This document shows positions 1-32,070 of a stretch of 32,070 nt of DNA, piece after piece; position 1 is the stretch's first letter; each line of letters opens with the position of its first letter. The DNA lies in the NCBI RefSeq assembly GCF_014836935.1, contig NZ_JACSPW010000025.1, forward strand, positions 1-32,070, written 5' to 3'. The notes below the pieces were generated by a model. That model was not told the origin of the DNA. It saw nothing but the letters and a program-made list of their open reading frames with translations, and made no database searches. This DNA is from Solibacillus merdavium (GTDB lineage Bacteria; Bacillota; Bacilli; Bacillales_A; Planococcaceae). Position numbers and translations under genes: made by a program.

Positions 1-837
1 ATACATTTCGAAAAAAATTTTTTGGCACTCAAAAATGGCGTGAGCCATTGATATATCAACATTTATAGAGGGAGGTAGGCTAAAGAAGTTATAACGAACA
101 TAACCTACTTTACCTTCCACATGACCTTTTTCATTTCCTTTTCGTGGGTTACATACTTGCACTTTAAACCCGTAATATTGTTGGAAATGTCGAAAGGCTT
201 CTGTTAGTTGTGCCTCTGAATCGCCTTTTCTTACCTTTTTCACCGCAGGTGTTAAGTTATCAATTCGAATGCTCAATGGGACACCACCAGCCTGTTTAAA
301 TAACACTTGAAGTCCGCCTAAAAAGTATTCTAAATTTTCACCCGGCATCGGTACCGCAAATGCTGTATTACTTGCTGGAAATGACATGACCAATGCGTGA
401 ACATCAAGTATTTCGCCATCTTGAACAGCTTCCATAATCCCCAAATCTACTTGAGCTTCTCCTTCTGGATGTTCTAAACGTTCATGACCTTTGTCTATTT
501 CGTCTTCTTGTGCTGCTTTCCATTCTTGAATGAAATTACAAAGTGTTCTATAGGAACCTTTGAAGCCCTTCTTTACTAAATCTTCAAATATTTTCTTATT
601 TGTACGGCGTAACTTTTTCTTAAGTTTTAAATCCTCTTCTAACCAATCAATTACGATTTCTCCCCATTCTTCGTCGTACATCATGCCCGTTTTCAAATGA
701 GTTTTCTCTTGAGGCAATTGATCTCCATCGCCATATTTTTTGGCAGTGCGCCAATTCACTTGCATTGTATTGGCAATTTCGGTAATAGATAGTCCTTTTT
801 CATTTCGTAATGTTTTGATACAATTAACTTCAGACAT
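1..837 (-). CDS. istA: IS21-family transposase IstA, N-terminal part (runs off left edge)
   Basis: DDE transposase that cuts and joins the ends of an IS21-type element together with the ATPase IstB. The frame is open from an ATG at 837 down to base 1, giving 279 codons, so the C-terminus and istB lie outside the window. The N-terminus (MSEVNCIKTLRNEKGLS...) is a helix-turn-helix segment with the typical EIANTM...WRTAKKY pattern. Further in are AQVDLG, carrying the first catalytic Asp, and IRIDNLTPAVKK, carrying the second. The third catalytic residue should be beyond the edge. No frameshift or stop is seen in the visible part, so the gene may be functional. Family assignment rests on these motifs; exact subgroup unknown. 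Confidence 0.9.
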   Translation of the reverse strand, partial: MSEVNCIKTLRNEKGLSITEIANTMQVNWRTAKKYGDGDQLPQEKTHLKTGMMYDEEWGEIVIDWLEEDLKLKKKLRRTNKKIFEDLVKKGFKGSYRTLCNFIQEWKAAQEDEIDKGHERLEHPEGEAQVDLGIMEAVQDGEILDVHALVMSFPASNTAFAVPMPGENLEYFLGGLQVLFKQAGGVPLSIRIDNLTPAVKKVRKGDSEAQLTEAFRHFQQYYGFKVQVCNPRKGNEKGHVEGKVGYVRYNFFSLPPSINVDISMAHAIFECQKIFFEMY

Positions 838-995
838 TGCTAGCATCCTTTCTTACCTCCACTTTTTGGATTCGACACCTAAAAGAGTAGAGGGACTTGG
901 GGTGGCTGGCAAGTCTTTTTTTATGCACAAAAATAGTGCAGGACTCTGTACAAATTCTTTGCACTAGTCTGCACTTTTATTTTGCAATAAACACA
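1..995 (-). mobile_element. IS21-type insertion sequence, istA-proximal end
   Basis: The element spans istA plus about 158 bp of non-coding terminus. Between 915 and 995 the terminal region has the multiple short GTGCA/TGCAC-type repeats typical of IS21 ends (for example near 924, 937, 960, 971 and 983). Read outward on the minus strand, the tip begins TGTGTTTATTGC, ending at about 995; 993 is also possible. Immediately to the right, from 996, coding sequence of a DUF2075 gene begins in open frame, which marks the junction. The other end and any target duplication are outside the window. Confidence 0.75.
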
Positions 996-2308
996 TGAGG
1001 AATTTAATCGTTCCGCAACATTCCATTTAGAAACGAAACTTATCAATTACTTCCTTGGTGATGAAAAATATACACTTCAAAACAAAAGTAAAATGGCGAG
1101 CGATTTTACCCATAACTACTACAACAAACCGTACTATGATCAACAGTTATTTAAAGAAATTTGGCAGAAGCTATATGAGCAAAAGCTCGTGGATCATGAG
1201 CTTCATACAATTGAAAACAAAGATATTTTTAAATTATCTCCTTTTAAAGAGCTCTCTCTGGAGCAACTCGAATTAAAAGAAAAGGTACTCGAATTTTGCG
1301 AGAAACAAGTCCAAGCAGCTACATCTGCATATGGCAGCCTGTTAGTTATCGAAGGTGAAGCTGGGGTAGGGAAGAGTGTTGTTTTAAGTTCGATTTTCAA
1401 CACGATTCAAGAGCGAGCTGAGGAAGCATCCTCACCGTTGTATAATACAGAAAATTACTTAGTCGTTAATCATGAGGAAATGTTTAAAACGTATAAAGGG
1501 ATTGCGAAGCAGGTGAAGCATTTAAAAGGAAAGAACTTTGCGAAGCCAACGCCTTTAGTCAATACACTTCAAAAAGAGCAGAAGAAAGTGGATATCATTT
1601 TTGTGGATGAGGCGCATTTATTACTAACTAAATCAGATACGTATAACAACTTCCGTGGAGATAATCATTTAGAGGAGCTTTTAAAGCTAGCAAAAGTAGT
1701 GGTCATTATTTATGACCAAAACCAAGTACTGAAATTGAAAAGCCTTTGGGGTGCAGCGACAGTACAGCAACTAAAAAAGCTAAGCGCTTATAACGAGGAA
1801 TACCAGCTAACAAACCAGTTCCGCATGCAAGCGAATGATGAGGTAATTAACTGGATTAATGCATTCAAACGTAAGCAACTATTGCCACTACCTCATGATG
1901 AGCACTATGAGTTTGAAGTATTTGAAACACTGAAGGCTATGCATGACAAAATTAAGGGGCAAAACGAGGAATATGGTCTGAGCCGTGTTGTGTCAACATT
2001 CGATTATTTACATAAAAAAGATGGCGGTACGTATTATGTGAACGAATCAAATGGCGAATACAAAATGCCTTGGAACACAACAAGTACGAAATACACTTGG
2101 GCAGAAAAGCCAGAAACCATTCATGAAGCGGGCTCTATTTATACAATTCAAGGCTTTGATTTAAATTACGTTGGCGTGGTGCTCGGTCCATCGGTTCAAT
2201 ATGATGCGGCTAAAGATGAAATTGTTATTGATACGAGTAAGTATATGGATAAGGGTGCTTACACAGGTACAGAAGGTATTGCCAATGTGAATGAAGCGAA
2301 AGAAAAGA
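996..2308 (+). pseudogene. GIY-YIG/DUF2075-type DNA/RNA helicase gene, central fragment, interrupted at both ends
   Basis: A P-loop protein of the DUF2075 (Schlafen group 3-like helicase) family. Its frame is open upstream of the first ATG (1093) all the way to the IS21 junction at about 996. The translated upstream residues (EFNRSATFHLETKLINYF...) resemble the segment that links a GIY-YIG nuclease domain to DUF2075 in longer homologues, so the N-terminus has been cut off. Walker A is EGEAGVGKS (bases about 1351-1377) and Walker B is IIFVDEAH (about 1596-1619). An NQFRM motif follows. The coding frame is interrupted at 2308 by the ISL3 element and its last 38 codons continue at 3689. The ATG at 1093 has no convincing ribosome site, so this is a remnant and not a shorter gene. 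Original role unknown; nuclease-helicase fusions of this type are often suspected of defence or DNA-processing roles. Confidence 0.85.
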
Positions 2309-3680
2309 GGTTCTATGTCAAATGTTGGGGTGAAATCTTTATCAAACAGATTTCATCCCACATGACCACCCAAATTTTTATACTTTAAATTTAATAAAAT
2401 CTTTGCCTTAAAGTGATCGAAACGTCTGAATCCATACGCATTCCGTTTCATCACTTTTGTTTTGTTGTTAATGCCCTCCAGAAAACCATTGGAATAGCCA
2501 AATGTAAAGCTATTCAAGATTTCTGTCTGCCAATTTTTAAATGTCTGTATCGTTCGTTTAAATGCAGGAATCCCTGATTCTTCAACTTGTTTGTAGAACT
2601 GAATGAGTCCCTCTTTAATCTTTGATACATCAGGTTCTTTTTTTGCCTGATCAAACCATTCACAGTAGGCTTGTTTTAGTTGATACGCTGCTTTTAATAA
2701 AGGAGACATCTCTGTATAGCGGGTTAAGTAAAATCGATCCGTTTCTTTCAGCTTCTCTGGACGTTTATAGAGCACATACCGCATTCTTTTACACTTTTTC
2801 CGGTCGTATTCGTGCCAGTCCTTTTGAACTTCTCGACGAACCGAATCTAAGGCCCAATAAATAGAACGACAATAATGAAAGCGATCTGCCACAATGACCG
2901 GTCTTCCTAAAGACTGACGGACCGCTGATTTAAAGGAAGGGCTCATATCCATCACAACGATTTCTACGTCACTTCCGTAGCGCTTTAAATAATCTTTAAT
3001 TGTTTCTTTCCGGCGGTTTGGCAAAATATCGATTGGTTCTTTGGTTTCGGCATTCGCAATAATCAATTGATATTTTCCTGCGTCGGTATCGCCTTTATAT
3101 TCATCAATCGCAATCGCTTTCGGCAATTGAACACCTTGGACCATTTCTTTGTGGGCCATTTTCTTAAAGCGACGAATCACTGTTGTGCTAGAGGTACCCG
3201 TAACCTCCGCCGCTTCTTTAAATGTCTTCGCTTTAATCACGCGAATGCTTAACGCTTGATTCGCTTCTTTGGTAAAACGTTGATATCGCTCAATAAAGGA
3301 TGCTTTTTCAGCGAAGCGCTTTCCACAATCGCATGCATAACGACGGCGCTTATAAAAGATTACGGTCATTCGCTCAAACCATTTTAGGTGCTTAATTTTT
3401 TGAATCCGGTAATCGTGCACTTTCGTAGTCCATTGTTGGCAGGCTGGACATTGATGCGCTTGACGGGGGAGTTCAATCGAAATTGCCATACCCATCTCTA
3501 ACTCTTCAATTTTTGTAATTTCTACATCTTTTAATCCTGGGATATTCATGTTAAAATTCATACAGCACAAATCACCTTTCTATTGCTTGTTTCTCGACAA
3601 TTCAAGTATATAAAAAAGTGTGATTTTGTGCTTTTTTTATTGTGAAATTGTTTGAATACCCCAACAAATATTATAGAACC
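2309..3680 (-). mobile_element. Complete ISL3-family insertion sequence (1372 bp) with inverted ends and 8-bp target duplication
   Basis: The left end GGTTCTATGTCAAATGTTGG (2309 on) and the reverse complement of the right end (GGTTCTATAATATTTGTTGG, ending at 3680) share GGTTCTAT and GTTGGGGT, giving imperfect inverted repeats of about 23 bp. The flanking octamers are AGAAAAGA (2301-2308) and ATAAAAGA (3681-3688), a 7-of-8 match with the 8-bp duplication expected for ISL3. Removing the element and one octamer restores the DUF2075 frame exactly, which confirms both boundaries. One intact transposase gene lies inside, so the element could be mobile. Confidence 0.93.
2353..3561 (-). CDS. ISL3-family transposase, full length
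   Basis: A 402-residue DDE transposase that moves the surrounding element. The N-terminus has a zinc-finger pair (CPAC about residue 38, CDCG about residue 77), followed by a helix-turn-helix region (EAAEVTGTSSTTVIRRF). The catalytic core shows AIDEYKG, VVMDMSP and a late Glu in NGFLEGINNKTK, followed by the NAYGFRRFDHF signature of the family. An upstream TTG at 3570 is in frame, but the ATG at 3561 is placed better behind AAAGGTGA. The length is usual for the family and no lesion is visible. Confidence 0.93.
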   Translation of the reverse strand: MNFNMNIPGLKDVEITKIEELEMGMAISIELPRQAHQCPACQQWTTKVHDYRIQKIKHLKWFERMTVIFYKRRRYACDCGKRFAEKASFIERYQRFTKEANQALSIRVIKAKTFKEAAEVTGTSSTTVIRRFKKMAHKEMVQGVQLPKAIAIDEYKGDTDAGKYQLIIANAETKEPIDILPNRRKETIKDYLKRYGSDVEIVVMDMSPSFKSAVRQSLGRPVIVADRFHYCRSIYWALDSVRREVQKDWHEYDRKKCKRMRYVLYKRPEKLKETDRFYLTRYTEMSPLLKAAYQLKQAYCEWFDQAKKEPDVSKIKEGLIQFYKQVEESGIPAFKRTIQTFKNWQTEILNSFTFGYSNGFLEGINNKTKVMKRNAYGFRRFDHFKAKILLNLKYKNLGGHVG

Positions 3681-3688
3681 ATAAAAGA

Positions 3689-3804
3689 TTGTCCTAAATT
3701 CCATCAATATTTTAATGAAACGTGGTATTAAAGGGCTTTATATTTATGCGAGTGATGAAGCGCTGCGTAATAAATTGCTTACGTATCAAAAAGAAAATAT
3801 TTAG
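3689..3804 (+). pseudogene. DUF2075 helicase gene, C-terminal fragment beyond the ISL3 element
   Basis: Joining base 2308 to 3689 gives an uninterrupted tail that reads IVLNSINILMKRGIKGLYIYA and ends with ENI and TAG at 3802-3804. The ILMKRGIKGLYIYA stretch is a typical end of DUF2075 proteins. Together with the part from 1093, the repaired protein would have 443 residues plus the missing N-terminal domain. It has no start of its own and is not expected to be expressed. Confidence 0.88.
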
Positions 3805-3815
3805 TGAATTGTGTG

Positions 3816-3920
3816 ATTAAGGATATTGAATGGGAGTTGAACTCTTGTTTAATATCCCTTTTCTTATGGAAAAACCCTTCAGCATAAAAATATTAAATTG
3901 AGATATAACTATGAGTATGT
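3816..3920 (+). repeat. 105-bp leader repeat, copy 0 (terminator hairpin plus promoter-like segment)
   Basis: This is 105 bp long and matches 5327-5431 with about 9 mismatches and no gaps; the second half recurs at 7072-7121. The first half forms a hairpin (GGATATT at 3821 with AATATCC at 3851, then CCTTTTCTTAT) that would terminate the DUF2075 transcript. The second half carries a possible TTAAAT-N17-TATGTG promoter. Unlike the other copies, no member of the 203-aa gene family follows; the next gene faces the other way. Confidence 0.8.
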
Positions 3921-3970
3921 GTGATTGGTCGGATTAGGTAAGTGAACGGGAACTGTCACAGTTTTTAGAG

Positions 3971-3999
3971 ACAATGGGACAGTGTGCCTGTCCCATTGT
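3971..3999. repeat. Perfect 12-bp inverted repeat
   Basis: ACAATGGGACAG (3971-3982) and CTGTCCCATTGT (3988-3999) pair perfectly around TGTGC. It sits 18 bp beyond the stop of the leftward gene at 4018 and may stop that transcript, but no clear T-run follows on either strand. A second, shorter dyad (ACTGTCACAGT, 3953-3963) lies just to its left, so a REP- or MITE-like element is an alternative reading. Confidence 0.6.
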
Positions 4000-4017
4000 C
4001 CCACATCTGGAAAATTA

Positions 4018-5166
4018 CTAAATATAATAATAGTTATATATTACGTTCTTTAGACGCTGGTTTGTTTGCTCTACAGTGAAGATTCTTTCCTTTTGCGATG
4101 CCGCCCAGATTTTCATGTCTTCGTGTTCAGGATCTGTAGCATCACCTAATATTCTTAAATACTCATTAAATCCATATTCTCCACCTACATCTTCAGGCGG
4201 ACGTTCGCCGTTTCCTTCTAAAAATACTACTTGTAATGAATGGGCTTGTACTTTTTTTTCTAGCGTAATTATATGCATCCAGGAATCACCGAAATCATAC
4301 TGATACAAAACATCTGAGTGTTTTGAGAAGACATCACGTAACGACACAAATCGTTCTTGTACGATTTCCTCATTGTCGAAAGCGGTAAATTCTAATGTTT
4401 CGGGATCATCATCCAACACAATTTTAAGAGGTTTGTTGTTAGCGCGTTTGACGGTAAATTCATGTAAGTGATAGTTTTGCCAGTCAAAAACTGTTTGAAT
4501 GATATTATGAAGATGCCTAAACGAGAAGCTGGAAGGTACGAGTACCCGACGCCAAATATGATGCCCTTCTAAATCTAGTTGAATATTTAGTTGATAAAGC
4601 TCGATATCAAATACTTGTTCGGCTGCTTGATTTACATTTAAGCCATTTAACATCGCTAAACTTTCTATCATTTTATTTCTTGGGTAAAATCCTTTCTTTG
4701 GTCCATCCAGTTGAATCATTCTACTTACTACGAGACTAATATATCGTTGAATTGTCGTATCTTTATCCAGATATTCTGACATCATTTCAATTTCCCGCAC
4801 GGTATTGTTCAGTTTTGCAACCATGCTTCTACTAGCAGTTTTAGAAAATGTAATGTCCTCACCCGAAGCTAAATAATCTTCAATAATGGCTTCTTTGATA
4901 CCCTCCATTCGAAGAGCTACTCGAATCGCCTCTTGAATTACTGCATTGATATTAGAAAGGTCCTTCTTTAATAGACGGTTAATAACGATTGGATATCTTG
5001 TTTCATTATTCATCAAAATCATGACTTTTCTTCTATAAATCGTTACTAGGTTAGCATGCCAGCCCATCAAACTTTTAGGGGATTGCTCGTAGCCTTCTGG
5101 CGACACTAAATCACTTTTTTGAATTTCTAGTTTATCTAGTAATGCCTTTGTACATTGAATAATCAT
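4018..5166 (-). CDS. pRiA4b ORF-3-like domain protein with extra N-terminal domain
   Basis: The 382-residue protein has its C-terminal half (about residues 190-375) in the plasmid pRiA4b ORF-3-like fold: YQLNIQLDL, IWRRVLVPSSFSFRHLH, WQNYHLHEF, YQYDFGDSWMH and RPPEDVGGEYGF are all recognisable. Family function is unknown; members often travel on plasmids and mobile elements. The cysteine that often precedes PPED in the family is absent here. The N-terminal half is less familiar; it contains a GFYPRNKMIESLAML segment seen in other proteins of this architecture. The start at 5166 follows AAAGGACG at good spacing. The gene lies between two direct copies of a 105-bp repeat, suggesting it was inserted or duplicated there. 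Confidence 0.75.
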   Translation of the reverse strand: MIIQCTKALLDKLEIQKSDLVSPEGYEQSPKSLMGWHANLVTIYRRKVMILMNNETRYPIVINRLLKKDLSNINAVIQEAIRVALRMEGIKEAIIEDYLASGEDITFSKTASRSMVAKLNNTVREIEMMSEYLDKDTTIQRYISLVVSRMIQLDGPKKGFYPRNKMIESLAMLNGLNVNQAAEQVFDIELYQLNIQLDLEGHHIWRRVLVPSSFSFRHLHNIIQTVFDWQNYHLHEFTVKRANNKPLKIVLDDDPETLEFTAFDNEEIVQERFVSLRDVFSKHSDVLYQYDFGDSWMHIITLEKKVQAHSLQVVFLEGNGERPPEDVGGEYGFNEYLRILGDATDPEHEDMKIWAASQKERIFTVEQTNQRLKNVIYNYYYI

Positions 5167-5478
5167 CGCTTCGTCCTTTCATTCCGTGAATAATTAAAGG
5201 TATAAGCTCTCACACGGCTTATCCGTATTGCTTAAAGTATAAGCATAGACAGTAATCACTGCAATGTTTAGATAACCATATTTGCATCTGTACACGGCAG
5301 TTGTTCATAACAAAACAATTAAATCAATTAGGGATATTGAATGGGAGTTGAACTCTTGGTAAATATCCCTTTTCTTATGGGAAAACCATCTAGCATAAAA
5401 ATGTTGAATTGAGATATAACTATGAGTATGTAAAGAATTATTCTCGCATAAACCTTGTGCCAATATGGAGGCTATAAA
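5167..5478. promoter_or_regulatory. Intergenic region between divergent genes
   Basis: There is no gene here. The right-hand 105 bp before 5431 is leader repeat copy 1. The rest (5183-5326) is AT-rich without recognisable coding or structure and probably holds the promoter of the leftward pRiA4b-like gene. Confidence 0.5.
5327..5431 (+). repeat. 105-bp leader repeat, copy 1, upstream of first 203-aa gene
   Basis: AGGGATATT (5330-5338) pairs with AATATCCCT (5362-5370) and is followed by TTTCTTAT, forming a terminator-like hairpin. Then come TTGAAT, 17 bp, and TATGTA, a plausible sigma-A promoter about 48 bp before the next gene's start. About 91% identical to 3816-3920. Confidence 0.8.
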
Positions 5479-6090
5479 ATGAGCTCAGAAAAAGACGAAT
5501 TTTTGGATTCAATTGACCCTTTAGAGAGAAGTAAATTGCTAAAGGTTATGAACGGTACCTTTGAAAATCTTGATCGAGAATTAGTCGATGAGTTAGTAGA
5601 AATTGAAGGATTTTTTTACGAGGAAGATGAAGAAGCTATAAATTTTGAAAGCCATAAGAATTCAATGATATTAGAATATATTAACAAGTGCGAGGTACCT
5701 GAAGAGTTTGATCTTGAAGAAAGTGTGTTTGATTTATCACGTAAAATTGTCCATTTTATCTTTAGAAACGGCATCATTGAAGATATGCATGCTGGTAAAT
5801 TTGGTTATGATGAGTTCTTAAAGATTCCTGAAAATACACCTCCAGAAGCCATTAGCCAACTTTCTAATATAGATATGATGGCTTTAAATAAGTACATGAT
5901 GGACCGAGTAGGATATATTCTTCACTTAATTCAAAACGCGGAGTATACTAAGCTTCATTATATACTGGATCAAGAAAAGTATAACGGAGATGACTGGGAT
6001 CGTCCTGATATAGAAAAGATAGAGAAGGATACAGAAGACTTAATTGTAATTGAGTTTTCTGATCTTAAGGATAACGATTATAATATTTAA
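5479..6090 (+). CDS. Conserved acidic protein of unknown function, paralogue A
   Basis: A soluble 203-residue acidic protein with no membrane segment or signal. I do not recognise a named family. Notable stretches are FFYEEDEEAINFES (about residue 45), VFDLSRKIVHFIFRNGIIEDMHAGK (in the middle) and DWDRPDIEKIEKDTEDL (near the end). Start chosen at 5479 behind ATGGAGGC; an in-frame upstream start at 5455 lacks a ribosome site and is not conserved in the second copy. It has the same length as and is about 80% identical to the protein at 7190. Its promoter repeat is shared too. The small size, acidity and duplication would fit an immunity-type protein of a toxin system, but no toxin is nearby, so this is only a hypothesis. 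Confidence 0.8.
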   Translation: MSSEKDEFLDSIDPLERSKLLKVMNGTFENLDRELVDELVEIEGFFYEEDEEAINFESHKNSMILEYINKCEVPEEFDLEESVFDLSRKIVHFIFRNGIIEDMHAGKFGYDEFLKIPENTPPEAISQLSNIDMMALNKYMMDRVGYILHLIQNAEYTKLHYILDQEKYNGDDWDRPDIEKIEKDTEDLIVIEFSDLKDNDYNI

Positions 6091-6092
6091 GT

Positions 6093-6123
6093 GCATCTTG
6101 ATTTAGTCAGGATGTATTTTTTT
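6093..6123 (+). terminator. Rho-independent terminator after paralogue A
   Basis: CATCTTGA (6094-6101) pairs with TCAGGATG (6107-6114) with one G-U pair, and a T-run follows at 6117-6123. It starts three bases after the stop codon. The same structure follows paralogue B. Confidence 0.85.
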
Positions 6124-6133
6124 ACAGTAATAC

Positions 6134-6192
6134 AACGACTCAACCACCTGGCGCCGATACAATTATCGACACCAGCTGGCTGCTTAGTCGTT
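6134..6192 (-). terminator. Long two-part hairpin downstream of the leftward 154-aa gene
   Basis: An outer stem AACGACT/AGTCGTT (6134-6140 with 6186-6192) encloses an inner stem of 15 pairs in 16 (6144-6159 with 6164-6179). In the inner stem the two irregular positions become G-U pairs only on the minus strand, which suggests that the minus-strand RNA is the selected form. No good U-run follows, so it could be a structured 3' end and not a classical terminator. Confidence 0.55.
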
Positions 6193-6238
6193 TTAAGCTG
6201 TCTACTTGATAGGGGGGGAAGTCATACATCCCCGTTCT

Positions 6239-6703
6239 TTATATAGTCCCATAAGCATTATCTATTCGATTCACGATAGATGAAATATCTTCATTAATAA
6301 ATTTGTACGTATCTCTAATTCTTACATAGCTTTCAATGGCTAATTCTAAATACTCATCTTCATCAAGCATTTCTTCTAAAGGTTCGCCATGAAAACTAAA
6401 ATCATAAGAACAATCTTCTACTTCACTACCAATCCCTAATTCATGAAAATATTCATCCATTTCCTTCATTAAATTCTCTAATTTTCTATCGGAATAATAC
6501 TTATAGGAATTGCCGTCATACGTTTCAATATATAAATATTTGAACTTATATTCACTCCACAGTTCATCCTCATTAATAAGGAATATAAAAAGAAATCTTT
6601 CCGCATCTGTATCATTTCTATGGTAGAGCTCATCAGAATTTAACTCGTATCTACTAATTCTATTAAGAAAAATTCTTTTGTTTTCTAGCACTATAACACT
6701 CAT
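6239..6703 (-). CDS. Small acidic protein of unknown function
   Basis: A 154-residue acidic soluble protein (many Asp, Glu and Tyr) without a recognised domain. Its middle reads YKFKYLYIETYDGNSYKYYSDRKL and its end has EEMLDEDEYLELAIESYVRIRDTYKF, which looks helical. The start at 6703 is preceded by AAAGGATG. It lies between the two 203-aa paralogues on the opposite strand. It is not a shadow: neither other strand nor frame carries a gene here. Function unknown. Confidence 0.7.
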   Translation of the reverse strand: MSVIVLENKRIFLNRISRYELNSDELYHRNDTDAERFLFIFLINEDELWSEYKFKYLYIETYDGNSYKYYSDRKLENLMKEMDEYFHELGIGSEVEDCSYDFSFHGEPLEEMLDEDEYLELAIESYVRIRDTYKFINEDISSIVNRIDNAYGTI

Positions 6704-6846
6704 TTAATAATCATCCTTTTTACATTGATTTATAAATTATGAGTATTCTAACCAAAAAAGAAGTTTTTTAGCCTTTATAGATACGAATATGATTATAGTT
6801 ATATGTTTGTTTTGGACTATAGATTCGGTTAGTGCACCCGAGTCGC

Positions 6847-6880
6847 ATCCTCCACAGCAACCTCTCCAATATAATTAGGA
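6847..6880 (-). repeat. 34-bp displaced copy of the 3' end of the gene at 8688
   Basis: This segment matches 8717-8750 at 32 of 34 positions. There it encodes YYIGEVAVENVE near the C-terminus of the 160-aa protein. Here it is an isolated scrap directly adjoining the istB remnant, showing that the junction was formed by rearrangement. Confidence 0.75.
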
Positions 6881-6884
6881 AGAA

Positions 6885-7073
6885 GTGTTTCACGACTCGG
6901 TATTGACGGCAGCTTTAACCGAACGGCTCACACATCGAGCACATATCAACAACATGGTTGGTGGCTCCTACCGAATTTTAGAGACGAAAGAATGGATAGA
7001 ACAGAGCAACTTATTGAGGCTCACATTTCAGAGATATACCGTAAAATCACTGTTTTATTTGAGCTTGTTGTAA
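6885..7073 (+). pseudogene. Remnant of IS21-type istB (C-terminal part)
   Basis: The frame reads VFHDSVLTAALTERLTHRAHI followed by NNMVGGSYRILETKEW, which resembles the end of the IstB ATPase (the part with the conserved RLTH and SYR motifs). The P-loop and everything before it are missing, there is no ribosome site, and about 20 unrelated residues follow before the stop. It is a dead fragment. It lies about 6 kb from the istA at the left edge and reads in the opposite direction, so it stems from a separate insertion or rearrangement. Confidence 0.75.
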
Positions 7074-7121
7074 AATCCTTCAGCATAAAAATATTGAATT
7101 GAGGTATAACTATGAGTAGGT
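7072..7121 (+). repeat. Leader repeat, partial copy 2, upstream of second 203-aa gene
   Basis: This 50-bp stretch matches the second half of the 105-bp repeat (CCTTCAGCATAAAAATATTG and the following GAGGTATAACTATGAG). The hairpin half is missing. A TTGAAT element is kept, but the -10 equivalent is TAGGTA, weaker than in copy 1. Confidence 0.75.
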
Positions 7122-7189
7122 ATGCTGCACCATAATTAAACAAAGAACCATTACTCGCAATAACCTTGTAACAATATGGAGGCTATAAA

Positions 7190-7801
7190 ATGAGCTCAGA
7201 TAAAGACGACTTTTTAGATGCAATTGACCCTTTAGAGAGAAGTAAATTGATAAAGACTGTTAACAGTACTTTTAAAAACCTTGATCGACAATTCATGGAT
7301 GAGTTAGTAGAAATGGAAGGCTTTTTTTACGAGGAAGATGAAGAAGATATAAATTTTGAAAGTCAAAGGAATATCATGTTATTAGAATATATTAACAAGT
7401 GCGAGATACCTGAAGAGTGCGATCCTGAAGAGAATGTGTTTGATTTATCACGCAAAATTGTCCATTTTATCTTTAGAAATGGCATCATTGAAGATATGCA
7501 TGCTGGTAAATATAGTTATGATGAGTTCTTAAAGATTCCTGAAAATACACCCCTAGAAGTCATTAGCCAGCTGTCAGATAAAGATATGATGGCTTTAAAT
7601 AAGTACATGATGGACAGAGTAGGGTATCTTCTTCACTTACTACAAAATGCGGAGTATACTAAGCTTCATTATATATTGGATAAAGAAAAGTATTTCGGAG
7701 ATGACTGGGATCGTCCGGAAATAGACAACATAGAGAAGGATACAGAAGATTTATTTTTAATTGAGTTTTCTCATCAAAAGGATCATGATCATAATATTTA
7801 A
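7190..7801 (+). CDS. Conserved acidic protein of unknown function, paralogue B
   Basis: 203 residues, about 80% identical to the protein at 5479 with no gaps. The substitutions cluster at the N-terminus (residues 20-36) and the last 20 residues, while the middle (VFDLSRKIVHFIF to MDRVGYLLHL) is nearly unchanged. The ribosome site ATGGAGGC and the following bases up to the ATG are identical to those of copy A. The matched length and intact frames show that both copies have remained under selection or that the duplication is recent. Function unknown. Confidence 0.8.
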   Translation: MSSDKDDFLDAIDPLERSKLIKTVNSTFKNLDRQFMDELVEMEGFFYEEDEEDINFESQRNIMLLEYINKCEIPEECDPEENVFDLSRKIVHFIFRNGIIEDMHAGKYSYDEFLKIPENTPLEVISQLSDKDMMALNKYMMDRVGYLLHLLQNAEYTKLHYILDKEKYFGDDWDRPEIDNIEKDTEDLFLIEFSHQKDHDHNI

Positions 7802-7802
7802 G

Positions 7803-7834
7803 TACATCTTGGTTTTATCAGGATGTGCTTTTTT
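7803..7834 (+). terminator. Rho-independent terminator after paralogue B
   Basis: CATCTTGG (7805-7812) pairs with TCAGGATG (7818-7825) using two G-U pairs, and a T-run follows at 7829-7834. It is the counterpart of 6093-6123. Confidence 0.82.
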
Positions 7835-7907
7835 GATTCATTACAGTGGTTATGGCATTCTAAAATGGGGGGCGGTGAAAAACCACCATTAGAAGGGGGC
7901 TTAGTAA

Positions 7908-8387
7908 ATGATTTTAAAAAGAGGCGTAACTGGCTTTACTGCAGGAGATTTATCACTTGAACGGGATTGGGCAGCATGTACGGCTGAATTCAAAAAATAC
8001 TGCTACTCGTATGTCGGGCAGTTAAAGGGCAGGGTTTTGGCTTTTTTTGAGCCGGATATTGTTGTTGGCTATGCTCATGCCCATGTGAAAATTGATGGGG
8101 AAGCGTTCTATATTTTTTATAATGATATGTATGATTATGTAGCTTTCTCAAGTAATTGTGAGATTGGTGAATTAGACTTTAATGACCATCCATTATTGGC
8201 CGGCTTGTTTGAAAACCCTTATCAAGTATTAACAGCAGCACAATTAACAGAGCCGTTAATATTTCAAGCTAGTGGCAGTGGTAATATTGTATTGAATGAA
8301 AATGACCTGAATGATGTGGAGCTTCGTTTTATGAATCATTTTAGATCACAGACGGTTGGGGATTTAGTGTTTAATTATTGGGATTAG
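7908..8387 (+). CDS. Protein of unknown function (159 aa)
   Basis: The ATG at 7908 stands behind AGAAGGGGG at good spacing, and the frame has a normal codon pattern. The protein is soluble, mildly acidic, and rich in aromatic residues (FYIFYNDMYDYVAFSS in the middle). No family recognised. It is the last gene of the accessory cluster and faces the same way as the 203-aa paralogues, with their terminator in between, so it should have its own promoter near 7840-7890. Confidence 0.7.
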   Translation: MILKRGVTGFTAGDLSLERDWAACTAEFKKYCYSYVGQLKGRVLAFFEPDIVVGYAHAHVKIDGEAFYIFYNDMYDYVAFSSNCEIGELDFNDHPLLAGLFENPYQVLTAAQLTEPLIFQASGSGNIVLNENDLNDVELRFMNHFRSQTVGDLVFNYWD

Positions 8388-8408
8388 TACTTTCATCGGT
8401 ATTTACTT

Positions 8409-8597
8409 AATAAGGGAAAAATTTACCGCTATTACCGCTGATTTAAGAAATAACGTTAAAATAAGGGGAAAAAGTTCCGTTATTCCGCCATAAAGGCGTT
8501 ATTTTCATGGATTTTTACTTAATAACGGAAAACTTTACCGCTATTTCCTCTGATTTGAGAAATAATTTTAAAATAACGGAAATATGTTCCTTTAATT
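8409..8597. repeat. Four-palindrome repeat array, copy 1
   Basis: Imperfect palindromes of the form AATAA(G/C)GG-AA...TT-CC-TTATT begin at 8409, 8460, 8521 and 8572, spaced 51, 61 and 51 bp. The first and second halves form a diverged direct duplication with a 112-bp period (CTTAATAA at 8406 and 8518). The spacing is nearly the same as in 30352-30541. It fills most of a 300-bp gap between convergent genes, where no coding sequence is seen. Confidence 0.8.
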
Positions 8598-8687
8598 AAC
8601 GAGCCTTCCAAATATACGAAATGGAAGACTCATGTATTTGATATTAGTTAGATAACTTCTGTAGGGTATCTCCTTTTGAGCAACAAA

Positions 8688-9170
8688 CTAGTTAACTAAA
8701 CTCTTTTCCTCCACATTCTCCACAGCAACCTCTCCAATATAATAAGGAAACTCCTTCACTCGTTCCTTTAATACAAACATATAAATCTCCTCATCCGTTT
8801 CTTTATGGTAGATGCTTGTGTACTTATGCTGGTTGTAAATGCTGTGCCACTTCGTTGGTTTGGTGCCGTATATAGAGGCATGTAGCATTTGGGCATCATA
8901 TGGTGTTTGGGCGAAGTATAGGGCGTACTGGGTAGGGGAGACGCTTGTTGCATAGAGCTTGATGCGGTTGATGCCGAGTACGTCGCGTTGATTCATTTCA
9001 CGGATTTCGGCAATTTCCTCATCGGTAAACGGGACTTCGTATATACGCGATGGGTCGTCCTCCTTTTGCAAATAGCCTTTCTTTAAAGCGAGGTAAATCC
9101 AGTAAGCCCCAAAGTTTTGTTCGTATTTGATCATTTCAAGTAGCAGTGTATAAACGGTTTTTCTCCCCAT
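8688..9170 (-). CDS. Unknown protein in a phage/plasmid-type replication operon
   Basis: A 160-residue protein with many Tyr residues (KYEQNFGAYWIYLALKKGYL near the start, TQYALYFAQTPYDAQML in the middle). No family recognised. It begins three bases after the stop of the DnaB-like helicase gene, so it is translated from the same message. Expected partners are therefore the helicase and the DnaD-like initiator, but no direct motif supports a replication role. A 34-bp piece of its 3' end recurs at 6847-6880. Confidence 0.75.
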   Translation of the reverse strand: MGRKTVYTLLLEMIKYEQNFGAYWIYLALKKGYLQKEDDPSRIYEVPFTDEEIAEIREMNQRDVLGINRIKLYATSVSPTQYALYFAQTPYDAQMLHASIYGTKPTKWHSIYNQHKYTSIYHKETDEEIYMFVLKERVKEFPYYIGEVAVENVEEKSLVN

Positions 9171-9173
9171 CCT

Positions 9174-10430
9174 TTATCGCTCCCTTGTCCAAATATGACC
9201 TGTCTTTTTGTTGTAATGGGCCAAAGCTGTACCCGTTGGACCATTGCGGTTTTTGGCAACGATGAGCTCTAATGTATCCGGAGTATTGGTGTTTTCTGTT
9301 TCGTAATACGATTTGCGGTACAGCAAAATAATGACGTCTGCATCCTGTTCGATCGAGCCCGAATCTCGTAAATCACTCATTAATGGGCGCTTATTGCCGC
9401 GGGATTCAACATTGCGGTTGAGCTGTGATAGACAAATGACCGGGCAGTTGAATTCCTTTGCCATTTGCTTTAACGCGCGGCTAATTTTACTCATCGCTAC
9501 TGCTGCATATTCCTCATCACGGTCTGATTGAATAATTTGCAAATAATCGATTAAAATAATCGGCGTCTTATTTTCATTTTGCCGGATAATACGCCGGGCT
9601 TGGCTGCGAATTTGCGGAATCGTTAAACAGCTACGATCATCAATTTCGATGCTCGACTTATTGACCCGTTCGAGTACTTGAATCCAGTTCTTTTTTTGTT
9701 CCTCTGAAAAGTATTGCTTCGGGTTGCGCATTTTTAAGCGAGAGTATTGACCTGTCGTCGCAATGAGCCGATCGAGTAAAATCGTTTTACTCATTTCCAA
9801 CGAAAAGATAATCGGTAAATGACCTTGCCAGCCTGCATAAAGCGCTAAATTGTTCATGACATCGGTTTTTCCCATGGAAGGGCGGGCTGCGATAATCGTC
9901 AGCTCGCCTGGACGAAAGCCATTGATTAGCAGCTCGAGATCCTTAATATGGGGGATAATGAGTCCGGGTGTATGCACTTCCTCCCACGGACGATTATCCA
10001 TTGCGACTAAAGCTTGCGTGATTGTTGTATCTGTCCGATTTCCTTCGAGCTGTGTATGATCAAGCCGTTCTATAATTTGCGGGATCGCCCAATCTCCCTC
10101 TGCCGCCTGAAATAAAATTTGGCCTTTTTGCCGCTCGCGCCAAATTTCCCGCAGCAGCTGGACATAATCGTCAAATTTATCGGTATTAGCGAACATCATA
10201 AGCTCTGTCACGTAAGTTAGCCCGATTGCTTCCATCTGTTCAAACCGTGCACTCAGTGTTAAATAATCTACGGGATGACCTTCATTTGCGAGCTGCTGCA
10301 TGAGCGCAAAAAGCTGTCGGTGATATTGGCCGTAAAACATGTCCGGCTTGAGCTGACTATCGAGTATTAAATAATTTTCCTCTAGCATCGTTGCTAAAAT
10401 GCTTTGCTCTAAAAACTCCTTTTTTATCAT
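9174..10430 (-). CDS. DnaB-like replicative helicase (phage/plasmid type)
   Basis: Hexameric 5'-3' helicase of the DnaB family that unwinds DNA at a fork. The N-terminal 100 residues form the small helical primase-contact domain (QSILATMLEE...YHRQLFALMQQL). The RecA-like domain begins near residue 165: Walker A is AARPSMGKTD, FSLEMSK follows, Walker B is LIDYLQII, then CLSQLNRNVESR and DSGSIEQDADVIILLYR. At 418 residues it is shorter than chromosomal DnaC/DnaB (about 450). It overlaps the upstream gene by ATGA, so the two are translationally coupled. A second DnaB beside a DnaD-like gene points to an integrated phage or plasmid module, not to the housekeeping copy. Confidence 0.88.
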   Translation of the reverse strand: MIKKEFLEQSILATMLEENYLILDSQLKPDMFYGQYHRQLFALMQQLANEGHPVDYLTLSARFEQMEAIGLTYVTELMMFANTDKFDDYVQLLREIWRERQKGQILFQAAEGDWAIPQIIERLDHTQLEGNRTDTTITQALVAMDNRPWEEVHTPGLIIPHIKDLELLINGFRPGELTIIAARPSMGKTDVMNNLALYAGWQGHLPIIFSLEMSKTILLDRLIATTGQYSRLKMRNPKQYFSEEQKKNWIQVLERVNKSSIEIDDRSCLTIPQIRSQARRIIRQNENKTPIILIDYLQIIQSDRDEEYAAVAMSKISRALKQMAKEFNCPVICLSQLNRNVESRGNKRPLMSDLRDSGSIEQDADVIILLYRKSYYETENTNTPDTLELIVAKNRNGPTGTALAHYNKKTGHIWTRER

Positions 10431-11158
10431 TCGTAATCACCTTCATCAAAATCAAGTACGACGGGTGCCGGGACGTAATTATTATCCTGCATTCTTGTAA
10501 GGGCATTGTTTAAATAGCTTTCAAAATTACCCGGACGGAATAATGTGATCGGCCTTAAATATTTTTGCATTTGCAAGTCGTTCTTCCAGTTTCTTATCTG
10601 TTCATCAATGACTAAGTAGCAGTCTTCCACCGTATAGCCCTCTTTTAAAATGGCTTTGATCAGTCGGGTATTCGTTTTTGACTGTTCGTTAAACTGCTTA
10701 TTCGCTTTTTCATTTAAATAGTGAATGATGTTTGCAATCTCATTACTACAATCAATATTCGTTTTTGTCTTTTTCTTCTCAGGTAAGTTTTGCTCTTCAG
10801 GAAATAGCTCATCCTGGGTATAAATTTTTTTCTGAAGGAGCTTATCTAGTTTTTCATAATCAATTCGGTACCATTTCGAACGGTCTGTATTGAAGCTGTT
10901 AAATTTGTTTGATGAAAGGATAATTTGATAACGTTCCAATTTCGTTATAAGTCTTTTAACTTTCGTAATGCTCCAATAGCAGCATTGCTTTGCCCAACCT
11001 TGATAAGTTTGGCGATACCAAATGTGTCCGTCTTTCTTTACACCTTGCGTTTCTAATCGATAATGCAGTTGCTGAAGGAATAACGCCTCCTCAACTCCAA
11101 TACGTGCTGCCAAACTTTGTGATACAAACAACTGTCGATCGTTCACTAATAATTTCAT
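10427..11158 (-). CDS. Phage replication-initiation protein with DnaD/phg_2220-like C-terminal domain
   Basis: A helicase-loading type initiator. The N-terminal half is a winged-helix domain (WYRQTYQGWAKQCCYWSITKVKR). The C-terminal domain (about residues 145-225: IIHYLNEKANKQF through YLRPITLFRPGNFESYLN) is the conserved C-terminal domain of phage replication proteins. The start is placed at 11158 behind GGAGGTTGGAAC; the longer frame to 11227 has no ribosome site. The gene is the first of a three-gene leftward operon with DnaB, the usual order in phage and plasmid replication modules. No phage structural genes are nearby, so this is an isolated remnant or domesticated module. Confidence 0.85.
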   Translation of the reverse strand: MKLLVNDRQLFVSQSLAARIGVEEALFLQQLHYRLETQGVKKDGHIWYRQTYQGWAKQCCYWSITKVKRLITKLERYQIILSSNKFNSFNTDRSKWYRIDYEKLDKLLQKKIYTQDELFPEEQNLPEKKKTKTNIDCSNEIANIIHYLNEKANKQFNEQSKTNTRLIKAILKEGYTVEDCYLVIDEQIRNWKNDLQMQKYLRPITLFRPGNFESYLNNALTRMQDNNYVPAPVVLDFDEGDYE

Positions 11159-11634
11159 GTTCCAACCTCCAATTTCTGAATATTGTCTTGCCATATATAT
11201 GGCTTCCAAAATCAAAAAAAGGGACATACAAAGTGAAAATAATTTTTTTGGGAGATCCGATTATGAAATGCCCCAAAGAAAAAACAATGCCGTTGCGTAT
11301 TAACGCAACAATATATATTTTTATAAATTATTTAAAAGATTATTAAATCTTTTTGAGCGGACTTTTTTGTGCACATGTGGATGGGATTTAAATGACCTGT
11401 TCTCGAGGGGATTAGAATGGGGCGATGGAAGGGAGCGATTTGGCTGTGGGAATAAGGGGAATTACTTAGTGAGGGAAACCGTCAGAATTCTATTTCGAAA
11501 TAATAAAAATGCTGTTAGTGTTTAGTTTATTAATATAATTTATCGAATATCACAAAAAATATTTTAAAATATTTTGTAACGAAATAGAGGGTCGTGGTAT
11601 TAATACTACGAACAACAGGAAAGTGAGGGCAGTT
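11159..11634. promoter_or_regulatory. Divergent promoter region between the replication module and the ECF sigma operon
   Basis: No gene is seen in these 476 bp. A perfect dyad GTTGCGT-ATTA-ACGCAAC lies at 11292-11309, about 135 bp upstream of the replication operon start; it could be a repressor site or a weak hairpin. CCATATATATGG lies at 11192-11203. A single AATAAGGGGAA motif at 11452 recalls the palindrome arrays elsewhere in the window. TGTAAC (11575-11580) and CGT (11593-11595) upstream of the sigma gene resemble an ECF promoter, but with a 12-bp gap, shorter than the usual 16 or so. Confidence 0.5.
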
Positions 11635-12129
11635 ATGAACAAGTTAGAGGAACAATATGAACAAATTCATCCAAAACTCTATGCGTTTTTTTTATCCAAG
11701 ACAGGAAATCGGATGACTGCTCAAGATCTTTGCCACGATACCTTTTACGAGGCTTGTAAAAGCATTGGCTCCTTTAATGGACAATCCACTTTGTCGACAT
11801 GGATATTTTCGATTGCGGGGAATTTACTGAAAAAATATTATCGGAAAAATAAGTATCAGCAAAGCTTAATGCAAAAACTGTCAGCGATTCCGGAAACTGA
11901 AATGCTATCAATAGAAGAGTTAGCAGAACTCAATGAAGATACAAAAATACTTTTACATCATATTTCAAAACTAGATGATGCTTCAAGGGAAATTGTATTG
12001 CTACGCATATATGGGGAACTGAGCTTTGCAGAAATTGGTGATTTAATTGGTAAGTCAGAGAACTATGCGCGGGTAACGTTTCACCGGATGAAATTAAAGA
12101 TTCAAAAATTAATGGAGGTGACTTTATGA
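11635..12129 (+). CDS. ECF-type RNA polymerase sigma factor
   Basis: A 164-residue sigma-70 family factor with only regions 2 and 4, as in the extracytoplasmic-function group. Region 2 covers about residues 5-75 (AQDLCHDTFYEACKSIGSF, STWIFSIAGNLLKKYYRK). Region 4 covers about 105-160 (REIVLLRIYGELSFAEIGDLIGKSENYARVTFHRMK, a helix-turn-helix). An in-frame GTG at 11623 exists, but the ATG at 11635 lies behind GAGGG at the right spacing. The gene overlaps the next, a membrane zf-HC2 protein, by ATGA, the standard layout of a sigma/anti-sigma pair. It probably directs transcription of its own operon and envelope-stress genes. The specific subgroup is unclear. Confidence 0.9.
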   Translation: MNKLEEQYEQIHPKLYAFFLSKTGNRMTAQDLCHDTFYEACKSIGSFNGQSTLSTWIFSIAGNLLKKYYRKNKYQQSLMQKLSAIPETEMLSIEELAELNEDTKILLHHISKLDDASREIVLLRIYGELSFAEIGDLIGKSENYARVTFHRMKLKIQKLMEVTL

Positions 12130-12674
12130 ACAAAGAATGTCCGGTTACACAAGATCTTTTACCTTTATACGAGGAAGATTTGCTTCAACTAGGGACCAAA
12201 CATTTTGTCGAGGAGCACTTGAAAAGTTGCCAAGAGTGCCGCCAGATTGCGGAACAATCTCAAATTCCGCTGCCTGTTGAAGTAGAACATGGCGGTGGCT
12301 CTAAAAAAATGATTCGGAAAATTACGTTGAAGTTGACAACGATACAGATTTTCTTTGTTGCGATTGCCTTTATATTGGCGATGGGGACGACCGTGATGAA
12401 TAACAATAGTGGATTTATCCTGACCTATGCCTTACTGGGTGCGGTTACATATTTATTTTACCGGTCAATTCTTATTGCCGTTCTGCTTGCAGGGATACCG
12501 AATTTTGTATGGAACTGTCTATTGTATATGACGGATTGGTTCGGTGAATTTTATGGAGGAAATTTTTTGGAGGCTTTTTCCATCGCACTCACATCCGTGA
12601 TCGTCCATTTAATCATAACGTTTATCGGAATTGTTATCGGCTTTTGTATTCTTAAAATAAGAGAGGAAAATTAA
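12126..12674 (+). CDS. Membrane anti-sigma factor with zf-HC2 zinc-binding domain
   Basis: A 182-residue protein. Its N-terminal 45 residues carry the anti-sigma zinc motif HFVEEHLKSCQECR (His-x3-Cys-x2-Cys spacing within HLKSCQEC), which is predicted to hold the sigma factor. A linker is followed by about four hydrophobic segments from residue 70 on (IQIFFVAIAFILAMGTTV; FILTYALLGAVTYLFY; ILIAVLLAGIPNFVW; VIVHLIITFIGIVIGF). The start lies behind GGAGGTGAC and overlaps the sigma stop. It should keep the sigma factor inactive at the membrane until a signal arrives. The trigger is not visible here. Confidence 0.85.
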   Translation: MNKECPVTQDLLPLYEEDLLQLGTKHFVEEHLKSCQECRQIAEQSQIPLPVEVEHGGGSKKMIRKITLKLTTIQIFFVAIAFILAMGTTVMNNNSGFILTYALLGAVTYLFYRSILIAVLLAGIPNFVWNCLLYMTDWFGEFYGGNFLEAFSIALTSVIVHLIITFIGIVIGFCILKIREEN

Positions 12675-12675
12675 T

Positions 12676-12987
12676 ATGAAAAAGAAAATACTATATAGCG
12701 TAATTGCTATTACATTAATTGGTGTCCTAGTGTACGCTTACATGCAAATGAGCGGAAATACAGTGCATAAACAAAGAGCAAAAGAGAGCCTAGAAACATT
12801 TTTGCAAGAAACTTATCCAGACATGGACTATGAGATTAAACAAGTAGGGTACGGTTGGACGGATGTCACGTATGAGTTTGAAGTGGTGAAAAAGGATTCG
12901 TTGGCAGTTGAAACTACCTATACGTTTTATGTCTCTGGTATGGAGCCTTATGAAGTTTTCAGTGATACAATTCGTGAAACGAGATAA
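12676..12987 (+). CDS. Small membrane-anchored protein of the sigma operon
   Basis: A 103-residue protein with one N-terminal hydrophobic segment (ILYSVIAITLIGVLVYAY) and an extracytoplasmic domain of about 75 residues (FLQETYPDMDYEIKQVGYGW...). The arrangement resembles YfjL- or DUF3139-like small proteins, but I cannot assign it. It begins one base after the anti-sigma stop, so it belongs to the same transcript and may take part in signal sensing. 12988-13238 after it has only a short stem (CACTTCT/AGAAGTG, 13038-13057) without a T-run. Confidence 0.75.
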   Translation: MKKKILYSVIAITLIGVLVYAYMQMSGNTVHKQRAKESLETFLQETYPDMDYEIKQVGYGWTDVTYEFEVVKKDSLAVETTYTFYVSGMEPYEVFSDTIRETR

Positions 12988-13170
12988 ACAAAGAGGTTCC
13001 AACAAACTGAACGCGGAAGCAGAGCTGTATATGTAAACACTTCTTCAGGGAGAAGTGCCGCAAGTTGATTGAAATTAAAGCAAATTTCTGTAATAGCATT
13101 AGCCCAAAAAGCGCATAATAAGTACGATTGATAATTTGCCTCTAAAATAATGAAGTTGTATATTTAATTT

Positions 13171-13183
13171 GTTAGTAACTAAC
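13171..13183. promoter_or_regulatory. TetR-type operator palindrome in the SDR promoter
   Basis: GTTAGT-A-ACTAAC is a perfect 13-bp dyad. Such TTAGT/ACTAA sites are typical of TetR-family repressors of oxidoreductase genes. It lies 55 bp before the start codon and overlaps the spacer between TTGTAT (13156-13161) and a weak -10 (TAACGA), where a bound repressor would block polymerase. No TetR gene is in the window. Confidence 0.55.
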
Positions 13184-13238
13184 GATACTGGGAACAATCA
13201 CGTGAGTGTTGTGGTTTTTCTGAGAAGGAGAAATTGTA

Positions 13239-13991
13239 TTGAAATTAAAAGACAAGGTAGTGATCATTACGGGTGGTGCTGGCGGTATTGGCGCTGGTAT
13301 GGGGCGTGCGATGGTAAAAGAGGGAGCAATTGTTGTGGCAGTTGACCTCAATCCGGAAGCAGGCGCTAAAGTATTGGCGGAATTACAGCAACATTCACCA
13401 CAATCTAGCTTTATTGAATGTGATTTGACAAAGCATGATCAACTAAAAAATGTAGTGGAACAAGTTGTCGAGAAATATGGTCGTTTAGATGTGTTAGTGA
13501 ATAATGCACACGCTTCGAAACAAGTGCCATTCCTTGAAACAACACCAGAACATTTAGCATTGTCAATGGATACAGGCTTCTACCCTACATGGTACTTAAT
13601 GCAGGCGGCTATTCCACATTTAAAGAAAACTCGTGGTAATATTATTAACTTTGCTTCAGGTGCCGGGTTAAAAGGGCATAAAACACAAGCTGCTTATGCG
13701 GCAGCAAAAGAAGCGATTCGCGGTATTACGCGTGTCGTAGCAAATGAATTTGGGGCAGATGGTGTGACAGCGAACTTGATTTCACCTATCGCCAATTCAG
13801 AGGGTGTACAAGCATGGGCAAAAGCTCAGCCGGAATATTATGAAGGGGTACTTGCAGGTATTCCGATGGGTAAATTCGGTGATCCGGAACAAGATATCGG
13901 ACGTGCTGCTGTCTTTTTAGCTTCAGAAGACTCGAAATATATAACAGGTCAAACATTGATGGTTGATGGCGGATCGATCATGCTCCACTAA
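13239..13991 (+). CDS. SDR-family NAD(P)-dependent oxidoreductase
   Basis: A 250-residue classical short-chain dehydrogenase/reductase. The dinucleotide site is TGGAGGIGAGMG (residues about 10-21), an acidic residue follows in VAVDLN, suggesting NAD preference, NNAH sits at about 88, and the catalytic YxxxK is YAAAK after INFASGAG. The end DGGSIML is typical of the FabG-like branch. The start is TTG at 13239 behind GAGAAGGAGA; no ATG is available nearby. It stands alone between a TetR-like operator and a strong terminator. The substrate cannot be told; by family it is an alcohol, keto acid or sugar derivative. Confidence 0.88.
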   Translation: MKLKDKVVIITGGAGGIGAGMGRAMVKEGAIVVAVDLNPEAGAKVLAELQQHSPQSSFIECDLTKHDQLKNVVEQVVEKYGRLDVLVNNAHASKQVPFLETTPEHLALSMDTGFYPTWYLMQAAIPHLKKTRGNIINFASGAGLKGHKTQAAYAAAKEAIRGITRVVANEFGADGVTANLISPIANSEGVQAWAKAQPEYYEGVLAGIPMGKFGDPEQDIGRAAVFLASEDSKYITGQTLMVDGGSIMLH

Positions 13992-14015
13992 TATCGTGAA
14001 TTTTATATAACAACG

Positions 14016-14061
14016 AACCGGGTGCACGAACAATTGTTGAATTGTTTATGCACCCGGTTTT
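14016..14061. terminator. Terminator between the convergent SDR and DUF2062 genes
   Basis: AACCGGGTGCA (14016-14026) pairs perfectly with TGCACCCGGTT (14049-14059). Inside is a second small stem ACAATT/AATTGT. A T-rich tail follows on the plus strand (TTTTCTTTAT), so it mainly serves the SDR gene, but it could also stop the leftward gene. Confidence 0.88.
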
Positions 14062-14092
14062 CTTTATATTACGGAAGATGACTGTTTCAAAC

Positions 14093-14566
14093 TCACCTAA
14101 TTTTATTCAAAATCCTCACCCGGTTCGTCTTAAATATGACATATACCATGATGTAAATGAACATCGAGGAGATAACGATATTGCACATGGCACCTGTCAG
14201 AAAGATGAATCCACTCGAATGGGAACTCACAATTCCTGTATAAGTCTGTTCGATAGCGTCCATGTATTCTACTTCATCCAGTTCATTGACTTTTGTATTT
14301 CGATCCAATAGTAAGCTCCCGACCTGATAATTTAAGAAGAAAAGCAGCGGCCAAATAAAAGTTCCCATGACACCACCGACAAGTGCGGAAATGGTATTCG
14401 CCTTTACGAGTCTTGCCATACCGACGGAAAGAATGGGGCCAAGTCCGAATGTAGGAAGCCAGCTTGGAATAAAACCAATCGTTACCCCTGATGCAACTTG
14501 ATGTGGACCCGATTTAAGCCGAAATAGACGGATTAAATTATATTTAATGTTTCGTGTTATTTTCAT
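14093..14566 (-). CDS. DUF2062 membrane protein
   Basis: A 157-residue membrane protein. The signature GPHQVASGVTIGFIPSWLPTFGLGP (residues about 20-45), which continues into a hydrophobic segment, identifies DUF2062. Further segments are at about 60-85 (LVGGVMGTFIWPLLFFLNYQ) and 120-145 (FIFLTGAMCNIVISSMFIYIMVYVIF). Function of the family is unknown; some members are fused to glycosyltransferases. The gene is monocistronic and converges on the SDR gene. Confidence 0.85.
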   Translation of the reverse strand: MKITRNIKYNLIRLFRLKSGPHQVASGVTIGFIPSWLPTFGLGPILSVGMARLVKANTISALVGGVMGTFIWPLLFFLNYQVGSLLLDRNTKVNELDEVEYMDAIEQTYTGIVSSHSSGFIFLTGAMCNIVISSMFIYIMVYVIFKTNRVRILNKIR

Positions 14567-14837
14567 AGATGTCTATCCCTCTCCAAGTACTTCGTCACAA
14601 CCGTAAACCGATCGTTATAGATATATTATACCGAATTTACTGGATATGGATTCCATTTTTCTGAATGATTGTATGAATAGGGTCGTGCCACTCGGTTATT
14701 CTACTGACTGACGATTCATTATGTAGTAAATGGGGTAAAGAGTAAGTAGCTGATTAATTACAGCGTGTTAAAAACGCGCTGAATAAGCTTATCAAAGAAA
14801 GATAACAGATACTAAACAACAAAAGGGGACATGTACT

Positions 14838-15095
14838 ATGCTACAACTATTTTTTAACGATGATATTTTAATTTCGATTACAGGAGATGATGAGATTTTA
14901 TCGAGAATCCCTGACAACTACGAGTATTATGATTTAATTAACATTAAAAATGAATTGGTAACAACAGAGCATTTAGTGGAGGCATTCGAGTATGCGTTAC
15001 GTAAAACGGATGAGGGTGCAGTAAACGCAGCGGCTTACTATGCTAAATTAAAAAATATGTACGAGATGAAAAAAAAATTACCGATTGAAAATTAA
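14838..15095 (+). CDS. Small conserved protein of unknown function (85 aa)
   Basis: The ATG at 14838 lies behind AAAGGGGAC and the frame ends before a strong terminator. The protein is soluble and acidic at the start (FFNDDILISITGDDEILSRIP) with a helical second half (EHLVEAFEYALRKTDEGAV). No family recognised. 14567-14837 before it shows no gene and presumably carries divergent promoters. Confidence 0.65.
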   Translation: MLQLFFNDDILISITGDDEILSRIPDNYEYYDLINIKNELVTTEHLVEAFEYALRKTDEGAVNAAAYYAKLKNMYEMKKKLPIEN

Positions 15096-15132
15096 TCGAT
15101 TATGCAAAGTAGAATCCAAAAATACGAGGCAT

Positions 15133-15182
15133 GGTAACCTGGCACAGAATTGATGTGCACAGGTATAACCAAGCTTTTTTTT
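15133..15182 (+). terminator. Terminator hairpin, copy 1 of a repeated 50-bp unit
   Basis: GGT-ACCTG-GCACA pairs with TGTGC-CAGGT-ACC with small bulges around the loop GAATTGA, and a T-run follows at 15175-15182. It ends the 85-aa gene 38 bp upstream. The core from ATGGTAACCTGGC to TATAACCA is identical to the copy at 21763-21811. Confidence 0.8.
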
Positions 15183-15249
15183 TGTTTGAAAATTAGTGGG
15201 AGCTAATATTGGAAGGTAGTCATCGCTTCGTCCTTTCATGAGCCGTCCC

Positions 15250-16269
15250 TCATGTCCCAACTAGCAAGCGTTCACCGATTTGAATGCGAGTGTCTGCATC
15301 TGAAACTATGGTTAATTGAGTTTCGTTAGCGAGCGCTGTGTAGATCATTTCTCGGCCTTGGAATTGGACGTTTTGGATTTCGACTTCAATGCCATGTTGA
15401 TTATCGGCTGTAGGTTTAAGTTGCTCTGGACGTAATGGGCATAAGCCAGCTTGTTTAAATGATGTAGAAACCTTCGGGAAATGCCACGATACATTTGGAC
15501 TTAATGCTGGGGAAAATTGATCATTGTCCCATGTTCCTTCTAATAGGTTGGCTTTACCTACAAAGTCTGCAACAAAAGGTGTTTCTGGGTAATAATAAAT
15601 TTCCTGTGGTGTGCCGATTTGTTCGATTTTTCCAGCATTCATAACGACAATTTTATCAGCCATTGCCAATGCTTCTCCCTGATCGTGCGTAACGTAGACG
15701 ATCGCTTTTTTAAACTGGCGATGAATTTTTTGAATTTCATAGCGCAATTCAATCCGCAGTTTGGCATCAAGACTACTTAACGGCTCATCCATTAAAATCA
15801 GTGCAGGTGCGGGACTTAAAGCTCGTGCAATCGCAACTCGCTGCTTTTGCCCGCCGGAAAGTTCATGGGGGTAGCGATCGGCTAAGTGACTCATGCTCAT
15901 GGCGCTTAACATTTCTTCTACGCGTACATCGGGCTGTTTTTTGAAAGCTTCACTAACAAATCGATGATGCTTTAAAGGAAATGCCACTTGCTCCTTTACT
16001 TTCATATGAGGCCATAATGCAAATGATTGGAATACTAAACTAATATTGCGTTGTTCTGGTGGTACCCGGTTCATTAATGCGTCATCCATTAAAAGTTCGC
16101 CACTCGTTGGACGTTCAAATCCAGCGAGAATTTTCAGCAGTGTCGTTTTACCACAGCCTGAAGGACCAACAATCGCCACAAATTCACCATCTTCAATTGT
16201 TAAATCGATTCCTTTCAAAACATCTGTGGAGCCGAATGATTTTTTTATATTTTTTAATTCAGTGATCAT
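15250..16269 (-). CDS. ABC transporter ATPase of the Fe3+/phosphonate/polyamine importer group
   Basis: A 339-residue ATPase that powers the import system of this operon. Walker A is GPSGCGKTT (about residue 35), the signature is LSGGQKQR (about 140), Walker B is LILMDEPLSSLD, and the switch His is in VTHDQ. Residues after about 240 form a TOBE-type substrate-sensing domain. Length and layout match FbpC/PotA/PhnT-type ATPases. It is the last gene of six and overlaps the permease gene by 11 bp. Twenty bases at its 3' side (15220-15239) repeat the ribosome site and start of the gene at 5166. Confidence 0.9.
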   Translation of the reverse strand: MITELKNIKKSFGSTDVLKGIDLTIEDGEFVAIVGPSGCGKTTLLKILAGFERPTSGELLMDDALMNRVPPEQRNISLVFQSFALWPHMKVKEQVAFPLKHHRFVSEAFKKQPDVRVEEMLSAMSMSHLADRYPHELSGGQKQRVAIARALSPAPALILMDEPLSSLDAKLRIELRYEIQKIHRQFKKAIVYVTHDQGEALAMADKIVVMNAGKIEQIGTPQEIYYYPETPFVADFVGKANLLEGTWDNDQFSPALSPNVSWHFPKVSTSFKQAGLCPLRPEQLKPTADNQHGIEVEIQNVQFQGREMIYTALANETQLTIVSDADTRIQIGERLLVGT

Positions 16270-17956
16270 GCGAAACCCTCTTTCTACGTATTATTGCACT
16301 TATCCCATAGAGTAATCCGGCGAAAATGGACATGTATAGTAAAACAATAGCGGAAAACGCAGTTGAGTATGTCGTATACCCAGCTTGCTCAAAGTTATAA
16401 ATTAGCACGCCGATTGTTTCAGCACCGCTTGACCATAGTAAGGAAGAGACCGTTAATTCTGTTAATGTATTTAAAATGACAAGAACAGAGCCGCTAATAA
16501 TACCTGGTAAAAATAGTGGTAGTAATATAGCTTTCCATTTCGCCCATACCGAAGCACCACTAATATGTGCGGCCTCCTCTAAGTCAGTAGACACTTGCAG
16601 AATGGCTGTACTGCTGCCTCGCACTTGCAAAAACATAAAACGTGTAACATAGGCAATAAGTAAAATCCAGATGGAGCCATATATGCCAGGATTCCAACCC
16701 GGAATTGGCTGCATCCATGCGAGGATCATCGCTAAAGCTAACACCATACCTGGTAATGTGTACGGAATCGCAACAATCAGCTCAAGTGTTTTCGAAAAAA
16801 TAGTGTTTTTTCGAATTCGCATATACGCAATAATCGTACCTGCAACAACACAAATAACAGCTGTGGCAATCGCTAATATCGTGCTCGTCTGTAATGCATC
16901 TCCAACTTTATTATAGTCGTAAAGTAAAAAGTTATAATTGTATAGCGTGAATGTATCGAGCGTAAGAGGCACTCCATATGTTTTTACGAACGAAGTCTTT
17001 AGCATGGAAATTAGGGGTACGATGCTAAATAATAAAACAAGTGCCCAAACGATAATTTCGACTAAGCTACGCCACTTTCCCAAATCTACTCTTGGTGTAT
17101 GATCGATATAGCTCGTTTCCATTACTTTAGAGCGACGTAAAAGCAGCCACTGAAGACCCGTAACAATAAGGGCGATTAAAGCAAGTAGCACTGATAATGT
17201 AGCAGCTCTTGCGAAAGCATTATTTCCGTAGCCGATTACTTCCTGGAAAATGGCTGTACTTAACACCGTAATATTCGCAGGAATTCCTAAAAAAGCAGGG
17301 ATGCCGAAATTATCTAAATTTGAAAGAAACGCAATCATGCCACCGCCAATAATGCCAGGCAATGATAATGGTAACGTAACGACAATGAATGTTTTGATTC
17401 GACTGCCGCCAGATGTACGAATAGCCCACTCAAGTTCTTTTGGAATTCGCTTTAACACGTTTACCGTAAACATATATACTAATGGAAAATGAGAAACACC
17501 TAATAAAAATGCGATGCCCGTCAGCGAATATAAATTAACGGTGATCGGTAAATCTTTGACGAATTGGGTCCAAGCAATCGTCACGATATAAGACGGAATA
17601 ATAAATGGTAACATAATGAAAATTTGAATCCATTTCTTTCCGCGGAAATTGGTATACGCCATAATCCAAGCGAAGGTTACACCTAATACTAAAGCTAAAA
17701 TTGTAGAGACGACGACAATGAAAGCCGTGTTTTTAAGCATATTCCAAGTGAAAGGCTCACTTAAAATGGTTGTATAATGTTTCAGAGACAATATGCCATC
17801 ATATTGAAAGCTTTGCCAAACAAGACGCAGAATTGGTACTATGAAAAATATAAAGATAAGTACCGAAGAAAGGGTAATGAGCCCTTTTTTCGATATGAGT
17901 AAAGCAGAAGATTTTTGTGTAGCTTTGATATTACTTTGAGTCGAAAAATGCGTCAT
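16259..17956 (-). CDS. ABC transporter permease with two fused membrane domains
   Basis: A 565-residue inner-membrane permease in which the two halves are joined in one chain, as in FbpB and some 2-aminoethylphosphonate permeases. About 12 hydrophobic segments are seen. Each half has its ATPase-contact loop: EWAIRTSGGSRIKTF...LPLSLPGI (about residues 175-205) and LEEAAHISGASVWAKW...LPLFLPGI (about 450-485). It starts two bases after the stop of the binding protein gene and overlaps the ATPase gene, so three transporter parts are made together. Confidence 0.9.
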   Translation of the reverse strand: MTHFSTQSNIKATQKSSALLISKKGLITLSSVLIFIFFIVPILRLVWQSFQYDGILSLKHYTTILSEPFTWNMLKNTAFIVVVSTILALVLGVTFAWIMAYTNFRGKKWIQIFIMLPFIIPSYIVTIAWTQFVKDLPITVNLYSLTGIAFLLGVSHFPLVYMFTVNVLKRIPKELEWAIRTSGGSRIKTFIVVTLPLSLPGIIGGGMIAFLSNLDNFGIPAFLGIPANITVLSTAIFQEVIGYGNNAFARAATLSVLLALIALIVTGLQWLLLRRSKVMETSYIDHTPRVDLGKWRSLVEIIVWALVLLFSIVPLISMLKTSFVKTYGVPLTLDTFTLYNYNFLLYDYNKVGDALQTSTILAIATAVICVVAGTIIAYMRIRKNTIFSKTLELIVAIPYTLPGMVLALAMILAWMQPIPGWNPGIYGSIWILLIAYVTRFMFLQVRGSSTAILQVSTDLEEAAHISGASVWAKWKAILLPLFLPGIISGSVLVILNTLTELTVSSLLWSSGAETIGVLIYNFEQAGYTTYSTAFSAIVLLYMSIFAGLLYGISAIIRRKRVSHDH

Positions 17957-17958
17957 TC

Positions 17959-18996
17959 TTATTCCCCAAATAATGTTTTAAATTCATTTTTATCTGATTC
18001 GCGTCCATTATATAGCTCTTCTACACTGCTTAATAATACATTAAGTTCATCAACACCTTTAAGTCCTTCTGGTGCTGTAACATCTGAACGAATAGGTGCG
18101 TAGCCTAAACTTGCTGCAAGCTCTTGACCTTCTTTAGAAAGAACGAAGTCGATGAAAGCTTGGGCTGCTTTTTCATCTTGAGCATCCTTTACTAATGCGA
18201 TTGGCTCCGTAATTACCGGTACACCTTCTTCCGGGTAAGTGATGGCTATTGGTGAACCTTCTTTTGCCGCATTATTTACTAAATAGTCTACAATCATTGC
18301 GTAGTTGTTTTCACCAGCTTGCAAGCCTTTTAATGCAGCACCATTTCCTTGGACAACTGTCGCTTTGCCTTCTTTTAACGCTTTATAATAATCCCAGCCG
18401 AAGTGATCGTTGCGTGTGAAAATTCCTAAATTGTATGCAGCAGCACCTGAATAAAGAGGGCTAGGCATAATCGTTTCATTCGCCTTTTCTGTTAATACGC
18501 TCCAGGATGTCGGTGCTTCTGTAACCGCATCTGTGTTATAACCGATTACTGTTGCCATTACTTTTGTGCCGTAATATGTTAAATCTTTGTCAATAAATTC
18601 TTCAGAAATATTTTCTTTCTCCGGTGAATCATAGCTTTCTAGTAAATCTTGATTTTTCAAGTTTTCAAATGTTACGTGATCTGCCAGTAACAACACATCT
18701 GCTTGAATATCGCCAGCTGTATTTTCTGCTAAAATTTTCCCAACAACTTCCTCTGTTCCTGAACGGAATAATTCAACTTCTATCTCTGGGTATAAATTAT
18801 TAAACTCTGAAATAAGTTTTGTCGCATCAGCTTCAGGCTGAGAAGTATAGAAGCTAACCGTACCATCAATTGTTGCTTCAGCTTCAGTTGCTGTATTATC
18901 GTTTGCGTTGACCTCATTTGCTGTATCTTCCTCAGTCGATCCACATGCTGCTAAAATTGCTGTTGATAATAACGCAGTCATCCATAATTTTTTCAT
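17959..18996 (-). CDS. Substrate-binding lipoprotein of the ABC importer
   Basis: A 345-residue extracellular solute-binding protein. The signal MKKLWMTALLSTAILAAC has a lipobox (ILAAC, Cys at 18), so it is anchored to the outer face of the membrane. The mature part begins with a low-complexity Asn/Thr/Glu linker and then GTVSFYTSQPEADATKLI, typical of the FbpA/AfuA/2-aminoethylphosphonate-binding cluster. It lacks a clear run of tyrosines near the C-terminus as used for iron in FbpA, which would weaken an iron role. The start lies behind AAAGGAG and overlaps the SurE stop by ATGA. Confidence 0.88.
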   Translation of the reverse strand: MKKLWMTALLSTAILAACGSTEEDTANEVNANDNTATEAEATIDGTVSFYTSQPEADATKLISEFNNLYPEIEVELFRSGTEEVVGKILAENTAGDIQADVLLLADHVTFENLKNQDLLESYDSPEKENISEEFIDKDLTYYGTKVMATVIGYNTDAVTEAPTSWSVLTEKANETIMPSPLYSGAAAYNLGIFTRNDHFGWDYYKALKEGKATVVQGNGAALKGLQAGENNYAMIVDYLVNNAAKEGSPIAITYPEEGVPVITEPIALVKDAQDEKAAQAFIDFVLSKEGQELAASLGYAPIRSDVTAPEGLKGVDELNVLLSSVEELYNGRESDKNEFKTLFGE

Positions 18997-19772
18997 TTTT
19001 TAAGAGCTCCTTTTATCAATAATTGTGTTTGTTGTAATAAATCTTGATTGATAAAGCTGACTGTTAAAGGGGTAATGGTTAAATAACCTTGTGTAATTAA
19101 TGAAAAGTCTGCATTGCCCGCTTCACTTTGTATCGTTTTCCGATAATCTTTTAGCCAATAAAAGAGCTGTCCCATCCCATCTTCAATATGAACATGTTTG
19201 TATCGTTTGACCGAAAAATCTAGCTCGGTAACGATAGGCCCTAAATAATGATTGGGCTCAACATATGGTAGATTCACGTTATAGACAGTCCCATTTTTTA
19301 AATCTTGGTGAAGAAAATTTTGTAAAAATTGATATAAATATTGTTTTGGGTACTTTAAATTTAATTTTTCCGCATCATAGGCATCTACAGAAATGGCAAA
19401 TGCTTTATAACCGAGCGAAGCACCTTCAATTGCAGCACTGATCGTCCCGGAGTAGTAGACATCCCTTCCAATATTTGAGCCGAGATTAATACCGGAAATG
19501 ATAAAGTCGATCGGTTCTTTGACAAGGACATCTAATGCTAGTTTTACACAGTCAGCAGGGGTCCCATCAATGCACCACGCATGAATATGCTCACCGAAAA
19601 GATCGGTTTTTTGAATGTTTAACGGCTTACGTAATGTAATTGAATGAGAAATGGCACTTCTTTCTTGGTCGGGACAGCAAACGTACACTTGACCAAAATT
19701 ACTTAAAACTTCGACAAGAGCACGGACACCAGGTGCAAAAATACCATCATCATTTGTAACTAAAAAGTTCAT
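18993..19772 (-). CDS. surE: 5'/3'-nucleotidase SurE
   Basis: A 259-residue metal-dependent phosphatase that removes phosphate from nucleoside 5'- and 3'-monophosphates. The family signature is present: FLVTNDDGIFAPG at the start (metal-binding NDD), DQERSAISHSITL, ISGINLGSNIGRDVYYSGTISAAIEG and a final TITPLT. No signal peptide, so it acts in the cytoplasm. It starts inside the preceding gene (23-bp overlap), behind GGAGATAATAA. SurE is usually found with stationary-phase or DNA-repair genes; its place within an importer operon is unusual and points to catabolic use. Confidence 0.92.
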   Translation of the reverse strand: MNFLVTNDDGIFAPGVRALVEVLSNFGQVYVCCPDQERSAISHSITLRKPLNIQKTDLFGEHIHAWCIDGTPADCVKLALDVLVKEPIDFIISGINLGSNIGRDVYYSGTISAAIEGASLGYKAFAISVDAYDAEKLNLKYPKQYLYQFLQNFLHQDLKNGTVYNVNLPYVEPNHYLGPIVTELDFSVKRYKHVHIEDGMGQLFYWLKDYRKTIQSEAGNADFSLITQGYLTITPLTVSFINQDLLQQTQLLIKGALKK

Positions 19773-20544
19773 TATTTATTATCTCCAGCTCCTTCAAATA
19801 GTTGAGATGTTGCGTAAACATCGTATTGTCATAGCATAAGCCTTCTAACACAACGGGCACGTTTTGTTCTTTAATGCGATGCCAAAGTGTGTGTGGCAGC
19901 AACAATTGTCCCGTACCAAGCGCAACATGAAATTTCTGTTCGGTTGCATCACTTATATGAATTTTATCGATGTTGCGTAACTGACAAAGTTTTTCTTCAA
20001 TATTATCTTGCAACCCAATATGTGCAATATCGAACGTTGTTTTAAATAATGGGTACTTCTCGAGCAGTCGATTTAATGCTTCGGGCTCAACATATAATTC
20101 TTTTGGAAGTTTCTCGAGCAGCTCAAGAGAAATACTAACGCCGGTTTTTTCACTTGCTTTATATAACGTTTTTAAACTTTCATCCATCGCTTGTTCATAA
20201 AATATACTTGAATGACTGGCAATCATTTTTCGACCCGGATGAATCGTAACCGATGGGCAGTTTAATGCTTTTGCAATATAGAGCGCGTTTATTACTTCAT
20301 GAACAGATGCCTTTCGAATTTCTTCATTGAGCGAGGCTAAATTTAAGTCCCAGCTCCGAGCATGGAGAGACACAGCTAGGTTGTATTGCTGCATAAGCTG
20401 TTTAATTTTTGGCAGCGACCAATCTTCCAATTGCATTTGCTCCATCCATAATTCAATTCCTTGTAATTCGGCATCATGTACTTTTTGAAAAATAGTTTCC
20501 AAAGGCTGTCCCCAAAATAACGTAGTTGCAGCATATAATTTCAT
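19750..20544 (-). CDS. Sugar phosphate isomerase/epimerase-like TIM barrel protein
   Basis: A 264-residue protein of the xylose-isomerase/AP-endonuclease-2 superfamily. Expected metal ligands appear in order: Glu in SISLELLEK, Asp and His in TFDIAHIG, His in KIHISDA, and Glu in VVLEGL near the C-terminus. HPGRK at about residue 100 is also typical. No export signal. It overlaps the PHP gene by ATGA upstream and SurE downstream. Members isomerise or epimerise sugars or cleave abasic DNA; alongside two phosphatases and an importer, processing of a sugar (phosphate) moiety is the best guess. Confidence 0.8.
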   Translation of the reverse strand: MKLYAATTLFWGQPLETIFQKVHDAELQGIELWMEQMQLEDWSLPKIKQLMQQYNLAVSLHARSWDLNLASLNEEIRKASVHEVINALYIAKALNCPSVTIHPGRKMIASHSSIFYEQAMDESLKTLYKASEKTGVSISLELLEKLPKELYVEPEALNRLLEKYPLFKTTFDIAHIGLQDNIEEKLCQLRNIDKIHISDATEQKFHVALGTGQLLLPHTLWHRIKEQNVPVVLEGLCYDNTMFTQHLNYLKELEIINNELFSYK

Positions 20545-21374
20545 ACGTTCACACCACTTTTTTTGCTTAATGCTACTAGGAAAGGAACAACATCGGCTTC
20601 TTCGTAAACGACAGATCCTGGTAAGTAGGGGCTTCTTGAATGCACACCATGGAAGTCGCTGCCAACTGTTTTATACAGATTATAATTGTCTGCGATTTTC
20701 TTGAAATGGATTACTTGTTCCTGACTATGAAGAGGATAAAAGACTTCGATTCCATCAATTCCTTCCGCTATTACTTTTTCTATAGAATAATCAAACTTAT
20801 AAATTCCTGGATGTGCTAACACAGCCAAACCACCAGCATGATGAATCATTTGAATTGCTTCAGCTGAGGTAGCCCCTTTTCGGACTTCAAAGGCAGGGGC
20901 ACCTTTTGTTAATAGTTTTTCATAGGCGGCTTGAGTATTTTCAAAATAGCCTAATGACACAAGTTCATCGGCGATATGGGTGCGTACAATGATTCCACCT
21001 TCAGCACGCTGTTGAACCTTTTCATAATCGATTGGATAGCCGAGTTGCTGAAGCTTAACCACTATTTTTTTAGACCAGTGAATACGTTCTTCTCTGCGCA
21101 TATTGCAATAATGGATGAGCTGTTCATTTTGTAAATCCAGACCATATCCTAAAATATGTAGTTCACCGTTTGGTCCATCTGTATTGAATTCCAACGCAGT
21201 AATTAAAGTCGATTGAGTAAATTCCGTATTTGCTAGTTGTTCATATGCTTTTATCGTGTCATGATCAGCAATCGCAAAGTGCGTTACTTGTTGTTCGCGT
21301 ATTAAAGTTACTAGTTGTTCAGGTGTCAACTCGCCATCTGAACAGTTTGTATGCATATGTAAGTCAATAAGCAT
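20541..21374 (-). CDS. PHP-domain phosphoesterase (YciV/TrpH-like)
   Basis: A 277-residue metal-dependent phosphoesterase. The PHP motifs are DLHMHTNCSDGELTPEQLV (HxH), FAIADHDT, ALEFNT, RTHIADEL, LAVLAHPG and VGSDFHG, giving the full metal-ligand set. Relatives hydrolyse nucleoside 3',5'-bisphosphates, short RNA, or cyclic phosphate intermediates. The start is ATG at 21374 behind GGAGGTG; an in-frame TTG eight codons upstream would include the ribosome site in the coding region and is rejected. This is the first gene of the six-gene operon. The start site is bracketed by an inverted repeat, and a PhoP-box-like sequence lies upstream. Confidence 0.88.
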   Translation of the reverse strand: MLIDLHMHTNCSDGELTPEQLVTLIREQQVTHFAIADHDTIKAYEQLANTEFTQSTLITALEFNTDGPNGELHILGYGLDLQNEQLIHYCNMRREERIHWSKKIVVKLQQLGYPIDYEKVQQRAEGGIIVRTHIADELVSLGYFENTQAAYEKLLTKGAPAFEVRKGATSAEAIQMIHHAGGLAVLAHPGIYKFDYSIEKVIAEGIDGIEVFYPLHSQEQVIHFKKIADNYNLYKTVGSDFHGVHSRSPYLPGSVVYEEADVVPFLVALSKKSGVNV

Positions 21375-21399
21375 TGTTATCACCTCCACCGATAACAAT
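21373..21399 (-). promoter_or_regulatory. Inverted repeat enclosing the operon's first ribosome site
   Basis: ATTGTTATC (minus strand, 21399-21391) and GATAACAAT (21381-21373) are perfect 9-bp arms around GGTGGAGGT. The Shine-Dalgarno sits in the loop and the second arm runs into the ATG. In RNA this would present the site in a 9-nt loop and bury the start; in DNA it is a dyad suited to a repressor dimer. Confidence 0.6.
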
Positions 21400-21464
21400 A
21401 CTCGTTAAATGTAAAGGGAAGTATTCGGAAATTATTAATAATTAGTAAATTGTGATTTATCGGA

Positions 21465-21493
21465 AATATCAGGTGAGTGGCTCATTTTCACAA
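21465..21493 (-). promoter_or_regulatory. Candidate promoter of the phosphoesterase-transporter operon
   Basis: On the minus strand TTGTGA (21493-21488), 17 bp, GATATT (21470-21465), about 90 bp upstream of the first start codon. Both hexamers are moderate matches. The TTNACA repeats begin exactly at this -35 and extend upstream, where a response regulator would touch polymerase. Confidence 0.4.
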
Positions 21494-21527
21494 CTTATTT
21501 ACAATTAATTAACATGCTGTCTTTACA
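21487..21527 (+). promoter_or_regulatory. PhoP-box-like array of TTNACA repeats
   Basis: TTCACA (21487), TTTACA (21498) and TTAACA (21509) lie at exact 11-bp pitch, and a fourth TTTACA begins at 21522 (13 bp on). In Bacillus the phosphate-starvation regulator PhoP binds such TT(A/C/T)ACA repeats with about 5 bp between them. The repeats read on the strand opposite to the operon, which is less usual for activated genes. In AT-rich DNA one hexamer is cheap, but three in register are not. Confidence 0.55.
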
Positions 21528-21762
21528 TTCTCTCAATAATGGGAGATCAATATGATTATTGAAATTGATTGGGGTGCGGTAATAAGGAGTACGTGCAAGA
21601 GATTTTATTGAGGAAAAGGAAAAGGGAAAGGAAAAGGAAAAGGGATTCTATTTTAAAATAATCATAATTTATGAAGATGGTTTGCTAACTGAATTTTTAA
21701 GGTAGCAGGCAATTTTGCAAATTTAGTGAGTTTGCAAAGTGGCATTTTAAAATATAAGGTAT

Positions 21763-21811
21763 GGTAACCTGGCACAGAATTGATGTGCACAGGTATAACC
21801 AGGCTTTTTTT
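21763..21811 (+). repeat. Terminator-like hairpin, copy 2, without an obvious upstream gene
   Basis: This has the same hairpin as 15133-15182, with TATAACCAGGC and a T-run at 21805-21811. No plus-strand gene precedes it within 2 kb, only the divergent start of the leftward operon. Either it ends a short untranslated RNA begun near the PhoP-like box, or it is a spread repeat. The stretch 21528-22107 has no other gene; it also holds a purine tract of GGAAAA units (about 21612-21645) and an exact 18-bp tandem repeat (21831-21866). Confidence 0.65.
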
Positions 21812-22118
21812 GTGTTTGTTAAAATCCTAGGAAGGGGGTTATCTAGTTGAAGGGGGTTATCTAGTTGTTTTTTAGCCTTTAATATAAAATCTAATATTTG
21901 AAGCCCCATAAGCTGTGCCAGCTAAAATTAAAGTAGTTGGAAAGTAAAATCTAGAAGATAGATGAGGATTCTTTGCTGAAATATACTAAAGATTATGAAA
22001 TAATGTTCTTAGACTAACGGATAGATTAGCTGATTAAAAGTTTTTTTAGGATTGCGTCAAAAATAGTATTATAAATTTATTAATGGAAGAACAGGAATCT
22101 ATCTCAAGGGGGAGGATT

Positions 22119-22567
22119 TTGTTAAAACAGCAAAAATTATAGGCCTCATTGGTTTAATTTTATTTGCATTTTTTAGTGGTTATATAACTGGAAAAGTAAA
22201 GTTTAACGAGGCTTCACGGGAAATTAGAATTGGATATGATAACATAGAAAATATTGGACAAATAGATATTGAAAAAGTTATTACAGACACAGAAAATCAA
22301 AGGATAGTAGATAACTTTCTAATGATTTACCTACATAAAGAACAACTTTCAAATATTAATGTAAATCTAGATAAGCCAGATGTTCATATTTCAGTAATTA
22401 ATCCGAAAGAGTCCACGGGCTTAATTGATTCCAGACTATGGTTCACGAATGAAGGGGCTGTTATTGGAGTTCGTTCTGGAGAAGATTGGGATCAAGTCAA
22501 ATATTTCGAAATCAATATAAATGATGCTAATTACATTAAAGAACAGATTGGTTACCAAGAAGAGTGA
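22119..22567 (+). pseudogene. Membrane-anchored protein gene with a one-base deletion near its start
   Basis: From 22124 to the stop at 22565-22567 one frame stays open and encodes a hydrophobic anchor (IIGLIGLILFAFFSGYITG) and an outer domain, but it has no ATG, GTG or TTG before 22322. A TTG at 22119 follows the purine-rich GGGGGAGG, and TTGTTAAAACAG would enter the anchor frame if the A-run were one base longer, giving MLKTAKIIGLIG. The repaired protein has about 149 residues. As sequenced, the TTG frame stops at 22140-22142. This may be a real mutation, an assembly error, or slippage on the A-run. A shorter frame from ATG 22322 would lack the anchor and has no good ribosome site. Family unknown. 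Confidence 0.7.
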
Positions 22568-22626
22568 GTTATTCTTCAATTAATAGGCGCTTTAGTTCCA
22601 TGAGGATAGTATAATATTTCGCAAAA

Positions 22627-22658
22627 ACAAACGCTCAGAATCGGAGCGTTTGTTTTTT
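22627..22658 (+). terminator. Rho-independent terminator
   Basis: ACAAACGCTC (22627-22636) pairs with GAGCGTTTGT (22644-22653) around AGAATCG, and a T-run follows. It ends the transcript of the frameshifted gene. Confidence 0.9.
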
Positions 22659-22765
22659 ATATAACTATTTCACTGTTGTAATATAGGCTGATTTTTAGAG
22701 CGAAATTAAAAACAATAACTAATGGCATTGAACAACTCCTTACAGTGTTTATAAATAGTTAGAAG

Positions 22766-23131
22766 TTAATTAAACAACAACTTTAATAACAATTTTCTTG
22801 CTTGCTCAAAGGTTATATATTCCTGATAGAAATGATGATAATTTGCTATTTGGTCTTCTAGAAATTCATATTGATAGTGCTCAAAAAAAGATTGAAATAG
22901 CATATCGATTTGACCTTGGGGGATTTGATTTATCCTATCACTTAAAACATAACTTAGCGTGCCGGCTATGTTCATACAGTAAAAATGAAAATCATCATAG
23001 AAATCCACCTCATCAGGTAATTTCATAAATTCTGTTCGAAAATCTTCCGTTATTTTACTAATATCATTGGTAGGAAATGGTTTTCTTAATTCAGGATCAA
23101 TTTCGGTTAATTGCTTTAAAATGGCGTTCAT
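22766..23131 (-). CDS. Small acidic helical protein, unknown function
   Basis: 121 residues from the ATG at 23131 (MNAILKQLTEIDPEL), which lies behind AAGGGAG. A longer frame to 23188 would overlap the upstream gene and begin with an Arg/Lys-rich stretch that is only the other reading of its lysine codons. Aromatic-rich middle (DFYDDFHFYCMNIAG, FFEHYQYEF). No family recognised. It follows the lysine-tailed gene by 22 bp, so they form an operon; the acidic partner could neutralise the basic one. Confidence 0.65.
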   Translation of the reverse strand: MNAILKQLTEIDPELRKPFPTNDISKITEDFRTEFMKLPDEVDFYDDFHFYCMNIAGTLSYVLSDRINQIPQGQIDMLFQSFFEHYQYEFLEDQIANYHHFYQEYITFEQARKLLLKLLFN

Positions 23132-23153
23132 AGGATCTCCCTTAATGTTGGTG

Positions 23154-23645
23154 CTATTTTTTCTTCGCTTTCTTCTTTTTTGATTCATCTTTTTTCTTTT
23201 TATCTTTCTTCTTGGACTTTTTCTTTTTTTCCTTTTTTAATTCGGACTTTTGAGATGCCGGTTTTAATTTTTCTAAATCGATTTCAAAGGGAATTAATTC
23301 CGCTTTCATACTTTCTTTAAGCTCTTCTCTATAATCTATTTTCCCTTTAGGATATTTAATAATATTGTTTTTTCGTAAATCCTTTTTATTATTATTTAAT
23401 GCACATGTATCTTCATGTTTAAGAGCATTGGTAATGAAACGTTTATACATCACGCGAGTCTTATTTTCATCATGATAATGTAAGCTATGAGTATCACATC
23501 CACCTTGTTTCCACGTGTATTGTGGCGAATCGATATAGTGACGATCTTCTGTATCAATAAAGTAAGTGATGCTTGCAGAATTGGACATAGGATGAAACGT
23601 GACAGTAGTGATGTTGTGCTCGTAATCTACTAAGGTATAGTGCAT
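23154..23645 (-). CDS. Protein with an extreme C-terminal poly-lysine tail, unknown function
   Basis: A 163-residue protein starting behind CTAGGAGG. The first 85 residues look like a compact beta-rich domain (YTLVDYEHNITTVTFHP, SITYFIDTEDRHYIDSPQYTW) with three cysteines. From about residue 133 nearly every residue is Lys with some Ser, Asp and Glu, a tail of about 30. Such tails bind nucleic acid or acidic surfaces. The tail is encoded by AAG/AAA runs with interruptions, so it is not a simple homopolymer slip. No family recognised. Confidence 0.65.
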   Translation of the reverse strand: MHYTLVDYEHNITTVTFHPMSNSASITYFIDTEDRHYIDSPQYTWKQGGCDTHSLHYHDENKTRVMYKRFITNALKHEDTCALNNNKKDLRKNNIIKYPKGKIDYREELKESMKAELIPFEIDLEKLKPASQKSELKKEKKKKSKKKDKKKKDESKKKKAKKK

Positions 23646-24032
23646 TAAAATACCTCCTAGGTAGTAATAGGTAGTCTTGTAAATAAAATGGTAAATTAAA
23701 GAATATTGAATGTCAATATTCTACTGTAACAACTTAAAATAGAACCAAATATCAAAAAAATATATTTAATTTATTTTATTATATGAAGTTTTGTTTGAAA
23801 AAAGTATCGAATTTAACGTAAGAATAGCTAATTTCATAATCTAATTGATAAGAAATTCTACTGAAGAGACTACGCAATCCCCCAGATAAAAGACCTCCCT
23901 GCAAATAACGTCGCTAAACTAAACACTATTATTATCGAAATATAACAAAAAATCTAAAAATTTGCATAACTAGTTGTTAAGTTTTTCTTGCTTTGTTATT
24001 CTTTAAAACATTAATCATCTAGGGGGGCTCAT
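23646..24032. promoter_or_regulatory. AT-rich intergenic region between divergent genes
   Basis: 387 bp without a gene. It presumably holds divergent promoters for the lysine-tail gene and the AbgT transporter; no riboswitch-like or operator structure stood out. The ribosome site of the transporter (AGGGGGG, 24022-24028) is the only clear signal. Confidence 0.5.
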
Positions 24033-25553
24033 ATGGAAAATAAAGTTGTTAAGAAAAAAATGGTGGATAGGTTTTTAGACGGAATAGAACGAGCGGGAAA
24101 TAAACTACCAGACCCGGTTACGTTATTCGTCATTTTGGCATTTTTTGTTCTTGCGTTATCATTTGTTCTATCAAAAATTGGGGTTTCGGCCGTTAAGCCA
24201 GGCACAGACGAAACGATTGAAGTTATTAACCTGTTAAATCGTGAAGGACTTATTCAAATTATTTCAAACATGGTGACGAACTTTACGGGCTTTGCGCCAC
24301 TTGGGATCGTAGTCGTGACGATGATCGGTATCGGGGTGGCTGAAAACAGTGGCTTAATATCGGCGTTAATGAAAAAAACGGTATTAAGTGCTCCTAAAAA
24401 AATCATCTTACCTGTTATTTTATTTACAGGTCTTGTCGGGAATGTTGCCGCAGACGCAGCGTTCATTATTTTACCTCCAATTGCCGCAATGATTTTCATG
24501 AGTGTTGGACGAAATCCACTTGTTGGGTTAATCGCTACATATGCAGCAATTGCTGGGGGATTCAGTGCAAATATTATTATTTCGTCTTTAGACGTATTAT
24601 TACTCGGCATTACAGAAACGGCAGCACAATTGGTTGATCCTACATATACGGGACTTGCAACAATGAACTATTATTTCCTAATTGTTTCAACATTTATTTT
24701 AGTCATTGTCGGAAGTTGGGTAACAGTAAAATTCGTAGAGCCTCGCTTTGGTACATACAGTGGGAAAGTAGAAGTGGCTGAACCACTTACAGCTCTAGAA
24801 AATAAAGGGCTTCGCTGGGCAGGTATTGTCACGTTAGCCTATATCATTTTAATGGCGATTTTAGTCGTACCGGAATCAGGGCTTTTACGTAATCCAGTAG
24901 ATAACGGCTTTTTAAACTCACCGTTTATGACGGGGATTGTGCCGATTATGCTGTTCTTCTTCTTACTACCAGGTTTAGCATACGGCATCGTTACGAAAAA
25001 GGTGAAATCGGACCGCGATGTTGCAGAACAAATGTTTAAATCAATCGGTGACCTTTCTTCATTCATCGTATTGGCATTCGTAGCAGCGCAAATGATTGCA
25101 TACTTCGGTTGGAGTAACATTGGACCGATCTTAGCGATTAAAGGTGCAGAGTTTTTACAAAATATGAACTTTACAGGCGCACCAATGTTTATCGGCTTCA
25201 TTATTATTTGTGCATTGATCAACTTACTGATCGCAAGTGCATCTGCAAAATGGGCTTTACTGGCACCAATTTTTGTACCGATGTTCATGTATTTAAACTA
25301 TTCACCAGCCGTTACACAAATGGCATACCGTGTAGGGGATTCCATTACGAACCCGGTGACGCCGATGCTTGCATACTTTGCGATTTTACTGGCATTTGCT
25401 AGACGCTATGACAAGAATATCGGGATTGGTACGTTAATTTCAGCGTTATTGCCTTATTCAATATTCTTCGCGATTATGTGGATTATTTTATTCGCAATTT
25501 GGTTCTTGCTTGGCCTGCCATTAGGTCCTGGCGATGGTATTTTCTTAAAGTAA
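24033..25553 (+). CDS. AbgT-family transporter
   Basis: A 506-residue inner-membrane transporter with about 12 hydrophobic segments. The N-terminus (DRFLDGIERAGNKLPDPVTLFVI) and DAAFIILPPIAAMIF, SAKWALLAPIFVPMF and GDSITNPVTPMLAYF are characteristic of AbgT. Family members take up p-aminobenzoyl-glutamate or export antimetabolites such as sulfonamides. The next gene encodes an M20 amidohydrolase, the partner known from AbgA/AbgB, which supports uptake and cleavage of an acyl- or benzoyl-amino acid. The start follows AGGGGGG at 24022-24028. Confidence 0.92.
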   Translation: MENKVVKKKMVDRFLDGIERAGNKLPDPVTLFVILAFFVLALSFVLSKIGVSAVKPGTDETIEVINLLNREGLIQIISNMVTNFTGFAPLGIVVVTMIGIGVAENSGLISALMKKTVLSAPKKIILPVILFTGLVGNVAADAAFIILPPIAAMIFMSVGRNPLVGLIATYAAIAGGFSANIIISSLDVLLLGITETAAQLVDPTYTGLATMNYYFLIVSTFILVIVGSWVTVKFVEPRFGTYSGKVEVAEPLTALENKGLRWAGIVTLAYIILMAILVVPESGLLRNPVDNGFLNSPFMTGIVPIMLFFFLLPGLAYGIVTKKVKSDRDVAEQMFKSIGDLSSFIVLAFVAAQMIAYFGWSNIGPILAIKGAEFLQNMNFTGAPMFIGFIIICALINLLIASASAKWALLAPIFVPMFMYLNYSPAVTQMAYRVGDSITNPVTPMLAYFAILLAFARRYDKNIGIGTLISALLPYSIFFAIMWIILFAIWFLLGLPLGPGDGIFLK

Positions 25554-25648
25554 TATTTTAGGATTTTGAACAGTAGCCTTTAGAAGCAGGGAATTACCTG
25601 TAATGTTTATTCGAAATACAGACAACTTAGAAAATGGAGACGAGATAA

Positions 25649-26827
25649 ATGACGAATGTATTTGAAATACTAGAACAGAATTTTGATGAAATGGTCGCGA
25701 TTCGTCGTTACCTACATGAAAACCCAGAGCTTTCACATGAAGAAGTTGAGACACCAAAATATATTGCTGCGTACCATCGTGCCCTTGGACATGAAGTGCG
25801 TGAAGGTGTAGGTGGTCGTGGGGTAGTCGCTACTTTAAGAGGCGGCAAGCCAGGTAAAACGGTTGCGCTACGTGCTGATTTTGATGCGCTATCGATTCAG
25901 GAGCAAAATGATGTTCCTTATAAATCGAAAGTGGATGGAAGAATGCATGCATGTGGGCATGATGGACATACAGCGTCACTACTTGTATTAGCAAAGGCAC
26001 TGAACCAGATTCAGGACGAGATTCAAGGGAATGTCGTGTTCATCCACCAATTCGGTGAAGAAATTGCCCCAGGTGGAGCGATTCCGATGATTGAAGACGG
26101 CTGCCTGGACGGGGTCGATGTCATTTTCGGTCAGCATTTATGGGCACCGGTCGAGTATGGGAAAATTGCTGTTTGTGAAGGTCCGTTAATGGCTGCAGCA
26201 GATGGGTTTTACATTACGATTAAAGGCAAAGGCGGACACGGTGCGAAACCACAGGAAACGAAAGACTCGATTTACATTGGCTCACAATTTGTTGTGAATG
26301 CACAGCAGCTATTAAGCCGCCGTATTAATCCTGTGAAACCAGCAGTCGTTTCGATTTGTCACTTTGAAGCGTTAAACCCATTTAACGTCATTGCCGATTC
26401 TGTAAAAATTAAAGGTACTGCCCGTGTATTTGATGAAGAAACGCGCGGCATCATTGAACGTGAATTGGAAGACGTCCTGAAGGCGGCTTGCTATGTGATG
26501 AAGGCCGATTACGAATACGATTATGTACGCGGCTACTCGGCTGTCATTAATGATCCGGAGACAACAAGATTCTTCATCGAGCAGGCAAAAGAAACGCCAG
26601 GTGTCGAGGAAGTGGTCATTTGCGAACCGGAAATGGGTGGGGAGGACTTTGCCTACTATTTAGAAAAAGTACCGGGAACATTTTATTTCACAGGTGCCCG
26701 TGACCCTGAGAAAGAAGAAGCTTACCCGCATCACCATCCGAAGTTCGATATCGACGAGCGTGCACTTCTAGTAGCTGCCAATACACTTGCGAAGGCAACG
26801 TTGGAGTATTTGAAGAAGCATTCTTAA
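25649..26827 (+). CDS. M20-family amidohydrolase
   Basis: A 392-residue zinc hydrolase of the M20D/AbgB/hippurate-hydrolase group that cleaves N-acyl amino acids. Metal and catalytic residues are in MHACGHDGHTAS, FGEEIAPGGA and GGEDFAYYLEKVPG; the end HHHPKFDIDERAL is also typical. The dimerisation domain is at about 180-290 (GKGGHGAKPQETKDS). It begins 95 bp after the AbgT gene, behind ATGGAGACG, and is probably cotranscribed. Likely hydrolyses what the transporter brings in; the exact substrate is not readable. Confidence 0.92.
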   Translation: MTNVFEILEQNFDEMVAIRRYLHENPELSHEEVETPKYIAAYHRALGHEVREGVGGRGVVATLRGGKPGKTVALRADFDALSIQEQNDVPYKSKVDGRMHACGHDGHTASLLVLAKALNQIQDEIQGNVVFIHQFGEEIAPGGAIPMIEDGCLDGVDVIFGQHLWAPVEYGKIAVCEGPLMAAADGFYITIKGKGGHGAKPQETKDSIYIGSQFVVNAQQLLSRRINPVKPAVVSICHFEALNPFNVIADSVKIKGTARVFDEETRGIIERELEDVLKAACYVMKADYEYDYVRGYSAVINDPETTRFFIEQAKETPGVEEVVICEPEMGGEDFAYYLEKVPGTFYFTGARDPEKEEAYPHHHPKFDIDERALLVAANTLAKATLEYLKKHS

Positions 26828-26834
26828 ATTTGAG

Positions 26835-26875
26835 ACGCGAAAAGCTGTTGTGTATAACGGTTTTCGCGTTTTTTT
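26835..26875 (+). terminator. Rho-independent terminator after the amidohydrolase
   Basis: ACGCGAAAA (26835-26843) pairs with TTTTCGCGT (26861-26869) and a run of T follows to 26875. Only 7 bp separate it from the stop codon. Confidence 0.9.
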
Positions 26876-27046
26876 GTACATTTTTAAAATCATACATAAG
26901 TAGGGATTTTCGTTATATGCATCACCATTTTTAATAACTTTCACAAAAATAGGTACTAATTATCGCTGTTTTTTAGTAAATTTCTATGTTTCCAATTATC
27001 GATAACATCTATGACAATTAACAATTCGCCCTTTATTATGTTAGAC

Positions 27047-27077
27047 TCCTAACCAATCAGTTAGGAAGTATTTTTTT
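27047..27077 (+). terminator. Short terminator-like hairpin upstream of a small membrane gene
   Basis: TCCTAAC (27047-27053) pairs with GTTAGGA (27060-27066), loop CAATCA, then AGTA and seven T. It lies 38 bp before the next start codon, so it could act as an attenuator of that gene. No plus-strand gene needs it, since the amidohydrolase already has its own terminator. Confidence 0.5.
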
Positions 27078-27114
27078 GAAAAAGGATACAGTGATGATTT
27101 CGAGGAGGATATAG

Positions 27115-27300
27115 ATGAATTTTTTATCGAGAAGAATTTTAGGAAACACTTTAATCTTCTGGATACTCTTTATAGTATTTGGATCGACAGGTTTTTATTT
27201 AGTTTTTATGAAACAGGACCCGAAAGGATTTTATTTTTTATTCTTAATGGTGGGTTTATCCATTCTGTTTGAAAAAGTTTTGTTTAAAAAGGATAAGTAG
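27115..27300 (+). CDS. Small two-segment membrane protein (61 aa)
   Basis: The ATG follows a strong GAGGAGG. Two hydrophobic segments (LIFWILFIVFGSTGFYLVF and FYFLFLMVGLSILFEKVLF) are joined by a short polar loop, and the ends are lysine-rich. No known family. Size and layout fit a small integral membrane protein. The gene is followed by a strong bidirectional terminator. Confidence 0.65.
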   Translation: MNFLSRRILGNTLIFWILFIVFGSTGFYLVFMKQDPKGFYFLFLMVGLSILFEKVLFKKDK

Positions 27301-27342
27301 TGGGGCGTCAAACTGGGGGGATTTCCTCCCTTAAAATTACTA

Positions 27343-27389
27343 AAGAAGAATCCATTTTTCTAAATCTCTTTTCAAAATGGATTCTTCTT
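27343..27389. terminator. Strong bidirectional terminator
   Basis: AAGAAGAATCCATTTT (27343-27358) pairs perfectly with AAAATGGATTCTTCTT (27374-27389). Both arms have A/T flanks, so it can serve the small membrane gene on the plus strand and the chemoreceptor gene on the minus strand. Confidence 0.85.
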
Positions 27390-27440
27390 ATTTATCGTAA
27401 AGGTTCAAGATGGTGAAGCTATTTGAAAGCCGCAGTAAAC

Positions 27441-29090
27441 TTATGTTCTAAACTTCGCCACAATCGCTTGCAATTGTTCGGCAAGACGAGCGAGAGAAGT
27501 AGCGGCTGCATTTACTTCTGACATAGATGCCAGTTGTTCCTCAGAAGCTGAGGCAACTGATACAGCATTGTCAGCTGTTGTTTCTGAAACCTTCGCCATT
27601 TGTAGCGACTGCTCTGAAACAGATTCTATTTTAGAATGGATGCTGTCGGATACAGTTGAAATCTGATTTACTTGATTTTGTACTTGACCAATAATTGACA
27701 ATATCTCTTCAAATGTAGCCTTTGTATCATGGGAGATGCTGATTCCTGCATCTACTCGATTCTTAACTTGCTGAATAGAAGAAACAGTTTTCGTCGTATC
27801 TGTTTCAATTTCAACTGCAATGCGTGAAATATCGTAAACAGACTGCTTTGTCTGTTCGGAAAGCTTTTTAACTTCGTCTGCAACAACAGCAAAGCCTTTA
27901 CCAGCTTCACCGGCACGAGCGGCTTCAATCGCAGCATTCAGTGCAAGTAAGTTTGTTTGATCGGAAATATCCTGAACAAGCTTTAAAATATTAACGATTT
28001 CTTTCGTACGGCTAGCAAGTAATGTTAATGAATCTGCGGTTTCCTCAACGGTAGAATGAATCAGATTCATTTGAGTTACGGTATTTTCTACATACACCGA
28101 ACCTTTTTCAATTTTTTCACTTGTTGAAGCTGACAGTGCTGTCGCTTTACCGGCCTGACTAGCAATTTCTTTTGCCTCCTCCAATACATCCTTTGCAAAG
28201 GCGGCAGAAGAGCCCGACATTTCTTTTTGCTTGTCTGCTGCATCCGATACATTTTGAATGGATGTGGAAATAAGTTCGGTTCCAAGCATTGTTTCGTCCG
28301 CGCTAGCCATGAGCTCCTCGGCAGATGCTGCAACTTGGTCTGAACTGTCAGACACATGTGTAATAATATCCCTTAAATTGTTTGTCATTTGATGGAAGGT
28401 AACTTGTAACTCACCTACTTCATCGTTTGTATCCGTGGCATTCAGTTCCACATTTAAATTCCCGGCTGCAATTTCCTTTGCACCGGCTGTTAATCGTCCT
28501 ATGCGATTGACAATTTTGTTTGTAAAATAAAGTGTTGACACGACACTCAAGAATAAAAGCACGACTGCGGCAATAATCGAAATCCATGTAATGGCTTTAA
28601 TTTTGTTGCCAAGTTCTTGTTGCATCGCGGTATAGTTTGCACTAACCTCTCGTTTTAGCTCGATTACATCATTTACAATTCCGCGAGTACGCTGTGATTG
28701 ACGCTTAATTTCTGCAACATTTGTATCCTGCAGTGAGGTAGCTGACGCTTCTGCAATATTTGCAAATTTCTCTTCAAAGCGTGTACTAATCTTTTGTTGG
28801 CGGTCTGTTGTAAAGCTGTCTTTCAGATTTTTATAAACCTCTTCTGTTCGCGCTAAATCGGTTTCAATATTATGCTTATTGTTTTCTGATACATTAATTG
28901 AATAGACACTTAGTGACTTTTGAAGGCTTTGGACCGTGCTGTTTAATTCCTCAACTGCAACAAGGGAATCCACTACTTCTTCCGTAGAGGCGTTGAGGCT
29001 CATAAGCTGGCTAATATTATAAGCAATAATACAGACAGCTAATAGTAGCGGAATCAAGGCCAACATTAATAGTTTCTGTTTTAATTTCAT
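27441..29090 (-). CDS. Methyl-accepting chemotaxis protein
   Basis: A 549-residue chemoreceptor that controls CheA. First membrane segment at about residues 8-28 ([19 protein letters not shown]), extracytoplasmic helical domain up to about 165, second segment at about 167-190 ([23 protein letters not shown]), HAMP domain to about 245, then a long coiled signalling domain. The hairpin tip has [28 protein letters not shown]. Sensor domain of about 135 residues is a four-helix-bundle type, too short for a double Cache domain. The gene starts 19 bp after a binding-lipoprotein gene and should be cotranscribed, which suggests that the receptor reads the loaded lipoprotein. Confidence 0.93.
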
Positions 29091-29109
29091 TGTTGTACGA
29101 CCCTTTCTT

Positions 29110-30084
29110 CTACTTAATTATCAGTTGCCCGTCTGCAAGCTTTTGCTGAACGTCTTCCAATAGCTTTTTTTCCTCTTCAGTTAAAGACACGACACGAATT
29201 GGCGCAAGACTTACACCATTTTCTTTAATGCCAAGCACTTTATCTTTTTCCGAAAGTGCCCCCGTTTCAGCAATTTCTTCGATTGCCTGATAAACAGCTG
29301 TATCAACTCGTTTCATCATGGAAGAAACAATTGTATCTTCTGCAAGGAAAAACTGATCGCTGTCCACACCGAATGCATGTACACCTGCTTCCTGTGCCGC
29401 TAAAATAGAGCCAACACCTGTAAAGCCGGCAGCGGGATAAATATAGTCCGCACCTTGCTCGATCATATCCCGTGCAATGGAAGCACCAAGTTGATCATCC
29501 CCGAAATCCCCGGCAAAAACAGATAAAACTTCTACATCCGGATTTATTTGTTTTGCACCTGCTATAAATCCCGTTTCAAATCGTTTAATTACCGGATTAT
29601 TTACACCACCGATAAATCCAACAACATTACTTTTTGATTTCATCGCAGCCAGTGCACCGATTAAATAGGAACCTTCATCATCTTTAAAAGTTACATTATG
29701 AATATTCGGCAAATCTGATTCTGTATCAATTAATAAAAATTGCTGTTCTGGATAGGCTTTAGCAATCGCTTCCAAATCCTCTTGAACTGTGAAGCCAATA
29801 CCAATAATTAAATCTTGTCCCTCTGCCATCAGATCTTCCAAACCTTGCTTATATGTACCGCTTATCTCAAGCTCTCGGTAATCGAAGGTAATATCCAACT
29901 CATCACGTGCTTTTTCCAGTCCTTCAAACGCAATATCTGAAAACGACTGGTCACCGAGCCCTGCATCTGACAGCATGACACCAATTTTAAATCGTTCCTT
30001 TTTTATTTCCTCTGAACTTTCTGAGCAGGCAGAAAGTAAGACTGAAACGAGAAAGCTAAATAAAAACAACCACTTTCTTTTCAT
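29110..30084 (-). CDS. BMP-family (PnrA/Med-like) substrate-binding lipoprotein
   Basis: A 324-residue lipoprotein of the basic membrane protein family, whose characterised members bind purine nucleosides. The signal peptide ends in VLLSAC (Cys at about 20). [63 protein letters not shown] and [21 protein letters not shown] are family signatures. The usual ATPase and two permease genes do not follow; a chemoreceptor gene does. It may act as a ligand-binding adaptor for chemotaxis or serve a transporter encoded elsewhere. Confidence 0.9.
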
Positions 30085-30350
30085 TCCATCATTCCTTTAC
30101 GTATATTACAGAAGTATGACTTCCAACATCTCTCATATTAACGCATACTTACTATTTAATAAATAGAAATAAGAGTTGCAATATATTTATTGAATATTGC
30201 GAGTATTCAGTTTGGTAGTGGGAAATTAATTATATTCAATTAGAAGGATATAACACCTTTTAAAAGTAGAATTTGACGAAGTGATTAGTGTTACAGACAA
30301 GAGAAGGGAAGGGAAATGTGCCGATGAGTCATTAAGAATGCGTTGCAAGA

Positions 30351-30541
30351 AAATAAGCGGAGAATTTCCCGTTATTTAGTGAGTGGCCTCTGTTTTTGGG
30401 GGAAATAAGGGGAAGTTTTTCCCTTATTGCTCAAAAAATGATACTTTTTCACGCTTTTCTAGTGAATAAGGGGAATTTCTCCCTTTATTTTGGCTGATTT
30501 GCGGTTGAATTTCTAAATAAGCGGAATTCTTCCCGTTATTT
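30351..30541. repeat. Four-palindrome repeat array, copy 2
   Basis: Palindromes of the form AATAAGCGGAA...TTCCCGTTATT begin at 30352, 30404, 30465 and 30516, spaced 52, 61 and 51 bp. The first, AAATAAGCGG...CCCGTTATTT, and the last are the best conserved. This lies in a 632-bp region between the divergent BMP and GNAT genes. The rest of that region (30085-30350 and 30542-30716) has no gene; 30301-30316 has GGGAA-rich runs. Confidence 0.85.
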
Positions 30542-30716
30542 CAAGCGAGTTTTAAAGGTAGTGTAACATAATTCCAAAAGCATTCTTAAAAATATTCTGT
30601 CCCGAATGTTGTATAAACATATTTTTGCTATAATGTAAAAAATGGTATTTTAGGAATTAGAAATTTATCACATAGTGGTGAGGTATATAAAACTAACTAA
30701 TATTAAGGAGATTCAT

Positions 30717-31277
30717 ATGACAGCTGTTAACACTAATCTTTTTAACGGGAATCGCGTAAAACTTTCAATGCCTAGAGAAGAAGACGTTGAAGTTATGCTG
30801 AAGTGGGAAGAGGATTCTGAATATCTTCGTAATGTAGATACAGATATAGCTCTTCCTAAATCTAAAGAACAATTGATTTCAGATGGGAAGCCTGCCTTAA
30901 ATGAAGTATATTTCCGACTTAGAACAATTGATAAAGATCATTTAATTGGATTTGTTACTATTCATAGTATTGAATGGAACAATCGTACGGGGGTCTTGTC
31001 CATAGGCATTGGAGAATCTTCTAATCGAAATAAAGGTTACGGGTCAGATGCTTTGAAGCTAATACTTCGTTATGCTTTCCAAGAATTAAATTTGGATCGA
31101 GTGGGCTTGGAAGTAATTGAGTATAACAAAGGTGGAATAAAAGCGTATGAAAAGGTTGGTTTTCAACAGGAAGGTAGAAAAAGGTCGGCAGTATATCGCG
31201 ACGGAAAAAGATACGATGTAATTGTTATGGGAATCTTACATAATGATTGGAAGGCTATCCAGGGTTCTGTTGAATAA
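30717..31277 (+). CDS. GNAT-family N-acetyltransferase
   Basis: A 186-residue acetyltransferase of the RimJ/RimL-like group. The acetyl-CoA site is IGIGESSNRNKGYGSDALKL (about residues 93-112), the family's R/Q-x-x-G-x-G/A loop; ELNLDRVGLEVIEYNKGGIKAYEKVGF follows. The ATG at 30717 is behind AAGGAG, while the longer frame from 30675 lacks one. Targets of the group are N-terminal amines of proteins, amino acids or drugs; the substrate cannot be read from sequence. Monocistronic with its own terminator. Confidence 0.88.
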   Translation: MTAVNTNLFNGNRVKLSMPREEDVEVMLKWEEDSEYLRNVDTDIALPKSKEQLISDGKPALNEVYFRLRTIDKDHLIGFVTIHSIEWNNRTGVLSIGIGESSNRNKGYGSDALKLILRYAFQELNLDRVGLEVIEYNKGGIKAYEKVGFQQEGRKRSAVYRDGKRYDVIVMGILHNDWKAIQGSVE

Positions 31278-31291
31278 TAATCTATTATGAA

Positions 31292-31324
31292 AGGTTTCCA
31301 AACAACTATTTGGGAACCTGTTTT
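31292..31324 (+). terminator. Rho-independent terminator after the GNAT gene
   Basis: AGGTTTCCAAA (31292-31302) pairs with TTTGGGAACCT (31309-31319) with one G-U pair; TTTT follows at 31321-31324. Confidence 0.85.
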
Positions 31325-31472
31325 GTTTCGCATTTTCGGTAAAAGAGAGGGACTTGGCTGAAATCACTAGGATTTATGAACGACATACGACTGCGAATGG
31401 CTTAGCTACCACATTTTCACGATACATTATCCGCATAACTGTTTAAATATATAGATATTTGGGAGTGATTAA

Positions 31473-31901
31473 ATGAAATATGATAGAACTACGTCACGTC
31501 AACTTATTCTATCATTAGCGTTTCTAGGTCTTGCTGTAAGTATAGCGAGTATTCCATCTGTAAAATGGGTATCGTTAACGGTATTTATCTTCGGTGTTTG
31601 CAATGCTTTTGTAACGTATCAAGTAGTAATAAACAAACATACAATTCGTTATACCATTAAACTCTTTGGATTAAAGATTTATAACAAAAAAATAATTCAT
31701 ACAGATGTTGAAAAAATAACGTTCAAACGAATCGGTTGGAACTCAAAATTAGCGTTCATAAAAGTTCGAAAAGGGCTTTCGATTCGTATTGGTTATTTTA
31801 AACCAAATGATGTCTATAAAGATTTAATCGTATTTTGCGAAGAAAATGAAATTCCATATAAGAAAACAAAAGATTACAAGATAATTGAGAATATGGGATA
31901 A
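31473..31901 (+). CDS. Membrane-anchored small protein, possibly with a PH-like domain
   Basis: 142 residues. Two hydrophobic segments in the first 55 residues (LILSLAFLGLAVSIASIP and WVSLTVFIFGVCNAFVTY) are followed by a basic beta-rich cytoplasmic part (HTIRYTIKLFGLKIYNKKIIH...DVEKITFKRIGW). This arrangement resembles YdbT/PH-domain membrane proteins of Bacillales, but no decisive motif is seen. The ATG lies behind GGGAGTG. Monocistronic. Confidence 0.7.
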   Translation: MKYDRTTSRQLILSLAFLGLAVSIASIPSVKWVSLTVFIFGVCNAFVTYQVVINKHTIRYTIKLFGLKIYNKKIIHTDVEKITFKRIGWNSKLAFIKVRKGLSIRIGYFKPNDVYKDLIVFCEENEIPYKKTKDYKIIENMG

Positions 31902-31968
31902 TTCAAGTTTTATCCAAATCTACACCTTCTGAGCAAGAGGGCACTGAAAAAGTCATTCAATTATAAGG

Positions 31969-32012
31969 AAGGGCATGTTGGAACGAAAATTCGTTCCAAC
32001 ATGCCCTTTTCT
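31969..32012 (+). terminator. Very strong terminator hairpin
   Basis: AAGGGCATGTTGGAACG (from 31969) pairs perfectly with CGTTCCAACATGCCCTT (to 32008), about 17 pairs with a short AT-rich loop, followed by TTCTTC. It is 68 bp from the stop of the preceding gene. Confidence 0.85.
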
Positions 32013-32020
32013 TCGATGCC

Positions 32021-32070
32021 GTTGATTTCCATTGCGGCGGACGCTTTCCGCGGGCACGGCTCCAACTAAA
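32021..32070. repeat. Edge of a GC-richer interspersed repeat
   Basis: TTGATTTCC followed by GCGGACGCTTTCCGCGGGC resembles a non-coding repeat that I recall as scattered through Bacillaceae and Planococcaceae genomes. It includes the dyad GCGGA-CGCTT-TCCGC. GC content jumps compared with the surrounding DNA. It is cut by the window edge, so its full extent is unknown. Confidence 0.5.

Follow-up and report, generated by a model that had tools for sequence, protein, structure and literature searches.

We describe a six-gene operon in a 32,070-nt contig stretch of Solibacillus merdavium (NZ_JACSPW010000025.1, positions 1 to 32,070; "the window" below is this whole stretch) that is likely to be a PhoPR-controlled organophosphate-scavenging system. 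The proposal is built on sequence, i.e., on the genes, their conservation, a box-like site upstream, the metal-ligand sets of the enzymes and the relatives of the binding protein; from these we infer PhoP control, import of the intact substrate, the roles and order of the enzymes and the release of inorganic phosphate (Pi). When Pi is exhausted, PhoP would switch on a single transcript; outside the cell, the lipoprotein would bind a small phosphate ester, which the fused permease and the ATPase would then carry intact into the cytoplasm. There, two putative metal-dependent phosphoesterases, a PHP protein and a TIM barrel, would open a phosphodiester (or take off a second phosphate), and SurE would cleave the final one, leaving Pi free in the cytoplasm. 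We advance more tentatively, and short of even chances, a wider reading: a modular route for intact phosphodiester import under phosphate starvation, in which the TIM barrel would found a family of cytoplasmic small-molecule phosphodiesterases acting in series with PHP, the SurE clade would be a dedicated last-step phosphatase and no longer housekeeping, and species would keep differing numbers of the three steps.

Operon structure, conservation and a PhoP-box-like site

All six genes lie on the minus strand between 15250 and 21374 and overlap or nearly touch, in agreement with the initial annotation, which had taken them as one functional unit. The first encodes a PHP-family metal-dependent phosphoesterase (20541..21374; 277 aa; PF02811), and is followed by an AP_endonuc_2-family TIM barrel (19750..20544; 264 aa; PF01261), probably a phosphodiesterase and possibly an isomerase, and by a SurE-type phosphomonoesterase (18993..19772; 259 aa; TIGR00087). 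The importer comprises a substrate-binding lipoprotein (SBP; 17959..18996; 345 aa; SBP_bac_8/6, lipobox LAAC), a fused two-domain ABC permease (16259..17956; 565 aa; PF00528, BPD_transp_1, in two stretches) and an ABC ATPase with a TOBE domain (15250..16269; 339 aa; PF00005, ABC_tran, and PF08402, TOBE_2). The overlaps are 4 nt for PHP/TIM, 23 nt for TIM/SurE, 4 nt for SurE/SBP and 11 nt for permease/ATPase, and a gap of 2 nt separates SBP and permease. The ORF list starts PHP at a TTG at 21398; however, the ATG at 21374 is preceded by a good ribosome-binding site, GGAGG, and therefore is the better start, as had been annotated. The operon is flanked on both sides by copies of a 104-nt direct repeat, given here without strand: 15085..15188, terminator-like on the plus strand by eye, and 21715..21818, 85% identical to the first. 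A query of bases 15105-15185 against the whole genome matched at these two places only.

The TIM gene is present in 8 of 151 genomes of the family of the window, and the gene order is kept in all eight, so the grouping on which the initial annotation relied is preserved in relatives. In five of these loci the TIM identity is down to 33-37%, while order and content persist and flanking genes vary; the grouping is thus more than chance, and a chance association was ruled out by the order being kept at 33% TIM identity. The order was also kept in 8/8 loci fetched from a second Bacilli family (f158), which were those already showing PHP-TIM-SurE-SBP. Across 59 Bacillales loci, the transporter is constant and the enzymes are nested upstream of its genes. 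The full order is found in 12 loci, the SurE class of the enzyme-pattern count comprises nine (including the SurE of L073, with an 83-nt overlap), and in 28 none of the three enzymes is adjacent to the transporter. The enzymes are therefore not obligatory partners of the importer. It should be noted that several genes that are fragments in the ORF calls were counted as present (PHP of L053, SurE of L058, TIM of L051 and L070); the PHP of L037 is split over two ORFs, and L086, which is 29% identical and differs in gene order, is not among the 59. The TIM of L018 is masked by an antisense ORF in one gene listing but visible in another (as L008). No shared extra partner gene at a fixed place was seen beyond close relatives in the locus gene lists, in which most neighbours are unannotated.

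The PhoP box consensus in Bacillales consists of direct TTNACA repeats. Such a repeat lies upstream of the operon at 21487..21514 on the plus strand, i.e., opposite to the operon, 112 nt before the PHP start: TTCACA-N5-TTTACA-N5-TTAACA, three TTNACA hexamers with an 11-nt period. Repeat units of 11 nt are also given in PMC4415409. The site is the sole match within the window (0.04 expected) and the sole perfect match in the 3.78-Mb genome. A whole-genome search allowing one mismatch returned five sites, compared to five for the reversed control pattern, and three of the four extra sites are inside ORFs; since this is the control level, the box evidence is limited to the perfect site and to the scored scan of upstream regions. 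In that scan, 34 of 61 orthologous upstream regions, spanning 18 genera, reached p<=0.02 (60 shuffles per region), and 27 were below the threshold. Scores of at least 17.5 were obtained for 23/59 operons versus 8/231 control upstream regions of the same loci, and of at least 18 for 16/59 versus 3/231; related species are included on both sides, so these counts are not independent. At four loci (L013 in G101, L027, L028 and L067) the best site is at 111-132 nt in the same orientation, opposite to the operon. The same scan on the pstS genes of this genome, both above the cut-off, placed the best sites 57-62 nt upstream (scores 18.0 and 16.5). Thus, the operon is probably induced by phosphate starvation through PhoP. 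The site, absent from the initial annotation, is the strongest support for the phosphorus scavenging proposed there.

The three candidate phosphoesterases

PHP belongs to its superfamily by PF02811 (28.5 bits, cut-off 26.4). Its best NCBIfam match is RNase RNM (NF047791; 169.9 bits, cut-off 375), nucleoside bisphosphatase (NF041577) scores 161.2 bits (cut-off 400), and the nearest solved structures are 9etk, 7ug9 (5'-3' exoribonuclease) and 2yb1. Nine residues that we take to be metal ligands (H6, H8, D13, H38, E62, H73, H188, D240 and H242) align to 2yb1 and are invariant in 8/8 sequences.

The TIM barrel matches PF01261 (85.5 bits) and, within NCBIfam, scores best with the phosphodiesterase CbiR (NF041277), at 46.9 bits versus a cut-off of 105. 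Of the nine metal ligands of endonuclease IV, eight are aligned and invariant in 14/14 sequences, and the D229 equivalent is missing. Among them H61, H102 and H206, presumably the endonuclease-IV-type ligands, are invariant beside an E, D, H, E set that we take to be of isomerase type. One distant TIM relative (L121) directly follows a UgpC-like gene, beside UgpB/A/E/C-like genes and a HAD phosphatase, and another (L122) is beside a PhnS-like importer and a glycerol-3-phosphate-oxidase-like gene. The ligand set and these two neighbourhoods suggest that TIM is a phosphodiesterase, rather than the sugar-acting enzyme that it had been annotated to be. Conversely, other distant relatives in sugar-type contexts, adjoining DeoC/LacD aldolase, alcohol-dehydrogenase or RpiR-type genes, carry the same eight ligands, so that an isomerase is also conceivable. 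The closest fold matches of TIM are 3wqo ("D-tagatose 3-epimerase-like") and epimerases, and fold searches did not separate isomerase from hydrolase.

These fold matches and sugar-context neighbours favour a pathway for phosphorylated sugars, controlled by phosphate in the same way, with TIM as a sugar or sugar-phosphate isomerase/epimerase and with PHP and SurE stripping phosphates. We consider it rather unlikely, given the invariant H61, H102 and H206, the CbiR match, albeit below the cut-off, and the absence of a sugar kinase or dehydrogenase among the six genes. Another alternative, distinctly unlikely in our view, is import of nucleotide-derived phosphates (3',5'-bisphosphates, cyclic or short oligonucleotides), for which PHP would be RNase AM/pAp-phosphatase-like, TIM an endonuclease-IV-like 3'-diesterase and SurE a nucleotidase. 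The solved relatives of PHP, the endonuclease-IV ligands of TIM and the SurE family name, 5'/3'-nucleotidase, are in its favour, whereas PHP scores far under both nuclease and bisphosphatase cut-offs, and the six genes include no nucleosidase or nucleoside kinase (neighbours are annotated in part). Both alternatives share scavenging with the main reading and differ from it in the substrate or the TIM role.

SurE scores 215.2 bits with TIGR00087, above the cut-off of 135.1, and is the single SurE match in this genome. Within the family of the window, SurE genes are found in 9 of 151 genomes, eight of them within this operon; hence, contrary to the initial annotation, it does not serve that family as a housekeeping gene. 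Operon SurE proteins form a separate clade: 37 operon rows and one solitary row are split from 20 solitary rows with branch support of 100/99, in a tree with starts trimmed, rows de-duplicated and second SurE copies of f158 genomes left out. From the 31 loci that lack an intact SurE in the operon, we chose 22 genomes and searched each in full for SurE alone; 21 had no SurE match anywhere, and the remaining one had a fragment.

The importer and its candidate ligands

A simple scan of the first 40 residues of the six proteins found a lipobox (LAAC) in SBP only. The best three PDB matches of SBP by sequence profile, 8x1a (VcA0625; a G6P binder by its title), 6wce (P5PA) and 4r72 (AfuA), are phosphate-ester binders. 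These relatives, which bind G6P or PLP, point to a phosphate-ester rather than an iron binder, consistent with the phosphorylated ligand proposed initially; the likeness to hexose-phosphate binders adds to the case for the sugar pathway, and the G6P and PLP ligands count against nucleotide import. The phosphate contacts of AfuA are Ser37, Ser148 and Gly149 (PMC8427247), which align with the invariant T81, S183 and G184 of SBP. Its sugar-binding motif, H205-D206-E229 according to the available part of PMC4546632, is not found in SBP: the aligned residues are V236, D237 and I262, so that D206 alone is kept, as the invariant D237. An invariant E264 is located two residues beyond the E229 position, and T150 has no kept counterpart. 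We consider glycerophosphodiester- or polyol/sugar-phosphate-like esters the likeliest substrate class, although this remains a doubtful assignment.

FbpA ferric binding proteins hold iron with tandem tyrosines. At this position the SBP family (26 sequences) reads D-[YF]-x, i.e., [YF]238 followed by a residue other than Tyr; many members have Phe in place of the first Tyr, and the second is absent. Fold matches of SBP include FbpA, HitA and MctA, and fold searches did not separate phosphate from iron binding. Iron import was rejected because the tandem Tyr is not kept. A ferric-iron or metal-citrate importer joined to phosphoesterases by chance, to which these structural ties would lend support, is hardly credible, as many operons are also preceded by a PhoP-like box and the attached enzymes belong to phosphoesterase families.

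The top NCBIfam matches of the importer are PhnS2 (106.4 bits, cut-off 392.75), PhnT2 (338.9, cut-off 457.7) and PhnU2 (173.5, cut-off 593.25). By these names it would import 2-aminoethylphosphonate (2-AEP) or another phosphonate, which we regard as very improbable: all three scores are far under the cut-offs, no phosphonatase or C-P lyase gene is among the six, and PhnW exceeds its cut-off in 7 of the 38 transporter genomes chosen, the present genome not being among those seven. On the PhnW count, 2-AEP import was rejected as a general role, in line with the earlier view that a plain phosphonate route is unsupported.

Significance and comparison with known systems

Soil and water contain a large pool of organic phosphorus, and Gram-positive bacteria that are known to scavenge it mostly do so by hydrolysis outside the cell. 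A conserved importer with internal phosphoesterases, probably PhoP-controlled and found in many Bacillales genera, would offer a testable route of intact-ester uptake. Two annotations would then need correction, that of the importer as "Fe3+ or 2-AEP" and that of SurE as housekeeping, and the strongly conserved positions in the 26-sequence SBP alignment would make a single ligand screen informative for many genomes. No prior description of such an operon was found in the open-licence full text searched; it is not mentioned in the available parts of the Paenibacillus sonchi low-phosphate work (PMC7793946), the Crocosphaera paper (PMC12260270) or the Bacillus phosphate study (PMC12676729).

Several known systems resemble parts of the operon. 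CbiR, described in the available part of PMC7733943 as a cobamide-remodelling phosphodiesterase of the AP endonuclease 2 superfamily, is of the same superfamily as TIM; however, the match is below the cut-off and cobamide genes are absent among the six. RNase AM (RNM/YciV) and 3',5'-nucleoside bisphosphatase are the nearest relatives of PHP, with the candidate metal ligands kept, but PHP scores under half of their curated cut-offs and is encoded in an import operon. AfuABC, P5PAB and VcA0625, importers or binders of hexose phosphate or PLP, include the nearest solved sequence relatives of SBP; the AfuA residues Ser37, Ser148, Gly149 and D206 have kept or equivalent counterparts, whereas H205, E229 and T150 do not, and our operon adds up to three phosphoesterase genes and probable PhoP control. 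A parallel in principle is ugpBAECQ, in which UgpQ is the cytoplasmic diesterase of glycerol-3-phosphate/glycerophosphodiester uptake. PHO boxes are reported for E. coli ugp in the available part of PMC4415409. Both systems combine an ABC importer, a cytoplasmic phosphodiesterase and phosphate-starvation control (the last two predicted here), but the present operon has other SBP and permease families, PHP and AP_endonuc_2 diesterase candidates instead of GDPD, and an added SurE monoesterase. Uptake followed by intracellular hydrolysis is thus an already known principle, of which this operon would be a variant.

Layout and distribution of the operon

The initial annotation had proposed six overlapping or nearly touching genes in one direction, and this layout was borne out on the minus strand (21374 to 15250), with family matches for each gene: PHP-family phosphoesterase (20541-21374), AP_endonuc_2 TIM barrel (19750-20544), SurE (18993-19772), substrate-binding lipoprotein (SBP, 17959-18996), fused two-domain permease (16259-17956) and ATPase (15250-16269), with overlaps of 4, 23, 4 and 11 nt and one 2-nt gap. 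PHP, TIM and SurE are probably cytoplasmic, because a simple scan detected a lipobox in SBP alone among the six proteins.

The operon lies between direct repeats of 104 nt (15085-15188 and 21715-21818; 85% identical), possibly a trace of its insertion. By eye, both copies resemble a plus-strand terminator, and the start of the first coincides with the last codons of a small plus-strand ORF (14838-15095). No further copy was found in the genome using bases 15105-15185 as a query, and the repeat is absent from the operon locus L013 of genome G101. Elsewhere in the window, a PnrA/Bmp-type (nucleoside-binding) lipoprotein gene adjoins a methyl-accepting chemotaxis protein gene (27441-30084), a possible nucleoside chemotaxis pair; an AbgT-family transporter and M20 peptidase (24033-26827) recall aminobenzoyl-glutamate use. 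The segment 1093-11227 looks mobile, with a Schlafen group 3 helicase, an ISL3 transposase, a DUF6933-PRiA4_ORF3 fusion, a DnaB-like helicase and a phage-type Phg_2220_C protein.

The gene order proved to be kept among relatives, a check that the annotation had suggested: the TIM gene is present in 8/151 family genomes, the window's own counted (E<=1e-15), and all eight have the same six-gene order, with variable flanking genes and, in five, TIM identity down to 33-37%. Within the genus, operon-type PHP (at least 93% identity) occurs in 2/16 genomes; in another four, the nearest thing to it is a relative of 29-35% identity. Scanning with a permease profile yielded 60 named loci, in 59 of which SBP, permease and ATPase are consecutive. 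The enzyme genes upstream of these 59 Bacillales transporters form nested sets: none (28), SurE (9), TIM and SurE (8), TIM only (2), and all three (12). In the 28 loci of the first kind (L042, L044, L063 and 25 others), the transporter is unchanged and a PhoP-box-like site is frequent, but no PHP, TIM or SurE gene adjoins it.

SurE was found in 107/398 Bacilli genomes; among the best 30 SurE loci, PHP-TIM-SurE-SBP was present in 10 and not in 20, and 8 loci fetched from these 10, belonging to a second family (probably Paenibacillaceae), have all six genes. Judged by the loci in distant relatives, the nested enzyme sets and the 2/16 genus genomes, the cassette is modular and has spread widely, with a patchy occurrence.

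The operon SurE, a clear member of its family, is the sole SurE match in the genome. Its supposed housekeeping status did not hold: only 9/151 family genomes have SurE, namely the eight operon genomes and G082, where the gene is solitary. The latter (locus L184, G082:C1:3405000-3419000, 7211-8056) falls within the operon clade, and a strong PhoP-box-like site (score 19.0) lies 33 nt upstream of it; the surrounding 14 kb contain no transporter or TIM gene, and a TIM search of G082 gave no match at E<=1e-15. In a tree of 58 rows, 37 operon rows and the G082 row split from 20 solitary rows (support 100/99). In 22 chosen transporter genomes lacking an intact operon SurE, SurE was absent from 21 and a fragment in one.

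A PhoP-box-like site upstream of the operon

A PhoP-box-like site, TTCACA-N5-TTTACA-N5-TTAACA, is located at 21487-21514 on the plus strand, opposite the operon, 112 nt upstream of the PHP start codon. It is the single match to TTNACA-N5-TTNACA-N5-TTNACA in the window, where 0.04 were expected, and likewise in the whole genome. The Bacillus PHO-box consensus is TTAACA-like, and sites are possible on either strand. The direct-repeat unit of PHO boxes is given as 11 nt in an excerpt of PMC4415409.

We scanned 350 nt upstream of 61 operons (the window, L013 and the 59 loci) for four TTHAYA-like hexamers spaced at 11 nt. In 34/61 regions, from 18 named genera, p<=0.02 was reached (60 shuffles each); the other 27 fell below the threshold, among them L013 (p=0.03) and every Bhargavaea and Shouchella locus. 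The contrast with controls, taken upstream of other genes in these loci, is strong: scores of at least 17.5 were found in 23/59 operons versus 8/231 controls, and scores of at least 18 in 16/59 versus 3/231. As a positive control, the best sites of the genome's two above-cut-off pstS genes lie 57-62 nt upstream (18.0 and 16.5); for a third, below-cut-off pstS-like gene, the best site (16.0) is on the opposite strand at a distance of 18 nt upstream. Operons of the second family reached 17.5 in 4/8 cases; neither this count nor the pstS scores involved shuffles. The opposite-strand position, at 111-132 nt, is shared by the window and loci L013, L027, L028 and L067.

Binding protein and enzymes

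The ranked profile matches of SBP are 8x1a (G6P binder VcA0625), 6wce (PLP binder P5PA) and 4r72 (hexose-phosphate binder AfuA). AfuA phosphate contacts include, in excerpts of PMC8427247 and PMC4546632, Ser37, Ser148, Gly149, T150 and T60. In our alignment, the first three correspond to T81, S183 and G184, invariant in 26 sequences, whereas T150 and T60 are replaced by A185 and D106. In the sugar-binding triad, D206 corresponds to invariant D237 in the 26 sequences, whereas H205 and E229 become V236 and I262; an invariant E264 lies two residues beyond the E229 position. Since both sets of contacts are kept only in part, SBP may bind phosphate esters in the manner of AfuA although it is not itself an AfuA. 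It does not retain the tandem tyrosine of ferric binders. The SBP model (pLDDT 88.8) tied with AfuA, FbpA and MctA within 1 Z unit; therefore structure alone is indecisive. Some of the 26 sequences come from loci that have the enzymes and others from loci that lack them; the strong conservation of positions across this set suggests one common ligand.

The nearest solved relatives of PHP are 9etk, 7ug9 and 2yb1. Nine putative metal-ligand positions are invariant in 8/8 sequences, but PHP scores far under the RNase RNM and bisphosphatase cut-offs.

The annotation had assigned the TIM barrel to the sugar. The best-ranked solved folds, which are epimerases, agree with this, as do relatives in sugar-type contexts (L118, L124, and L117 adjoining an RpiR-type regulator) with the same eight metal ligands. 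Against it, TIM aligns at 8/9 endonuclease-IV metal ligands, all eight invariant in 14/14 operon members and the ninth, D229, missing, and its best NCBIfam match, under the cut-off, is the phosphodiesterase CbiR. Further, distant relatives occur in three other importer contexts: L121 lies downstream of UgpB/A/E/C-like genes and upstream of a HAD-IIA phosphatase, L122 lies between a PhnS-like importer and a glycerol-3-phosphate-oxidase-like gene, and L020, preceded by an RpiR-type regulator, is flanked by PhnD-like and PhnE genes and accompanied by an ATPase gene. The Ugp-like, PhnS-like and oxidase-like neighbors score below cut-offs, whereas the L020 importer matches TIGR01098 and TIGR01097 above theirs. 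Because of the epimerase folds and sugar-context relatives, a phosphodiesterase is only moderately favored.

It should also be noted that distant TIM relatives L121, L122, L123 and L125 may hold the endonuclease-IV ligand missing from the operon TIM, because an acidic residue directly precedes their last metal His (e.g., DDH).

Proposed pathway and known systems

In the best-supported pathway, PhoP would activate the operon under phosphate starvation; an intact phosphate ester would be captured and imported, opened by PHP and TIM, and its Pi released by SurE. The sequence itself shows the genes, their conservation, the box-like site and the ligand sets, from which PhoP control, uptake of the ester intact, what each enzyme does and when, and the substrate are inferred. 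The nesting of enzyme sets fits a core importer whose ligand other cellular enzymes could also process; SurE, TIM and PHP would broaden or accelerate use of that ligand. No earlier description of the operon was found in searches of open-licence full text. Import followed by cytoplasmic hydrolysis is a known plan, that of ugpBAECQ; the operon follows it with different parts.
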